Positions 1 to 53,931 of a stretch of 53,931 nt of DNA are shown here, piece after piece. A program made the position numbers and the translations under genes. The number at the start of each line of letters is the position of its first letter. The first letter of the stretch is position 1. The notes below the pieces were generated by a model that was not told the DNA's origin, searched no databases, and was given only the letters and a program-made list of their open reading frames with translations. This stretch comes from Candidatus Micrarchaeota archaeon CG1_02_47_40 (GTDB lineage Archaea; Micrarchaeota; Micrarchaeia; Anstonellales; CG1-02-47-40), in assembly GCA_001871475.1 (NCBI GenBank), contig MNVE01000004.1, positions 19,152 through 73,082 on the forward strand, in the 5' to 3' direction.

Positions 1-683
1 TTCTCCTTTCCCTTATTCTCCATTTTCACAATCTCAATCTCCCCAACCTCTTTCAAATTTTTCACATGCGTCCCTCCGTCCGCCTGCAAATCCACTCCGT
101 CTATCTCAACAATCCTCAAAATTTCAATTGATGGGGGAAGCGCCCCTGCCAATTTCACCACTCCTGGTATTTTCATCGCCTCTTCCCGTGCCAAGTAATA
201 GGTTTTCACATTTGCTCCTTTCCCAAAAAACTCATTAGCCTCCCTAACGCACTCCTCAAACATTTCCCTTTCAAATGCTGGAAGTGAAAAATCAAACCTA
301 ACCTTGTCCTCTTCTATCTGGTTTCCGGTTATAAGCGCTCCCGTTTTCTTATTCAATATCGTTGCAAGAGTGTGCGCTGCCGTATGCGAGCGCATGAGTC
401 TGTACCTTCTCTCCCAATTCAGGATGCAGTGTACGGAATCTCCTTCCTTTAACCCTTCCCTATCCACCTCGTGCGAAATTTTTCCTTCAAACTTTCCCGC
501 AAAGAGAACTGAAAATTCTTCCCCTCCTCTAACAAGTTTTCCAGTATCCTGGGGCTGCCCCCCTCCCCTCGGATAAAACAAATTCGCATCCAGCACGGCA
601 AACTTCCCGTCCTTTACGGAAACTACTTTGGCTTGGCACTCCTTTACGTATGAATCTTTCAAATAAAGAGGTTCGGAGTCCAT
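1..683 (-). CDS. alaX: Alanyl-tRNA editing protein AlaX (C-terminus beyond window)
   Basis: AlaX proteins are free-standing relatives of the AlaRS editing domain; they hydrolyse Ser or Gly mischarged onto tRNA-Ala. 227 residues are visible and the 3' end runs off the window. The first zinc motif HTAAH lies at residues 100-104 and the second, DGGTH, near 202-206; the family N-terminal glycine motif GGGQPQDTG lies near 40-48. The ATG at 681-683 starts 18 nt after the upstream toxin gene, so it may be co-transcribed with that toxin-antitoxin pair. The first Cys of the usual CxxxH pair is Asp/Gly here, as in many AlaX. Family assignment is firm; the subtype (M or L) cannot be decided without the C-terminus. 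Confidence 0.9.
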   Translation of the reverse strand, partial: MDSEPLYLKDSYVKECQAKVVSVKDGKFAVLDANLFYPRGGGQPQDTGKLVRGGEEFSVLFAGKFEGKISHEVDREGLKEGDSVHCILNWERRYRLMRSHTAAHTLATILNKKTGALITGNQIEEDKVRFDFSLPAFEREMFEECVREANEFFGKGANVKTYYLAREEAMKIPGVVKLAGALPPSIEILRIVEIDGVDLQADGGTHVKNLKEVGEIEIVKMENKGKE

Positions 684-700
684 TTAAACGACCATTTTCT

Positions 701-961
701 CTACTTGTAAGTATGTTTCCTGTGCTTTACATTCAAAACGTGCATCTCCTTTTTCTCTTCGTCAATGTCTATAAACGCCCGGTAATCCCCGACACGCAGC
801 TTGAAAATGCTATATTTCACCATGCGCTCAAGGAATGGGTGCGGATTGTCAATTATCGCATTGGCTTTTCTAACCACTCTCTCCGAAATTTCTTTTGGGA
901 GGTTGGAGAGTGCATGTAGTGCGACAGGAGTCCATCTCAATCCGTAAACCATACTATTCAA
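701..961 (-). CDS. RelE/ParE-type toxin
   Basis: An 86-residue protein with the compact RelE/ParE layout: N-terminal helices with 'LPKEISERVV', a central segment giving the strand 'YSIFKLRVGDYRAFIDID', and the C-terminal basic tail 'VKHRKHTYK' typical of archaeal RelE mRNA interferases. RelE cleaves ribosome-bound mRNA; its antitoxin partner neutralises it. Its start overlaps the 3' end of the upstream antitoxin gene by 8 nt, the usual coupled arrangement. The R and H/K/Y residues at the C-terminus are the expected catalytic positions, but this is by eye. A ParE (gyrase) role cannot be excluded. Confidence 0.85.
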   Translation of the reverse strand: MNSMVYGLRWTPVALHALSNLPKEISERVVRKANAIIDNPHPFLERMVKYSIFKLRVGDYRAFIDIDEEKKEMHVLNVKHRKHTYK

Positions 962-1205
962 TTCCCAGCTTTTTCATCAATTCCTTCGTGCTCATGCCCC
1001 TGCCTTCTCTTATTTCCCTTCTGCCTTTCTCTATCTCATTCATCGTCTCTTCATTTAGCTCGCCTTCGGAGTCTGTCTTTGCCATTTTAATCATCGCCAT
1101 TATCTTGTTCAGTATCTCATCATAGCTTTCGCGCCCGTATTCGCGAAAGTCCTTGAGTTTGGCAAGAGTTTCCCTGCTAACTGCAACTGTCGTAAATCCT
1201 TCCAT
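954..1205 (-). CDS. RelB/VapB-like antitoxin
   Basis: An 83-residue protein preceding the toxin. The N-terminal 'TTVAVSRETLAKLKDFREYGRESYDEILNKIM' region has the ribbon-helix-helix pattern of DNA-binding antitoxins, followed by a charged helical toxin-binding tail ending 'MSTKELMKKLGIE'. The ATG at 1203-1205 has a GGTGAT ribosome-binding site 3 nt upstream. A TATA-like box and a perfect inverted repeat lie just upstream (see the operator entry), consistent with autoregulation of the pair. The antitoxin family assignment is inferred from the fold pattern and from its partner. Confidence 0.8.
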   Translation of the reverse strand: MEGFTTVAVSRETLAKLKDFREYGRESYDEILNKIMAMIKMAKTDSEGELNEETMNEIEKGRREIREGRGMSTKELMKKLGIE

Positions 1206-1226
1206 TTAAATCACCTTCTATAAGTA

Positions 1227-1254
1227 GTTATATATCAATATAACACTTTATAAA
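1227..1254 (-). promoter_or_regulatory. Promoter and palindromic operator of the RelBE-like operon
   Basis: Reading on the minus strand, a TTTATAAA box (1254-1247) is followed at once by the palindrome GTTATAT-N4-ATATAAC (1244-1227). The palindrome sits where transcription would begin, about 20 nt ahead of the antitoxin start. This is the expected place for a ribbon-helix-helix antitoxin to repress its own operon. The palindrome is seen directly; binding is inferred. Confidence 0.65.
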
Positions 1255-1280
1255 TGTTGTGAAAATAAAAAATAAAAGAA

Positions 1281-1418
1281 TGGGGTCGTAGGGATTGCCG
1301 GCCTTGCTGGCAATACTTGTCCGCCAGACAGAGGCATTTGGACCCTAACTTGCAGGTTTCTTTTGCCCAAAATTGGGGATCTGGAGCCTGCCGCGCTGCC
1401 AGATTACGCCACGACCCC
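1281..1418 (-). tRNA. tRNA-Trp (CCA) with two introns
   Basis: The minus strand folds into a full cloverleaf. Acceptor GGGGTCG (1418-1412) pairs with CGACCCC (1288-1282), discriminator A at 1281. D-stem is 1409-1406/1396-1393, anticodon stem GCAGG (1391-1387)/CCTGC (1356-1352), T-stem TAGGG (1347-1343)/CCCTA (1293-1289). The anticodon CCA is at 1384-1382. Intron 1 (1380-1358, 23 nt) lies at the canonical 37/38 site. Intron 2 (1336-1295, 42 nt) splits the T-loop at 59/60. Removing both leaves exactly 73 nt. Around intron 2 both splice sites read AA|T in three-nt bulges, with a GCCT/AGGC helix beyond, a relaxed bulge-helix-bulge. T-loop position 55 reads C, not the usual U. No CCA is encoded. 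Confidence 0.92.
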
Positions 1419-1489
1419 GCCGTCAACTGATATTTATACCTGCCAACTCTTTAAAACTCTCTTCTGCTAATGCACTAATGGGTGGTAGA

Positions 1490-1888
1490 ATGAAAGGATA
1501 TGCAATCCCTCTTGAAGAAGAAACAAAGAAAAACTCCGATTTTCGCAGAGTGCTATATACGGGAAGGCACAGCCAGCTTGTTTTAATGTGCCTCCTGCCA
1601 GGAGAAGAGATAGGCGAGGAAACGCATGAAACTATAGACCAATTCTTCAGGTTTGAGGAGGGGGAAGGAAAAGTAATCATTGACGGAGTTGAGCACCGCG
1701 TGCAGGATGGCAGCGGGATAATCGTGCCTGCAGGCGCAAGGCACAACGTCATCAATACATCAGCGCAGTCAAAACTCAAGCTTTACACACTTTACTCCCC
1801 TCCCGAGCACATGGATAAGGTGGTGCGCCATACGAGGGCGGAGGCAATTGAGCAGGAAGAGCATTTTGACGGCAAGGCAACGGAATAG
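1490..1888 (+). CDS. Cupin-domain protein
   Basis: A 132-residue single-domain cupin. The first cupin motif lies in 'GEEIGEETHETIDQFFRFEEG' (residues about 46-66) and the second in 'VPAGARHNVINTS' (about 86-98), giving His/Glu metal ligands. The start at 1490 is chosen because the region upstream is the tRNA-Trp gene, and a GGTGGT site precedes this ATG; an alternative ATG lies at 1478. Single-domain cupins include isomerases and small-molecule binding proteins, so the substrate is unknown. It is convergent with the transketolase gene. Confidence 0.8.
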   Translation: MKGYAIPLEEETKKNSDFRRVLYTGRHSQLVLMCLLPGEEIGEETHETIDQFFRFEEGEGKVIIDGVEHRVQDGSGIIVPAGARHNVINTSAQSKLKLYTLYSPPEHMDKVVRHTRAEAIEQEEHFDGKATE

Positions 1889-1899
1889 AAGTGGAAAAA

Positions 1900-3903
1900 T
1901 TACTTTCCCTTCCTCCCCACCATCTCCTTCGCTTTCTTTGCAATGTGCTCTGCTGAAAGCCCAAACTTCTTAATCAGTTCCCAGGAGCCGCCCGACTCCC
2001 CGAAAGTATCTGCAACGCCAATCATATCAAAAAGAACGTGTCTCTCGCTTGCCGCCCCTCCGCATAATATTGCAGAAGAAATCAAATTTCCCATTCCTCC
2101 CTTTTGGTGCTCCTCAACCGTAAGCACCGCACCAGTCTCCTCCGCCGCCTTCACCACCGCTTTCTTATCCAGCGGTTTCAAAGTAGACATATTCACAACT
2201 CTTGCCTTAATTCCAAACTCCTCTTTGAGCATCCATGCAGCCCTCATTGCCTCTGGCACTTCCGGACCACAGGCAATAAGCGCAATATCCTCTTTCTCAT
2301 CTTTTGCCTGCGTGGAAAGCACTGTTTCAAATGCATCTATGAAACGAGGCGCTTCTTTGCGGTAGCGTATGATGGTTGCAAGACCGAACTTGTACGGAGT
2401 ATTCTCCTTACTTACTATTGGCGTTGCTTCGCGGGCATACCTAATATAGCAAGGTCCCCTTATCTCCTCAATCATTGCATGCGTTGCCTTTTTCGTTTCA
2501 GTTGAATCGCAGGGAACAAGCAGATTCATGTTCGGCAATCCCGCTATTTGAAATAATTCCTCAAGCGCCTGGTGGGTCGCTCCATCCGGACCCACCGAAA
2601 CCCCCCCGTGCGCTCCAGCAATCTTCACGTTGAACCCGCCATAGCAAACCGTAGTCCTTATCTGGTCAAGCGCCCTTCCCGCAGCAAACACCCCATAAGT
2701 GCCATAAAAGGGTATTTTTCCCTCCTTTGCAAATCCTGCCGCAACGCATGTGCCCGACTGTTCAGCAATTCCCATTGAGAAAAATCTATTCTTCCTTTCT
2801 GTCTTCTTCTCATAAAACATATTGATGCAAATTGAGCCGGATATATCCGCTCCAAGCGCCACAATCTCCTTTCTTTCATTTCCCTCCAATTCCTCTCCAA
2901 AGCCAATGCGGGTGGGTTTCATCTCCACTTTCATATTTTCTTGTGTATTCCACCAATAGTTCCTGCCAAACTTCGGCATGCTTCCCTCAACTTCCTTATC
3001 AACTTTCTTCTGCCACTCCTCTGAAATTTTTATCATTTCATCCTTTGGCAAATTCCCAAGCTTTAACTCCCCCAGCGCCTTCTCAAGCTCCTCCCTATTC
3101 GGAGCCCTTCCGTGCCAACCTGCCTGGTTTTCCATGAAGGAAACTCCCTTTCCCTTAGTAGTTTTTGCAATTATCACAGTCGGCTTTCCCTTAACTTTTC
3201 CCGCTTCCTCAAATGCTTTGAGCAATTCCTCTACAGAATGCCCATCGCAGGAAATAACATGCCATCCAAACGCCCTATACTTCTCCTCAAGCGGGTCAAT
3301 GTCCATCACATCCCGCGTCCACCCGTCTATCTGCAGGCTATTCTTATCAACAATCCCGACCAGATTATCAAGCTTGTAATGCCCTGCCTCCATTGCCGCC
3401 TCCCAAATCTGCCCTTCCTGCTGTTCTCCATCTCCCATTAAGCAAAATACTCGGTAATCCTTCCCATCCAATTTCGCGCAAAGCGCATCCCCGACCGCAA
3501 CGCTCAAGCCCTGCCCTAAAGAGCCGCATGAAACTTCAATTCCAGGGCACTTTTTCCAATCCGGGTGCCCCTGGAAAGGGCTTCCGATTTTCCTCAAAGT
3601 AGCCGTCTGCTTCACGTCAAAATACCCGCAATACCCAAGAGCGGTGTACCAGGCAGGCGCCTTGTGTCCTGCCGAAAAAAATATTCTATCCCTGCCATCC
3701 CAAAGCGGCTCGTGCGGCTTGTGTTTCATAACTTTCAAAAACAGCACGGACACAATATCCATCGCTGAAAGCACGCCTCCGGAATGCCCGCTTCCCGCGC
3801 AATAAAGCGAAATAAGGGAGCACCCCCTCATCTCATTTGCAGCCTTTTTTATCTCTTCAGTAGAGTATTGCTTTTCATTTCCTTTTGCGTCCAAAATCCC
3901 CAT
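1900..3903 (-). CDS. tkt: Transketolase, full length
   Basis: 667 residues, the full-length single-chain transketolase size; many archaea encode it as two genes. The thiamine-diphosphate motif GDGEQQEG lies near residue 157, with early 'GSGHSGG' and 'SAGHKAP' active-site segments. The pyrimidine-binding half includes 'GIAEQSGTCVAAGFA' and 'GGVSVGPDGATHQA'. The enzyme moves two-carbon units between sugar phosphates and can make ribose-5-phosphate for nucleotides. A GGAGGGGAG ribosome-binding site precedes the ATG. It lies 23 nt downstream of the aminotransferase gene, probably in one transcript. Confidence 0.95.
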   Translation of the reverse strand: MGILDAKGNEKQYSTEEIKKAANEMRGCSLISLYCAGSGHSGGVLSAMDIVSVLFLKVMKHKPHEPLWDGRDRIFFSAGHKAPAWYTALGYCGYFDVKQTATLRKIGSPFQGHPDWKKCPGIEVSCGSLGQGLSVAVGDALCAKLDGKDYRVFCLMGDGEQQEGQIWEAAMEAGHYKLDNLVGIVDKNSLQIDGWTRDVMDIDPLEEKYRAFGWHVISCDGHSVEELLKAFEEAGKVKGKPTVIIAKTTKGKGVSFMENQAGWHGRAPNREELEKALGELKLGNLPKDEMIKISEEWQKKVDKEVEGSMPKFGRNYWWNTQENMKVEMKPTRIGFGEELEGNERKEIVALGADISGSICINMFYEKKTERKNRFFSMGIAEQSGTCVAAGFAKEGKIPFYGTYGVFAAGRALDQIRTTVCYGGFNVKIAGAHGGVSVGPDGATHQALEELFQIAGLPNMNLLVPCDSTETKKATHAMIEEIRGPCYIRYAREATPIVSKENTPYKFGLATIIRYRKEAPRFIDAFETVLSTQAKDEKEDIALIACGPEVPEAMRAAWMLKEEFGIKARVVNMSTLKPLDKKAVVKAAEETGAVLTVEEHQKGGMGNLISSAILCGGAASERHVLFDMIGVADTFGESGGSWELIKKFGLSAEHIAKKAKEMVGRKGK

Positions 3904-3926
3904 AAGTTCTCCCCTCCGTTATCCCA

Positions 3927-5138
3927 TTAAGCCAGCTTGCTCTGGCGGGTTTCAATCGCGTGCTTCATCCTTGCCACTCCTTCAGTAATTTTCTCCTTTG
4001 AAGTCGCATAGCTCAACCTTATGTGCTGTTCGTTATCCCCGGGATTTCTCTTGCCGAAATGCACGTCCGCAAGCACGGCAACCCCGTTCTCAAGCAGAAG
4101 TTTTCGCAGTTCTTCCGAATCCTTAATCCCAAGCCGCTCAACAGCCCGTGTCACATTCGGAAAGACATAAAACGCCCCTCCCGGAGAAAGGCAGCTGACC
4201 CCCTCTATCTCATTTAGGAGCTTGACCACCAAATCCCTTCTTTCCTTAAAGCTCTCTGCCATTTTTCGCGTTTCTTCCTGCGGGCCGTCAAGCGCCTCTT
4301 TCAGTGCATATTGAGTGATGTGATTTGCACAGCTTTCCGTATTCGTCACCCACCTTGCAAAGTGCGGTGCAAGGGCGGCGTTTGCAGCATACCCTGCCCT
4401 CCATCCGGTCATCGCATAAGATTTTGAAGCGCCGTCTGAAATTATCGTTCGTTCATACATCCCGGGCAGGCTCGCGATGCTCTTGAACTCCCCATCATGC
4501 ATAATTTGGCAGTAAATCTCGTCTGAATAAACCCAGAAATCGTGCCTTTTGGCAAGCTCGGCAATCTCCTTCAAATCTTCTTCCTCTAAAATCCCGCCCG
4601 TCGGGTTGTGCGGTGTGTTCAGTATAAGCAGCTTTGTGCGGTTTGATATCCTGCTCTTCAATTCGCCTATCTCAAAGCTGAATTTCTTTTTCTCGCTTAA
4701 CTGAAGCGGAACCGGCACCGCCCCGTTTGCGATTATCTGCGATTCGTATATTGGAAAGCCCGGATTCGGGTAAATGACCTCATCCCCAATCCCGTAATCG
4801 GTAGTGCAGGCGATTGCATACGCGATGAAGGGCTTTGCCCCGTTTGCAATCACCACGTGCTCGGGCTTCACCTCCACTCTTCTCGTGCGCGAGAGGTATT
4901 TTGCAACAGCTTCCCTTGCTGGCATTATCCCGGCGGAGTCAGTATAACCTGTTTTCCCTTCATTAATCGCATTGATTGCCGCATTCTTTATGTATTTTGG
5001 CGTGTCAAAGTCCGGCTGTCCTATGCAGAAGGAGATTATGTCCTTTCCCTCCCTCATCAGCCTGTTCACTTCAGCCAGCACCTCAAAAGCAGTTTCCGTT
5101 CCCAATCCTAGCGTTCGCTTTGAAATTCTCATTCTCAT
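3927..5138 (-). CDS. aspC: Class I/II PLP aminotransferase, aspartate aminotransferase-like
   Basis: 403 residues, fold-type I aminotransferase. The PLP lysine is K239 in 'SDGASKSYAMTGWRAGYA'; 'NTPHNPTGG' (about 174-182) and 'SDEIYCQI' (205-212) are the family cofactor-binding segments, and the carboxylate-binding Arg lies in the C-terminal 'HIRLSYA'. Such enzymes usually move amino groups between aspartate or other amino acids and 2-oxoglutarate. A GTGGGGGA site precedes the start; an in-frame ATG two codons later is equally possible. Exact specificity (aspartate, aromatic, alanine) cannot be read from the sequence. Confidence 0.9.
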   Translation of the reverse strand: MRMRISKRTLGLGTETAFEVLAEVNRLMREGKDIISFCIGQPDFDTPKYIKNAAINAINEGKTGYTDSAGIMPAREAVAKYLSRTRRVEVKPEHVVIANGAKPFIAYAIACTTDYGIGDEVIYPNPGFPIYESQIIANGAVPVPLQLSEKKKFSFEIGELKSRISNRTKLLILNTPHNPTGGILEEEDLKEIAELAKRHDFWVYSDEIYCQIMHDGEFKSIASLPGMYERTIISDGASKSYAMTGWRAGYAANAALAPHFARWVTNTESCANHITQYALKEALDGPQEETRKMAESFKERRDLVVKLLNEIEGVSCLSPGGAFYVFPNVTRAVERLGIKDSEELRKLLLENGVAVLADVHFGKRNPGDNEQHIRLSYATSKEKITEGVARMKHAIETRQSKLA

Positions 5139-5205
5139 TCCCCCACGTAAAATCGTATTTGACTATATTCTATGGGAATGATTTTATAATATAGAGGTTG
5201 CCTTC

Positions 5206-6408
5206 CTAAAGCGCCTTCTCCACTTCCAAAAGCACAATTTTCGCAAAACCCTTCTTTGTGCGTATGCTTGCCGCCGCCGCATGCCCTCCGCCTAAATTTA
5301 TGCCGGTTTTTATTTCCTCTTTTATTCTTTCAATTATTTTTCCTGCATCAAAACCCTTCTTTATTGCCTCCTGATTTGCGCGAAACGTAACCAGGCTCTC
5401 CCCAAATCCTATTACGACAACCGCATTTCCCTTTTCTCTTTCGCCTGCTGCAGCCTCGTTTTTCTTGCCCCTTTGCACCATCCCTTCTTCTTCGCACAAC
5501 GCATCAAATACCTGCGTCAGCGCGCGCGCCTTGCTTGGGAAATGGCGCATCTTCATCAGCTTATCCATATTCACATAATGAAATGCCATTTCCTTTCTCT
5601 CCACTCTCCTGGTGCAGTTTTTTGCCGCCTCCACGATTTCCTCAAACTTTTCCCGCGCAGAGGCATAAATTGAGGAGAAAAGCTCCCCTTCCTCAAGCAA
5701 TTTTTTGTAAAACTCAAGTTTTTTCGGGAATTTTTCATAAGTTGCGGCATATTCCAGCACAAGCGCGGCTTTTTTTGCATCTTCTTCTATCGGAGCAAGA
5801 CTGCTCCTATCCCCTGCAAGCGCTATTCTTGCGTAATTCTCAAGCAAGCGTTCCTTCTCGTCTGCAAGCGCTATTTTTGGGTATTTTTCTACTCCCTCCC
5901 CAACACCGGCAATTTTAGCAATCTTCGCGCACAAAAATCCGGCAGCATACTTTGATTCAAGCGAGTGCGAAAGCGGGGAAACAAACACATCGGCAATCTC
6001 CTTTACCTTCTCACAATACGGGTGATGGTCTATTATAATTAATTTTGCTCCGGTTTTCTTTATCTCCTTCAGCGCTTCCAGGCTCTCTTCATTCACCCCG
6101 AAATCAAGCATTATTGCAAGGGAATTTTTGCCTCTTGAGAGGAGATTCACGTCAATATGCGCATCCTCCATTTGGTAAGTTGCAGAATCCGAAGGAAAGG
6201 AAATGCATTGCAGAGGCTCAAGCGCCTCGCATATGCAGAGTGCGGAGCATATCCCATCCGCATCGTTGTGATAGCGGATAAGCACGCTTGCACCGTCCTT
6301 CCTCGCTTTGCAGAGCGCTTGTGCTGCCGTTTCCATATCTTTCAGCAGTTCTCTTCCCCCTACTCCCTCCAGCCCTTCCGCCCCTTCATTCATTCTTTTA
6401 CCCCCCAT
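5206..6408 (-). CDS. DHH/DHHA1 phosphoesterase, RecJ-like
   Basis: 400 residues. DHH-family motifs are visible: HNDADG (47-52), 'IMLDFG' near 100, DHHP (127-130), and the C-terminal DHHA1 motif GGGHAAAAS near 373. In archaea this family contains RecJ-like nucleases, including GAN, which associates with the GINS replication complex, as well as nanoRNases and phosphodiesterases. The length and order of motifs fit the archaeal RecJ group. Start could be the first ATG (6408) or the ATG at 6393, which better fits a TATA-like box near 6420. The divergent gene is L35Ae. Confidence 0.85.
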   Translation of the reverse strand: MGGKRMNEGAEGLEGVGGRELLKDMETAAQALCKARKDGASVLIRYHNDADGICSALCICEALEPLQCISFPSDSATYQMEDAHIDVNLLSRGKNSLAIMLDFGVNEESLEALKEIKKTGAKLIIIDHHPYCEKVKEIADVFVSPLSHSLESKYAAGFLCAKIAKIAGVGEGVEKYPKIALADEKERLLENYARIALAGDRSSLAPIEEDAKKAALVLEYAATYEKFPKKLEFYKKLLEEGELFSSIYASAREKFEEIVEAAKNCTRRVERKEMAFHYVNMDKLMKMRHFPSKARALTQVFDALCEEEGMVQRGKKNEAAAGEREKGNAVVVIGFGESLVTFRANQEAIKKGFDAGKIIERIKEEIKTGINLGGGHAAAASIRTKKGFAKIVLLEVEKAL

Positions 6409-6469
6409 GAATAGGGATTTAAAAACAGTTCTTTATAATAATAGAGCAGACACGAAGGAGGTAAGCTAA

Positions 6470-6730
6470 ATGGAAGGCACGATAATGAATTACAGGCGCG
6501 GGCTTGGAACGCAGAGAACGAACCAGTACATAGTGCAAGTGGAGGGGGTAAAAGAAAAAAGCAAAGCAGACTCCCTCTCAGGAAGGAAAGTAGTCTGGAA
6601 AACCACAAGCGGAAAGGAAATAGTAGGAAAGATTTCAAAGGCGCACGGAAATTCCGGGGCAGTGCTTGCGCGCTTCAATCAGGGCTTGCCAGGGCAGGCA
6701 GTAGGCACGAAGGTAGCTATTTCTGATTAG
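6470..6730 (+). CDS. rpl35ae: Ribosomal protein eL33 (L35Ae)
   Basis: 86 residues; the small beta-barrel protein of the archaeal/eukaryotic large subunit. The family features are the 'MNYRRGLGTQRTNQYIVQVEG' start region, 'GRKVVWKT' and the C-terminal 'HGNSGAVLARFNQGLPGQAVG' region. A strong AAGGAGG ribosome-binding site is 8 nt upstream and a TATA-like TTTATAAT box precedes it. It stands apart from the main ribosomal-protein operon. Its 3' end overlaps the convergent purN gene by 14 nt. Confidence 0.95.
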   Translation: MEGTIMNYRRGLGTQRTNQYIVQVEGVKEKSKADSLSGRKVVWKTTSGKEIVGKISKAHGNSGAVLARFNQGLPGQAVGTKVAISD

Positions 6731-7334
6731 GGAAATATTTCACTTCCCTTCCCCTTATTTCATATTTCCCTTTTGCAAAAGAATCAACTATTTTAGGCAA
6801 TCCAATATGCTCTCTCTCAAGTATTTTTGCCGCTGCCTCATCAACGCTTTTACACTCTGAAATATCCACCTTCTCCTGGTAAATTATAGCCCCTCCATCC
6901 AAGCTTTCATCAACAAAGTGTATTGTGAATCCCGAAACCTTCTCCCCAGCCTCAAAAGCGTCCCTCTGCGCGTGCGCCCCAGGGTATTTTGGCAAAAGGG
7001 AAGGATGTATGTTGATTATCTTTCCGCGATATTTCTCAAGGAGATTTTTGTTTTTTATCACTCCCATATACCCTGCCAGCACTACCAATTCCACCTTGCA
7101 TGCATCAAGCTCCTTCATTATCTCCTCATCATGCTCTTCGCGCGAGGCATAATTCTTCCGCTCAACCACTTTCCAATCTATACTGTGTTTTTTCGCCTTT
7201 TCTATGGCGCTGGCAGAGGGATTATCCGTTATCATCTCTTCTATTTTCGCATTCACTTCCCCTCTTTCTATTCCATCTATTATGGACTGAAAATCAGAAC
7301 CTCTGCCAGATGCAAGCACCGCTATTTTCATCAT
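6717..7334 (-). CDS. purN: Phosphoribosylglycinamide formyltransferase PurN
   Basis: 205 residues. Catalyses the folate-dependent transfer of formyl from 10-formyl-THF to GAR in purine synthesis. Family marks: N-terminal 'IAVLASGRGSDFQSIIDG', 'VVLAGYMGVIK', the catalytic 'NIHPSLLPKYPGAHAQ' (Asn and His), and 'HFVDESLDGGAIIYQ' with the catalytic Asp. The start is placed at 7334, where ATGA overlaps the stop of the upstream cyclo-ligase gene, so the two genes are translationally coupled. Last gene of the folate operon. Confidence 0.95.
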   Translation of the reverse strand: MMKIAVLASGRGSDFQSIIDGIERGEVNAKIEEMITDNPSASAIEKAKKHSIDWKVVERKNYASREEHDEEIMKELDACKVELVVLAGYMGVIKNKNLLEKYRGKIINIHPSLLPKYPGAHAQRDAFEAGEKVSGFTIHFVDESLDGGAIIYQEKVDISECKSVDEAAAKILEREHIGLPKIVDSFAKGKYEIRGREVKYFPNQK

Positions 7335-7912
7335 TCCATCCCCTTCCTGCATTGTATAACTCTTTCTTCAGTAATTATATAATCCACTCCGATATCGTGC
7401 CCCTGCACTGGAATCGCCCCATAAGTAAGCTGGAATTCAAATGCAAGCCCTATTTTTGGGGTGTTTGGTTTGAGCTTCTTCAAAAATCTATCATAATACC
7501 CCTTGCCATGCCCAATCCTGTTTCCCTCCTCATCAAATGCGGCTCCGGGTATTATCGCGCACTCAACTTCTTTTGGGAGCGCGGCAGGCGTTTCAGAAGA
7601 CGGCTCAAGCACATCATAAGCGCCCCGTACCAGCGAATCAAGCGTTTTTACGCTGCAAATTTCCAATTCACTTTTCCCCATATCCGTTCTTGGAAGGAAA
7701 ACCTCCTTTCCCATGCGGATGGTGCGCAGCACCAAATCATCAGTTCTCACTTCATAATTTTTTGAAAGGTATAAAAGCACTTTTTTCGCTCCGTCAAATT
7801 CCGGAAGCAAAAGAAGCCTCTCCATTATGCGCTTGCTTTTCTTTCTTTTTTCCGCATCGGAATGCAGCAGCCTTTCCTTTTGCATACTCTCGCGGATTTC
7901 CTTTTTTTCCAT
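7331..7912 (-). CDS. 5-formyltetrahydrofolate cyclo-ligase family protein
   Basis: 193 residues. Converts 5-formyl-THF to 5,10-methenyl-THF using ATP, returning a storage or dead-end folate to the pool. Family signatures: the N-terminal 'KKEIRESMQKERLLHSD' helix, 'LYLSKNYEVRTDDL', and the C-terminal nucleotide-binding motif 'GHGKGYYDRFL' with 'VPVQGHDIGVD'-like 'IPVQGHDIGVDYIITEE'. It lies between folC (10 nt gap) and purN (overlapping stop/start), fitting a one-carbon operon. Confidence 0.9.
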   Translation of the reverse strand: MEKKEIRESMQKERLLHSDAEKRKKSKRIMERLLLLPEFDGAKKVLLYLSKNYEVRTDDLVLRTIRMGKEVFLPRTDMGKSELEICSVKTLDSLVRGAYDVLEPSSETPAALPKEVECAIIPGAAFDEEGNRIGHGKGYYDRFLKKLKPNTPKIGLAFEFQLTYGAIPVQGHDIGVDYIITEERVIQCRKGME

Positions 7913-7922
7913 AAAAACGCCC

Positions 7923-9104
7923 CTACATCCCCATTACTTCCTCTTTCTTTCCGAATATTTCAGAGATAAGGTATATTGAGCCTGCCACTAATATTAAATC
8001 CTTCTTTTTTGCAAGGGATTTGGCAATCGGAAGCGCAATGCGCGCATCCTTCACCGCAAGCGGGTTTTTGCAGTATTTTTTTGCGATTTCATACAATTTC
8101 GCGTGATTCTCGCTTCTTTCTATCGATACCTGCGTGCAGATGAACACATCCGCCTCTCTTGCAAGACGCCAAATCTCTTTTTCATACTCCTTGTCTTTCA
8201 TAGCCGCAAAAATAACAATCAACCGCGCATGCGGGATTTTCTTCAGCTCCCGCGCCAGCGCCCATACTCCTGTCGGGTTATGTGCCGAATCCAAAAGAAC
8301 ACGGTGCTTTCCCTTCAAAAATTCCATCCTTGCCGGAATGAATGCTTTTTTCAGCCCTTTTCTTATCCCTTTCTCCCCAATTCCAATCTCCCTTGCAAAA
8401 GCATATGCAAGCGAGGCGTTTTCCCTCTGGAAAGAGCCGTTCAGCCCAAGCGCAATCTCTTTTGGCAGGGGTTTCGCAATAATCAGTTTTGCGCCTTTTT
8501 TTGCGCACTCTTTTTTTATCACCTGCATAACTTCCCCTTTCTGCCTTATCGTGATTACTGTTCCTCCTTTCCTTATCAATCCGCATTTTTCCCTTGCAAT
8601 CTTCGCAAGCGTTCCCCCGAGAATTTGCGCATGGTCAAAATCAATCCTTGTTATTATGCAGTATCTCCCTTCCGCTACTCTTGTAGCATCCAGCCTTCCC
8701 CCCAAACCCGCCTCCAGCACTGCAAAGGAGCATTTCTTTTTTGCATAATGCAGGAAAGCCATCAGGGTAGTAAACTCAAAAAAAGTAAGTTTGACCGGAA
8801 GCCTGCTTATCCTGCCATAAATCCCTTCAATCTCCTTATCGCTTATCTTCTTTCCATTCACCTGCATTCGCTCATTATACCTGTAAATGTGAGGGGAGAG
8901 ATACAAGCCAACCCTATTGCCTGCTTCCTGCAGAATGGAAGCCAGAAATGAAGAGGTAGAACCTTTTCCCACAGTTCCCGCAACATGGATGGAAGTGAAG
9001 CTGCGTTCCGGATTGCCGAGCATTCCGCACGCTCTTTTCATCCTTTCCAATCCCAGCATAATCCCGCGAGAATGAAGGGCGAGTATCTTCTCCTTCGCGT
9101 CCAT
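7923..9104 (-). CDS. folC: Folylpolyglutamate / dihydrofolate synthase FolC
   Basis: 393 residues; Mur-ligase superfamily. ATP-dependent addition of glutamate to dihydropteroate or folates. Visible motifs: P-loop 'HVAGTVGKGST', 'GLYLSPHIYRYNERMQVNG', 'FEFTTLMAFLHYA', 'LEAGLGGRLDATR', and C-terminal 'LLDSAHNPTGV'. The start at 9104 is chosen because TTAGGAGGG lies 7 nt upstream and overlaps the folD stop codon; a longer start at 9140 would overlap folD. Whether it is monofunctional FPGS or bifunctional DHFS-FPGS cannot be told by eye. Confidence 0.92.
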   Translation of the reverse strand: MDAKEKILALHSRGIMLGLERMKRACGMLGNPERSFTSIHVAGTVGKGSTSSFLASILQEAGNRVGLYLSPHIYRYNERMQVNGKKISDKEIEGIYGRISRLPVKLTFFEFTTLMAFLHYAKKKCSFAVLEAGLGGRLDATRVAEGRYCIITRIDFDHAQILGGTLAKIAREKCGLIRKGGTVITIRQKGEVMQVIKKECAKKGAKLIIAKPLPKEIALGLNGSFQRENASLAYAFAREIGIGEKGIRKGLKKAFIPARMEFLKGKHRVLLDSAHNPTGVWALARELKKIPHARLIVIFAAMKDKEYEKEIWRLAREADVFICTQVSIERSENHAKLYEIAKKYCKNPLAVKDARIALPIAKSLAKKKDLILVAGSIYLISEIFGKKEEVMGM

Positions 9105-9114
9105 TTGCGCCCTC

Positions 9115-9957
9115 CTAAATCCATTTCTTCTTTCTTTCATAAAGGATAAGTGTATTCTTCATCAGTCCCGCAATGGTCATGGGCCCGACTCCCCCTGGCA
9201 CAGGCGTAATGCGAGAGGCTTTCTTTGAAACTCCCTCAAATTCAACATCCCCATATACCTTTCCCCCTTCCCTGACTATTCCTGCGTCTATTACTATTAC
9301 GCCCTCCTTCACCATATCCGCGGTTATCAGATTCCTCTTCCCGACTGCACAAACAAGTATGTCTGCCATTTTCGTATGCTCCGCCAGATTTTTTGTTTTT
9401 GAGTGCGCTACGGTTACGGTTGCATTTTTTGCAAGCATCATTAATGCAAGCGGCTTTCCCACGGCATTGCTCCTCCCAACAATCACAACGTGCTTCCCTT
9501 CAAGGGAAATTCCATACTCTCCAATCAAATCCATAATCCCGCGAGGGGTGCAGGGCGCAAGCTCAAAATCCCCTTCATATAATTTTGCCGTATTCTCCGG
9601 ATGGAAGCAATCAACGTCTTTTTGCGGGGAAATCTCCCGCATGACTCTTTTTTCGCTTATGTGCTCCGGCAGAGGCACCTGCACGAGTATCGCCCCCACA
9701 AGCGGATTCTCATTCAGCCCCCTTATCATGGAAAGAAGTTTTTCCTCCTGCGTATCAGCGGGCAAAATCCTTTTTATTGATGCGATGCCTGCCTTCAGGC
9801 ATGCCTCCTCCTTCTTTTTCACGTATAATTCGCTTGCCTTGTCATCCCCGACAAGCACCACCGCGAGTATCAGGTTGCATTTCTCCCTCTTTACTGCCTC
9901 CGACACCTCTGCAATTATTTTGTCGGCGGCTTTTTTCCCCTCAAGAAGTTCAGCCAT
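9115..9957 (-). CDS. folD: Methylene-THF dehydrogenase / methenyl-THF cyclohydrolase FolD
   Basis: 280 residues. Bifunctional NAD(P)-dependent enzyme interconverting methylene-, methenyl- and 10-formyl-THF. Signatures: '[22 protein letters not shown]' region with the active-site Tyr and Lys, 'VQVPLPEHI', 'DVDCFHPEN', the dinucleotide segment '[18 protein letters not shown]', and '[16 protein letters not shown]'. The ATG at 9957 is preferred to the GTG at 9972 because a TTTATATT box lies about 30 nt upstream. It is divergent from glyA, which supplies its substrate. Confidence 0.95.
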
Positions 9958-10021
9958 AATAGTTATAGGCACAATAACAAATATAAACTTTGCAAAAGAG
10001 TGTATTAGGGAGGTTGGTTTA

Positions 10022-11281
10022 ATGGCATTCTTGGACAGTTTGGGAGTTGCTGATAAAGAGGTTTATTCTGCTATAGCACTGGAAACAAAAAGGCAGGAGG
10101 AGGGGCTTGAATTAATCCCTTCCGAGAATTTCGTCTCGCGCGCGGTGATGGAAGCAGCCGGCTCCACCCTCACAAACAAATACTCCGAAGGATATTCCGG
10201 AAAAAGGTATTACGGGGGAAACAAATACATAGATATAGTGGAAGATTTGGCGATTGAGCGGGCGAAAAAGCTTTTCGGGGCAGAGCACGTGAACGTACAG
10301 CCGTACTCCGGCTCCCCTGCCAACATAGAAGTATATTTCGCCCTTCTCTCTTTTGGGGGCAAGATAATGGGCATGAGTTTAGCGCAGGGAGGGCACTTAA
10401 CGCATGGGCACAAGGTGAATTTTTCAGGCAAGGCATACGAAATAATCTCTTATGGCGTGGAGGAAAAGACGCACCGCATAAACTATGACGAGGTGCGAAA
10501 GCTTGCAAAAGAGCACAAACCAAAGCTGATAGTTTCAGGCGCAACCGCCTACCCCCGCGAGATTGATTTTAAGCAATTTGCGGAAATAGCAGAGGAAGTA
10601 GGTGCAGTTTCCATGGCGGACATTTCACACATCGCAGGCTTGATTATAGGCGGAGTGCATCCTTCCCCGTTTCCCTTCACGGATATTGTCACCACTACCA
10701 CACACAAGACGCTTCGCGGTCCGCGCGGGGCAATGATTATGTGCAAGGAGAAGTTTGCAAAGGAGATAGACCGTGCAGTCTTTCCGGGAATGCAGGGCGG
10801 GCCGCACAACCACATAACTGCGGCAAAAGCTGTTGCGTTTGGAGAGGCGCTCAAGCCAGAATTCAAGGAGTATGCAAGGCAGATTGTGAAGAATGCGCGA
10901 GCGCTTGCAGAAGAGTTGATGGCACAGGGCTTTGACGTGGTTTCAGGAGGGACTGACAACCATCTGATTCTCATAGACTTAACAAACAAGGAAATAAGCG
11001 GAAAGCAGGCGGAAGGGGCGCTTGACGAGTCAAACATTACCTGCAATAAAAACATGGTGCCTTTTGACAAGAGAAGCCCGTTTGACCCGTCCGGCATAAG
11101 GTTGGGAACTCCTGCGCTCACTACGAGAGGAATGAAGGAAGGGGAGATGAAGGAAGTGGGGAGCTTCATTGCGCGCGTGATTTCCAACTGGCAGGATGAA
11201 GAAGTGAAGAGGAAGGTGAAGGGGGAAGTGGTTGAATTGACGAAGAGATTTCCCCTATACCCGAACCTTTACCGGATGTGA
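10022..11281 (+). CDS. glyA: Serine hydroxymethyltransferase
   Basis: 419 residues. PLP enzyme converting serine and THF to glycine and methylene-THF. Signatures: '[16 protein letters not shown]', '[15 protein letters not shown]', '[12 protein letters not shown]', and the PLP lysine in '[17 protein letters not shown]'. GGGAGGTTGGTTTAATG marks the start, with a TATA-like AATATAAA box about 38 nt upstream; the in-frame open sequence further upstream is antisense to folD. It shares a divergent intergenic region of about 65 nt with folD, so both halves of the one-carbon pathway may be co-regulated. Confidence 0.96.
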
Positions 11282-11291
11282 GTTGAGCAAA

Positions 11292-11705
11292 ATGGCGCAA
11301 CCATATCGCTTTTTGGAGCACAGAGCAGATATCCTCTTTGAGGCGGAAGGGAAGGACTTTAAGGAGGCGCTCTCAAATTCAGCGCTGGCAATGTTCTCTG
11401 TAATCGGAAAGGCAGAAGGGAAAGAGAAGGTGAAAGAAAAGGTGAAAATAAAAGAAAAGGGGGAAAATAAGGAGCAATTGGTGGTTTATTTTCTCTCAAA
11501 ACTCTTGTCTGAAATGGATACGCGCGAGATTGTTTTCTCTTCAGTGAAGATTGAAAAGCTGGATGAGGGGAAGATGGAAATAGAGGCGACTGCCCTCGGT
11601 GAAAATGTCCGCCCAAAATTTTCAGTAAAGGCGGTTACGTTTCATGAGCTGCAGGTGAAAGAAGATAAGAAGGGATGCACAATAAGAGTGCTGCTGGATG
11701 TTTAG
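11292..11705 (+). CDS. Archease
   Basis: 137 residues. Archease stimulates the RNA ligase RtcB, which joins tRNA exons after intron removal. The family N-terminus 'YRFLEHRADILFEAEGKDF' and C-terminal 'VKAVTFHELQVKE...TIRVLLDV' are clear. A Lys/Glu-rich insertion (residues about 40-58) separates the two halves. The ATG at 11292 is preferred to the upstream TTG at 11283. It follows glyA by 10 nt, probably in one transcript. Its role fits the intron-bearing tRNA-Trp in this window. The 3' end overlaps the convergent gene by 4 nt. Confidence 0.9.
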   Translation: MAQPYRFLEHRADILFEAEGKDFKEALSNSALAMFSVIGKAEGKEKVKEKVKIKEKGENKEQLVVYFLSKLLSEMDTREIVFSSVKIEKLDEGKMEIEATALGENVRPKFSVKAVTFHELQVKEDKKGCTIRVLLDV

Positions 11706-12337
11706 GCGGCAACATGCTTTGTCTTTGGTTTTTTCTTAAAACCTCCTCCATCCCCGCTGAAACGTCTCCGCATTTTTCCCCTTACGGAGCCTTTTTTCAG
11801 CTCACTCAAATCTATACTGGCATTCAAATAAGCCCCAAGCGCCCCTTTCTCTTTTCTTATCTCATTTTTCTTTGCCTCCACTGCCTCGTCTATCGCTTCC
11901 TTTGCCCCCGGCTTTCCGCTCATGCTCTTGTAATCGCTGATGTTTATTCCGAGCTTTTCGGCTATTCTGTTTGCCTCCGGAGACTGGTCAAGGCTCCAAA
12001 TGACTTCGACTGCCAAATCAGAAAACCTCCCAATCGCGGCAGTCCGCACCTCTTCGGGTGCGCATGCAAACGAGTTTCTTATATCGTTCAGAAAGCGCCA
12101 TTTCGGCATCGTATTCGTCCTCTTTACCATCTCCGAAACCATTTTTGCCTCTGCATCCGCAATTTCCCCGCAGACTTTCTCAATGAATTTGTGCGGGATA
12201 TTCTCCCAACCTTCAAGATACGCAAAGGAAGGAATCGCCTCTGCTTTCCCTATTTTGTCCAGCAAAAATGCTAGCCGTGCGCCTGCATCGGCTGTTCGTA
12301 TATCTTTTGGCACTCCAAACTTCATTTTAATTCCCAT
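11702..12337 (-). CDS. Hypothetical protein with basic C-terminal tail
   Basis: 211 residues, not recognised. The body is predicted mostly helical with 'WENIPHKFIEKVCGEIADAE' and 'RFSDLAVEVIWSLDQSPEANRIAEKLG', no transmembrane segment and no signal peptide. The last 40 residues are basic and glycine-rich, ending 'FKKKPKTKHVAA', which suggests nucleic-acid contact. TTTAAATA lies about 25 nt before the ATG, so it is probably leaderless. The start region is nearly the same as that of the next unknown gene upstream (12374-12991), and both end in a KKPKT-H-A tail, hinting at a related role. Confidence 0.7.
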   Translation of the reverse strand: MGIKMKFGVPKDIRTADAGARLAFLLDKIGKAEAIPSFAYLEGWENIPHKFIEKVCGEIADAEAKMVSEMVKRTNTMPKWRFLNDIRNSFACAPEEVRTAAIGRFSDLAVEVIWSLDQSPEANRIAEKLGINISDYKSMSGKPGAKEAIDEAVEAKKNEIRKEKGALGAYLNASIDLSELKKGSVRGKMRRRFSGDGGGFKKKPKTKHVAA

Positions 12338-12373
12338 GCACTTCTTTGTGTCTAAAGTAGTATTTAAATGTTA

Positions 12374-12991
12374 TTATTTGGCAAGAGCCGGCATTTTTGC
12401 ATTGTGTGCAGTTTTTGGCTTCTTTGCTTGGCGGGGAGGAAGCAAGCGGCGCAGCGTCCCGCTATCCACTGCCACGGATATTCTTCTGCCCCCGGGCAGC
12501 CGGCTCAATTCACCAGTTTCCTTCATTTTTTGCAGTATGAGCAGCCTTTCCCCATTCCCTCCTCCCTGAACTGAAATTTCCCCATCCCCCCCAATGCTGA
12601 TTATCTCATTATCTAGAGGAAAGATGTTCACCCTCTTTTCCATTAGTGAAAAGCCTTCGGTTTTAATCCTTTCAATCTCTTCCTCCGCAATCTTAAGCTC
12701 CTCCGGAACGGCGATTATGACCGCCCCTCCTTTTGGGAGGAAGCTTATCGCCCTAATTGCAGCCTCTTCATTCTCTCCAAAGGAATACGCAAGGGCAATC
12801 GCAGTGACTTTATCATTCATCTCCTGCACTATGTTCAAATTTTTCCTTCCTTTTCTTTCTGCGGCAAGTGAAAGCAAAGACCGCCCGCCTGTTTTCGGGA
12901 AAAGGTCCAGCAAAACGGCATGCCAACTGAAAAGTCCCACTACTGCAAGCGCGGAATTCTCAAGCTGAACGCTCAAACCATCGTCTGCCAT
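12374..12991 (-). CDS. Hypothetical protein with KKPKT tail
   Basis: 205 residues, not recognised. N-terminal half carries alternating hydrophobic segments such as 'NSALAVVGLFSWHAVLLDLF' and 'GGAVIIAVPEELKIAEEEIERI', consistent with a soluble alpha/beta fold; the C-terminal tail is basic (KKPKTAHNAK). TTTATATG precedes the ATG by about 25 nt. It shares a GACACAAAGA-TGCATGG start context and a KKPKT-type tail with the following unknown gene. A methyltransferase-like Rossmann fold is conceivable from the strand pattern, but no motif supports it. Confidence 0.7.
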   Translation of the reverse strand: MADDGLSVQLENSALAVVGLFSWHAVLLDLFPKTGGRSLLSLAAERKGRKNLNIVQEMNDKVTAIALAYSFGENEEAAIRAISFLPKGGAVIIAVPEELKIAEEEIERIKTEGFSLMEKRVNIFPLDNEIISIGGDGEISVQGGGNGERLLILQKMKETGELSRLPGGRRISVAVDSGTLRRLLPPRQAKKPKTAHNAKMPALAK

Positions 12992-13024
12992 GCAATCTTT
13001 GTGTCAGAATAAGCATATAAAGGG

Positions 13025-13342
13025 TTAAGGCAGCTTCACGTAATAAACTCCGTTTGCATCCTTCACGACAAGCGGCTCCTTCTGCAATAAAGAGTGCAAG
13101 TTTATTTCAAAAATTCCCTTCTCCCTTATCCTGACATTCTCCAAATCAAGCACGATGGATTTCCCGTCATCCGGGAATTTCTTCACCAGCTCCTTTTCTA
13201 TCCACTGCGCATCCGGTATTTCCTGTCTTTCCGCTTCTCCACCATCCTGCTGGAAAAGAAATACCTTTGAGCCGCAGGGGCATCCCTTATCCACTTCTTC
13301 CATTGTGTTTATGAGTTTTCCGCATCTAAGGCATTTGTGCAT
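13025..13342 (-). CDS. Zinc-ribbon protein, OapC/ArvC family
   Basis: 105 residues. N-terminal zinc ribbon with CLRCGK (C4, C7) and CPCGS (C20, C22), then an acidic linker and a C-terminal domain ending 'PLVVKDANGVYYVKLP', the layout of the archaeal OapC/ArvC zinc-ribbon family. It lies 16 nt downstream of a small GTPase with a GGGAGTGA ribosome-binding site, the same partnership seen in Euryarchaeota. Known context: the GTPase ArvA drives extracellular vesicle formation in Haloferax, with ArvB and ArvC as partners. No ArvB homologue is visible next to it. Confidence 0.75.
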   Translation of the reverse strand: MHKCLRCGKLINTMEEVDKGCPCGSKVFLFQQDGGEAERQEIPDAQWIEKELVKKFPDDGKSIVLDLENVRIREKGIFEINLHSLLQKEPLVVKDANGVYYVKLP

Positions 13343-13358
13343 AAAAAATTCACTCCCG

Positions 13359-13991
13359 TCAGCTTAGCTTCTTCAAAATAGCAGAATAAAGCGAATCCAT
13401 GTTCTTTCCGGTTAAAGCAGACACTTCAACAACCGGATACTGCGGAAACACCTCCTTTATTCTCTGTGAGTTTGCTTCCACCCTATCCATCTTGTTTGCG
13501 ACAATGAGTATGGGGATGCTCTTTGCCTCCAAATTCCCGAGTATGGTGGCATTTATCTGATTGTAAGGCTCTTCGGTGGCATCCATCACCACAAGCGCGG
13601 CATTCACGCTCTCAAGGTGCTTAATCGCCTCCACAATCCCTTTTGTGGCTTCCTTTGCTCTAGCCTGCGCTTCCTTTGAAGATAATCCATAAGCCATGAA
13701 ATCCCGGTAATCCACCTTCACCGCAATTCCGGGCATGTCAAGTATGTTCATCACAAGCTGGTTGCCGTTTATTCTCATTTTCAGCTTCTCCTTTTTTTGC
13801 ACCAGCCTTGTCTCATGGGGTATGATGGACACAACGCCAAGCGGCTCCCCTCCCAAATCAGTGCATATCTTGTTTGCAAGCGTCGTTTTTCCCGTATTCG
13901 GAGAGCCGTAGAACCCCAGGGAAAGCTCCCCTTTCTTCTTGAAAAAGAGTTTTATGAGAGACTTGAACGTCTCCTTGATTCTTTTGAACAT
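13359..13991 (-). CDS. Small Ras-superfamily GTPase, OapA/ArvA-like
   Basis: 210 residues. G1 GSPNTGKT (29-36), G3 DMPG (85-88), G4 NKMD (166-169) and G5 SAL (191-193) are intact. The first 20 residues (FKRIKETFKSLIKLFFKKK) form a strongly basic amphipathic helix that could bind membrane. The start is set at the ATG 13991, one codon after a TTG. The zinc-ribbon partner follows in the same operon. This pairing matches archaeal ArvA/OapA GTPases implicated in vesicle release; the more general label is Era-like GTP-binding protein. Function in this organism is inference. Confidence 0.8.
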   Translation of the reverse strand: MFKRIKETFKSLIKLFFKKKGELSLGFYGSPNTGKTTLANKICTDLGGEPLGVVSIIPHETRLVQKKEKLKMRINGNQLVMNILDMPGIAVKVDYRDFMAYGLSSKEAQARAKEATKGIVEAIKHLESVNAALVVMDATEEPYNQINATILGNLEAKSIPILIVANKMDRVEANSQRIKEVFPQYPVVEVSALTGKNMDSLYSAILKKLS

Positions 13992-14122
13992 CAATATCAG
14001 CAGTATTTGGTGCTATATATACTAAATATATCTTTGCCTGCCCCTTCAAAATGCCGCTCGGGGATAAGTATTTAAATCTGATACAACCAATAACGCCAAA
14101 CTTAATGCTTCATGAGGTGAGA

Positions 14123-14197
14123 ATGATGTTTGATGACGAAGAGGACGTAGATGAGGAAGATTTTGAAGATACATGGGACGAGGAAGAGGAAGAATAA
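14123..14197 (+). CDS. 24-residue highly acidic microprotein
   Basis: A 24-residue reading frame, MMFDDEEDVDEEDFEDTW then DEEEEE: 17 of 24 residues are Asp or Glu. GAGGTGA lies 2 nt before the ATG pair, and a TATTTAAAT box lies near 14069-14077, so it has its own promoter and ribosome-binding site. It ends 7 nt from the convergent gene at 14205. An in-frame ATG at 14105 could extend it by six residues as a leaderless form. Function unknown; polyacidic peptides can mimic nucleic acid or bind basic proteins or metals. Confidence 0.55.
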   Translation: MMFDDEEDVDEEDFEDTWDEEEEE

Positions 14198-14204
14198 GCA
14201 GCAG

Positions 14205-14681
14205 CTAATCCTGAACCTTGTGCTCCCCCTTTCTTCCTATTATTTTTTTTCTTCTTTCAGCCGGTTTTCTTTTTTGCCCCCAATTCTGCTCCTTTATTTG
14301 CGAGAGCACGAGATGCCTTTGGGTTTCAATATCATAAAGCACAACTGTTTTTCCATGCCCCCTAAACTCCCTGTGCAGCATCCCCTCAAGCTCCGAAAGC
14401 GAATATGAATGCGAGGCGGAGCTTGTTACAAAAACGCACATTCCCGCCCCGCTTGAAAAAAGCCGCTTCACACTCCCAAAGAACTCCCCGCGATTGCCAA
14501 ACTGCACCTCAAACGCTATCTCCTCTTCTTCTTTTTTCCACATAAGGCAAACTCCCCTCTCTTCAAAGAGCACAGAATAGCCAAGCTGTCCTCCAATCTC
14601 CCCGTAAATCTCCACTATCCTCTGCTTGAGGTTTGCCGCAGAGGGCTTCTCAAGGGAGGTTATTTTTTCAATCACATCCAT
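14205..14681 (-). CDS. Hypothetical protein, possible nuclease-like fold
   Basis: 158 residues from the ATG at 14681, chosen because CTTTTTAAATG lies about 27 nt upstream; longer in-frame starts would include that box. Not recognised. The pattern 'LGYSVLFEE...IAFEVQFG...FFGSVKRLF' followed by 'GMCVFVTSSASHSYSLSELEGML' and 'KTVVLYDIET' resembles the core of PD-(D/E)XK-type nucleases (E-x-Q strand), but the signature is too weak to name it. The C-terminus is basic (KRKPAERRKKIIGRKG). Confidence 0.6.
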   Translation of the reverse strand: MDVIEKITSLEKPSAANLKQRIVEIYGEIGGQLGYSVLFEERGVCLMWKKEEEEIAFEVQFGNRGEFFGSVKRLFSSGAGMCVFVTSSASHSYSLSELEGMLHREFRGHGKTVVLYDIETQRHLVLSQIKEQNWGQKRKPAERRKKIIGRKGEHKVQD

Positions 14682-14798
14682 ACGTGCAGTTTGGGGTATC
14701 CTGCATTTAAAAAGTTTGTTTGAGAATGAGAGAAAGGGAGTCAAGGTGGATTTTTTCCCGCGCAGCCGAAGCAGGTATGCTCGCGTTGAGGTGATTTT

Positions 14799-15407
14799 AT
14801 GCGTCTTTCTATATCAGAGGGGAAGTATCTTATGACACTTGCAAGAAGGGCAATTTTTGAATACATTGTGTCAGGAAAAAGAATAAAGGCGGATAAAAAA
14901 GAAGGGGTGCTTTGTGAAAAAAGAGGCGTTTTTGTAACACTAAGCACACATCCCTCGCACGAATTGCGCGGCTGCATAGGCCATCCATTGCCAGTAATGC
15001 CGCTTGCGGAGGCGGTAATTGAAAATGCCCGTCACTCCGCCTTCTCCGACCCCCGCTTTCCGCCTGTGCAAAAAGATGAGCTTGCTTTGATTGCAATAGA
15101 AATAAGCGTACTTGATGTGCCGGAAATTATTAAGGTAAAAACTCCGCTTGAATACCCAAAGAAAATAAAAGTAGGAAGGGACGGGTTGATAGTGAAAAGC
15201 GGCTGGTATTCGGGCCTGCTGCTTCCGCAGGTGCCGGTTGAATGGGGCTGGAAGGAGGAAGAGTTTCTCTCGCAAACCTGTGCAAAAGCCAATCTTCCCA
15301 CGGGCGCATGGAAGGAGGGAAAAGTTGAGATTTTAAAATTCTCCGCTCAAATATTTTCAGAGGAAACTCCGGGTGGAAAGGTGGCTGAAAAGAAAATTCA
15401 GGAGTGA
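14799..15407 (+). CDS. AMMECR1-domain protein
   Basis: 202 residues. The AMMECR1 core motif LRGCIGHPLP lies near residues 55-64, preceded by 'GVFVTLSTHPSHE' and followed by 'NARHSAFSDPRFPPV' and 'VGRDGLIVKSGWYSGLLLPQVPVEWGW', all diagnostic. The family is universal in archaea and eukaryotes; a link to radical-SAM/MEMO1-type enzymes or iron chemistry has been discussed, but the function is not settled. GAGGTGATTTTATG gives a clear start. Its stop codon region is duplicated downstream (see the repeat entry). Confidence 0.92.
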   Translation: MRLSISEGKYLMTLARRAIFEYIVSGKRIKADKKEGVLCEKRGVFVTLSTHPSHELRGCIGHPLPVMPLAEAVIENARHSAFSDPRFPPVQKDELALIAIEISVLDVPEIIKVKTPLEYPKKIKVGRDGLIVKSGWYSGLLLPQVPVEWGWKEEEFLSQTCAKANLPTGAWKEGKVEILKFSAQIFSEETPGGKVAEKKIQE

Positions 15408-15470
15408 AAAAGGCGGAAAAGAGAAAATAAAAGGAAATTTAGAAGTGAAAAAGAAAAAGACAGAATAAAA
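15394..15470 (+). repeat. Tandem copy of the AMMECR1 gene 3' end
   Basis: 15394-15432 (the last codons, the TGA at 15405-15407 and about 25 nt beyond) is repeated at 15435-15470 with a 4-nt gap and a few substitutions. The second copy keeps the TGA in 'AGAAGTGAAAAAG'. Period is about 41 nt. Purine-rich composition raises the chance background, but the shared AAATT-AG-AGTGAAAAAG block is specific. Confidence 0.6.
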
Positions 15471-15490
15471 AAATAAACTTTCAGGTGATT

Positions 15491-16294
15491 TTGATAAAAG
15501 CGAAAATAAAACTTGAGGGAAATAAGGCGCTTCTTGAGCTTCCACAGGAAATAATTGCGCACACAAGCAACAGCGAGGCGGAACTATTTCCCCTGCGCGA
15601 TGGTTTTTACCTGCTTTCATTAAACCCCCTTCCCCAACCAACTCCGCTGCAGCACTCCCTAAGCGATGCTGAATTTTGCGTGCTTGAGAAACTAACCTCC
15701 CTCAAATTTGAGGAGAGGAACAAAAAAGCCGCGGAAAAGGCGCTTAATAAAGAGGAGCTTTTGGTGCTTGATTCGCTTTTGAAAAAAAAGACAATTTCCT
15801 TTTACTCAAGCGCAAAATACCCGAGCGGGGTTTACAACGTGCCAAAGGAAGTATACTCGCAGATGCTGGATAGGAAGAGGAAAATGCAATCGGGCAATCA
15901 AAAAGAAATGCTCCTGCCAATTCAGCAGAAAAAAGAAACCCCTCCGCCAATTCAGCAGAAAAAGGAAACCCTCCTGCCAAACGGAAAGGAGTATGCGGTG
16001 GTTGAAGAGGCGGAGCAGGAAAAATTTCTCAATGAGAACATGCTCTCCCTTACAAAGGCAGGGGAGGTATTCGGCTCGCGCGGCTTTGACAGGAAATACT
16101 ACATATGCACGCGGCGTTTTTATGATAATTTTTTGCCCGTGTTTTCCGAGGCGTTCAAAAAAGGGGGGAAGAACGCTTCGCAGCTCTGCGATGAGCTTAA
16201 AATAAATCCCGATTCCTGCATCGTGATGCTCAAAATAATGTGCGAGAAGGGAGAGGCGATAGAAAAAAGGAAAGGGGTTTACTTCGGAGTATAG
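15491..16294 (+). CDS. Hypothetical winged-helix regulator with an internal repeat
   Basis: 267 residues from the TTG at 15491; it is preferred because GGTGAT precedes it with the same spacing as in the AMMECR1 gene (GTG 15485 is an alternative). N-terminal 'AKIKLEGNKALLELPQEI' resembles a swapped-hairpin AbrB-like strand pattern. The middle (about 58-125) and the C-terminal 80 residues ('NASQLCDELKINPDSCIVMLKIMCEKGEAIEKRKGVYFGV') look like winged-helix DNA-binding domains. Between them is a tandem repeat of PIQQKKETxLP at residues about 138-160. No close family recognised; a DNA-binding role is inferred. Confidence 0.6.
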   Translation: MIKAKIKLEGNKALLELPQEIIAHTSNSEAELFPLRDGFYLLSLNPLPQPTPLQHSLSDAEFCVLEKLTSLKFEERNKKAAEKALNKEELLVLDSLLKKKTISFYSSAKYPSGVYNVPKEVYSQMLDRKRKMQSGNQKEMLLPIQQKKETPPPIQQKKETLLPNGKEYAVVEEAEQEKFLNENMLSLTKAGEVFGSRGFDRKYYICTRRFYDNFLPVFSEAFKKGGKNASQLCDELKINPDSCIVMLKIMCEKGEAIEKRKGVYFGV

Positions 16295-16304
16295 GCTGAT
16301 AAAT

Positions 16305-17438
16305 ATGGTTACAATACGCGACCCGATACACGGGGACATTGAGATTTCGCAAACCGAGCGGCGCCTTCTTGACACCGGGGAGATGCAGCGCCTGCGAAGG
16401 GTAAAGCAGCTTGCCATGGCTTACCTTGTGTACCCCGGCGCAAACCACACGCGCTTTGAACACTCAATAGGCACGATGGAACTGGCAGGAAAAATCTGCG
16501 CCTCGTGCGAAATTGAGAATGAAAAAACAGAGCAGCTTCGCATTGCCGCGCTTTTGCATGATGTGGGGCACGTGTGCTTTTCCCATGAGGGGGAGTTTGC
16601 GACAAAAATGGCGCTTGGCACACATGAGGAGATTGGGAGAAAGAAAATGCTTGAGGGGGAAATTGCTGACATATTAAATGAGAATTGGGGGGCGAGGAAA
16701 ATATCCGAACTTTCCGCTTCGCAAGATTTTGGGGGCATAATCTCTTCAGATATAGGGGCTGACAGGATGGATTACCTCTTGCGCGACTCGCACTACACCG
16801 GTGTTGCCTATGGAATTATAGAAAAGGAAAGGATAGTTTCGCAAAGCGCTTTTTCCCATAGCGGGCTTTTTCTCCGGGAAGGCGGGCTTTCAGCAGGCGA
16901 ATCCCTTCTTATTGCGCGCTTTCTCATGTTCTCAACCGTGTACATGCACCATGCGGTGCGAATCGCTTCCGCGATGCTTGAGCAAAGCCTGGCAATCGCC
17001 CTTGCAAATGATGCGCTTAGAGAAGATTTCCTGCTTTTGGCAGGGGATGAAGAGGTATTAAGCGAGCTTGCAAAAATAAGCTCCTGCACAAAAATGGCGC
17101 AGAGGTTCAAAGAGCGCAACCTCTACAAAAAAGCGCACTTTGCAGATTTTGAGCCGCTTTCCCCGGAGCTTAAAGAATTGCTTAAAAGCGGGCAGGCGCA
17201 ACGCGAGATTTCAGAAAAGGCAGGGGCTGATGTGCTGATAAGCATGCCCCAGAGCTTTGTGGGCGGAGCGGAAGTGTTTGTTGAAGTGAACGGGCAGAAG
17301 AGAAAGATAAGCGACATTTCCCCTCTTGTGCGCGCAATGTCTGAAACGGAAAAAACGCGGGCGAGGGTTCTCGTGTGCTGTGCAAAAGAGGACATTGAAC
17401 AGGTTGCAAGAGAGGCAAAAAACTACATTGGCAAATAA
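16305..17438 (+). CDS. HD-domain phosphohydrolase (dNTPase/SAMHD1-like)
   Basis: 377 residues. Starts 'VTIRDPIHGDIEISQTERRLLDTGEMQRLRR', the hallmark of the HD dNTPase-like family. Metal ligands: His in 'NHTRFEHSIGT', HD in 'ALLHDVGHVCFSHEGE', and Asp in 'SSDIGADRMDYLLRDS'. Family members hydrolyse dNTPs or other nucleotides. It follows the unknown regulator by 10 nt, with TGATAAATATG at the start, so the two may be co-transcribed. Its 3' end runs into the repeat array before secG. Confidence 0.88.
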   Translation: MVTIRDPIHGDIEISQTERRLLDTGEMQRLRRVKQLAMAYLVYPGANHTRFEHSIGTMELAGKICASCEIENEKTEQLRIAALLHDVGHVCFSHEGEFATKMALGTHEEIGRKKMLEGEIADILNENWGARKISELSASQDFGGIISSDIGADRMDYLLRDSHYTGVAYGIIEKERIVSQSAFSHSGLFLREGGLSAGESLLIARFLMFSTVYMHHAVRIASAMLEQSLAIALANDALREDFLLLAGDEEVLSELAKISSCTKMAQRFKERNLYKKAHFADFEPLSPELKELLKSGQAQREISEKAGADVLISMPQSFVGGAEVFVEVNGQKRKISDISPLVRAMSETEKTRARVLVCCAKEDIEQVAREAKNYIGK

Positions 17439-17672
17439 ATCAGAGGGCAGAGCAGCCTGCATGGGCAGAGAGCTTACTATCCAATCAAATAATTCAGAGC
17501 GAAACAACTCGCATGAGCGAAAGCATCTACTTTAACAAACAGTCAAGCAGCCTGCAAACTCCTACTTTAACGAACAAATCAGAAAGCGGAACAACTCTCA
17601 CGGCAAACTCTTACTTTAACAAATAGTCAATCAGCCTGCAAACTCCTACTTTAACAAATAGTCAAGCACTTT
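17430..17672. repeat. Degenerate tandem array at the HD / secG convergent 3' ends
   Basis: About six degenerate copies, 35-54 nt each, fill the space between two convergent genes and enter both coding ends. Copies begin near 17432, 17483, 17536, 17571, 17620 and 17655. The best units read AAATAGTCAA-CAGCCTGCAAACTCCTACTTTAAC; alternating units carry CGGAACAACTC or CGAAACAACTC. On the minus strand each good copy ends like secG (DYLLK then stop). The array holds no other gene. Confidence 0.8.
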
Positions 17673-17813
17673 CACTATCAGTATGAATGCTGCCGCGAAG
17701 GTGATTACCGCCTTCGGGTCAAATTTTATCCCGCCCATATCCTCGTTTGCGCCGACTCCTAAAATTCCCGCCGAGGATTGGGGGGTGCTTATTGATGTTC
17801 TTGAAACAGACAT
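17646..17813 (-). CDS. secG: Preprotein translocase Sec61-beta subunit (SecG-type)
   Basis: 55 residues. A short polar N-terminus rich in Ser/Gly is followed by the signature 'MGGIKFDPKAVITFAAAFI' and a single C-terminal transmembrane helix 'VITFAAAFILIVKVLDYLLK', as in archaeal Sec61-beta. It is the small tail-anchored subunit of the SecYE-beta channel. It begins 28 nt past the end of the Mre11 gene on the same strand. Its 3' end (DYLLK-stop) is the source or target of the tandem array described separately. Confidence 0.9.
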   Translation of the reverse strand: MSVSRTSISTPQSSAGILGVGANEDMGGIKFDPKAVITFAAAFILIVKVLDYLLK

Positions 17814-17840
17814 ATGCAGAATATGTGCTGCGCACTATTT

Positions 17841-18953
17841 TTAACTCTTCTTCTTAAAGCGCAGGTGCTTCTCCAATTCCACTTCCTCCCCCTGCGCAAG
17901 CTTATCAAGCAGCCCCTCCAGCTCTTCCGCATCCACCCCGCATCCCTCAAGCTGTATCCGGAGCACCTCCAAGCCCATCTTCACCGCCGACATCTTCCCT
18001 GCGCGGTTTTGGCGCAGTGCCTCCACCCTTGCCGCAAGTGTTTTTGAGGAAAGTGAATTCTCCACGAATACAAAAGCCTGCTCAAACTTCTGAAAGCTTA
18101 CATCTCCCTGCACAAGCCCTTCCCTCATCGAGCCTGAAAGCACAATCCGTATTATCGGCTTTTCCTTTTCATTTGCAACTATCCTCTCTACCTCTTTTTT
18201 CACCGCATTTGCAACCTCCTCCGGCTGCGCATTCACAAAGGAGAGGGAAACAAAATGAAACGGCCTTGCAATTATGGGAAAAAACTCACCCTTCTTCAAA
18301 AGAGTGTCATAAACAACATACCCCTTTGCCCCCTCCTCTTCCTTTCTCATCTGCGTAATTACCGTGGAGCCGGGTATAATGAGCTTTCCATCAAATGCAA
18401 ACTGGCTTTTGTGCACGTGGCCGCAAACATACAAATCAAATCCGGCAGGAAGCTCCTCAAATGAAATGAATTCCTCCTTCCCATTTGGTATGAACTCCGA
18501 GAGGGACTGGTGAAATACAAACACGTTGAAATGATTCGGAAGCGGGGAGAAATTTGACTTTTTGAGCGCCTCGCGCACATAATTTTCAGGCACGCCCCCC
18601 ATTCCTGTAATCGCTATTTTCTGTCCATCCCTCTCAAGCACCTGCCGGTTCTGGTGAATATTCACAAGAAGCCCGGCGGAGTGCATAAACTGTATCGGGT
18701 TTGCCTGCCCCTTTGGGCGCATCTCGTGCGTTCCGTGTATTGCCAAAACAGGCACGCTCGCCTGCCGCAGAAGGGAGGCAAATTCAGAAAGCGCATTCAG
18801 GCTCGGGGTTGCGCTGTCAAAAATATCCCCTGCTAAAATGAGCGCATCCGCCTTTTCCGCAGCCTCCAAAATAGCCGCCTTCCCCTGCAAAAACGCATCC
18901 TCGCCCCACTTTGCATGCCCAAAATGAGTATCCGCAACAATCGCAAGTTTCAT
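17841..18953 (-). CDS. mre11: Mre11/SbcD-type DNA repair nuclease
   Basis: 370 residues, calcineurin-like phosphoesterase fold. Motifs: DTHFGH (8-13), GDIFD (about 42-46), 'IHGTHEMR' (about 74-81), 'VFHQSLSEF' and 'CGHVHKSQ'. The usual third motif GNH[D/E] reads GTHE here: the conserved Asn is Thr. The C-terminal 150 residues correspond to the capping and Rad50-binding region, with a basic end (HLRFKKKS). No Rad50 gene lies in the window. A TATA-like TTTATAAA box is shared in the divergent region with the small membrane gene. Specific role in double-strand break repair is inferred from family. Confidence 0.85.
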   Translation of the reverse strand: MKLAIVADTHFGHAKWGEDAFLQGKAAILEAAEKADALILAGDIFDSATPSLNALSEFASLLRQASVPVLAIHGTHEMRPKGQANPIQFMHSAGLLVNIHQNRQVLERDGQKIAITGMGGVPENYVREALKKSNFSPLPNHFNVFVFHQSLSEFIPNGKEEFISFEELPAGFDLYVCGHVHKSQFAFDGKLIIPGSTVITQMRKEEEGAKGYVVYDTLLKKGEFFPIIARPFHFVSLSFVNAQPEEVANAVKKEVERIVANEKEKPIIRIVLSGSMREGLVQGDVSFQKFEQAFVFVENSLSSKTLAARVEALRQNRAGKMSAVKMGLEVLRIQLEGCGVDAEELEGLLDKLAQGEEVELEKHLRFKKKS

Positions 18954-19004
18954 TTCCCACTCCCAGCAGTATTTATAAAAAAGAGCATATATATCTTGCT
19001 TAGT

Positions 19005-19079
19005 ATGGTTGACACGTTGGTCCTGCCCATCATAATAATAGCCGCCGTCATAATAGCGGTCTACTTCCTTACAAGGTAG
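19005..19079 (+). CDS. 24-residue single-span membrane microprotein
   Basis: MVDTLVLPIIIIAAVIIAVY then FLTR and stop: one hydrophobic helix with a positive end. A TTTATAAA box at about 18972-18979 lies 26-30 nt upstream, so the ATG is at or near the transcription start (leaderless). The stop is 6 nt before the next gene's ATG, a spacing that suggests coupling to the membrane transporter-like protein. Function unknown; it could be a regulatory or assembly subunit of that protein. Confidence 0.6.
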   Translation: MVDTLVLPIIIIAAVIIAVYFLTR

Positions 19080-19085
19080 TTTGTG

Positions 19086-19547
19086 ATGGACTGGCGTATT
19101 GCGGCAGTAGCGGCAATGGCGTTGCTCTCGGTATACAGCATCGTGCTAAAATACTTCATTTCAGACATATCAACAGGGAGGGAAGATTTTCGCGCGTACA
19201 TTCCGGCTTTTTTCGCATGTGCGCTTCTTTTATTTGGCTATTTCCTCCTGAACATACAAAACGTGAAACTCGGCGAGAGAACTTCCATTTACCATCTTGC
19301 ACTAATACCCCTGCTCCTTCTTCTCTCTGCCACCACCTATCTTGCCTACCGCGACGGTCCGCTTACAGTAGTAATACCTATAATGGGGCTTGCAATGGTG
19401 GGCACCGCACTTCTGGCAGTGTTTTTTCTGCATGAGCAGCTTACTCCTGCGCGCATTCTTGGTATAGTGCTCGCGCTTGTCGCAATAGCGGTATTTGCGC
19501 TTGAAAAGGAGGCAAATGGGCTTATTAGAAGCGTGTTTGGGGCGTGA
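19086..19547 (+). CDS. EamA-like small integral membrane protein
   Basis: 153 residues from the ATG at 19086 (GTG at 19083 is possible). Five hydrophobic segments: about 4-20, 37-58, 71-88, 91-112 and 122-140, ending with a short basic/acidic tail. The 'GPLTVVIPIMGLAMVGTALLAVFFLHEQLTPARILGIVLALVAI' region is the classic EamA/DMT-repeat ending (helices 4-5, with HEQLT). This is one half of the usual ten-helix transporter, so it probably dimerises. Substrate unknown. Confidence 0.75.
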   Translation: MDWRIAAVAAMALLSVYSIVLKYFISDISTGREDFRAYIPAFFACALLLFGYFLLNIQNVKLGERTSIYHLALIPLLLLLSATTYLAYRDGPLTVVIPIMGLAMVGTALLAVFFLHEQLTPARILGIVLALVAIAVFALEKEANGLIRSVFGA

Positions 19548-19690
19548 AGCGCTCCCACATTTTCCCACAGAAACATTTTTAAATGGGCATGGGCATAATG
19601 CTAACCTGCGAGGTAGGAAACCTTTTAAACATTGCTTTTTTCGGCATCAAACCGGCTTAGAAAAAATATTAGACGAGGGGGTTGTGAAAA

Positions 19691-20596
19691 ATGGCATCTT
19701 CATGTCCTGAATGCGGAAACAAGAAACTAACCCGTGATTATGAGAGAGGGGAAATAATCTGCTCAAACTGCGGGCTTATCATAGCAGAGAACATGGCGGA
19801 TTTGGGGCCCGAGTGGAGGGCATTTGATTCCGAGCAGCGCGAAAAGCGCGCAAGAGGGGGGGCGCCCATAAAATTCATGAGGCCTAACAAGGGGCTTGTG
19901 ACGGAAATAGACCAATATAATAGGGATATTAGAGGGGCAAAGATTTCCCCGAAAAAGCAGGCGCAATTTTACAGGATGAGAAAGTGGCACAAGAGGGCAT
20001 CAATTGCTTCTTCCATGGAACGCAACCTTGCAATAGCTCTCTCCGAGCTTGACAGGATTGCTTCTTATCTGGGATTGCCGGACAATATGCGCGAGAGCGC
20101 AGCTCTCCTTTACCGAAGATGCATAAAGGCGGAGCTAATACGCGGAAGGCTGATTGAATCCGTGGTTGCGGCAGTCATATACGCAACCTGCAGGATAAAC
20201 GGAATTCCACGCACACTGGATGAGGTTGCTAAAATATCCGGCATAGAGAAGAAGGAGATAGGGCGCGCATACCGCTTCGTTAGGCGCGAGCTTGACCTGG
20301 ACGTGCCATTAACCGACCCTGGGCAGTATGTGCCGAAATTCACAGCGGCGCTCAAACTCTCCGGGCAGGTGCAGGAGAAGGCAATACAGCTTCTTAAAAA
20401 GTCCATCAAGAAAGGGCTGATTTCAGGAAGGGGGCCGACCGGAGTGGCGGCTGCGGCAGTGTACATTGCAAGCGCAATTTACGGAGAGCGAAGGACGCAG
20501 AAGGAAGTGGCTGATGTGGCAGGAGTCACCGAAGTCACGATAAGGAACAGGTATAGGGAGCTGAAGAAGGAATTGGGGCTGAAAGTGAATCTTTAG
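19691..20596 (+). CDS. tfb: Transcription initiation factor TFB (TFIIB homologue)
   Basis: 301 residues. N-terminal zinc ribbon with C5, C8, C24, C27; B-reader/linker about 38-100 ('DLGPEWRAFDSEQREKRARG'); two cyclin folds, about 108-200 and 205-298, the second with 'SGRGPTGVAAAAVYIAS' and the BRE-contacting helix-turn-helix 'TQKEVADVAGVTEVTIRNRY'. TFB bridges TBP and RNA polymerase at archaeal promoters. A TTTTAAAC box (about 19622-19629) precedes a leader of roughly 40 nt; a second TTTTTAAA box lies at 19576-19583. It is followed by a long pyrimidine tract that probably terminates it. Confidence 0.97.
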   Translation: MASSCPECGNKKLTRDYERGEIICSNCGLIIAENMADLGPEWRAFDSEQREKRARGGAPIKFMRPNKGLVTEIDQYNRDIRGAKISPKKQAQFYRMRKWHKRASIASSMERNLAIALSELDRIASYLGLPDNMRESAALLYRRCIKAELIRGRLIESVVAAVIYATCRINGIPRTLDEVAKISGIEKKEIGRAYRFVRRELDLDVPLTDPGQYVPKFTAALKLSGQVQEKAIQLLKKSIKKGLISGRGPTGVAAAAVYIASAIYGERRTQKEVADVAGVTEVTIRNRYRELKKELGLKVNL

Positions 20597-20717
20597 CACT
20601 TTCTTTTTTATTCTTCCTTTTTCTTCTTTATTTCTTTTTCCCTTTTGTTTTCTCATCCTTTTTTTACTTTTTCTTTCTTTTTCTTATTCTTCTTTATTTT
20701 CTTACTTTTCTTTACCC
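20597..20717 (+). terminator. Long T-rich pyrimidine tract after tfb
   Basis: About 120 nt composed almost only of T and C with many runs of four to seven T, immediately after the tfb stop codon. Oligo-T runs are the known intrinsic termination signal for archaeal RNA polymerase. No hairpin is needed or seen. The tract is longer than any other terminator in the window. Confidence 0.65.
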
Positions 20718-20724
20718 CTGTAAT

Positions 20725-20812
20725 CTTACCACACATTTCACCCTTCAAATGTATGCCTAAAAATCACCTCGTAGGTTTTACCGCACATTTCAAGAGGAAA
20801 AAGTGTGGTAAG
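20725..20812. repeat. Inverted and direct repeats between tfb and argG
   Basis: CTTACCACAC (20725-20734) and GTGTGGTAAG (20803-20812) are perfect 10-nt inverted arms. The left arm continues as TTACCACACATTTCA, which is repeated with one change, TTACCGCACATTTCA, at 20778-20792. Three copies of one motif in 88 nt suggest a multi-site operator or a folded RNA. They lie about 70 nt upstream of the TATA-like box (20883-20890) for the argG leader ORF. The rest of the 480-nt gap holds no larger gene. Confidence 0.5.
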
Positions 20813-20914
20813 AAAATTTAAGCACCTCTTGCAACTCTTTTCTTTTTTTCCCTATTCATTTTGCACACTGAAAATTGGTTAGTATTTAAATGATTCATCC
20901 TCATACTCCCAAGC

Positions 20915-21001
20915 ATGAAAGCATCGGAGAGGGAAAAACTCTTCAAAAAAGCCGTTCCGCTTGGGCTGGCGCCCGTGCGCGTTTCGGTTTGGCTGCCCTA
21001 A
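20915..21001 (+). CDS. 28-residue leader ORF before argG
   Basis: MKASEREKLFKKAVPLGLAP followed by VRVSVWLP and stop. TATTTAAA at 20883-20890 places transcription start at about this ATG, so it would be read as a leaderless ORF from the argG promoter. argG begins 78 nt later with its own GGGAGGGAG site. It has two Arg and four Lys codons. It could be a regulatory leader peptide or a remnant; no homologue is recognised. Confidence 0.4.
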   Translation: MKASEREKLFKKAVPLGLAPVRVSVWLP

Positions 21002-21079
21002 GTGAAAGAAAAGGGCATTTCTTCGTGTTGATTTAAGAGACATAATCTGAAAATTACAAAATTCGGGAGGGAGAAAAAA

Positions 21080-22324
21080 ATGGCAAAAGAAAAAGTTGTT
21101 TTAGCATATTCAGGAGGGCTTGACACCTCGTGCATACTCAAATGGCTGGCGGATAAAGGGTATGAAGTAATCGCTTATGTAGCGGATATTGGGCAGAAGG
21201 ATGATTTTGAGAAGGTGAAGGCAAAGGCGCTTGCAACCGGCGCATCCAAATGCCATGTTCTTGATTTGAAGAAGGAATTTGTAACTGATTACATCTTTTC
21301 TGCAATACGCGCAAATGCAATATATGAAGGAAGATATTTGCTTGGCACCTCCCTTGCCCGCCCCCTGATTGCAAAGCACCAGATAGAGGTGGCGCACAAG
21401 GAAGGGGCGCAATATGTTGCGCACGGGGCTACCGGAAAAGGCAACGACCAGTGCCGCTTTGAGCTCTCCTACCTCTCCCTTGACCCGAAAATAAAAATCA
21501 TCTCCCCGTGGAAAACGGCAGAATTCATGGAGCAGTTCAAGGGAAGGGATGATTTGATTGCATATGCAAAAAAGAACGGCATTCCCGTGGATGCGACTCT
21601 GAAAAAGCCCTATTCAGAGGATGAGAATTTGATGCACATTTCGCACGAGGCAGGCATATTGGAAGCACCTGAAAAAATTCCCGCAGATTCCGTCTATTCC
21701 CGCACCGTTTCCCCTAAAGATGCACCCAACGAGAGCACTTTCCTTGAAATATTTTTCAAGGATGGAACACCGGTAAAAGTGGTGAATAAGAACACGAAGG
21801 AAACAAAGGAGGAACCCTTGGAGCTTTTCACTTATCTGAATAAGGTTGGAGCGGAAAACGGAGTAGGAAGAATGGATATGGTGGAGAACCGCTTCGTTGG
21901 GATAAAATCCCGCGGCTTGTATGAAACTCCCGGAGGCACAATCCTTTACACTGCCCACAAAGATATAGAGTCAATTGCAATGGACAGGGAGGTAATGCGC
22001 CTGCGGGACACGCTTTCTCCGCGCATGGCTGAAATAATATACTACGGCTTCTGGTTTTCCCCGGAAATGGATTTCCTGAACGCCGCATTCAACAAGAGCC
22101 AGGAATTCATAGATGGAAAGGTAGTGCTTGAGCTATACAAGGGAAACGTTTTCACCCGCGCTCGTGAATCGCCTTCTTCATTGTATGATAAGGAGCTTGG
22201 CTCAATGCACATAGAAGGCGGCTTTGACCAGAAAGATTCAACCGGCTTTATCAAGATAAACGCGATACGGCTGATGGCGCACCGTGCGATAGTGGAAAAG
22301 CAGGGAAGACTCAGGCGCAAGTAA
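21080..22324 (+). CDS. argG: Argininosuccinate synthase
   Basis: 414 residues. Joins citrulline and aspartate using ATP. N-type PP-loop AYSGGLDTS (9-17), '[18 protein letters not shown]', '[12 protein letters not shown]', and '[10 protein letters not shown]' are family-specific and cover the ATP, aspartate and citrulline sites. No argH or other arginine gene lies in the window, so it is an isolated step here. A GGGAGGGAG site 7 nt upstream sets the start. A T-rich terminator follows. Confidence 0.96.
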
Positions 22325-22325
22325 T

Positions 22326-22371
22326 CTCTTTTTTTGCATTTTTCAGTTTTTTTCTTTTTTTTTACTAGAGC
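22326..22371 (+). terminator. Oligo-T terminator after argG
   Basis: Directly after the argG stop there are four runs of five to nine T within 46 nt (for example TTTTTTTT near 22328-22335 and TTTTTTTTT near 22355-22363). This is the standard archaeal termination signature. Confidence 0.65.
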
Positions 22372-22377
22372 TTACTA

Positions 22378-22464
22378 TAGCAAACCCGAGAAGGAATTTG
22401 ACAGATTCTGCCGTCTTCTGCGGCGTTCGGGTTTGCTAGTTGTGCCGCACGATTTTCGTGCGGC
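22378..22464 (+). other. Two adjacent stable hairpins before a small Cys protein gene
   Basis: TAGCAAACCCGA (22378-22389) pairs perfectly with TCGGGTTTGCTA (22427-22438), 12 bp enclosing 37 nt that itself contains GCCG-N7-CGGC. It is followed by GCCGCACGA-TTT-TCGTGCGGC (22444-22464), a perfect 9-bp hairpin. Both arms lie downstream of the argG T-tract and end 21 nt before the next start codon. It may be a structured 5' leader, a small RNA, or the remains of a mobile palindrome. It does not fold as a tRNA. Confidence 0.5.
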
Positions 22465-22485
22465 GCTATAAATGAGGTGATAAAA

Positions 22486-22698
22486 ATGGTTATGCAAAAT
22501 AATGGATGCCCTGCAATAATGAACTTGAAACTTCTGCCCTGCCAGCCGAAAATAAAAAGGGGGCAGAGAACAATACGCGAGGAATTGCCAGGAGGAACAG
22601 CTTCGGCAAAATGCCCTTACATTGATGGGCTGAATCGCCTTCCCTGCGAGTGCTTGTTTGGCAGGGAAAAGCCGCTGTCGGAAGAGGCGCTGGGCTGA
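22486..22698 (+). CDS. Small cysteine-containing protein
   Basis: 70 residues from the ATG at 22486, with GAGGTGATAAAA immediately upstream. Five Cys: C7, C18, C42, C54 and C56, in contexts NGCPAI, LPCQPK, AKCPYIDG and LPCECLFG. The pattern could bind one zinc or an iron-sulfur centre, but no family is recognised. It lies behind the two strong hairpins. It is not in an obvious operon; the downstream gene is convergent. Confidence 0.55.
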   Translation: MVMQNNGCPAIMNLKLLPCQPKIKRGQRTIREELPGGTASAKCPYIDGLNRLPCECLFGREKPLSEEALG

Positions 22699-22760
22699 AA
22701 AGGCTAGGGGGAAGAATGCAGAACATTGTAAAATAAAAAACAGAAAAGATAAACCATGAA

Positions 22761-24608
22761 TCAGTGCAGGGGGCTAAACTCGCCGAAACTTCCCTTCGGC
22801 TCTTCCTTCTCTTTTTTCTTTTCCCTTCCCCTCTCTCCACTAACTTTTTCTTTTCTTTCCTCTTTTTTTATCTCTCCCTTACTGTAAGGTGGATAAGAAG
22901 GCGAGGGGGGCGGCAAATCCTCCGGATACATCCACTTCTGCACGTCAACCGCCTTCAATTTCATGGGAAGTATGTACTTGGTTCCGTCAAACAGCCTTAC
23001 GATGCACTCCCTCTGGTCCAGCCTGACAAACATCTCGCGCTTTGACTCTTCAAGCTCTGTTGTGGAGCGGTTCTTCTTGAAAAACTCTTCTATCTTTATC
23101 TCTATTATTGAGCTTATCAACCTGGCATCCTCCCTGTTCACCTTGAATGAAATGATATTTCTCGTGTTTGAAATTATGCCGTTTAGTATTTCCTTTTTGA
23201 GCTGCCCCAAATACTGCATTGAGAGATAGAGGTAAAGGTTGAATTTTCTCGTTTCTGCCAGAATGTCCTTCACCACCAAAGTTTCAACGCGCGGGAACTC
23301 ATCCACAACAAGTATTATCGGCCTTTTGAATTTTCCCGTTATTGCACAAATGTACATCTGATTTATTACCGCACCTGCAAGGAATTTTATCATCCTCTTT
23401 CCGAAAAACTGCGGGTCAAAGGAAACAACCGTCACTCTGTTGTTTTCAAGAAGCTCGTGCAGCTTCTCCTGCTTCAGTTTTTTCCCCAAATAAAGCTCAT
23501 ACTCCCCCACGAAGTTCAGAATGGGCAATACCGCGTCATTGAAGTGGTGTATGTAAATATCCTGATACTCCTGGTCAAAGAAGCGCTTTGCTTCATCCAC
23601 CGTGCTTTGGGTGCAGAATTCCATGCGCGCAGCCGGGTCGCGCAACAGCGCATTGATGTTCTCAAGCGTAAGCCTGTCAATTGAGGAGAGGAGGTAAGTT
23701 GCGTAAAAAAGCACCCTTTCCGCGTATTTATTTTCCTCTCCTATTGCGGAGGAGATAAGCTGTGCAATCAACTGCGTCATCATCGGGCTCTTGTCCCCTC
23801 CCATCTCAAGGGGCTCCACGTAATTCTTCTTGTAATCCACTATTTTCTTGTTCGGCATGAGCTTTAGGAACTCCCCGTGCGGGTCAATCACCAGCACTCT
23901 CAACTCATTGCCGTATTTTTTCTCAAGCGCGCGAACCATCATGTAAAGCGCTTTTGTTTTCCCGCAGCCGGACTCCCCGACTATGAGCGTGTGGTTTATG
24001 GATTCAAAGCTGTCCATTCCCACGCACGCATCCACGTTCTCAAATACTGGAAATTGCGAATTCAATGAGATGCTTTTGGGAATCGGCTCAAGCACATCTA
24101 TGTATATTGAGGGATGGTTCTCAAGATTGATTTCAAGGAAGTTTTCAGGCGAGGAGAGGAGTATTAAATTCTTTTTCCCCCCGCTTTCAGTTGCATTTGC
24201 AAATCCCAAATACTTTCCGAATATCCTGACAATTCTGCAGGAAAACTCCTCCACATCCGCCTTTATCATGAAATTGAGGAGATTTTCAGGACCGAAGAAG
24301 TAAAGGTTTGGGAATGGCAGGTAGCTTCCTCTTTTTCTCTCTATTTTCACAGGGTTGTCGCTTAGCTTGAAGGGAAAAATCAGGTGGGGCAGGTGCGCCA
24401 AATTCTTCCTGTCCTTTATGTAAAACTTGAGCGTGTTTTTCTGCCTCTGCACTATCACCGGCGCGGGCGTGATTGAGAAGAAATAAGACAAATCAAGAAA
24501 GCCGAAGAGAGGGACTTTCCTCTTCGTCAAATGCTCAAACAAATTCCTGAATGCGTCGCTGCCCACTTTCTCGGAATATATGTGCAGTTCTTTCACACGC
24601 TCTTCCAT
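22761..24608 (-). CDS. HerA/VirB4-superfamily ATPase
   Basis: 615 residues. Walker A GESGCGKT (211-218), Walker B IILVVDEFP (431-438), and a C-terminal 'SMQYLGQLKKEILNGIISNTRNIISFKVNREDARLIS' segment with the sensor/arginine-finger region of HerA-FtsK ATPases. The 200-residue N-terminal domain matches no family I recognise. The tail (about 575-615) is low-complexity Lys/Glu. The start at 24608 is chosen because TTTAAATAC lies about 28 nt upstream. HerA-like ATPases pump DNA or drive secretion; VirB4-type conjugation ATPases are closely related. It is divergent from the Cys-rich gene pair. Confidence 0.75.
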   Translation of the reverse strand: MEERVKELHIYSEKVGSDAFRNLFEHLTKRKVPLFGFLDLSYFFSITPAPVIVQRQKNTLKFYIKDRKNLAHLPHLIFPFKLSDNPVKIERKRGSYLPFPNLYFFGPENLLNFMIKADVEEFSCRIVRIFGKYLGFANATESGGKKNLILLSSPENFLEINLENHPSIYIDVLEPIPKSISLNSQFPVFENVDACVGMDSFESINHTLIVGESGCGKTKALYMMVRALEKKYGNELRVLVIDPHGEFLKLMPNKKIVDYKKNYVEPLEMGGDKSPMMTQLIAQLISSAIGEENKYAERVLFYATYLLSSIDRLTLENINALLRDPAARMEFCTQSTVDEAKRFFDQEYQDIYIHHFNDAVLPILNFVGEYELYLGKKLKQEKLHELLENNRVTVVSFDPQFFGKRMIKFLAGAVINQMYICAITGKFKRPIILVVDEFPRVETLVVKDILAETRKFNLYLYLSMQYLGQLKKEILNGIISNTRNIISFKVNREDARLISSIIEIKIEEFFKKNRSTTELEESKREMFVRLDQRECIVRLFDGTKYILPMKLKAVDVQKWMYPEDLPPPSPSYPPYSKGEIKKEERKEKVSGERGREKKKEKEEPKGSFGEFSPLH

Positions 24609-24739
24609 ATAGTATAATCTACCTTTTTTAGTATTTAAAGCTTTAGGGGAGAATTGCTTATAAAACTTTAGAGGCAGGCGAGGCTGTAAATATCCCATCC
24701 TTTAAACGTTTTCGCAATTAAACGTAATAAGTGCTTGCA

Positions 24740-25471
24740 ATGGATGTCAACACCGCTTTCAAATCCGCATGCAGGGTGCTTTTAGGGAGGGAAATAGGCG
24801 AGTTAAGGGAATTTGAGCCTTACCTTTTAAGGGTGATAAATCCCCTCTCGCAAAAGGCTTCTTCCTTGAGCAAAAAGAAACTCTACATCGCCTCCGAATA
24901 CTGCAAAGGCGCAAAACTAATTGCTTATGATGAGATGGAAAAGCTGAAAATCGCCCCCCTGAATATAAACAAAATAAAGGATATGGATTCCCTTCTTTGC
25001 GAAGTTTCAGAGCGCTTCTACTATTGCGGCAGCAAGAATTTGGGAAACTCTATGCAAGTGCAGGAAAGCGACGAATGCATTGACTCTTCTTTTGTGCACC
25101 ACTCCTATGAGGTGCTGAAATCCGAATACGTTGCCTACTCCGCATACATCAGGGAGAGCTCTTACCTGTTTGGCACAAGCTGGGCAGGGGGAAGCGCTTT
25201 CTGCTTAAGCTGCCACGGGCTTCACACCAATACGCGCTGTTTTGAAACTTACTATTCAGGGAATTTAACCGACTCGCATTTCTGCTACCAGTGCAACGGG
25301 TGCTCAAACTGCCTCTTTTCCTTCAACCAGAGGGGCAAGCATTACATGATAGGAAACCTTGAGCTTGCACGGGAAAAATATCTTGAAATAAAAAAGAGCC
25401 TGCTTGGAGAGGTTGCAGAAGAACTTTCAAAAAAGAAGGCATTCCCCTCGCTTTTTACGCTGGTGGACTGA
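24740..25471 (+). CDS. Cys-rich paralogue A of unknown function
   Basis: 243 residues from the ATG at 24740; GTG 24731 is possible, and TTTAAAC near 24700 gives a promoter. The N-terminal half is helical ('FKSACRVLLGREIGELREFEPYL'). The C-terminal half has repeated short segments with Cys/Ser/Tyr: 'ESSYLFGTSW', 'CLSCHGLHTNTRCFE', 'SHFCYQCNGCSNCLFSF', then 'NQRGKHYMIGNLELAREKYLEIKKSLL'. The ending resembles, by memory, Cys-rich repeat proteins common in CPR bacteria ('CxNCFGC...KYCIFN'). It overlaps the next gene by 1 nt (TGATGG). Function unknown; a metal-binding beta-solenoid is plausible. Confidence 0.7.
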   Translation: MDVNTAFKSACRVLLGREIGELREFEPYLLRVINPLSQKASSLSKKKLYIASEYCKGAKLIAYDEMEKLKIAPLNINKIKDMDSLLCEVSERFYYCGSKNLGNSMQVQESDECIDSSFVHHSYEVLKSEYVAYSAYIRESSYLFGTSWAGGSAFCLSCHGLHTNTRCFETYYSGNLTDSHFCYQCNGCSNCLFSFNQRGKHYMIGNLELAREKYLEIKKSLLGEVAEELSKKKAFPSLFTLVD

Positions 25472-26235
25472 TGGAAAAGATAGATGAGGAATTTGCAAAA
25501 ACAACAAAGATTCTGCTTGGCGCTAGCTTATCCCCTGTGCAAAAATACGAGGAATGGCTCACGCAGAGAATACCGAAGGGAAAAATTGTGAAATCCGTTT
25601 TTGGAGATGAAGAGATTTACATGCCTGAATTCTCATTCTGGAAATTCCTGAAAACGAATAAAATAGCCGCGCTTTCACAAATGAAAAGGGCAGAGGCGTT
25701 GAAAATTGATGAAGTAAATGAAGGGGAAGGGATAAGGGCGCTTGCACGAAGGCTCAAAAAAATCGCCTATTATATAGGGGAATGGAATGAGGGCGAGAAT
25801 TTCAACGTGAAAGAATCAAACATTTTCAAGGATTCGGCAAACCTCTACAAAATCATAGACGTGTTCTTCTCAAAAAACGCAGCGTATTCCGTTTATTCCT
25901 ATTATGATGAGAATGTTTTCGGCTGTTTCCGCGCATTTTACTCAAAATTCTGCATAAACTGCTACAACTCTTCCAACCTCTCCGGCTGCCTTGAAACTGA
26001 CAGCTCCGCGCGCTCTTCGGGCTGTTATTTCTGCCACAATGTTGAAAATTTGCAGGATGCGCTTTTCTGCTCCAACGTGAAGAATTTAAGGTATGCGGTC
26101 GGGAATGTTGAGGTAGGAAGGGAGGAGTTTTTGAGAATAAAGGAAATTTTGCTTGAGTATATAAGAGAGAAGCTTGCAAAAGAGGGGAAGCTGGAGCTGG
26201 ATGTATATAATATTGGGTGCGTTGGGGGAAAGTAG
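25471..26235 (+). CDS. Cys-rich paralogue B of unknown function
   Basis: 254 residues, paralogous to the previous gene. Same layout: N-terminal 'TTKILLGASLSPVQKYEEWL', a helical middle, a repeat region 'SAYSVYSYYDENVFGCFRAF'-like, with 'KFCINCYNSSNLSGCLETD' and 'GCYFCHNVENLQDALFCSN', and the closing 'NLRYAVGNVEVGREEFLRIKEILL'. Seven Cys fall in C-x2-C or isolated repeat positions. ATGG/TGATGG overlap with paralogue A indicates translational coupling, so the two probably form a complex. The pair lies divergent from the HerA-like ATPase. Confidence 0.7.
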   Translation: MEKIDEEFAKTTKILLGASLSPVQKYEEWLTQRIPKGKIVKSVFGDEEIYMPEFSFWKFLKTNKIAALSQMKRAEALKIDEVNEGEGIRALARRLKKIAYYIGEWNEGENFNVKESNIFKDSANLYKIIDVFFSKNAAYSVYSYYDENVFGCFRAFYSKFCINCYNSSNLSGCLETDSSARSSGCYFCHNVENLQDALFCSNVKNLRYAVGNVEVGREEFLRIKEILLEYIREKLAKEGKLELDVYNIGCVGGK

Positions 26236-26298
26236 CATCTATAAAAGAAATAAAGAAAAAGAGAAAATAAATAAAAAAGAAAAAAATAAGAAAGGCGC

Positions 26299-26727
26299 TT
26301 ACACAACAGCTTCCTGCGCCTGCACCCTTTGCACTTCCATTATCTGCTTCACCCTGTCCGTATCCTTGGGGAAGTGCCTTCCTCTCATGAAGAAGTTCTT
26401 CTCATAAGTTTTTGCCTCAAACTTGCTTATTATTATTTCAGTGGCATTCTCCACGTCAAACTCCTTGCAGGAGAATATGTCTATTGAAACGTAATTCTTC
26501 TCCGGGAAGGTGTGCGCGGAAATGTGGCTCTCGGCAATAAGCACTATGCCGGACACTCCCCAGTCCTCGGGCTTCACCCCATTGTAAGCAAAGGTATAGG
26601 GCGGCATTATCTTCGTCATTCCTATTATTTCAGGCAGCTCATCCAAAAAACTATAAACGAAATTCACGTCTTTGAGTTTTCTTTTGTTGCATCCGTATAA
26701 GTCAAGTGTTAAGTGCGGTCCAAACAT
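26299..26727 (-). CDS. speD: S-adenosylmethionine decarboxylase (pyruvoyl, class 1)
   Basis: 142 residues. Self-cleaving enzyme that makes decarboxylated SAM for polyamine synthesis. The processing site is E66-S67 in 'IAESHISAHTFPEKNYVSID'; catalytic His72 and Cys87 ('DIFSCKEFD') are present. Cleavage would leave a pyruvoyl group on the alpha chain. GGAGGATGA precedes the ATG. No spermidine synthase gene is adjacent. The upstream region carries A-tract repeats. Confidence 0.95.
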   Translation of the reverse strand: MFGPHLTLDLYGCNKRKLKDVNFVYSFLDELPEIIGMTKIMPPYTFAYNGVKPEDWGVSGIVLIAESHISAHTFPEKNYVSIDIFSCKEFDVENATEIIISKFEAKTYEKNFFMRGRHFPKDTDRVKQIMEVQRVQAQEAVV

Positions 26728-26818
26728 TTTTCAATTCATCCTCCGAATTTTTTCCAGTTTTTGCTGAAAAATACATTCTGGAATCTATTTCGGCGGCATT
26801 TATTTATAAACCTTATGC

Positions 26819-26937
26819 TTTTTGGCAAAAAAATAACGCCTATAAGCCCCTTTTGCTAAAAAAAGAAGCGTATAAACGTTTTTAACAAAAAAGAGTGCGC
26901 TAATAACTGTTTTTTCCCGTTTTAAACCGCGTATGCC
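26819..26937. repeat. Degenerate 28-32 nt A-tract repeats upstream of speD
   Basis: Three to four units of about 30 nt share the plan T4-6, (G/A)C, A6-7, then GCG and TATAA: starts near 26819, 26851, 26879 and 26910 (last one weak). Units contain TATA-like cores (CTATAAGC, GTATAAACG, CTAATAACTG). They lie in the 429-nt gap between divergent speD and the zinc-ribbon gene, outside the last 90 nt before either start. The gap has no other gene. Curved DNA or a repeated promoter are possible roles. Confidence 0.5.
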
Positions 26938-27156
26938 TCTTTTTCCTCAAATCGCTTCTGTTTTGTCTGTTTTTTTCAGATTTATTCAAATTTTAGGGTT
27001 TCTGCCTTTGAAAAAATTGCTTATATGCGGGATTTTTTCCCATTTTTGAGGGAGTGTGTGGGAAAAAAGTGGGAAGAAAAAAAGAGTCAGAGCCAATAAA
27101 AACTTTAACATAAAAAGAAAAAGAAGAATTGCTTATTGCAAAGTAGGTTTTTTACC

Positions 27157-28155
27157 ATGCCATCCAGATGCTCCGTCTGCGGAAGGGAAGTTGAAGAGTA
27201 CGAGATACACTACGCAAGCGGAATGCCCGTATGCATTTCGTGCGAGGGAACTCCTGAAACCGGGGGGATGGATACTCCCTGCCAGCGCTGCGGAGTGTAT
27301 GTTCCTTCCCATGAGCTGAAAATGTACCGCTCCCGCCTTTACTGCAACTACTGCATCATGGACATGGAGGATGACGGAAGGCGTGAAGAGGAAGGGATAA
27401 GGAAACGGGCGCACATGGAAAAGGAAGAGGAGGAAATCGGGGCAGGAAAGGGAGGCTCTGATGAAAGCGGAGCGGGAGCGGGAAGAAGCGGACGGGAAGA
27501 CGGTGCAGAAGGAGAAGCTGGAGGAAAAGGAAGCGGACAGGAAGATGATGCGGATGGAAAAGGAGGCGCTGAAGAAGGCGAAGCAGGAAAGGAAGCAGTG
27601 CGCCGCCCAATTCTTCTTGGAGGTATTTGCCAAAGGTGCGGGGCAAGCGCGGACATATTATACACTATTCACGGAAAGCAGCTTTGCAAAATATGTGCGG
27701 AAGAAGAATCCCCGAAAATGGGGGCGGGCGGGTTTTTTGCAAGTGCAATAAGAATAATGGAGCGCGCGATTGAGAAACTGCAGGGGAAAAATATCATAGT
27801 TAAGGAAGCCCCCCAGGAATGGGAACAAATGGAAGCGGTTGAAAAATTCCTAAATGAAAACTCCGAGCTTCTTTTAAAATATCCGGTGCGCCTTGAGGAA
27901 GGGCTTTCCGAATACGCAAAAAAGCTCTCCGCAGAGGAGAGAATGCGCTTTTACGAGGGTTTTGTCACCCTTGTCATCTCTGACAATGCGGATTTTGAGC
28001 TTGGAAACGGCATAAGCGCGCTTGAAACCGGGAAGCAGGCGAAAATAATAAGGGCGATATACTTTCTCTCCCCTGCGCGAAAAGACGCATCCTCCCTTCC
28101 GCGGAGGGTTGAGTTTGAAAAGATAAGCGGGCTTGTCAAAAGCGCGATGAAGTAG
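27157..28155 (+). CDS. Multi-zinc-ribbon protein with a Gly/Glu linker
   Basis: 332 residues from the ATG at 27157. Three treble or ribbon-like zinc sites: CSVCGR with CISC (residues 5-28), CQRCGV with CNYC (about 42-66), and CQRCGA with CKIC (about 155-177). Between the second and third lies a low-complexity Gly/Glu/Asp/Lys linker (about 85-145). The C-terminal domain is helical, with 'WEQMEAVEKFLNENSELLLKYPVRLEEGLSEYAKKL', unknown. LIM-like Zn pairs suggest protein-protein or nucleic acid scaffolding. The linker DNA reads as a coiled coil in another frame (see findings). Its 3' end is tandemly repeated. Confidence 0.7.
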   Translation: MPSRCSVCGREVEEYEIHYASGMPVCISCEGTPETGGMDTPCQRCGVYVPSHELKMYRSRLYCNYCIMDMEDDGRREEEGIRKRAHMEKEEEEIGAGKGGSDESGAGAGRSGREDGAEGEAGGKGSGQEDDADGKGGAEEGEAGKEAVRRPILLGGICQRCGASADILYTIHGKQLCKICAEEESPKMGAGGFFASAIRIMERAIEKLQGKNIIVKEAPQEWEQMEAVEKFLNENSELLLKYPVRLEEGLSEYAKKLSAEERMRFYEGFVTLVISDNADFELGNGISALETGKQAKIIRAIYFLSPARKDASSLPRRVEFEKISGLVKSAMK

Positions 28156-28220
28156 AACGCAGGAAGAAAGAAACGCGATGAAGCAGAAGACAGACGGAAA
28201 GAAGCGCGATGAAGCAGGAG
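28142..28220 (+). repeat. Tandem copies of the zinc-ribbon gene 3' end
   Basis: The terminal GCGCGATGAAG-TAG-AA (28142-28157) recurs as CGCGATGAAGCAGAA (from 28174) and GCGCGATGAAGCAGGAG (from 28204), about a 31-nt period. The spacers CAGGAAGAAAGAAA and GACAGACGGAAAGAA are related too. In the downstream copies the stop TAG has become CAG. Confidence 0.7.
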
Positions 28221-28255
28221 TTATCTTTTTAAACGCCGTCTTGTTTATTCTCCGT

Positions 28256-30073
28256 ATGGGAGAGGTTGTTTTTGAGGTTTCCAGCGAGGCAGCGCGCCAG
28301 GTGGGCGGCATATACACCGTCTTGCAGAGCAAAGCTCCCTATCTCGTGAAAAAATACGGCTCAAATTACATCCTCCTCGGCTTTCTTGATGAGCGATGCG
28401 CAAACGATTTCCGCGAGCAAAAAGCAGGCGAGGAAATTGAAAAAATAATAAAAAAGATGCGCGAAAAAGGCATTGAGGTAAAATACGGGGAGTGGATAAA
28501 CGGCTCAGGCGCGCGCACGTTCCTGCTCAATGCAAAGGGGTTTGCGGAGCGCATCACCACATATGAGGATAATGGCACGAAAACCGACACCAACTTAAAT
28601 TATGTGAAGTTCCTTCTCTGGAAAAACTTCCAGATAGACTCCCTGATGGAAAAATCCTGGGATTTTGGCGAGAATCTTGTTTGGGGCTGGTCAGTAGGCA
28701 TGCTTCTTGAGGAGCTTCTCAAAACAAGGGAATTTGAAAAGGGGAAGGCAGTGGCGCAGTTTCACGAGTGGATATCCGGAAGCGCGCTCCTTTACTGCCG
28801 GCTGAAAAAGCTTCCCCTAAAAACCGTGTTCACCACGCACGCAACCGTGCTTGGAAGGACTCTTTCATCATTCGGCAGGGATGTGCTCTCTGAAGCCGCA
28901 AGCGAATCCGGGCAGGTGAACATTTCGCAGGCATACCAGTTCAAGGTGGAGGGGAAGCACCAGCTTGAGATGTGCGCGGCAGGCGCGGCTGACATATTCA
29001 CCACCGTTTCGGATACGGTTGCGCAGGAGGTAAAATACATACTTGGGCGAAAGCCCGACGTAATAACTCTTAACGGCATGAATTTTGAAGGGGAGAAGGA
29101 GGAGAAGGAGATTGCGAGCCTCTCAAAATACGTGCGGTTTGAAGTATTGCAATTCCTGGAATCGCTTTTCATTCCCTATTACGGGCAGAGCTACCTCCGC
29201 CCCCTGCTCATATACATTTCCGGAAGGTACGAATACAAAAACAAGGGGTTTGACATTTACATAGAGGCGCTTGGAAAGCTCAACAGCATGCTGAAGGAAA
29301 AAAACCCGAAAAGGAGGATTTTTGCATTCATATTCGCCCCAAGCGCAATATCCGGGCCCAGGATTGCGACGATAAAAAACTACCTTCTCCTGGACAAGAT
29401 ACACGAGGTGCTTGAGGAAACTGCGGGAAAGGAATTCCGTGCGGACAATTATGAGAATGTCCATGCGTGCATTGAAAAGCTGCGCCTGGGGGAAGTGCTC
29501 AAAAACAACCTAAAGAACATGGCAAGCGGCTTTGTGCGCGATGCCTCGCGCCCGCTGATAAACTGCTTTGACCTGAATTACGCAAACGATGAGATAGTGC
29601 GCTCCTGTTATGCTGCAGGGCTTACAAACTCAAAAGAGGATGTTGTGAAAATAATATTCTATCCTACTTACCTCAAAGCAAATGACGGACTGCTTAATCT
29701 TCCTTATTATGATGTCATTTCAGGAATGGATGTAGGCATTTTCCCCTCGCGCTACGAGCCGTTCGGCTACACTCCCGTAGAGGCAGGCTTGAAGCTGAAT
29801 ATTGCAATCACTTCGGATACAACTGGGTTTGGCAGGTTTATTTCAGGAAAGATAAAAGGGGAAAGCGGCGTGAAAGTGCTCAAAATGTTCGGAGTGGAGA
29901 AGGAGAAAACCACCGATGAGCTTGCGCAGGTTCTTGAAAAAATATACAACCTTGATGCAAAGGAACTGCAGAAGATGCAAAGCGATGCTTACAACACGGT
30001 GAAATTGTGCGATTGGAAGGAGCTTATCCCGAATTACTACAAGGCGTATGAGATGGCGCGCAAGGCAAGATGA
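28256..30073 (+). CDS. Glycogen synthase, GT3 (eukaryote-like) family
   Basis: 605 residues from the ATG at 28256; CTTTTTAAAC ends 24 nt upstream, so it is probably leaderless. N-terminal 'VFEVSSEAARQVGGIYTVLQSKA' is the GT3 donor-loop opening; 'AQFHEWISGSALLYC' and 'TVFTTHATVLGRTL' follow; the C-terminal GT-B half has 'GRYEYKNKGFDIYIEALGKLN' and the E-x7-E-type 'FPSRYEPFGYTPVEAG'. GT3 enzymes extend alpha-1,4-glucan from UDP-glucose in yeast and animals and are sporadic in prokaryotes. No branching enzyme or phosphorylase lies nearby. Donor preference (UDP or ADP) is unknown. Confidence 0.88.
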   Translation: MGEVVFEVSSEAARQVGGIYTVLQSKAPYLVKKYGSNYILLGFLDERCANDFREQKAGEEIEKIIKKMREKGIEVKYGEWINGSGARTFLLNAKGFAERITTYEDNGTKTDTNLNYVKFLLWKNFQIDSLMEKSWDFGENLVWGWSVGMLLEELLKTREFEKGKAVAQFHEWISGSALLYCRLKKLPLKTVFTTHATVLGRTLSSFGRDVLSEAASESGQVNISQAYQFKVEGKHQLEMCAAGAADIFTTVSDTVAQEVKYILGRKPDVITLNGMNFEGEKEEKEIASLSKYVRFEVLQFLESLFIPYYGQSYLRPLLIYISGRYEYKNKGFDIYIEALGKLNSMLKEKNPKRRIFAFIFAPSAISGPRIATIKNYLLLDKIHEVLEETAGKEFRADNYENVHACIEKLRLGEVLKNNLKNMASGFVRDASRPLINCFDLNYANDEIVRSCYAAGLTNSKEDVVKIIFYPTYLKANDGLLNLPYYDVISGMDVGIFPSRYEPFGYTPVEAGLKLNIAITSDTTGFGRFISGKIKGESGVKVLKMFGVEKEKTTDELAQVLEKIYNLDAKELQKMQSDAYNTVKLCDWKELIPNYYKAYEMARKAR

Positions 30074-30111
30074 GGGCAACGTTTAAATTCTGCTCTTGAG
30101 AGAATCTGTAC

Positions 30112-30921
30112 ATGAGAATCTTGCCTCTCTTTGCAACCATCTGCATTCTAGCTGCCTCTCTTTTTGCAATAGAAATGCTCTCCCCGCGCCAGCTTGAGCT
30201 GACGCACGGGGACAAAGTAGAAATAGGCTCAATAGGGGTGGGGCAAACTATAGCCATTTCAGTAAAACCCGAGGTATCAACAGGCGGCAAATTCGGACAG
30301 GGCGGAGTATACGACCAGCTTGTAATAGTAAGCGCTCCGCAAGGGTGGAAATACAAGGACAGCAAGCTGACCTCCAGCCCCCTGCAGGCGGAAATAACAG
30401 CACCGGCTGATGCGCAGGAAGGAGAGTATGAAATCACCATGCGCATTCTTGATGAGGAAAACCGCGAGGAATTGGGCTACCTTGATTTCACCGCAAAAGT
30501 GCTTGTGAAAAGGGACATAATGGATATGGGGGTGGAGCCAAACCAGAGGGTAGTAAGCTCTGGCCAGCCTGCAAAATTCACAATAACCATCTCCAACAAG
30601 GGAGACGCAAACGACGTTTTTGAGGTAAGCTCGGAAGGGATGCAGAACTGGAACTTCCGGAAAGTCATTTTCCTGCCTGCGCGAAGCAGCAAAACAATAA
30701 GCTACGAGATTGCAGGCACAGAGGAGGAAAGGTACGAAATAAGCATAACTGCGGTTTCAAAATCAAGTTCCCTTGTTCGCGCAAAGCAGGATGTTACCGT
30801 AATAGTGCACACAAACCTGATTTCCGATTACAAGGCAATCAATGACGGTGTGCTTTTCTTCCCGCTTTTTGAGGCGCCAATTTATTCAGTCGCCGGCTTG
30901 TTTGCAAATCTCTTCAATTAG
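30112..30921 (+). CDS. Secreted Ig-like (NEW/CARDB-type) protein
   Basis: 269 residues. N-terminal signal peptide 'MRILPLFATICILAASLFA' followed by two beta-sandwich regions; the second has the 'SGQPAKFTITISNKGDANDVFEVSS' pattern of NEW3/CARDB domains found in archaeal surface proteins. The C-terminus is moderately hydrophobic ('GVLFFPLFEAPIYSVAGLFANLF') and could anchor it. CGTTTAAATTC gives a TATA-like box about 30 nt before the ATG. Role unknown: surface display or sugar/protein binding. Confidence 0.7.
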   Translation: MRILPLFATICILAASLFAIEMLSPRQLELTHGDKVEIGSIGVGQTIAISVKPEVSTGGKFGQGGVYDQLVIVSAPQGWKYKDSKLTSSPLQAEITAPADAQEGEYEITMRILDEENREELGYLDFTAKVLVKRDIMDMGVEPNQRVVSSGQPAKFTITISNKGDANDVFEVSSEGMQNWNFRKVIFLPARSSKTISYEIAGTEEERYEISITAVSKSSSLVRAKQDVTVIVHTNLISDYKAINDGVLFFPLFEAPIYSVAGLFANLFN

Positions 30922-30932
30922 GGCTGTTTCTC

Positions 30933-31094
30933 ATGGACGCAAACCTGCTTGCAGCAAGGGAGATAGCAAAAAAGCTGAAAGGCAAGGCTATGGATGCAAA
31001 CCTGCTTGCAGCAGCAAAAAGACCGAAAGGCAAAGTTATGGACGCAAATCTGCTTGCAGCAAGGGAGATAGCAAAAAATCTGATTAGGGGCAAG
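30933..31094 (+). repeat. Triplicated 5' end of elp3
   Basis: Three tandem copies of ATGGAcGCAAAcCTGCTTGC plus flanking codons start at 30933, 30990 and 31038 (spacings 57 and 48 nt). They encode MDANLLAAREIAKKLKGKA, MDANLLAAAKRPKGKV and MDANLLAAREIAKNLIRGKA. The first and third copies are longest; the middle one has lost nine nt. In phase throughout. Confidence 0.9.
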
Positions 31095-32606
31095 GCTAAT
31101 TTAGATGGGCAAAAGAAAGATGCAAGCAGGAAATACTGCATAGCGGGCGTTGTGAGAAATTCCCTCATTCTCAATGCCATCCCCCAAAAGAAAAGGAGCA
31201 AACGCCTCCTTTCTCTTCTTCGCTTAAGAAAAACACGCACTCTTTCAGGAGTCACTCCGGTTGCAATAATGAGCCTTTCAGACTGCCCGCACGGGCGCTG
31301 CATCTACTGCCCGCGGGGGGAGAATGCTGCGCAAAGCTACACCGGGGAGGAGCCGGCATCGTTGCGCGCAAAACAAAATAAATTTGATTCCTTTTCACAG
31401 GTGAATGCAAGATTAAGGCAATATAAAGAGCTCGGGCATCCCACGGACAAGTGCGAACTTATCATAATGGGGGGAACCTTTCTCTCGCAAAGCAGGGAAT
31501 ATAAGGAGAATTTCATGAAAGGTGCATTTGAAGCCTTGAATGGGAAGAGAAGCAGAAGCTTAGAAGATGTGCTCAAACAAAATGAAAAGACAGCACACCG
31601 CGCAATTGGGGTTACATTTGAAACCCGCCCTGACTGGGCAAAAGAGAAGCACGTGGATGAGATGCTCTCCTTTGGGGGAACGCGCGTGGAGTTGGGGGTG
31701 CAAACCCTTTCGGATGAAGTGTATAAAAAAGTGAAAAGGGGGCATACCATAAAGGATGTGATTGAAGCAACACAAATATGCCGCGATGCAGGATTGAAAA
31801 TATGCTATCATATGATGCCCGGGCTTTTTTGCAATGAGAAGGAAGATATCGCTGCCTTCCGCAGGCTCTTTTCCGACCCCTCCTTTCGTCCTGACATGCT
31901 CAAAATCTACCCCTGCCTTGTGCTGAAGGGAACAGAACTTTATGAAATGTGGAAAAGAGGAGAGTATACCCCATACGATTCCCAAACAGCCGCAAAAGTG
32001 ATTGTCAAATGCGCCAAATTCATCCCTCCTTACGTTCGGATTATGAGGATGCAGAGGGACATTCCAGCTCAACTGATAATTGCGGGGGTGAAGAAAAGCA
32101 ACTTGAGGCAGTTGGTGGAAGAGGAGATGAAGAAGAGAGGATTGATACTTAATGACATACGCGCAAGGGAAATAGGCTTGGCTGGAAAAAAAATAGGGGC
32201 GGAAAGAATAATCCTGCACACTCTGGAATATGCTGCAAGCGGAGGGAAAGAATTCTTTCTCTCTTTTGAAGACAAAAAGCGCTCTCTTCTTGTCGGCTTT
32301 TTGCGCCTTCGCTTTCCTTTTGCACCCCACAGAAAAGAAATCACGCGCAAGACTGCAATAGTGCGCGAATTGCATATATACGGGCAGGAAGTCGGAATCG
32401 GAAAGGAGGGAAAGGGGAATGTTCAGCATATGGGGTATGGAAAAAAATTACTGCAAAAAGCAGAGGAAATAGCGCGCAAAAATGGAATGGATAAATTGGC
32501 AGTCATCTCCGGAATCGGCGCGAGGGAATATTACAGAAAGCTCGGCTATTCGCTGGAAGGGGCGTATATGGTGAAGAGATTTCATTCAGACGGCAGGAGT
32601 CTATAA
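30933..32606 (+). CDS. elp3: ELP3-type tRNA uridine(34) acetyltransferase / radical SAM
   Basis: 557 residues. Radical-SAM cluster motif 'CPHGRCIYCPRG' (about 113-124), 'GGTFLSQSREYKENFM', 'KIYPCLVLKGTELYEMWKRGEY', and a C-terminal GNAT domain with 'ELHIYGQEVGIG...QHMGYGKKLLQKAEEIA' (acetyl-CoA binding). Adds carboxymethyl groups to wobble uridine. The N-terminus has three in-frame repeats, each beginning with Met (see the repeat entry), so translation could begin at any of the three ATG codons (30933, 30990, 31038); the ordinary N-terminus is probably the third. It begins 11 nt after the secreted-protein gene. Confidence 0.93.
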   Translation: MDANLLAAREIAKKLKGKAMDANLLAAAKRPKGKVMDANLLAAREIAKNLIRGKANLDGQKKDASRKYCIAGVVRNSLILNAIPQKKRSKRLLSLLRLRKTRTLSGVTPVAIMSLSDCPHGRCIYCPRGENAAQSYTGEEPASLRAKQNKFDSFSQVNARLRQYKELGHPTDKCELIIMGGTFLSQSREYKENFMKGAFEALNGKRSRSLEDVLKQNEKTAHRAIGVTFETRPDWAKEKHVDEMLSFGGTRVELGVQTLSDEVYKKVKRGHTIKDVIEATQICRDAGLKICYHMMPGLFCNEKEDIAAFRRLFSDPSFRPDMLKIYPCLVLKGTELYEMWKRGEYTPYDSQTAAKVIVKCAKFIPPYVRIMRMQRDIPAQLIIAGVKKSNLRQLVEEEMKKRGLILNDIRAREIGLAGKKIGAERIILHTLEYAASGGKEFFLSFEDKKRSLLVGFLRLRFPFAPHRKEITRKTAIVRELHIYGQEVGIGKEGKGNVQHMGYGKKLLQKAEEIARKNGMDKLAVISGIGAREYYRKLGYSLEGAYMVKRFHSDGRSL

Positions 32607-32608
32607 AG

Positions 32609-32992
32609 CTATTCTGCATTGTAAACCGCCACCCTCTCCTGTTTTTTCAGCCTTTTCTCATTACTCCATAATGCGCATTGTTTCTGCAATGCGACGGCAA
32701 AAAACGGCCAGTCTTCTGCATCCGGCGAAACTTTCCTTGCCTCCTCTTCAAATCTTCCGTATTCCTCAAAAGGAACCTCCGAAACTTTGGACAGCACTAT
32801 ATTGACAACTTTTTGATAAGTATCCTCGTCAAAACCAGACTTTTTGATGAATTCAGCAGCATGCTCCTCAAGCTCAAGGCGCAAATTTTCCGGGGAAAAT
32901 ACTCTTATCTCATTGCGGAACAGCAGTTTCCGCGTTAAGCCAGAGCGCAGGATAGCCGCTACCACTATGTTCGTATCCGCTACGATTTCCAT
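32609..32992 (-). CDS. PIN-domain toxin (VapC-like)
   Basis: 127 residues. PIN-domain acids: D6 in 'IVADTNIVVAAIL', Glu in 'NLRLELEEHAAEF' and Asp pair in 'VSPDAEDWPFFAVALQ'. The last segment 'ALWSNEKRLKKQERVAVYN' fits the PIN C-terminal strand. VapC toxins are endoribonucleases cutting tRNA or rRNA. It follows its antitoxin by 2 nt. The target RNA is unknown. Confidence 0.85.
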   Translation of the reverse strand: MEIVADTNIVVAAILRSGLTRKLLFRNEIRVFSPENLRLELEEHAAEFIKKSGFDEDTYQKVVNIVLSKVSEVPFEEYGRFEEEARKVSPDAEDWPFFAVALQKQCALWSNEKRLKKQERVAVYNAE

Positions 32993-32994
32993 AT

Positions 32995-33219
32995 CTATCT
33001 CTTTCCGTGCCTTTCTGCAATGCCTTTCTTTATCAGCGCTGCCAGCTCATTTACATCCTTATCACTTGCTCTGCTCTTTGCAGTCAGTTTGTCAAGAAGC
33101 TCAAGCTGCCCTGCCTTTTCCCACCATGCCTGCCTTGCAACCTCTGACCAGTTAATCTCGGGATGCCTTCCTATAAGCAGCCTTAAGGCATCGTTTATGT
33201 TTATGGTGAAGTTCGTCAT
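32995..33219 (-). CDS. VapB-like antitoxin
   Basis: 74 residues from the ATG at 33219, selected because AGGTGGTC lies 5 nt upstream; an ATG at 33249 would run across the operator. 'MTNFTININDALRLLIGRHPEINWSEVARQAWWEKAGQL' resembles the ribbon-helix-helix antitoxins with 'INWSEVARQA' helix, followed by a charged tail. It is coupled to the PIN toxin. Operator-like palindrome and a TTTATATATG box lie just upstream. Confidence 0.8.
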   Translation of the reverse strand: MTNFTININDALRLLIGRHPEINWSEVARQAWWEKAGQLELLDKLTAKSRASDKDVNELAALIKKGIAERHGKR

Positions 33220-33226
33220 ATGACCA

Positions 33227-33262
33227 CCTGCGTATATACAGGTTTTCACATATATAAAGCTT
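33227..33262 (-). promoter_or_regulatory. VapBC promoter and operator
   Basis: On the minus strand CTTTATATATG (near 33262-33252) precedes CCTGTATATACGCAGG (33242-33227), an inverted repeat CCTG-N8-CAGG with a near-palindromic centre. It ends 7 nt before the antitoxin ATG, so occupancy would block start and translation. Binding by the VapB protein is inferred. Confidence 0.55.
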
Positions 33263-33266
33263 GCGC

Positions 33267-33950
33267 TTACGTCCTCTCTGGCTCTATTATTTTCCTTCCC
33301 ACTCTCACTATTGTTGCGCCTTCCTGCACCGCCATCAGATAATCATTCGTCATTCCCATAGAGAGTTCAGGAAGGAAAATTTTCAATTCGCCAGCGATTT
33401 CATTTCTCATATTGCGCAGTTTCATGAAGCATTCTCTCGTCTTTTCCGCTTCAATATCGGGTGCAATGCTCATCAGTCCAAGAAGTTTTACATTCTTCAT
33501 ATTCGCTATTTCAGCAATTGCCCCCATCACTTCCTCCTTATTCGCAAAACCTCCCTTTGTTTCCTCTCCGCTGGCATTCACTTGTAGAAGAATTTCTTGT
33601 ATTTTTCCAATCTCTCCTGTTCGCTTTCCAATCTCCCCAGCTCTCTTATTTATCTCCCGCAACAGCTTCAGCGAATCAACCGAATGAATAAGGGAAAAGT
33701 GTTTCACCGCCTCCTTCACCTTATTGGTTTGCAGATGCCCTATGAAATGCCAAGAGATATTGAAGTCCGAAAGTGCGGTTATTTTCGGCAATGCTGACTG
33801 CATTCTATTCTCTCCAAACTCAACAAAACCCGCCCCTGCCAATTCCCTAATCTGCTCAATGGAAGCATTCTTGCTCACAATCACGAGGCGCGCCTTCCCA
33901 ATCTCTTTCTTTACGGAAAGCGCCCTTTCTATTAGCGTGCTTGATGCCAT
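33267..33950 (-). CDS. yggS: PLP homeostasis protein, YggS/PROSC family
   Basis: 227 residues. Alanine-racemase-like barrel that binds PLP without known catalysis; maintains vitamin B6 and amino-acid balance. PLP Lys is K27 in 'LVIVSKNAS'; 'GFVEFGENRMQSALPKI', 'WHFIGHLQTNKVK', 'HSVDSLKLL' and 'LMSIAPDIE' plus C-terminal 'SMGMTNDYLMAVQEGATIVRVGRKI' are diagnostic. Residues about 105-125 carry a short repeat (AGEIGKRTGEIGK). Not in an operon with the VapBC genes beyond sharing the strand. Confidence 0.93.
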   Translation of the reverse strand: MASSTLIERALSVKKEIGKARLVIVSKNASIEQIRELAGAGFVEFGENRMQSALPKITALSDFNISWHFIGHLQTNKVKEAVKHFSLIHSVDSLKLLREINKRAGEIGKRTGEIGKIQEILLQVNASGEETKGGFANKEEVMGAIAEIANMKNVKLLGLMSIAPDIEAEKTRECFMKLRNMRNEIAGELKIFLPELSMGMTNDYLMAVQEGATIVRVGRKIIEPERT

Positions 33951-34007
33951 GCTCTAAAATTAGCCAAAGCAATGTTTTTTAATTTCCCCTCCCTTCCATT
34001 CCTTATT

Positions 34008-35345
34008 ATGTATTCCGAAATACTGCTTTGCATTTTCAAGGAAAAGGGCATAGAGGAAGGGGACAGGATAAAGCTCACTAAGGGAAGCTCTTCTTTTGAG
34101 GGGATGCTCCTGCCGAAAATAGGGTTTGGCGACCCGACTTGCGTTATTCTGAAGCTGGATAACGGGTATAATATAGGGGTGGAAGCGATTTCAGGCATAC
34201 AGATAGAATTGGTTTCAAAGAAGGCAAAAAAAGATGAGGAAAAAATACACGTGGGAAGGATGCAGGGAATCCTGCCAAAGAGCAGAATCTCCCTTCTTGG
34301 CTGCGGAGGCACAATCGCATCAAAAATAGAATATGAAACAGGTGCGGTAAAGCCGGCAATTAGTGCATCCGAGCTTGTTTCCACCTTCCCCGAGCTTGCA
34401 TACGCCGCCCAAATTGATGCAAAGCAACTTTTCTCCCTCTCAAGCGAGGACATGACTCCGGAGCACTGGAGTATAATGGCGAAGGAAGCGCACGATGCAA
34501 TAAAAGCAGGCGCGGATGGGGTGGTGCTGACGCACGGAACAGATACCATGCACTATTCTGCGGCAGCCCTTTCCTTCATGCTGCGCGATTTGTCAGTGCC
34601 CGTAGTATTCACAGGCTCCCAGCGCTCTTCCGATAGAGGCTCTTCTGATAATAAAATGAATCTTTTCTGCTCCTTCCTATGCGCAAAAAGCGATATTGCG
34701 CAAGTGGGAATTTGCATGCACGCAACTCCGAATGATGACTTTTGCTATTTCCATTCGGGAGTGCGCGCGCGAAAGATGCACACTTCCAGAAGGGACGCCT
34801 TTCAAACAATAGGCGCACAACCGCTTGCGCTGATTGATTATGAAAAAGAGACAGTCACGCCTCTTTGCGAAAATTACCCAAAAAAAGACAGGAAAAGGCA
34901 GACAGTGCTTGAAAATGCAGTCAACTCCAACGTGGCGTTAATCTATATACACCCCGGCATTAAGGGGGAGCTTTTCTCCTCCCTCTCAAAATATGATGGG
35001 GTGGTGGTTGCAGGCACGGGTTTGGGGCACATAAGTTCAGGTGCCGATGGAACGGATAAAATGACAAAGCCGGTAATTGAAAATGTAAAAGCGCTTTGCG
35101 ATTCAGGCATTCCAGTTGTGATGGCGCCCCAGACAATATGGGGAAGAATTGACATGAACGTTTACACTACTGGAAGAAAACTCATGGAAGCAGGAGTAAT
35201 AGGAAACGGATGCGACTGGACCCCGGAAACCGCGCTCGTAAAGCTGATGTGGGTGCTTGGAAAGGAGAAGGATAAGAAAAAAGCAAAGGGATTGATGGAA
35301 ACGAACATTGCAGGTGAAATCACGCAAAGGAGCGATTTGCTTTAG
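34008..35345 (+). CDS. gatD: Glu-tRNA(Gln) amidotransferase subunit D
   Basis: 445 residues from the ATG at 34008 (an upstream ATG at 33972 sits on the TATA-like TTTTTTAAT and is unlikely). N-terminal 'GDRIKLTKG...FEGMLLPKIGFGD' small domain, then a type I asparaginase-like domain with 'GCGGTIASKIEYETGAVKP', 'VLTHGTDTMHYSAAAL' and 'GSQRSSDRGSSDNKMN'. GatD releases ammonia from glutamine for GatE. Archaea use GatDE to make Gln-tRNA(Gln). The last 35 nt are duplicated downstream, followed by a folded element before gatE. Confidence 0.95.
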   Translation: MYSEILLCIFKEKGIEEGDRIKLTKGSSSFEGMLLPKIGFGDPTCVILKLDNGYNIGVEAISGIQIELVSKKAKKDEEKIHVGRMQGILPKSRISLLGCGGTIASKIEYETGAVKPAISASELVSTFPELAYAAQIDAKQLFSLSSEDMTPEHWSIMAKEAHDAIKAGADGVVLTHGTDTMHYSAAALSFMLRDLSVPVVFTGSQRSSDRGSSDNKMNLFCSFLCAKSDIAQVGICMHATPNDDFCYFHSGVRARKMHTSRRDAFQTIGAQPLALIDYEKETVTPLCENYPKKDRKRQTVLENAVNSNVALIYIHPGIKGELFSSLSKYDGVVVAGTGLGHISSGADGTDKMTKPVIENVKALCDSGIPVVMAPQTIWGRIDMNVYTTGRKLMEAGVIGNGCDWTPETALVKLMWVLGKEKDKKKAKGLMETNIAGEITQRSDLL

Positions 35346-35382
35346 CTAAGGGGCTGATGAAAACGAATATTGCAGTGAACCT
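35286..35382 (+). repeat. Duplicated 3' segment of gatD
   Basis: 35286-35321 (within the gatD C-terminus) recurs at 35347-35382, after the gatD stop, with five substitutions and one deletion in about 33 nt (AAGGGATTGATGGAAACGAA versus AAGGGGCTGATGAAAACGAA). Spacing is 61 nt. The second copy runs directly into the hairpin-rich element. Confidence 0.75.
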
Positions 35383-35557
35383 CCGCGGGCTGAAGCCCGC
35401 GGCTTCCGGAGAGAGCAGATATTGCTTCAGGCGGGAGCCGCCGGAAGCCTTGGGTGCGCTCCTCCGTGATCGTGTCCTTCGGACACGCATCAGACATGTC
35501 GCAAAGCGACATGCTGACCCCTTCAAAGGGGCGGCTCCCGCGCACCCGCGGAGGTTC
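35377..35557 (+). other. 181-nt hairpin-rich element between gatD and gatE
   Basis: Bounded by perfect 13-nt inverted arms GAACCTCCGCGGG (35377-35389) and CCCGCGGAGGTTC (35545-35557). Inside are CCGCGGGC-TGAA-GCCCGCGG (35383-35402), GGCTTCCGG/CCGGAAGCC (35401-35409/35441-35449), GCGGGAGCCGCC/GGCGGCTCCCGC (35431-35442/35530-35541) enclosing three hairpins: GTGTCC-TTC-GGACAC (35472-35486), CATGTCGC-AAA-GCGACATG (35495-35513) and CCCC-TTCAAA-GGGG (35518-35531). Much more GC-rich than its surroundings. It is either a mobile palindromic element or a structured RNA between two genes whose products form one complex. No protein motif found in it. Confidence 0.75.
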
Positions 35558-35579
35558 GTGGAAAAGGAGTGCACTTAAA

Positions 35580-37373
35580 ATGAAATGCGGAATTGAAATT
35601 CACCAGCGGCTTGACACGGGCAAGCTGTTCTGCTCCTGCCCATCCACTCTCTCGGAAAGCACACCTGCAAGAATCATTGAGAGGAAACAGCATCCGGTTT
35701 CCTCTGAAACAGGCGGGGTGGATACTGCAGTTCTCTTTGAAGCGCAAAAGGACCGCACCTTTACTTACCTCGTTCCACCAGAATCCGCCTGCCTCGTGGA
35801 ATGCGACTGCGAGCCTCCGCACAAAATGAATGAGGAAGCTCTTTTTGCCTCCCTTTCAATATGCACCCAGCTCGGCTCAACCCCGATGGATGAAATACAG
35901 ATTATGAGAAAAACAATAATAGACGGCTCAAATACCTCCGGTTTTCAGCGCACAGCGCTCATTGCAATTGGAGGCTCGCTTGAAACCTCGCGCGGCAAAG
36001 TCGGGATACAGACGGTGTGCATAGAAGAGGAGAGTGCGGGCATAGTGCGCCGCAGCGGGGAAAACACTGTTTTTCGGCTTGACAGGCTTGGCATGCCTCT
36101 TATTGAAATAGCAACCGAGCCGGTGATAGAGGGTGGGGAGCATGCAAAGGAAACCGCAAGAAAAATAGGGGAGATGCTGCGCATTGCAGGATGCGCACAG
36201 AGGGGCATAGGCACCATAAGGCAGGATTTGAACATTTCAGTGGAGGGAGGGGCGCGCGTTGAAATAAAGGGGGCGCAGGAGCTTGAAGGTATTCCCGCGC
36301 TTGTGGAAAATGAAGCACAAAGGCAGAAAAAACTGCTTGGGATAATGAAAGAAGTCGCAAAGAGGATGGGCGACAACCCTGAAATTCCTGCCCACTTTCC
36401 TGACGTTACAAGCGTTTTTAAGGAAACCGGCTCCCTGCTTCTGAAAAAAGCACTGCAAAAGGGGGAAAGAGTATTCGGGCTTCGCCTTCCAAAGCATGCA
36501 GGGCTTTTGGGAATTGAGCTTTATGCGGGAAGAAGGTATGGGAGCGAACTTTCAGATTACGCAAAAAGCGCGGGAGTCGGAGGCATAATACACTCTGATG
36601 AGGATATGGTGAAATACGGCATCACTCAAGCAGAAATAAGTGTATTGCGCACAAGGCTTGGGATGGAAAGCACAGACGCATTCGTGCTTGCAGCAGGGGA
36701 AGAAAGGATTGCAAGAAAAGCGCTTTTGGCAGTATGGAGCAGGGCGCTTGAAAGCGAAATCCCCTCTGAAACAAGAAGGGCGCTTCCGGATGGCGCAAGC
36801 GAATACATGCGCCCGATTGCAGGGGGCTCGCGCATGTACCCTGAAACGGACGTCCCGCCCATACGAATTGGGCAGGCGGAGCTTGAAAGAGTGAAAAATG
36901 AAGTGGGAGGAAGGAATGCGGAAGAAGTGAAAAATAGGATAAACTCCCTTCTGAATCCAGAGCTTGCTGTTCAAATTCTAAAATCAAGGCACTTAAACCT
37001 CTTCTTGCGCCTCTGCGATGAGGGGCATGACGCAAAATTAATTGCGATAACGCTTACAAAAACGCTTACGGAATTAAGAAGGGAAGGGGTTGAATTAAGG
37101 GATGCAAATTCTTCTCTTATAGACCTTTTCTTCCTCTACTCCGAGGGAATATTCGTAAAAGGGGCAATACCTCATCTCTTAAGGAAAATGGCGGAAGGAA
37201 AAGGCTGTGAGGATGCGGTGAAAGAATTGGGGCTGCTTCGCATAACGGGAGAAGGATTGAAAAGAATAGTTGAAGAAGAGGAAGGGAGCATGGCAGGCAT
37301 TATGAAAAAATACTCCCTTCTCATAGACGCGGATGAATTGAAGGAATTTCTGCGGGGATATAAGGCAGACTAG
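35580..37373 (+). CDS. gatE: Glu-tRNA(Gln) amidotransferase subunit E
   Basis: 597 residues from the ATG at 35580, where 'MKCGIEIHQRLDTGKLFCSCP' matches the family N-terminus and GGAG lies 14 nt upstream. GatB/GatE core: 'DLNISVEGGARVEIKGAQ', 'ETDVPPI' and the GAD insertion about 275-410 with 'RVFGLRLPKHAGLLG' and 'VFALRL'-like 'AFVLAAGEE'; C-terminal YqeY/tail domain ends 'GSMAGIMKKYSLLIDADELKEFLRGYKAD'. GatE phosphorylates and amidates Glu-tRNA(Gln). It pairs with gatD upstream, despite the inserted element. Confidence 0.95.
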   Translation: MKCGIEIHQRLDTGKLFCSCPSTLSESTPARIIERKQHPVSSETGGVDTAVLFEAQKDRTFTYLVPPESACLVECDCEPPHKMNEEALFASLSICTQLGSTPMDEIQIMRKTIIDGSNTSGFQRTALIAIGGSLETSRGKVGIQTVCIEEESAGIVRRSGENTVFRLDRLGMPLIEIATEPVIEGGEHAKETARKIGEMLRIAGCAQRGIGTIRQDLNISVEGGARVEIKGAQELEGIPALVENEAQRQKKLLGIMKEVAKRMGDNPEIPAHFPDVTSVFKETGSLLLKKALQKGERVFGLRLPKHAGLLGIELYAGRRYGSELSDYAKSAGVGGIIHSDEDMVKYGITQAEISVLRTRLGMESTDAFVLAAGEERIARKALLAVWSRALESEIPSETRRALPDGASEYMRPIAGGSRMYPETDVPPIRIGQAELERVKNEVGGRNAEEVKNRINSLLNPELAVQILKSRHLNLFLRLCDEGHDAKLIAITLTKTLTELRREGVELRDANSSLIDLFFLYSEGIFVKGAIPHLLRKMAEGKGCEDAVKELGLLRITGEGLKRIVEEEEGSMAGIMKKYSLLIDADELKEFLRGYKAD

Positions 37374-37458
37374 GGATTCAGATTCACCCTGTTTCTCTTC
37401 ATAAGGATATAAATCGGGCTAAGGATTCAGGTACTCTCTGTTCCTCTTCACATAATCT
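37370..37458. repeat. Duplicated 3' end of the gene at 37419, reaching gatE
   Basis: CTAAGGATTCAGGTACTCTC and onward (37419-37458; minus strand gene end) recurs as CTAGGGATTCAGATTCACCC and onward (37370-37408) with a 49-nt period; about 26 of 33 aligned nt match. Read on the minus strand both copies encode an MKRNR/VKRNR-x2-LNP ending followed by TAG. The distal copy includes the gatE stop codon region (TAG 37371-37373) on the other strand. Confidence 0.7.
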
Positions 37459-38099
37459 TTGCCGAAATAAAGCCTCTCAAACCTTTCCCTTGCCCCCATA
37501 AGCTTATCAACTTCGGTTTCATTCGTGCAGATGGCAATTTTCACGCTCTTTTTCTCTTCCGGTTTCACTATCCCATCCTTTTCTTTGCTCTCCAAAACTT
37601 TCTTTTGCTTGAGCGTATCCGACCTTTTCTTTCTTCCTCCTGCTTTTGCATTCTTCTCACTTACTTTCACTGCCACTTCTCTCAAATCATTTCCGCTTCC
37701 TTCCCCGCTCTTCCCTTCCTTTAGTTTCACTGCCACTTTCCCTAATTCGCTCCCGCTTCCTTCCCCGCTCTTCCCTTCCTTTAGTTTCACTGCCACTCCT
37801 CCCAATCCGCTTCCTTCCTTTAGTTTCACTATAGCTTCTTTACTCTCCAAACCCACGTTCTCCCCCCTAAGTTTCGCTATCGCTTCCTCCCCCTCGCTTT
37901 CCGAAACCTCCAATATCCCTTCCTTTTTTGAGAAAAGCGCAATCGCATAAGAAGCAAGCAAATCTCCAACCTCATTATCCTTTTCCCCTTTCTTTTTTTC
38001 CTTCTCCTCCAATAAGACAAAATCAAAACCTGCTTCCCCTGCCAGAATAAGCATCTGCTCAAGCGCAATCTTTTGAAGGAATTTTGCCCCGACTAACAT
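37419..38099 (-). CDS. Hypothetical protein with internal 20-residue repeats
   Basis: 226 residues, not recognised. An N-terminal alpha/beta part ('LQKIALEQMLILAGEAGFDFVLLEE...ASYAIALFSKKEGILEV') is followed by tandem repeats of VAVKLKEGKSGEGSG plus five residues (about 95-150), a Lys-rich stretch, and a C-terminal segment 'VKIAICTNETEVDKLMGARERFERLYFGKDYVKRNREYLNP'. The DNA of the repeats is near-identical (for example around 37720-37800), so duplication was recent. The 3' end itself is duplicated downstream. No membrane segment. Confidence 0.65.
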   Translation of the reverse strand: MLVGAKFLQKIALEQMLILAGEAGFDFVLLEEKEKKKGEKDNEVGDLLASYAIALFSKKEGILEVSESEGEEAIAKLRGENVGLESKEAIVKLKEGSGLGGVAVKLKEGKSGEGSGSELGKVAVKLKEGKSGEGSGNDLREVAVKVSEKNAKAGGRKKRSDTLKQKKVLESKEKDGIVKPEEKKSVKIAICTNETEVDKLMGARERFERLYFGKDYVKRNREYLNP

Positions 38100-38164
38100 G
38101 AATAAGATTAGGTTTCCCTATATTATATTACTTGCCCTATCCCTTCCCCTAAACCATACTGCTT

Positions 38165-38283
38165 CCCTAACGCGCCCTTCCTTCCTTTCCCTGTAAAATC
38201 AGCACACGCCCCCAACGGTTTCCCTTCTCCTATTTCCTTTCCCGTAAAATCAGCACACTTCCCTGACATACCTTCTTTCCTTT
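38165..38283. repeat. Tandem copies at the 3' end of the small gene 38250
   Basis: TTTCC(C)TGTAAAATCAGCACAC at about 38187-38207 matches TTTCCCGTAAAATCAGCACAC at about 38238-38258 (51-nt period); the shared CTTTCCTTTCCC lead also occurs a third time at about 38273-38286. The TCA in the proximal copy is the stop codon of the minus-strand gene; the distal copy keeps it. Confidence 0.7.
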
Positions 38284-38417
38284 CCCACCAGTATATAGGG
38301 GCTTTCGCTCTCCATCGTGATTATTACCCGGTCGCCCCTCCTTTCAACGGCAGCGGAGGAAGTGACTATACTGCAGGCATCCTGCAAATCCTTCAAAGTA
38401 ATTTTCCCCATAAGCAT
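38250..38417 (-). CDS. 55-residue hypothetical protein
   Basis: Not recognised. 55 residues: MLMGKITLKDLQDACSIVTS, then a beta-rich second half with 'VERRGDRVIITMESESPYILVGKERRYVREVC'. GAGTGGTA lies just before the ATG and TTTATAAA lies about 35 nt further up, in the region shared with the divergent VTT gene; an ATG at 38411 is an alternative. The strand-turn-strand ending suggests a small beta domain. The final codons and stop are tandemly repeated downstream. Confidence 0.6.
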   Translation of the reverse strand: MLMGKITLKDLQDACSIVTSSAAVERRGDRVIITMESESPYILVGKERRYVREVC

Positions 38418-38517
38418 TACCACTCATTTATTATAACAATAAGAGTTTATAAATCTTGTGGTTATAAATGGAAAGAATAGCAAAGCGTTTATAAGGTGAA
38501 AGTGCGCAGACTGAACT

Positions 38518-39033
38518 ATGGAAGAAAAAACAAAGGGGATGCTTGCAATACTTGGAGCGGTGCTGATTACTCTTCTTGCATTTGCCCTCTCAACAAATTC
38601 TTCTGCATTCTACTCCCTCGGCTACCTTGGAATATTCCTTCTCGGCGTGATTTCCAGCGCAACCGTAATTCTCCCGGCTCCAGGCATTGCCTCCTTATTC
38701 TTCCTGGGCAAGTTCGCCGACCCTCTCTTTCTCGGAGTAATATTCGGCATAGGCTCCGGAATAGGCGAATTGACGGGCTATATGGCTGGAAGGGGAGGCA
38801 ATTACGTAATAGACGGGAAGAATAAGGAAATTGAAAAGCACAAGAAGGCAATAAGAAAGTGGGGTCCGCTGGCAATTTTCTTCCTCGCGCTCATCCCAAA
38901 TCCGGTATTTGATTTTGCGGGAATAGCAGCAGGGCTTGTGAGGATGCCCCCCTGGCAGTTTCTCCTCTCCTGCTGTGCGGGAAAGGTGATAAAGGGGGTA
39001 GCGCTTGCATATGCCGGGTTTGCCTGGCTCTAG
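38518..39033 (+). CDS. VTT/DedA-like integral membrane protein
   Basis: 171 residues with about five hydrophobic segments: 8-24, 31-50, 57-77 (re-entrant-like), 118-140 and 150-170. The 'PAPGIASLFFLGKFADPLFLGVIFGIGSGIGELTGYMAGRGG' stretch and 'NPVFDFAGIAAGLVRMPPWQFL' match the VTT domain (SNARE-associated, DedA, TMEM41/VMP1 group), which contains lipid scramblases or transporters. TTTATAAGG lies 25-30 nt before the ATG. Physiological substrate unknown; phospholipid or polyprenyl carrier recycling is a family guess. Confidence 0.8.
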   Translation: MEEKTKGMLAILGAVLITLLAFALSTNSSAFYSLGYLGIFLLGVISSATVILPAPGIASLFFLGKFADPLFLGVIFGIGSGIGELTGYMAGRGGNYVIDGKNKEIEKHKKAIRKWGPLAIFFLALIPNPVFDFAGIAAGLVRMPPWQFLLSCCAGKVIKGVALAYAGFAWL

Positions 39034-39070
39034 ATAATATTTATATATTAGATTAGGGGCATATATGTAT

Positions 39071-39565
39071 ATGAAAAAACTCTCACTTCTCATTCTTCTC
39101 CTCGCACTCTTTTCAGTTGCCCCTTTCTCTTTTGCAATCGCAATGCAATCGGAAAACGTTGCAAGGGCAGGGCAGCAGGTAATCACGAGGTTTTTTGCAG
39201 AGGACGGGGTTCCTGCACGCGGGATTATGGTGCGCGTTTCAAACGGCGTTGAAGAAATGGCGCTGAAAACGGACAATGCCGGCTACATATACTTCACTGC
39301 GAAGGAAGGAGGGGAAAACGCATATTCCTATTCCGTAGCAAGGGAAGGAAATCCTGTTTTAGTATTCGAGGAGAAAACACATGTGGCAGGAGAGGCAAGC
39401 CAAATACGGGCAGAAGGGGAAGAAAGCAGCCTCATAACAAACGCGATGAGCGTCGCCTCCGAGATGAAGGATGTTTTAATCTCAAGCGCTTCTCTTATAC
39501 TGCCTCTTTTCATAGTTTTCCTTCTTGCTTCGCTGGCGGTTGTTTATTATATTCTGAAGGATTAG
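39071..39565 (+). CDS. Secreted, C-terminally anchored Ig-like protein
   Basis: 164 residues from the ATG at 39071 (39065 also possible). Signal peptide 'MKKLSLLILLLALFSVAPFS', a beta-sandwich segment about 25-115 with 'GIMVRVSNGVEEMALKTDNAGYIYFTA' (carboxypeptidase-regulatory-like/Ig pattern), and a C-terminal transmembrane helix 'LPLFIVFLLASLAVVYYIL' with a short cytoplasmic end. AATATTTATATATTAG forms its promoter. It presumably faces outward. It follows the VTT gene on the same strand. Confidence 0.75.
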   Translation: MKKLSLLILLLALFSVAPFSFAIAMQSENVARAGQQVITRFFAEDGVPARGIMVRVSNGVEEMALKTDNAGYIYFTAKEGGENAYSYSVAREGNPVLVFEEKTHVAGEASQIRAEGEESSLITNAMSVASEMKDVLISSASLILPLFIVFLLASLAVVYYILKD

Positions 39566-39571
39566 ATACTT

Positions 39572-39874
39572 TCATTTCCCGCATGCGCAGCCGAACATCT
39601 CCTTTGCGTCGTAAAACATCCTTGAGAAGAAGCCGCAGGCGCCTTCCAGTTCTCTTTTCCCTTTTTCCGTGAGAAAATAAACCTTCCTTGCGTCGCAGCC
39701 GACAAGCCCCGCCCCCTTCAGCTCCTTAAGCGCGGGATAAATCGTCCCGGGGCTTGGCTTGGTTCCCTTCCTTTTCTCAAGCTCCCCTGCAATCTCCGTT
39801 CCGTTCATCTTCCTCTTTTTCAGGCACCAGAGGATGAGATAAGAAAGAAATCCCTTCATGTCGCAGCATTTCAT
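39572..39874 (-). CDS. PadR-family transcriptional regulator with extra cysteines
   Basis: 100 residues. Winged helix with 'FLSYLILWCLKKRKMNGTEIAGELEKR', 'PSPGTIYPALKELKGAGLV' (recognition helix) and 'YFLTEKGKRELE', the PadR consensus. Seven Cys at 3, 4, 17, 60, 80, 96 and 98; the CC start and C-x-C end are unusual and suggest metal or redox sensing. The promoter region has three TATCGG-N4-CCGATA-type palindromes (see the operator entry), one covering its own start, so autorepression is likely. It is divergent from the Cys-rich 47-residue peptide. Confidence 0.85.
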   Translation of the reverse strand: MKCCDMKGFLSYLILWCLKKRKMNGTEIAGELEKRKGTKPSPGTIYPALKELKGAGLVGCDARKVYFLTEKGKRELEGACGFFSRMFYDAKEMFGCACGK

Positions 39875-39882
39875 GCTTTTAG

Positions 39883-39969
39883 TATCGGACTGCCGATATA
39901 TAAATAATTCTTCTTATCGGATAACCGATAAATATTTAAATATCACCCCCCAATATCGGATAACCAATA
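39883..39969. promoter_or_regulatory. Three PadR-type operators in the padR / Cys-peptide divergent region
   Basis: Sites: TATCGG-ACTG-CCGATA (39883-39898), TATCGG-ATAA-CCGATA (39915-39930), and TATCGG-ATAA-CCAATA (39954-39969, one mismatch). Between sites 1 and 2 lies TATATAAATAA, usable as the padR TATA box; between sites 2 and 3 lies the palindromic ATATTTAAATAT (39932-39943), the likely TATA of the rightward gene. Sites 1 and 3 fall on the expected transcription starts. Centre spacing is 32 and 39 bp. PadR binding is inferred. Confidence 0.8.
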
Positions 39970-39987
39970 TTAAAGGAGGTGAAAAGA

Positions 39988-40131
39988 ATGGACTGCTGCA
40001 AGGGAAAGGAACTGAAAGTGTTTGCAGGCGACAAGGAGGTTGCCACAATAAAATGCACCGGGGAAGGCGTGCACATACACTGCACTGAAGAAGGAAAGAA
40101 GATGTGCGGAGAATTCTGCAAGAGTGAATGA
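39988..40131 (+). CDS. 47-residue Cys-rich peptide under PadR-type operators
   Basis: MDCCKGKELKVFAGDKEVAT then an alternating 'IKCTGEGVHIHCTEEGKKMCGEFCKSE'. Cys at 3, 4, 23, 32, 40 and 44 plus two His suggest metal binding. GGAGGTGA with 5-nt spacing is near-perfect. The same-phase sequence after the TGA stop reads GRKRCGEFCGKDCGC then a second TGA (40177-40179), a tandem copy of the gene end. A hairpin with T-run follows. Likely partner or output of the adjacent PadR regulator; a small metal chaperone or metallothionein-like role is a guess. Confidence 0.7.
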   Translation: MDCCKGKELKVFAGDKEVATIKCTGEGVHIHCTEEGKKMCGEFCKSE

Positions 40132-40179
40132 GGCAGGAAAAGATGCGGAGAATTCTGCGGAAAAGACTGCGGCTGCTGA
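40088..40179 (+). repeat. Tandem copy of the Cys-peptide 3' end
   Basis: GAAGGAAAGAAGATGTGCGG and onward (40088-40120) recurs as GGCAGGAAAAGATGCGGAGA and onward (40132-40160), sharing GCGGAGAATTCTGC exactly. Both copies end at a TGA (40129-40131 and 40177-40179). The second copy is in phase with the gene. Confidence 0.75.
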
Positions 40180-40203
40180 TTTGGCAGCCATTTTTTCTTT
40201 TTT
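40171..40203 (+). terminator. Hairpin plus T-run after the Cys peptide
   Basis: GGCTGC (40171-40176) pairs with GCAGCC (40184-40189), a 7-nt loop, then TTTTTTCTTTTTT (40191-40203). It terminates the PadR-controlled transcript ahead of lonB, whose own TATA-like box lies at about 40218-40226. Confidence 0.7.
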
Positions 40204-40260
40204 AGAGAAATATAAAGATATAAATATCGCCGCCGCCAAATTACCTCCGGGAGACTCTAT

Positions 40261-42318
40261 ATGCTAAACTTCAAGACTACCGAAGAGATACCTGTGCCCG
40301 AGCGGCTCATAGAGCAGGTTATAGGGCAGGATGAGGCGGCAAAGCTTGTGAAAAAAGCAGCACTGCAAAGGAGAAACGTCCTTCTTCTTGGCCCTCCGGG
40401 AACCGGAAAGAGCATGCTTGCCCAAGCAATGGCGGAGCTGATGCCTGCCGAAACCCTGGAAGACGTGCTGATGTATTCCAACCAGAATGATGAAAATAAG
40501 CCCCTTGTCAGAGTAATAAAAACGCACCCTTCCCCCGAAGAGATAAAAGCTGACCCAATGCTTTTCCTCCTTTTTCGCGAGCCTCCAAAGCTCCCCGGGC
40601 AGGGGGAGCAGCTGCCTCCCATGCAATTCCAGCAGGCGCAGCAGGAAACCCCTTACAAAATGGGGAGGGACAAATTCGGCTTTTACAAGCAAACCACGGA
40701 AAGGGGGCAGGGAAGGAGAATAATAGAGTATTCAAAACAGAGAACACAGTTTCGGGACGGGGGCATATCCCCCACGATACTCTTTCTGGGCTTGGCGATG
40801 CTTGCGCTCATTTTTGTTTACGCAACGGACGGCTTTTCTGAAGAGAACAGATGGTTTTCCTTAGCGGTCATTCTTGGAATGCTCGGAATCTTCTTCATCT
40901 GGCGCTTCACCTCGCAAATAGGAAAAAGAATGGGCTTTACCGACGGGGGAAGCGAACCTAAACTGATAGTTGACAATTCGGGAATGAAAACTGCCCCCTT
41001 CATAGATGCCACAGGCTCAAAGGCAGGCGCTCTTTTCGGTGATGTGAAGCATGACCCATTGCAGTCGGGAGGGCTTGGCACTCCTGCGCACCTTCGCGTT
41101 GAGTCAGGCGCAATCCACCGCGCAAACAAGGGCGTCCTTTTCATAGATGAGATAGCCTCAATGAGCATGAAATCCCAGCAGGACATTCTAACGGCGATGC
41201 AGGAGAAGAAATTCCCGATAACCGGGCAAAGCGAGAATTCCTCCGGAGCAATAGTGAAAACAGAGCCGGTGCCATGCGATTTCGTGCTTGTGGCGGCAGG
41301 CAATCTGGATGATTTAAGAGGGATGCATCCGGCACTGCGCTCAAGAATAAGAGGGAATGGATATGAGGTGTATGTGCAGGATTCCATTTCCGACTGCGAG
41401 GAGACGGAGAACAAATTCGCCCGCTTTGTCGCGCAGGAAATAAAAAGAGACGGGAAAATACCGCACTTCACAAGGGAAGCCGTTGAGGAGATAATAAGCG
41501 AGGCGAGGAAGCGCTCCATGCGCAAGAAGAAATTGTCGCTGAATTTGAGAGAGTTGGGAGGGCTGATAAGGGCAGCAGGGGATTTGGCTTGCGAGGAAGG
41601 CGCAAAATACGTTGAGCCAAGGCACATAATTTCAGCACGGCAGGTTGCGCAGACATTAGAGCAGCAGCTCTCAAGAAGAAGCATTGATTACAAGAAGGAT
41701 TACAAAATATTCATTTCTTCAGGCTTCAAGGTGGGGAGGGTAAATGGCTTGGCAGTATTCGGGGACGGCACAAGCGGAATAGTCCTGCCAATAGTCGCGG
41801 AAGTCGCTCCCGCCTCCTCAAAGAGCGAGGGAAAAATAATCGCAACCGGCAAATTGGGGGAAATCGCAAAAGAGGCGGTTTCAAACGTTTCCGCAATAAT
41901 AAAAAGGCACATAGGCACGGACATTTCAGCCTGCGACATACACATACAATTCCTGCAGACTTATGAGGGAGTGGAAGGGGATTCTGCATCCGTTTCAGTT
42001 GCCGTTGCCGTAATTTCTGCCCTGGAGGGCATTCCCATAAAGCAGGAGTTTGCCATGACTGGCTCTCTTTCAGTAAGAGGGGAAGTTTTGCCAATAGGCG
42101 GAGTGAATGCAAAATGCGAGGCGGCATTTGACTCCGGCATTGCAAATGCGATAGTGCCAAAAACCAATTTAGAAGACATCTACCTTTCAGAAAAAATAAA
42201 AAAGAGCCTGAAAATCCACCCGGTTTCAAGCATAAACGAAGTGCTCAAACTCGTGCTGAAAGACGGAAAAAGAAAAGACGAATTGCTCAAAAAGATGGAG
42301 AAGACGGCATCGCACTAG
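40261..42318 (+). CDS. lonB: Archaeal membrane-anchored Lon protease (LonB)
   Basis: 685 residues. AAA+ domain with Walker A GPPGTGKS (44-51), Walker B '[10 protein letters not shown]', and arginine finger '[10 protein letters not shown]'. Two membrane spans (about 168-188 and 197-215) sit inside the AAA+ insertion, the mark of LonB. The protease has the Ser575 (GDSAS) - Lys618 (NAKCEAAF) dyad. It degrades unfolded and regulatory proteins at the membrane. It has its own promoter, TATAAATAT, about 35 nt upstream. Transcription would end in the phased A-tract region downstream. Confidence 0.96.
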
Positions 42319-42396
42319 GGATAATCCAAACCTGCATTTTGTCCAATCAATTTGCCAAAATGATATACATTTCATTCAATCGGCTTGACGAAATGC

Positions 42397-42490
42397 AAAA
42401 AGAGGGAAAATTTCTAAAAAGTAGATTTCCGCCAAAATCAAGCGTTTTTTGCTAAAAAATAGGCAAAAACTGCCAAAAAAGGCATGAAAA
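42397..42490. other. Helically phased A/T-tracts between lonB and the Lrp gene
   Basis: Runs of A4-6 or T6 with centres near 42399, 42408, 42418, 42435, 42447, 42456, 42467, 42477 and 42488, that is every 9-12 bp over more than 90 bp. This spacing is expected for intrinsically curved DNA. It is between two convergent genes, in a gap of about 200 nt with no ORF. The T-run and A-tracts could also terminate both transcripts. Confidence 0.6.
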
Positions 42491-42517
42491 TTACACTTTC
42501 TCATAAATCGCTCTTTT

Positions 42518-42961
42518 TCACTCAAACTCTTTCAGTACAACCAGCGTAGTAGTCTTATCCACTCCGGCTATCTTCCTCAAATGCTTCAGCAGAAAATCAT
42601 TAAGCCCATCAGTGTCCTTTGCGCGCACTTTGGCGATGATATCCGTTCCCCCGGCGACTATCGCTGCCGCCTCCACCCCGGGAAGCGCCCTAATCTTCCT
42701 TGCCGCATCCTCCTGCGAGTAATCCTTGCTCGGATAATCCACGATTATCTGCACGAACGCGCTTATGCCAAACCCTAATTTTCTGTAATCAATTTTCGCG
42801 CGGTAGGAAGAGATTATTTTCTCCTTCTCAAGTTTTGCCACCCGGTTGTGCACCGTTGTAAGAGGCAGCCCCAATTTTCGTGCAATCTTCTTTTTTGTCT
42901 GCGAGCAGTCCCTTTCAAGCTCGCGCAGTATTTCCAAATCCTTCTCGTCTATTTTTCCCAT
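42518..42961 (-). CDS. Lrp/AsnC-family transcriptional regulator
   Basis: 147 residues from the ATG at 42961, where TTTAAAAT (42986-42993) lies about 28 nt upstream; an upstream TTG would overlap the promoter. N-terminal winged helix 'DEKDLEILRELERDCSQTKKKIARKLGLPLTTVHNRVAKLEKE', then an RAM ligand domain with 'GISAFVQIIVDY', 'GVEAAAIVAGGTDIIAKV'. Lrp/AsnC regulators respond to amino acids. It is divergent from the asparagine synthetase gene, with two palindromes in between, so asparagine (or aspartate) is the likely effector. Confidence 0.9.
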   Translation of the reverse strand: MGKIDEKDLEILRELERDCSQTKKKIARKLGLPLTTVHNRVAKLEKEKIISSYRAKIDYRKLGFGISAFVQIIVDYPSKDYSQEDAARKIRALPGVEAAAIVAGGTDIIAKVRAKDTDGLNDFLLKHLRKIAGVDKTTTLVVLKEFE

Positions 42962-42963
42962 AA

Positions 42964-43032
42964 TGGAAATATTTTCCAAAAAAGCTTTAAAATACTATGT
43001 TTTTTGCATTATTTTCCTTTTTTTGGGAAATA
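42964..43032. promoter_or_regulatory. Lrp-type palindromes between lrp and the asparagine synthetase gene
   Basis: TGGAAATATTTTCCA (42964-42978) is a near-perfect palindrome lying just inside the Lrp transcription start. A second, related inverted repeat TATTTTCC-T7-GGGAAATA (43010-43032) has one mismatch and lies immediately before the rightward TATA-like TTTAAATA (43035-43042). Two similar sites, one per direction, fit divergent control by the Lrp product. Confidence 0.6.
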
Positions 43033-43064
43033 AATTTAAATAATGCTTTCTGCCCACTTTTCAA

Positions 43065-43988
43065 ATGGAAAAACTCACTGAAAAAATCCACTCAAGAAGA
43101 ATGTCGGCAGTGCTGAACATACAGTCCACCCTGCTGAACTCCATGTGCTCCTTCCTTTACTCGCGGGGCTTTACTCAACTCATGCCCGTAATCCTCTCCC
43201 CCATAACCGATCCGCTGTGCCACTCCGTGCTTGATGCAAAAATAGATTACTGCGGGCAGGAGCTCCAGCTTACAAAGAGCATGATTCTGCACAAGCAGGT
43301 TGCGGTAAGTTCGCCGCATCTTGAAAAGATATTCGTGCTTTCACCAAATGTCCGCCTTGAAAAACCAGAATGCGGGCCCCTTGGAAAATACCTAATAGAA
43401 TTCTCCCAGCTTGACATTGAGATGAGAGGCGCAAAAAAGAGGGATTTTATGCTGCTTGCGGAGGAAATGGTGAAGGGGGCAGTAGGAAGGGTTCTGGAGG
43501 AAAGAAAATGCGAGATTGAACTGCTCGGAAGGGAAAAACTCTCCATTTCACAAAGCCAGTTTCCCGTATATGAGTCAAAGGAGGCGAGGCAGGATTTTGG
43601 CGAAGGGTTTGAAAGCGTCCTCTCGCAAAGGGAAAAAACGCCCTTTTGGATAACCGATTTTGCGCGCGAATTCTACGATAAGGAAGATGAGGGAAGAAGG
43701 GGATATTATCACAACTATGATTTGTTTTACCCAGAGGGATTTGGAGAAGCCCTGTCCGGTGCGGAGCGGGATTTTGAGTATGGCGTGCTGAAGAGGAAGC
43801 TGTCGGAAAGAGGGCAGAAGGAAGAGCATTTTGCCCCTTACATGGAATTGGCGCGCAAAGGAAAACTCTGTGCAAGCGCAGGAGGGGGCATTGGAGTAGA
43901 GAGGCTGGTGCGCTGGGTTTGCGGTTTGGAACACATAAGGGAGGCAAGCCCATTTGCAAAAGTGCCGGGCGAGAGGTTTTTATTATAA
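43065..43988 (+). CDS. Asparagine synthetase related to AsnRS (AS-AR type)
   Basis: 307 residues; class II synthetase catalytic core without any anticodon-binding domain. 'RGFTQLMPVILSPITDP', 'LQLTKSMILHKQVAVSSPHLEKIFVLSPNVRLEKPE', 'EFSQLDIEMRGAKK' (motif 2 region), and 'GGGIGVERLVRWVCGLEHIREASPF' (motif 3). This matches archaeal asparagine synthetases evolved from AsnRS/AspRS, which make Asn from Asp, ammonia and ATP. It is followed 27 nt later by true AsnRS and preceded by an Lrp regulator, supporting the asparagine role. It could instead be a non-tRNA synthetase paralogue. Confidence 0.85.
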   Translation: MEKLTEKIHSRRMSAVLNIQSTLLNSMCSFLYSRGFTQLMPVILSPITDPLCHSVLDAKIDYCGQELQLTKSMILHKQVAVSSPHLEKIFVLSPNVRLEKPECGPLGKYLIEFSQLDIEMRGAKKRDFMLLAEEMVKGAVGRVLEERKCEIELLGREKLSISQSQFPVYESKEARQDFGEGFESVLSQREKTPFWITDFAREFYDKEDEGRRGYYHNYDLFYPEGFGEALSGAERDFEYGVLKRKLSERGQKEEHFAPYMELARKGKLCASAGGGIGVERLVRWVCGLEHIREASPFAKVPGERFLL

Positions 43989-44015
43989 TCTCCCGAAATA
44001 ACTTCCGTTGATTTT

Positions 44016-45326
44016 ATGAAAACTTCTGAAAAATCCTTCGCTTTCATAAGTGAAATACTGCAAGGAAAACACACCGGCAATTCTGTGAGGATACGCGGAT
44101 GGGTGCATAGGCAGCGCACATCAGGCGGGCTTGCATTTATAGTGGTGCGCGATTCCACAGGCACAATACAGTGTGCGGTGAAGAAAGACGCGGTGGATGA
44201 AGGGAGCTGGAAGGACGCGACAGAGCTTTTCGTTGAAAGTTCTCTTGAGATTGAGGGTGCGGTAAAGGAGGATAAGCGAGCACCAGGAGGATACGAGATA
44301 GCCGCAACCCAAGCAAAAATCATCTGCAAGGGAGAAGCATTTCCAATTGCAAAAGACCAGTCTGTAGAGTTCCTGCTTGATACGAGGCACCTCTGGCTTC
44401 GCTCACAGAAATTAAGTGCGATAATGAAGGCAAGGCATCGCATCATACATTACTTAAGGGAATTCTTTGAAAAAGAAAGCTTTTGGGAGGTTGCTCCGCC
44501 CATAATTACAAAAGCGGGCTGCGAAGGAGGCAGCACTCTTTTTACCGTTGATTATTTCGGAAAGCCGGCATATCTAACACAATCTTCTCAACTGTATGCG
44601 GAAGTTTTCATAACTGCATTGGAAAAAGTTTTCGTGCTTGCCCCTTCATTCCGCGCAGAGCCTTCCCGCACAGTGAAGCACTTAACGGAGTACTGGCATC
44701 TTGAGCCTGAAATGGCTTACTTTGATTATAAAATGAACATTGATTTGCAGGAGAGGATGATTGAATACGTCTGCCAGAAATTTGCAAAGGAAAATGCGGA
44801 TTTGCTTGAGGCATTGGGGCAGAAAGCGGAGCGCCTCCTGAAAGTAAAAGCTCCTTTCAAGAGAATGAAATACGAAGAAGCTGTGAAGCTGATAAATGAA
44901 AGAGGGGGCAAGATGAAATCAGGAGAAGATTTCGGCGCGGATGAAGAGATGTTCCTTACAAAAGGGGAGGAAAAGCCCATTTTCGTCACTCACTTTCCAA
45001 AAGAGATAAAGGCTTTTTACATGAGGGAAGATCCGCACAACCCTGGCTTTGCCCTCTGCGATGATTTGTATGCGCCAGACGGGCACGGAGAATTGATTGG
45101 AGGGAGTGAGAGGATTTGGGAATTGGATGAACTGCTTGGAAGGATAAAAGAGCAGAACCTGAAGGAGGAGGACTACCAATGGTATGTGGACCTGCGCCGC
45201 TATGGTTCGGTGCCCCATTCAGGTTTCGGCTTAGGCATCGAACGCCTCGTAAAGTGGATGCTTGATTTGGAGCACATAAGGGATGCGATTCCCTTCCCGA
45301 GGCTGATTAACAGAGTTTATCCTTAA
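44016..45326 (+). CDS. asnS: Asparaginyl-tRNA synthetase
   Basis: 436 residues. N-terminal OB-fold anticodon domain ('VRIRGWVHRQRTSGGLAFIVVRDSTG'), class II motif 1 'FFEKESFWEVAPPIITKAGCEGGSTLF', motif 2 'FRAEPSRTVKHLTEYWHLEPEMAY', motif 3 'GSVPHSGFGLGIERLVKWMLDLEHIRDAIPF'. The CEGGSTLF segment and EPSRT-HL-EYWH indicate AsnRS rather than AspRS. Charges tRNA-Asn with free Asn, presumably made by the adjacent synthetase. The next gene follows directly. Confidence 0.93.
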   Translation: MKTSEKSFAFISEILQGKHTGNSVRIRGWVHRQRTSGGLAFIVVRDSTGTIQCAVKKDAVDEGSWKDATELFVESSLEIEGAVKEDKRAPGGYEIAATQAKIICKGEAFPIAKDQSVEFLLDTRHLWLRSQKLSAIMKARHRIIHYLREFFEKESFWEVAPPIITKAGCEGGSTLFTVDYFGKPAYLTQSSQLYAEVFITALEKVFVLAPSFRAEPSRTVKHLTEYWHLEPEMAYFDYKMNIDLQERMIEYVCQKFAKENADLLEALGQKAERLLKVKAPFKRMKYEEAVKLINERGGKMKSGEDFGADEEMFLTKGEEKPIFVTHFPKEIKAFYMREDPHNPGFALCDDLYAPDGHGELIGGSERIWELDELLGRIKEQNLKEEDYQWYVDLRRYGSVPHSGFGLGIERLVKWMLDLEHIRDAIPFPRLINRVYP

Positions 45327-45335
45327 GTGATTTTT

Positions 45336-45890
45336 ATGGGGATGGATTTGCAGGAAGAAAAAGAGCTTCTCAAGCGCATTTACCTCCTCTCAATGTTAAA
45401 TGAGGGAATAGACAAAAAAGAGTACGACAAGCTTGGTTCTGAAGAGAGATTGCGAGTTGAGCTTCGCGGCGATAAATATTTCCTGCGGGATTACGAGAGA
45501 AAGAAAATAAAAGTGGGGCTGACTGGCGGCGTTTTTGATGTGCTTCATTTGGGGCATGTATTCACCCTGCAGAAGGCAAAAGAGAGATGCGACCTTTTAG
45601 TGGTGGTGATTGCTTCCGACGCACTTGCGCTGAAAACGAAAAGAAAATTACTGCACACGCAAACTTATAGGCAGAGGATGATGCAGGCTATAAAATACGT
45701 TGATTATGTTCTGCTTGGGGGGGAGGACAGGATGAACGCGCTTGAGATGATTTCCCCTGATTTGGTGATATTCGGCTACGACCAGAAGCCCTTTCTGCAT
45801 GAGGGGAAATACAAAATAATGCAGATAAGGGAAAGCATGAACGATGACATTTACAAAAGCTCGCGAATAATAAAGGAATTGGGGTATTGA
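45336..45890 (+). CDS. HIGH-type nucleotidyltransferase
   Basis: 184 residues from the ATG at 45336, with GTGATTTTT upstream as in other genes here. An N-terminal helical extension (about 1-60) leads to 'KVGLTGGVFDVLHLGHVFTLQKAKERCD', with the HxGH (HLGH) nucleotide-binding motif. 'AIKYVDYVLLGGEDRMNALEMISPDLVIFGYDQK' and C-terminal 'ESMNDDIYKSSRIIKEL' (ISSSxI-like) follow. Family members make FAD (RibL), CDP-glycerol or CDP-alcohols. FAD synthetase is the archaeal default, but specificity cannot be read. It begins at the AsnRS stop. Confidence 0.85.
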   Translation: MGMDLQEEKELLKRIYLLSMLNEGIDKKEYDKLGSEERLRVELRGDKYFLRDYERKKIKVGLTGGVFDVLHLGHVFTLQKAKERCDLLVVVIASDALALKTKRKLLHTQTYRQRMMQAIKYVDYVLLGGEDRMNALEMISPDLVIFGYDQKPFLHEGKYKIMQIRESMNDDIYKSSRIIKELGY

Positions 45891-45970
45891 TTTTCCGCCG
45901 TTGCTGTTTTTTCGTTCGGGGCACGCCTAACAAAAACCAAACTCTTATTAATGTCAAAAAGCCCCAATTT

Positions 45971-47350
45971 ATGCGTATGGACAGGAAGCTTATACTTGCA
46001 GGGGTTCTCTTTTCATTTGCGCTAGTTTTGGCAGCAGGCGCAGTAGTTTATTTTTCAATCCCGCAGGCGCAGGAAGAGCCGCAAGCAGAGGTTTTGGGAG
46101 AAAATACCTCATCTTCCTTGCAGATGCCTTTTACAAATATAACCATAATTCCAAAGAACAAGACAAAGCCAGTGCAAACGCCTTCCCTTCTGCCTGCTAA
46201 TCTGACTTCCGGGACTTTGCCAACCAACACCACTAATGCAACGAATGCAACCTCTCCATCAGGAGGAAGCGGGAGCGGAGGCGGCAGTTCTTCAGGCGGA
46301 GGAGGAAGCAGCGGAGGGGGCTCTTCAGGCGGAAGCGAGCCTCCTGTTTGGGGAAGCGGAAGCGAGCCTTCAGCTGAAATTGCACCCACCAACGGAACCA
46401 CGGAAACGCCTCCCATCACAAACATAACAAATGAAACGAACAAAACTTACTATTACCCCTTAATGAGTGCCGCGATTGCAGAGGCGAAATGCAGGGTGGA
46501 TTTTGCTCTTGCCGTGCTCAAAGCCACACGCGAGGAGGAAGTGCATGCGGGCTATTCCGCGCTCCTTTACCAGGATATAACGCACCTTGAGGCGTATGCA
46601 CAGCAGAATGACATCCATGCGTTCAACGGATACCGGGGAAGCCAATTCGTAGACCACATGAAAAATTTATGGAACGAGGTAAGGCAGGCAAAGGCAAACA
46701 GGAATTACACCCTTGAGGAGAAAGACCTCCTGCGCGTGGAATACAAGAACGCGGAAGATGCGTATATGGTGTGCCATGTGGGGGCAATTGGCTCTTATGC
46801 GAATGCGAAGGTTTCGCTTTACGAGCATATACTGGACGAGTATTCCGCAAAGGTGGAAAATCTCAAAAACAAGGTGAACACCACGCATCTCATTGACCTT
46901 CTCAAGGATGCGAGGGAGCGGGTGATAAATCCTCTTAAAAAGAAATTCACCTGCAATGATGAGATAAATGTCAACTCGTCCACCCAAACTGCAAACATGT
47001 GCATTGCTCCCGACCCAGCAGAGCTTGAAAAATACTGCCTCTTTGAAGAATGCACTGCCGAAGGCGCGGTAAATTTCCACTTTTCCGAGAAATATAATAT
47101 AGAAAAGATGGGCGCAATAATGGAAGCATTGCAGGAGAAGGCGTATTCCGCACAGCTTGACCCCTCAAAGGCGAAGAATGTGCGCGACTCACTTGTGCAG
47201 ATGCGCACGCATTTACAGAATGCGAAAAATGCGGTTGATTCGGCAGGGGATTTGGAAATGACCGAGGAACAGAAGAAAACCGTGGCAAATTACCTTTTGC
47301 AGGCGCAGGGATTGGCAAAGGAATTGCTTGGGATATTGAAAACTGCGTGA
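45971..47350 (+). CDS. Large surface/secreted protein with Gly-Ser linker and helical domain
   Basis: 459 residues. Signal/anchor 'LILAGVLFSFALVLAAGAVVYFSI' (about 6-30), then a Thr/Asn-rich stretch with many N-x-S/T sequons, a Gly/Ser-only linker (about 97-125), and a helical C-terminal domain of about 310 residues with 'EEEVHAGYSALLYQDITHLEAYAQQ' and Cys pairs near 'CRVDF', 'MVCHVG', 'FTCNDE', 'MCIAPD', 'YCLFEECTAE'. Layout fits an N-glycosylated protein displayed on the surface. Unknown otherwise. The ATG at 45971 or 45977 starts it. Confidence 0.7.
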   Translation: MRMDRKLILAGVLFSFALVLAAGAVVYFSIPQAQEEPQAEVLGENTSSSLQMPFTNITIIPKNKTKPVQTPSLLPANLTSGTLPTNTTNATNATSPSGGSGSGGGSSSGGGGSSGGGSSGGSEPPVWGSGSEPSAEIAPTNGTTETPPITNITNETNKTYYYPLMSAAIAEAKCRVDFALAVLKATREEEVHAGYSALLYQDITHLEAYAQQNDIHAFNGYRGSQFVDHMKNLWNEVRQAKANRNYTLEEKDLLRVEYKNAEDAYMVCHVGAIGSYANAKVSLYEHILDEYSAKVENLKNKVNTTHLIDLLKDARERVINPLKKKFTCNDEINVNSSTQTANMCIAPDPAELEKYCLFEECTAEGAVNFHFSEKYNIEKMGAIMEALQEKAYSAQLDPSKAKNVRDSLVQMRTHLQNAKNAVDSAGDLEMTEEQKKTVANYLLQAQGLAKELLGILKTA

Positions 47351-47419
47351 AGTGCGCCTATCAGCATATAGTTATAATCTTTTCTTCCCTAACTATGTTG
47401 TTAGTTATTGGTGATAGAT

Positions 47420-47581
47420 GTGGCAAAATATATAGCATCCACTCCAACTTTATACGGAAAAGATGCAGAGGCTTTTTTGGAAGCCATGAACAGCATCAAG
47501 TATAGTGAAAGCAAGGAAAAATTACTGATAGAAGCGGACGAGGCTTATAAGAAATACATAAATGGCGTTGCGCGTGTTTAA
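47420..47581 (+). CDS. 53-residue antitoxin-like small protein
   Basis: 53 residues from the GTG at 47420, with GGTGAT at 47410-47415 in the usual position (GTG 47411 is an alternative). 'VAKYIASTPTLYGKDAEAFLEAMNS' is the TPT/PV-L-GKDAxxFL motif I associate with small partner proteins in two-gene archaeal cassettes; the rest is helical. It overlaps its neighbour's start almost directly (TAA then TATG). AT-rich codons (TTA, ATA, AAT) differ from flanking genes. Partner role is inferred. Confidence 0.55.
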   Translation: MAKYIASTPTLYGKDAEAFLEAMNSIKYSESKEKLLIEADEAYKKYINGVARV

Positions 47582-47582
47582 T

Positions 47583-48191
47583 ATGGTAGAAAAGAAATTT
47601 TATCTTGAATCTTCCTCCTCGCCGCTGCAAGAAGTAGGCATGAGAGCGCAAGTAGTTTCTTTTCTTATCGGGCGGGGAATAAAAGAAGGGAACGCATTAA
47701 ATGATTCCGATAATATAAACAGGGTAATCGTCGCAATAAGCGCAAATAACGAACAAAAAATTAAAGAAATTAGAGACGAACTAGTTAAGCATTTGAATAA
47801 ACTACATAAAAATAAATTCTGTTATAGCGATTTTCCCAAAGACATTATAGCTAGTGATTTACTCGGACTAGACAATCCTCATCCCGTATTAGTTTTACCT
47901 TTAACAGAATTATCAAGCTCATTAATGCTGGAACAAACCAGCAAGGGCGTTGGCGCAATGAGGTATTTGGCAGATTCGATAAAACCATTATCCGGTGCAA
48001 TAAAATCAAATACGGAAACATTAGGTTCGATGAACGGAACATTAACATCGATGAACGTTTCAATAAAATCAAATACGGACACATTAGGTGCAATGAACGG
48101 AACACTAACAACAATGAACGGGACACTAAGCCAATTTACGGAACTTCCATCCATTCTAAAGCAACTGAAAGAAAAATTAAATAAAGCCTAA
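47583..48191 (+). CDS. Acylphosphatase-like domain with repeat tail, AT-rich cassette
   Basis: 202 residues from the ATG at 47583. 'GMRAQVVSFLIGRGIKEGNALNDSDNINRVIVAISANNEQKIKEIRDELVKHLNKL' (about 16-71) matches the acylphosphatase fold (G-x-R, N at the active site). The C-terminal half has two to three tandem copies of SIKSNTxTLGxMNGTLTxMN, with coiled-coil periodicity. Codon use is AT-rich compared with neighbours, suggesting acquisition. Cassette with the small upstream protein; toxin-antitoxin-like or membrane-associated roles are guesses. Confidence 0.55.
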   Translation: MVEKKFYLESSSSPLQEVGMRAQVVSFLIGRGIKEGNALNDSDNINRVIVAISANNEQKIKEIRDELVKHLNKLHKNKFCYSDFPKDIIASDLLGLDNPHPVLVLPLTELSSSLMLEQTSKGVGAMRYLADSIKPLSGAIKSNTETLGSMNGTLTSMNVSIKSNTDTLGAMNGTLTTMNGTLSQFTELPSILKQLKEKLNKA

Positions 48192-48357
48192 TTACGGGAG
48201 TAGAAGGAAGTGGAGGACAGGCAGAGGATGCTGTGGTATTGCCAAGAGCCTTAACAAAAAGCGAGGCTTATATTCGCTTCGGTGCGCATCCGCTAAATTT
48301 GCTATTTATCAGGAGGAACTTATTTCGGGATACTACAACGCAAGCCTTCCAGTTAAG
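48192..48357. other. Gap with no supported feature
   Basis: Between the AT-rich cassette and the ribosomal-protein promoter. No ORF, tRNA or clear hairpin on either strand. Confidence 0.5.
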
Positions 48358-48454
48358 TATTTAAACTCCCTCCCTAATAATATTCCCCACTTTCTTACTC
48401 TTTTTTGAGGTAAGAATGACACTTCTGCCTTGTGCAGAAAATCATTCCTTGTAA
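48358..48454 (+). promoter_or_regulatory. Ribosomal-protein operon promoter with leader ORF and hairpin
   Basis: TATTTAAA (48358-48365) predicts transcription from about 48390. A leader ORF ATG at 48416 with GAGGTAAG 2 nt upstream encodes MTLLPCAENHSL (stop 48452-48454). A hairpin GAATGA / TTCTGC - CTTGT - GCAGAA / TCATTC (48414-48447) covers that start codon; an internal bulge separates the two stems. The rpl3 start is 62 nt further. The layout would allow translation or protein binding to control the leader, but this is inference. Confidence 0.5.
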
Positions 48455-48516
48455 TGTTTCAGGGGATAATTTAGCTAGGTAAAAGGGAAAATAATAGAAA
48501 ACCGTAGGTTGTCTAT

Positions 48517-49446
48517 ATGGGAAAAAGAAACAAACATCGAAAGAGTTCGCTGGCATTTAAGCCAAGGAAAAGGGCCAATTCGCAAAGGTGCAGGATTAAT
48601 TTCTGGCCCAAGCTAGAGGAAAAAAGGCTTCTCGGGTTTGCGGGCTATAAAGCCGGCATGACCCACATAACATATATTGACGACTCGGAATCCCCCTCAA
48701 AGGGCCTGGAGGTTTCCTATCCCGTAACGATTCTTGAAGCCCCCCCGATGAATGTGTTTGGAATCCGCTTTTACAAGGATAAGAAAGTGCTCTGCGACGT
48801 TCTCTGCCCGGATGAAAAAATCCTCTCCCCCCTTGGAATGAAAAAGAAAAAAAATATAGAAATTCCCTCTTCTTTTGATGATGTTTTTGTGCTTGTATAC
48901 CTGCAATCAAAATTTGCAGGATTGCCGAAAAAAACCCCGGAGCCAATGGAAATTGCGCTTGGGGGAAAGGATGAAAAGGAAAAACTGGAATACGCTCAAA
49001 GCATTTTGGGAAAGGAGCTCAAAGCGCCTGACGTTTTCAAAACAGGCGAATACGTTGATGAAATAGGGGTTTCAAAAGGGCACGGACTGCAGGGGGCTGT
49101 GAAAAGGCACGGCATCAGCCTGCAGAGGAGAAAAGCAACGGGAAAGAAAAGGCACGTGGGAACTCTCGGACCCTGGCACCCCTCATATGTAATGTACACC
49201 GTTCCGATGGCAGGCCAGCACGGCTATCACAAAAGAACACAGCTTAATGCAAGGATAATGAAAATCGGGGAAGGCAAGGAAATAAACCCAAAAAGCGGTT
49301 TTAGGGATTACGGGATAGTGAAGACAAACTACCTGATGCTCGGGGGTTCGGTGGCAGGTCCTGCAAAGAGGCTTGTGAGAATGAGGATTGCGTCAAGAAA
49401 GCCCGGCGTCTTAAAGGCGCCGCAGATAATTTCGGTGAGAATATGA
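48517..49446 (+). CDS. rpl3: Ribosomal protein uL3
   Basis: 309 residues; first gene of the ribosomal-protein operon. The N-terminus 'KRNKHRKSSLAFKPRKRANSQRCRI' and the extended loop 'RKATGKKRHVGTLGPWHPSYVMYTVPMAGQHGYHKRTQLN' that reaches the peptidyl transferase centre are diagnostic. Start sits in AGGTTGTCTATATGG, a 20-nt sequence repeated at the rpl2 start. Its TGA overlaps the ATG of the following small ORF. Confidence 0.96.
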   Translation: MGKRNKHRKSSLAFKPRKRANSQRCRINFWPKLEEKRLLGFAGYKAGMTHITYIDDSESPSKGLEVSYPVTILEAPPMNVFGIRFYKDKKVLCDVLCPDEKILSPLGMKKKKNIEIPSSFDDVFVLVYLQSKFAGLPKKTPEPMEIALGGKDEKEKLEYAQSILGKELKAPDVFKTGEYVDEIGVSKGHGLQGAVKRHGISLQRRKATGKKRHVGTLGPWHPSYVMYTVPMAGQHGYHKRTQLNARIMKIGEGKEINPKSGFRDYGIVKTNYLMLGGSVAGPAKRLVRMRIASRKPGVLKAPQIISVRI

Positions 49447-49640
49447 GGCATCTTCGGCAATGCAAATTGGAATTGCTGCCTGGCGCTAAGTTTAGCAAGA
49501 TCGCGGCTCCAGCTTCCATTACATATGGCAGAGAAGCATTCTATGTTTGCCACTTCCAAGGAGAATGCGGCAAAAAGTTTCCAGTAGGAAATGCCACTTA
49601 CTGCGAGGAGAGCCTTCCTGTTCCAGAAAAGAAGAAATAA
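49443..49640 (+). CDS. Small ORF between rpl3 and rpl4, function unknown
   Basis: 65 residues beginning with an ATGA overlap with the rpl3 stop and ending 10 nt before the rpl4 start. Sequence has Cys at 7, 36, 42 and 54 and a 'GREAFYVCHFQGECGKKF' segment, with a charged 'VPEKKK' end. Two archaeal ribosomal-protein genes are normally adjacent here, so a 200-nt insertion with a coupled start is unusual. It could be a real peptide or simple remnant; no homologue recognised. Confidence 0.4.
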   Translation: MRHLRQCKLELLPGAKFSKIAAPASITYGREAFYVCHFQGECGKKFPVGNATYCEESLPVPEKKK

Positions 49641-49650
49641 GGTGCAAACA

Positions 49651-50436
49651 ATGAATGTTCCTATATATAATATAAAAGGGGAAAAGAGCGGGGAGTGCTC
49701 CCTGCCGAAGCATTTTGAGGCAAAGGTAAGATTTCCTCTCATAAAGCGCGCGGTTTTGGCAGAGCAGTCACAGAGACTCCAGCCAAAAGGCCCGTACAAA
49801 TACGCGGGAATTGACACAAGCGCAAAGTACCGTGGAAGAAAGGATGATTATGGCTCCCTCAAAAACAAGGGGCAGGCAATGCTCCCGAGGGAAGTGCTTC
49901 CAAAGGGAAGGCACGGAAAAGTCAGAAGGATTCCTTCTTCAGTGAAGGGAAGAAGGGCGCACCCGCCCAAAGTTGAGAAAAGAATACAAGACAAGCTCAA
50001 TAAGAAGGAGAGGCGGGCGGCAATAATCGCGGCGCTGGCTGCAACCACAAGCGTTGAGCTTGCAAAAAAGAGAGGGCATATCATAGGTGAGATTGCGCTT
50101 CCAATAGTGATGGAAGATGCGTTTGAAAACATCACAAAGACAAAGGAAGCAAATGCAATATTGCAAAAAATAATTGCGCAGGATTTGGAGCACTCAAAGG
50201 AAAGGGGAAGGAGAAAGAGCGGAGTAGGAAGGCGCTCGCAGAGGAAAACCTACCCAAGAAGCGCGCTTCTGGTTGCCGGAGAGAATGCAAAAGTGCTCCG
50301 CGCAGCAAAAAACATCGCAGGAGTGGATGCTTGCACCATAAAACAGCTTTCGGTTGAATTGCTTGCGCCGGGCACATACCCCGGAAGGCTTGCAGTGTTC
50401 ACGCAGAATGCGCTGAAGGAAATTGAAAAATTGTGA
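49651..50436 (+). CDS. rpl4: Ribosomal protein uL4
   Basis: 261 residues from the ATG at 49651, with GGTG upstream. 'PLIKRAVLAEQSQRLQPKGPYKYAGIDTSAKYRGRKDDYGSLKNKGQAMLPREVLPKGRHGKVRRIPSSVKGRRAHPPK' is the extended loop lining the exit tunnel; the rest forms the globular L4 domain. Order with L3, L23 and L2 is typical. Starts downstream of the small ORF. Confidence 0.95.
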   Translation: MNVPIYNIKGEKSGECSLPKHFEAKVRFPLIKRAVLAEQSQRLQPKGPYKYAGIDTSAKYRGRKDDYGSLKNKGQAMLPREVLPKGRHGKVRRIPSSVKGRRAHPPKVEKRIQDKLNKKERRAAIIAALAATTSVELAKKRGHIIGEIALPIVMEDAFENITKTKEANAILQKIIAQDLEHSKERGRRKSGVGRRSQRKTYPRSALLVAGENAKVLRAAKNIAGVDACTIKQLSVELLAPGTYPGRLAVFTQNALKEIEKL

Positions 50437-50441
50437 AAAAC

Positions 50442-50690
50442 ATGGCAATACTCTACCCAATCGTAACGGAAAAGGCAATCTCCCTAATAGAGCTTGAGAA
50501 CACGCTCATGTTCGTAGTGGAGAAGGAAGCGACAAAACCGGAAATAAAAAAGGAAGTGGAACAAAAATACGGGGTAAAGGTGGATAAGGTAAACGTGCAG
50601 AACACGATGAAGGGAAAGAAGAAGGCGTATGTGAAAATAAACAAGGCGTTCAAGGCGGACCAGATTGCCGCGAAACTGAAGATTGCATAG
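50442..50690 (+). CDS. rpl23: Ribosomal protein uL23
   Basis: 82 residues from the ATG at 50442, five nt after the L4 stop. 'YPIVTEKAISLIELENTLMFVVEKEATKPEIKKEVEQKYGVKVDKVNVQNTMKGKKKAYVKI' is the L23 core. It sits at the exit-tunnel rim, where SRP and the translocon dock. Confidence 0.95.
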   Translation: MAILYPIVTEKAISLIELENTLMFVVEKEATKPEIKKEVEQKYGVKVDKVNVQNTMKGKKKAYVKINKAFKADQIAAKLKIA

Positions 50691-50708
50691 AAATATCAGG
50701 TTGTCTAT

Positions 50709-51461
50709 ATGGGAAAATTACTGAAACAACAGCGAAGGGGGAAGGGTTCGTTTGCCTACTCTACCCCATCGCACAGGTATAAAACTGAACTCAAATACCC
50801 CGAATACGACGAATATGCCAAAACTTCCATGGCAGGGCAGGTAATCGGCTTTATAGACGACCCTGCGCGCCAGGCAATTCTCATGGATGTTCTGCTTGAA
50901 AACACAAAGAGGATAATGCTTCTTGCCCCGGAAGGGATATGCAGGGAGGATTCAATTGCAATAGGTTCGGGCGGGCAGCTAGCGCTTGGCAGCATCCTGC
51001 CGCTTTCGCAGATACCTGACGGAGCGTACATATACAATGTTGAGGTGACTCCGGGCGACGGCGGAAAGTTCGTGCGCACCCCGGGCTCGTTTGCCACAAT
51101 AGTGTCGCGCGAGGGAAAGTTCGTGCTCGTGAAACTTCCAAGCAAGAGGCTTTTGAACCTGCCCGCAGGCTGCAGGGCGCAGGTGGGAGTGGTGTGCGGA
51201 GCGGGAAAGACGGAAAAACCCATCATGAAAGCAGGGACAAATTTCTTCAAGAAGCACGCGCAAAACCGCCTCTGGCCCAAAGTCAGGGGAGTAAAACAGT
51301 CCCCATACACCCATCCATTCGGAGGCAAGCAGCACCACCCGGGAAAGTCAATGTCAACCTCAAGGAATGCGCCGCCCGGAAGAAAAGTAGGGCACATCGC
51401 CGCGCGCTCAACAGGAAGGGGCGGGAGAAAGAGGAAGACAACGCATTTCAAGGAGCAATAA
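50709..51461 (+). CDS. rpl2: Ribosomal protein uL2
   Basis: 250 residues. C-terminal 'VRGVKQSPYTHPFGGKQHHPGKSMSTSRNAPPGRKVGHIAARSTGRGGRK' includes the universally conserved His of the peptidyl transferase region (in GGKQHHPG). N-terminal 'GKGSFAYSTPSHRYKTELKYPEYDEYAKTSMAGQVI' is archaeal. Start context AGGTTGTCTATATGGGAAAA duplicates that of rpl3. Confidence 0.97.
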   Translation: MGKLLKQQRRGKGSFAYSTPSHRYKTELKYPEYDEYAKTSMAGQVIGFIDDPARQAILMDVLLENTKRIMLLAPEGICREDSIAIGSGGQLALGSILPLSQIPDGAYIYNVEVTPGDGGKFVRTPGSFATIVSREGKFVLVKLPSKRLLNLPAGCRAQVGVVCGAGKTEKPIMKAGTNFFKKHAQNRLWPKVRGVKQSPYTHPFGGKQHHPGKSMSTSRNAPPGRKVGHIAARSTGRGGRKRKTTHFKEQ

Positions 51462-51475
51462 AGGTGAGTTGAAAA

Positions 51476-51880
51476 ATGGCAAGGATAAAAACATTTCTCG
51501 GAAAGACGGAAGAGGAGTTTGCAAAGCTGACAAACGAGGAGGCTCTCCCCTTTCTTCCATCGCGCGCAAGAAGGGCGATGAAAAGGGTAGGGCAGTTTGG
51601 AAACTCAAACTTCAAGAAGCTCATAGCAAACGTGAGAAAAATAAAAGCTGCAGACCCGAAAAAAATCATACGCACGCACGTGCGCGACGCGGTCATAATG
51701 CCGGAGTGGATTGGGCTGACGTTTGCGGTGCACTCGGGAAAGGAATTCAAGAACGTGCAGATAACGATGGAAAAAATAGGAAGGAGGCTCGGGGATTTCG
51801 TGCACACGACTGGAAGGGTGCAGCATTCCGGGCCCGGAGTAGGGGCAACGAGGGGCTCAAAGTTCATACCGCTTAAGTAG
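51476..51880 (+). CDS. rps19: Ribosomal protein uS19
   Basis: 134 residues. 'LPFLPSRARRAMKRVG' leads to the conserved 'IRTHVRDAVIMPEWIGLTFAVHSGKEFKNVQITMEKIGRRLGDFVHTTGRVQHSGPGVGATRGSKFIPLK'. It lies in the small-subunit head near S13. Reads directly after rpl2. Confidence 0.96.
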   Translation: MARIKTFLGKTEEEFAKLTNEEALPFLPSRARRAMKRVGQFGNSNFKKLIANVRKIKAADPKKIIRTHVRDAVIMPEWIGLTFAVHSGKEFKNVQITMEKIGRRLGDFVHTTGRVQHSGPGVGATRGSKFIPLK

Positions 51881-52681
51881 ATGATAAATATGGAATACTG
51901 CCACGCAAAAAAAGAAGGGGGACTATACGCTCTCTCCCAGGGGACGGGCTTGAACGTTTCCTATAAGGATTTGGTGCAGGTATGCAGCAATATCAGGGGC
52001 AGGAATGCGCAGGCTGCGCTTGCCTTTCTTGAGAGTGCGGGCGAGGGGCTCTCGGCAGTGCGGTATTTCTCCAACAACAAGCACCTCGGGCACAGGAGGG
52101 AATTGGGGGGAAGGAAGGGAAGATATCCAAAGAAGGCGGCAAAAATGGCATATGACATATTAAAGAATGCGATTGCAAATGCGAACGCACTGGGCTTTAC
52201 CAACCCGAAAGTCCATCACGTTTGCGCAAACAAGGAGAGGATATTTGGGAGGAGCGCATCAAAGGGACGAAGCGCCAGAAGCGATTTTGAGACTGCGAAC
52301 ATACAGATAGTCCTGCGGGATTCAAGGGAGGGGAAAGCAAAAACAGAACAGACGGCAGAAACTGCAAAATCTAAAGTGCAGAAAACAGAATCAAAAACAC
52401 AAAGCACGCAGGCAAAACAGACAACGCAAAACGCTCAAATAGCAGTTTCCGCTCCTGCTGCATTGCAGAAAGAGCCGGCAGCACAAATAGCAATAGTGCA
52501 GGAAAAGGCAATCGTGAAAACAAAAACTGAAGGGGAAAAAACAGCAAGCACAAACACACCTGCCAAATCACAAAGTGCATCCGGGGCACAGCAGGCAAAA
52601 GCAACGGATGCCCGCATAAGCGTTGGCTCAAAGAGGTCATTGCCGAAAAAGAGCAGGAATGGGGAGAAAAAGGTGGAGTAG
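51881..52681 (+). CDS. rpl22: Ribosomal protein uL22 with a long C-terminal extension
   Basis: 266 residues; the family core ends near residue 155 ('FETANIQIVLRDSREGKAK'). The core has 'VQVCSNIRGRNAQAALAFLESAGEGLSAVRYFSNNKHLGHRRELGGRKGRYPKKAAKMAYDILKNAIANANALG'. The extra 110 residues are low-complexity Lys/Thr/Gln/Ala/Ser, with no motif, and absent from typical L22. The ATG at 51890 is an alternative start. Extension function unknown. Confidence 0.93.
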   Translation: MINMEYCHAKKEGGLYALSQGTGLNVSYKDLVQVCSNIRGRNAQAALAFLESAGEGLSAVRYFSNNKHLGHRRELGGRKGRYPKKAAKMAYDILKNAIANANALGFTNPKVHHVCANKERIFGRSASKGRSARSDFETANIQIVLRDSREGKAKTEQTAETAKSKVQKTESKTQSTQAKQTTQNAQIAVSAPAALQKEPAAQIAIVQEKAIVKTKTEGEKTASTNTPAKSQSASGAQQAKATDARISVGSKRSLPKKSRNGEKKVE

Positions 52682-53575
52682 ATGGGAGTAGAAAGAAAAT
52701 TCATAGAAGATGCAATAGTAAAATACCGCGTTTCGCGGTTTCTTGAGCAGGAGCTTGACAGGGCGGGCTTCTCGCGCCTTGAGATACAGCGGACTCCGCT
52801 TGTCACGAGGATTGCAGTAGAGGTAACAAACCCGGGAAAAGTCATAGGGAGAAAAGGGAGAACCATAAAGGAGCTGACAGACGCAATAAGCAGGGAATTC
52901 AAGCTTGAAAACCCGCAGATTTCAGTGGTTGAAATTACAAACCAGTCTAGACAGCCGAGGCTGGTTGCAAAAAAGGCGTGCAGATACATAGAGCAGGGGA
53001 AGAAGGTAAGGGCGATTTTGCACTCCCTCCTGCGCGAAGTGATGGGCGCGGGCGCGCTTGGCGCTGAAATAATCGCGGCGGGAAAGATAGCTGCGAAAGG
53101 GGCAAGGGCAAAAAAGCTCCGCGTTGCTGCGGGCTACATCCCAAAAGCAGGGGAGCCTGCAAGGCTGGTTGATTCCGCTCACGTAACAGCTTACCCGAAA
53201 TCAGGTGCAATCGGAGTGCTTGTGCGCATAGTGCAGCCGGGAACGGTTTTCCCTGACAAGGTGCCGGCGGCAGTGGTTGAACTGCCCCGCATAATTGCGG
53301 CAGCAGAGGACGTTGAACGAAGCGGCAAGGAAGGGGAAACCGCACAGGAGCAGATACTGCGCATAAGGCGTGACGAGGCAAGGAAGAAAAAGGAAAAGGA
53401 GGCGGCTCCGGCAGTTTCTTCAGATGGCGATGATAAAGGGAAAGGCGAAGAAGGAGCAAAAGAAAAAGGGAAAGGCGAAGAAGGAGCAAAAGAAAAAGGG
53501 AAAGGCGAAGAAGGAGCAAAAGAAAATGATGAAGGCAAGCAGGCAGAATCAGCAGAGGAAAAAACAGAGGAATAA
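52682..53575 (+). CDS. rps3: Ribosomal protein uS3 with tandem-repeat C-terminus
   Basis: 297 residues. KH domain with 'VTNPGKVIGRKGRTIKELT' (GxxG loop) and C-terminal 'YPKSGAIGVLVRIVQPGTVFPDKV'. The final 60 residues are acidic/Lys-rich and contain three exact copies of the 10-residue GKGEEGAKEK unit encoded by a 30-nt repeat (53436-53525). uS3 lines the mRNA entry channel and helicase site. The extension is idiosyncratic. Confidence 0.95.
   Translation: MGVERKFIEDAIVKYRVSRFLEQELDRAGFSRLEIQRTPLVTRIAVEVTNPGKVIGRKGRTIKELTDAISREFKLENPQISVVEITNQSRQPRLVAKKACRYIEQGKKVRAILHSLLREVMGAGALGAEIIAAGKIAAKGARAKKLRVAAGYIPKAGEPARLVDSAHVTAYPKSGAIGVLVRIVQPGTVFPDKVPAAVVELPRIIAAAEDVERSGKEGETAQEQILRIRRDEARKKKEKEAAPAVSSDGDDKGKGEEGAKEKGKGEEGAKEKGKGEEGAKENDEGKQAESAEEKTEE
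53436..53525 (+). repeat. Three perfect 30-nt copies in the rps3 C-terminus
   Basis: Copies at 53436-53465, 53466-53495 and 53496-53525 are identical, coding for KGKGEEGAKE, in frame. Perfect identity implies very recent expansion or strong homogenisation. Confidence 0.95.
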
Positions 53576-53578
53576 TTT

Positions 53579-53931
53579 ATGGCAATCATAAAATCCACAG
53601 AGGCGCGCGAACTTGATGAGAACGCGCTGCTTTCAAAGCTTGCGCAAATAAACGAGGAGTTTTTGCGCGAGAGGGGGCAGGTCGCAACAGGAGGGAGAAG
53701 CTCAAACCCGGGAAGGATACGGGAATTGCGCAGAAGCCGCGCAAGGATAATAACGATTCTGCATGAGAAGGCGCTTGGGATAAAGAAAAACGTGAAGCCG
53801 AAAGTAAAAGCAGGCGGAGCGAAGGCACAGGAAAAAGAAAGCAAAAAAGATGCGGAAAAAGAAAGCAAAAAAGATGCGGAAAAAGAAAGCAAAAAAGATG
53901 CGGAAAAAGAAAGCAAAAAAGATGCGGAAAA
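53579..53931 (+). CDS. rpl29: Ribosomal protein uL29 with repeat tail (runs off window)
   Basis: 117 residues visible. Core 'IKSTEARELDENALLSKLAQINEEFLRERGQVATGGRSSNPGRIRELRRSRARIITILHEK' is L29. After about residue 75 it becomes a Lys/Glu/Asp tail with four complete tandem copies of 24 nt (EKESKKDA, 53831-53926) and continues past the edge. The normal protein would end near residue 70. It starts 3 nt after the rps3 stop. Confidence 0.92.
   Translation, partial: MAIIKSTEARELDENALLSKLAQINEEFLRERGQVATGGRSSNPGRIRELRRSRARIITILHEKALGIKKNVKPKVKAGGAKAQEKESKKDAEKESKKDAEKESKKDAEKESKKDAE
53831..53931 (+). repeat. 24-nt tandem repeat in the rpl29 3' region
   Basis: Four perfect copies at 53831, 53855, 53879 and 53903, with a fifth started at 53927 when the window ends. 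In frame, unit EKESKKDA. Length of the array is unknown. Confidence 0.95.

Follow-up and report, generated by a model that had tools for sequence, protein, structure and literature searches.

A probable second intron in the T-loop of a Micrarchaeota tRNA-Trp and the intron family to which it belongs

Non-canonical bulge-helix-bulge introns of tRNA genes, and their transposition on a large scale, have been described for the Thermoproteales (Fujishima 2010, as cited in PMC4033280 and PMC4090602), and 59/60 is among the positions at which such introns are known (PMC4090602). In Pyrobaculum calidifontis, 71 introns interrupt 46 tRNA genes (PMC8450103). ARMAN-1 and ARMAN-2 have multi-intron tRNAs (PMC4033280), and passages of PMC11291895 give 92-95% as the share of tRNA genes with introns, many of them non-canonical, in Atabeyarchaeia and Freyarchaeia.

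The locus considered here is a tRNA-Trp gene in a stretch of 53,931 nt (the window) on contig C4 of Candidatus Micrarchaeota archaeon CG1_02_47_40 (1.15 Mb, 16 contigs, 93% complete). The original prediction was of a second, T-loop intron in this gene, of a kind known from Thermoproteales and ARMAN-type archaea, and that background is supported by PMC4090602 and PMC4033280. Going by what the citing papers say of the Thermoproteales, the likeness lies in similar introns in different isotypes of one genome, position 59/60, a relaxed motif and an enzyme of broad specificity. The differences are the phylum, the enzyme (epsilon2 here, alpha2beta2 there), the fact that most tRNA genes of one genome are hit at the T-loop, and the presence of one family with a hairpin core that covaries across many genomes and with covariation between exon position 57 and the intron. 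The ARMAN-1/2 introns share with ours the phylum, the epsilon2 endonuclease architecture, and the presence of multiple and non-canonical introns; PMC4033280, PMC6379350 and PMC12397907 describe multiple introns there but no T-loop-centred family or order-wide spread. Atabeyarchaeia and Freyarchaeia are similar in the high share of tRNA genes with introns and in non-canonical positions, but these are Asgard archaea, and the passages of PMC11291895 mention neither a T-loop family nor introns with a covarying structure.

In sum, the Thermoproteales already provide examples of introns at 59/60, of relaxed motifs and of intron transposition. A T-loop-centred, structurally conserved family across an order of Micrarchaeota was not found reported in the mainly open-access literature searched, and it is apparently new. 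It bears on how archaeal tRNA genes gain introns, as the family is well defined, exists in many copies and combines a fixed target word with exon-intron covariation.

The tRNA-Trp gene

The gene and its parts, all on the minus strand, are as follows.

1281-1418 (-), tRNA-Trp(CCA) gene with two introns; A73, the discriminator, at 1281; CCA end not encoded
1358-1380 (-), intron 1, canonical position 37/38, 23 nt
1337-1342 (-), 5' part of the T-loop, TCCAAA (T54 C55 C56 A57 A58 A59)
1295-1336 (-), putative intron 2, T-loop position 59/60, 42 nt, class A member (independent model, rough E=3e-14)
1332-1335 (-), 5' strand of the h' helix, GCCT, partner of AGGC 1304-1301
1318-1330 (-), S1 hairpin, TGTC-TGGCG-GACA, covarying across the class A family
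1307-1327 (-), CTGGC (1327-1323) complementary to GCCAG (1311-1307), covarying across the class A family
1301-1304 (-), 3' strand of the h' helix, AGGC
1297-1300 (-), CGGC, intron strand of the weak central helix (C55-G, C56-G; A57.C mismatch)

The ends can be read directly, with G1 at 1418 and A73 at 1281, and so can the 23-nt intron at 37/38 and the 42-nt insert at 59/60, both as predicted. The limits of intron 1 are ambiguous by a one-base slide (A/A). Downstream of the insert the gene resumes with T60 at 1294, the T-stem being formed by TAGGG (1347-1343) and CCCTA (1293-1289), and ends in the acceptor strand 1288-1282. ARAGORN, and Rfam at its gathering score, found nothing in the window, which is no surprise where two inserts split the gene. 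Taking out the T-loop insert lets ARAGORN recognise tRNA-Trp(cca) with an intron of 23 nt, which bears out the expectation that removal of both inserts leaves a 73-nt cloverleaf and means that removal of intron 2 restores a normal tRNA.

At both junctions of intron 2 the sequence reads AA|T, and the GCCT/AGGC helix lies beyond, as had been noted; bulge 1 consists of A58, A59 and the first intron base. The central helix is indeed weak, C55-G and C56-G being its sole Watson-Crick pairs, with mismatches at A57.C and U54.C. The locus thus has the bulges and outer helices of a bulge-helix-bulge motif and two of the four central pairs, which fits the relaxed form only. A self-splicing group I or II intron is rejected by the lack of an Rfam match (window and nine loci) and by the length, 42 nt being far too short.

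C55, which had been remarked on as unusual, is real. Every other tRNA parsed from the genome has T55, and so does the tRNA-Trp of G001, a genome of the same family and another genus. That gene has an intron of 114 nt at 37/38 and an uninterrupted T-loop, TTCAAAT. A second, intact tRNA-Trp in the genome, which the original prediction had named as an observation that would speak against it, was sought at the DNA level, with a relaxed tRNA search and with a tRNA 5'-half model, and was not found in the 93% complete assembly.

These observations bear on whether the insert is simply kept, the tRNA-Trp working with an enlarged T-loop or the gene being dead. The weak central helix and C55, which removes the usual pseudouridine site in Trp, would suit a retained insert. 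Against it, the interrupted gene is the only tRNA-Trp found, the T-loop of the sister-genus tRNA-Trp is uninterrupted, and, as described below, a T-loop interruption is seen in 34 of 42 tRNA genes, whose T- and acceptor stems are intact downstream. Without splicing, the cell would therefore lack most of its tRNAs, and we regard retention as extremely improbable.

T-loop introns and splicing enzymes of the genome

About four of five tRNA genes found carry a T-loop intron (34 of 42, counted by hand from listings in an inventory drawn from searches and named stretches rather than a full scan). The relaxed tRNA searches and the 5'-half model gave 41 genes; tRNA-Leu(CAA), read from locus L255, brought the number to 42. 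Other positions are used as well. Introns at 37/38 occur in 14 genes, three Val genes have D-loop introns, tRNA-Arg(TCT) has one near 29/30, and all three Pro genes (L007, L018, L142) have one at about 53/54. In tRNA-Pro(CGG), the T-arm is split twice, by the intron at about 53/54 and by a class A intron in the T-loop.

Removal leaves a normal 7-nt T-loop in all 33 tabulated T-loop introns. By the best of three registers these fall at 56/57 (12), 58/59 (10) and 59/60 (11), six class A copies having been set to 59/60 by homology and not by score; exact splice points slide within A-runs. Each of the 27 T-loop introns outside class A can form four pairs with its exon, G-U included, in whichever of three registers fits best, a choice that favours a fit. 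The pairs of the 56/57 group vary in concert, as in Ser (AGGT/GCCT) and Ile (GAGT/GCTC). ARAGORN called 8 of 23 tRNA genes unspliced and all 23 once the T-loop was spliced; as the intron limits were chosen by hand, the test bears on the outcome, not on the boundaries.

The genome has one gene for a splicing endonuclease, of 395 aa. The type of this enzyme, epsilon2 or alpha2-beta2, was to be looked for, and it is of the epsilon2 type. Over residues 6-395 it matches the epsilon2 endonuclease of ARMAN-2 (PDB 4FZ2; E=6e-136) and is similar over its full length. The catalytic residues Y236, H251 and K282 and K161, the lysine of the ARMAN-specific loop (PMC6379350), are conserved in the printed alignment with 4FZ2. 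Its nearest relatives in the named collection are from Micrarchaeota, the best with 69% identity. RtcB, the tRNA ligase, is encoded too. With an endonuclease of suitable specificity and a ligase, the genome appears to have the enzymes that a bulge-helix-bulge intron needs.

One side observation concerns the ligase. The RtcB gene (G000:C6:15163-17979; L206, L207) has two Pfam blocks about 1.5 kb apart within one open frame of 981 aa, an arrangement suggestive of an intein. The window itself holds the gene for a cofactor of RtcB.

11283-11705 (+), archease gene (PF01951, E=5.1e-32); not linked to the tRNA

The class A family

When the tRNA-Trp gene is used as a query in its own genome, the T-loop insert recurs at the same point in tRNA-Leu(TAG) and tRNA-Pro(CGG). 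The class A introns, as we call them, number seven in this genome, in the T-loops of Trp, Leu-TAG, Pro-CGG, Gly-TCC, Asp and initiator Met and in the D-loop of Val-GAC, where the copy is placed at GTCGAA^T. Across the order, the members of the family are about 37-48 nt long and share one insertion point (TTCRAA^T) in many different tRNAs. A model of the seven copies finds matches in 41 of the 84 genomes searched in the order (E<=0.1, a rough value), and in the best matches, read in context, class A occupies T-loops of Arg, Lys, Thr, Ala, Glu, Asp, Ser, Ile, His and Leu and, in a few copies, D-loops with GTCGA or GTCTA (Val- and Gln-type tRNAs). Near-identical introns in unrelated isotypes, as in the transposed introns of Thermoproteales, are thus found both within this genome and across the order.

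To avoid circularity, an independent covariance model was trained on 29 sequences, all from other genomes. It matches 1342-1294 of the window with 44.3 bits (E=3e-14) and the next best place with 8.1 bits (E=0.44), E-values of both home-built models being rough, and it re-finds the other class A copies of the genome. The match rules out a chance palindrome as the explanation of the window insert. Rfam gave no match to the class A intron at E<=0.1 in nine loci. The reading of the insert as a second non-canonical intron remains the best one and was too narrow: the insert is, as far as comparison of sequences goes, a real second intron and a member of a structured family spread through T-loops in the order, and within its own genome most tRNA genes carry T-loop introns.

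The family shows pairing between exon and intron. C56 faces G in all 37 class A copies. At position 57 and its partner in the intron, 21 copies have A-T, 12 have G-C, two have G-T, and A.C and T-C occur once each, and the two positions covary (Fisher p=8.7e-7, A/G cells), the counts being of sequences and not of independent events, with relatedness ignored. The single A.C is that of the window tRNA-Trp, which gains a C-G pair from having C55 rather than T55. In 30 of the 37 copies C lies opposite T54, and a full 4-bp H helix in the T-loop copies is accordingly rejected; in the five D-loop copies, G faces C.

Within the intron, the S1 hairpin (TTTGNNC-TGGC-GNNCAAA) has 91 Watson-Crick pairs of 99, against 33.7 +/- 4.7 in shuffled sequences, and the helix between the loop TGGC and a downstream GCCA has 118 of 128, against 107.6 +/- 1.3; none of 20,000 shuffles came up to either value, sequences again being counted irrespective of relatedness. 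For this test S1 was anchored without using pairing, an earlier choice of the best hairpin in each sequence having inflated the score. A permutation test on the first seven class A sequences was weak except for S1, and the larger set was then used. S1 shares bases with the GCTT/AAGC outer intron helix, and the predicted helices cannot all form at once; the two may be alternatives.

We infer, with high confidence, that the 42-nt insert is a spliced bulge-helix-bulge intron of a mobile family targeted to T-loops. In the fold proposed for the pre-tRNA, a relaxed bulge-helix-bulge, the T-stem would be the outer helix and an AA|T bulge would lie on each side. The weak central helix would be made by exon positions 56-57 (plus C55 in Trp) with the 3' end of the intron, and the GCCT/AGGC intron helix would lie beyond. 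The epsilon2 enzyme would cut both bulges and RtcB would join the exons. As T54 generally faces C in class A and the central helix of Trp has two pairs, cleavage should depend on a relaxed enzyme. As the T-loop is nearly invariant, TTCRA(A/T)T, the exon half that it contributes to the motif would be alike in nearly all tRNAs. One intron could then be spliced from many hosts, and the T-loop would be a favourable home. Class A would spread between tRNA genes, lineages gaining T-loop introns in bursts.

How the spread might occur is a matter for more tentative proposals. One, possible but doubtful in our judgement, is that class A is a mobile structured RNA that spreads by means of its conserved hairpin and long-range helix, for instance through reverse splicing into TCRAA of T- and D-loops followed by copying into DNA, with an origin perhaps in the Val D-loop and with Trp as a recent recipient. 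The central helix of the Val D-loop is perfect (GTCG/CGAC), and the intron C retained in the T-loop copies faces T54. The direction from the Val D-loop to T-loops is only a suggestion that rests on this one base. Trp as a recent recipient would be in keeping with an intron base that fits a host with G57 or GTCG, and U55C would partly repair the helix.

Mobility, repeats and spread in the order

A second repeat is pertinent to the question of mobility. The palindromic class C repeat (CCCATATGGGG...RAGGKYTYMACYCC) lies inside many T-loop introns of the genome, its pattern having 24 matches there and the reversed pattern none. Across the order it is also found between genes, in introns at 37/38 and immediately 3' of tRNA genes. 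The window has no copy, and with its different sequence class C is rejected as the source of the window intron. Three intergenic copies (L058, L060, L075, on contigs C1, C4 and C15 of G000, the genome studied here) have a common 5' flank, GGGGGTAGAAGTCCGACCCC or a close variant. Short palindrome arrays of the TTGACNNNTTCGNNNGTCAA type are also frequent between genes and lie inside some T-loop introns too (L035, L011:2392-2443, L025:1354-1399, L031).

The T-loop inserts could be non-autonomous DNA elements (IS200/IS605-like palindromic elements or MITEs) with a short target word, spreading as DNA with their hairpins as transposase signals and removable by the splicing enzyme by chance. They are rich in hairpins and have a fixed target, TCRAA, with no target duplication seen in class A; class C occurs both within T-loop introns and outside tRNA genes; and the independent class A model has weak, partial matches to some intergenic palindrome arrays. 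Copies with the same ends outside tRNA genes would mark such elements. The class A copies read in context (the best matches) instead all lie within tRNA loops, despite an estimated 1,370 or so TCRAAT words in the genome, and the covariation of exon 57 with the intron, together with the restored T-loops, points to selection on splicing. A DNA element is for these reasons unlikely.

Another explanation sees the introns as remnants of tyrosine-integrase elements, which use tRNA genes as attachment sites, or as protection from them, splicing neutralising the leftover or blocking new integration. The concentration of introns at anticodon- and T-loops here recalls attachment sites covering these loops, as described in PMC2647930 (citing Williams), and PMC3293823 reports the protection idea of Randau and Soll and a tRNA intron gained beside a mobile element. 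Class C directly 3' of tRNA genes is also in its favour, the tRNA 3' end being repeated on the far side at L211 (G033) and L202 (G019). No duplication of the attachment type accompanies the class A introns, however, and class A is also in D-loops with the same word, GTCGA, which suggests placement guided by the word or by splicing and not by integrase sublocation. We hold an integrase origin to be quite improbable. In L223 (G050), it is the 5' start of the tRNA that is repeated beyond class C. These partial repeats look like attachment-site duplications at the level of sequence.

In the related genomes, between 3 and 45 tRNAs are recognisable. In the heavily depleted ones (G004, G010, G031, G037), T-loop introns are in most genes parsed. 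G017, of the same genus as G031 and G037, has none among the genes read. This pattern suggests that lineages may gain T-loop introns in repeated bursts. Where tRNA finders report few tRNAs in these genomes, the genes may be interrupted rather than absent. Recognisable tRNAs in this genus (g17) number 36 in G017, 19 in G022, 6 in G037 and 3 in G031, and its congeneric genomes are good material for dating and testing intron gain.

Elsewhere in the window, 53830-53925 and 37661-37814 are tandem repeats inside long open frames, the former of 24-nt lysine-rich units and the latter of 60-nt units.
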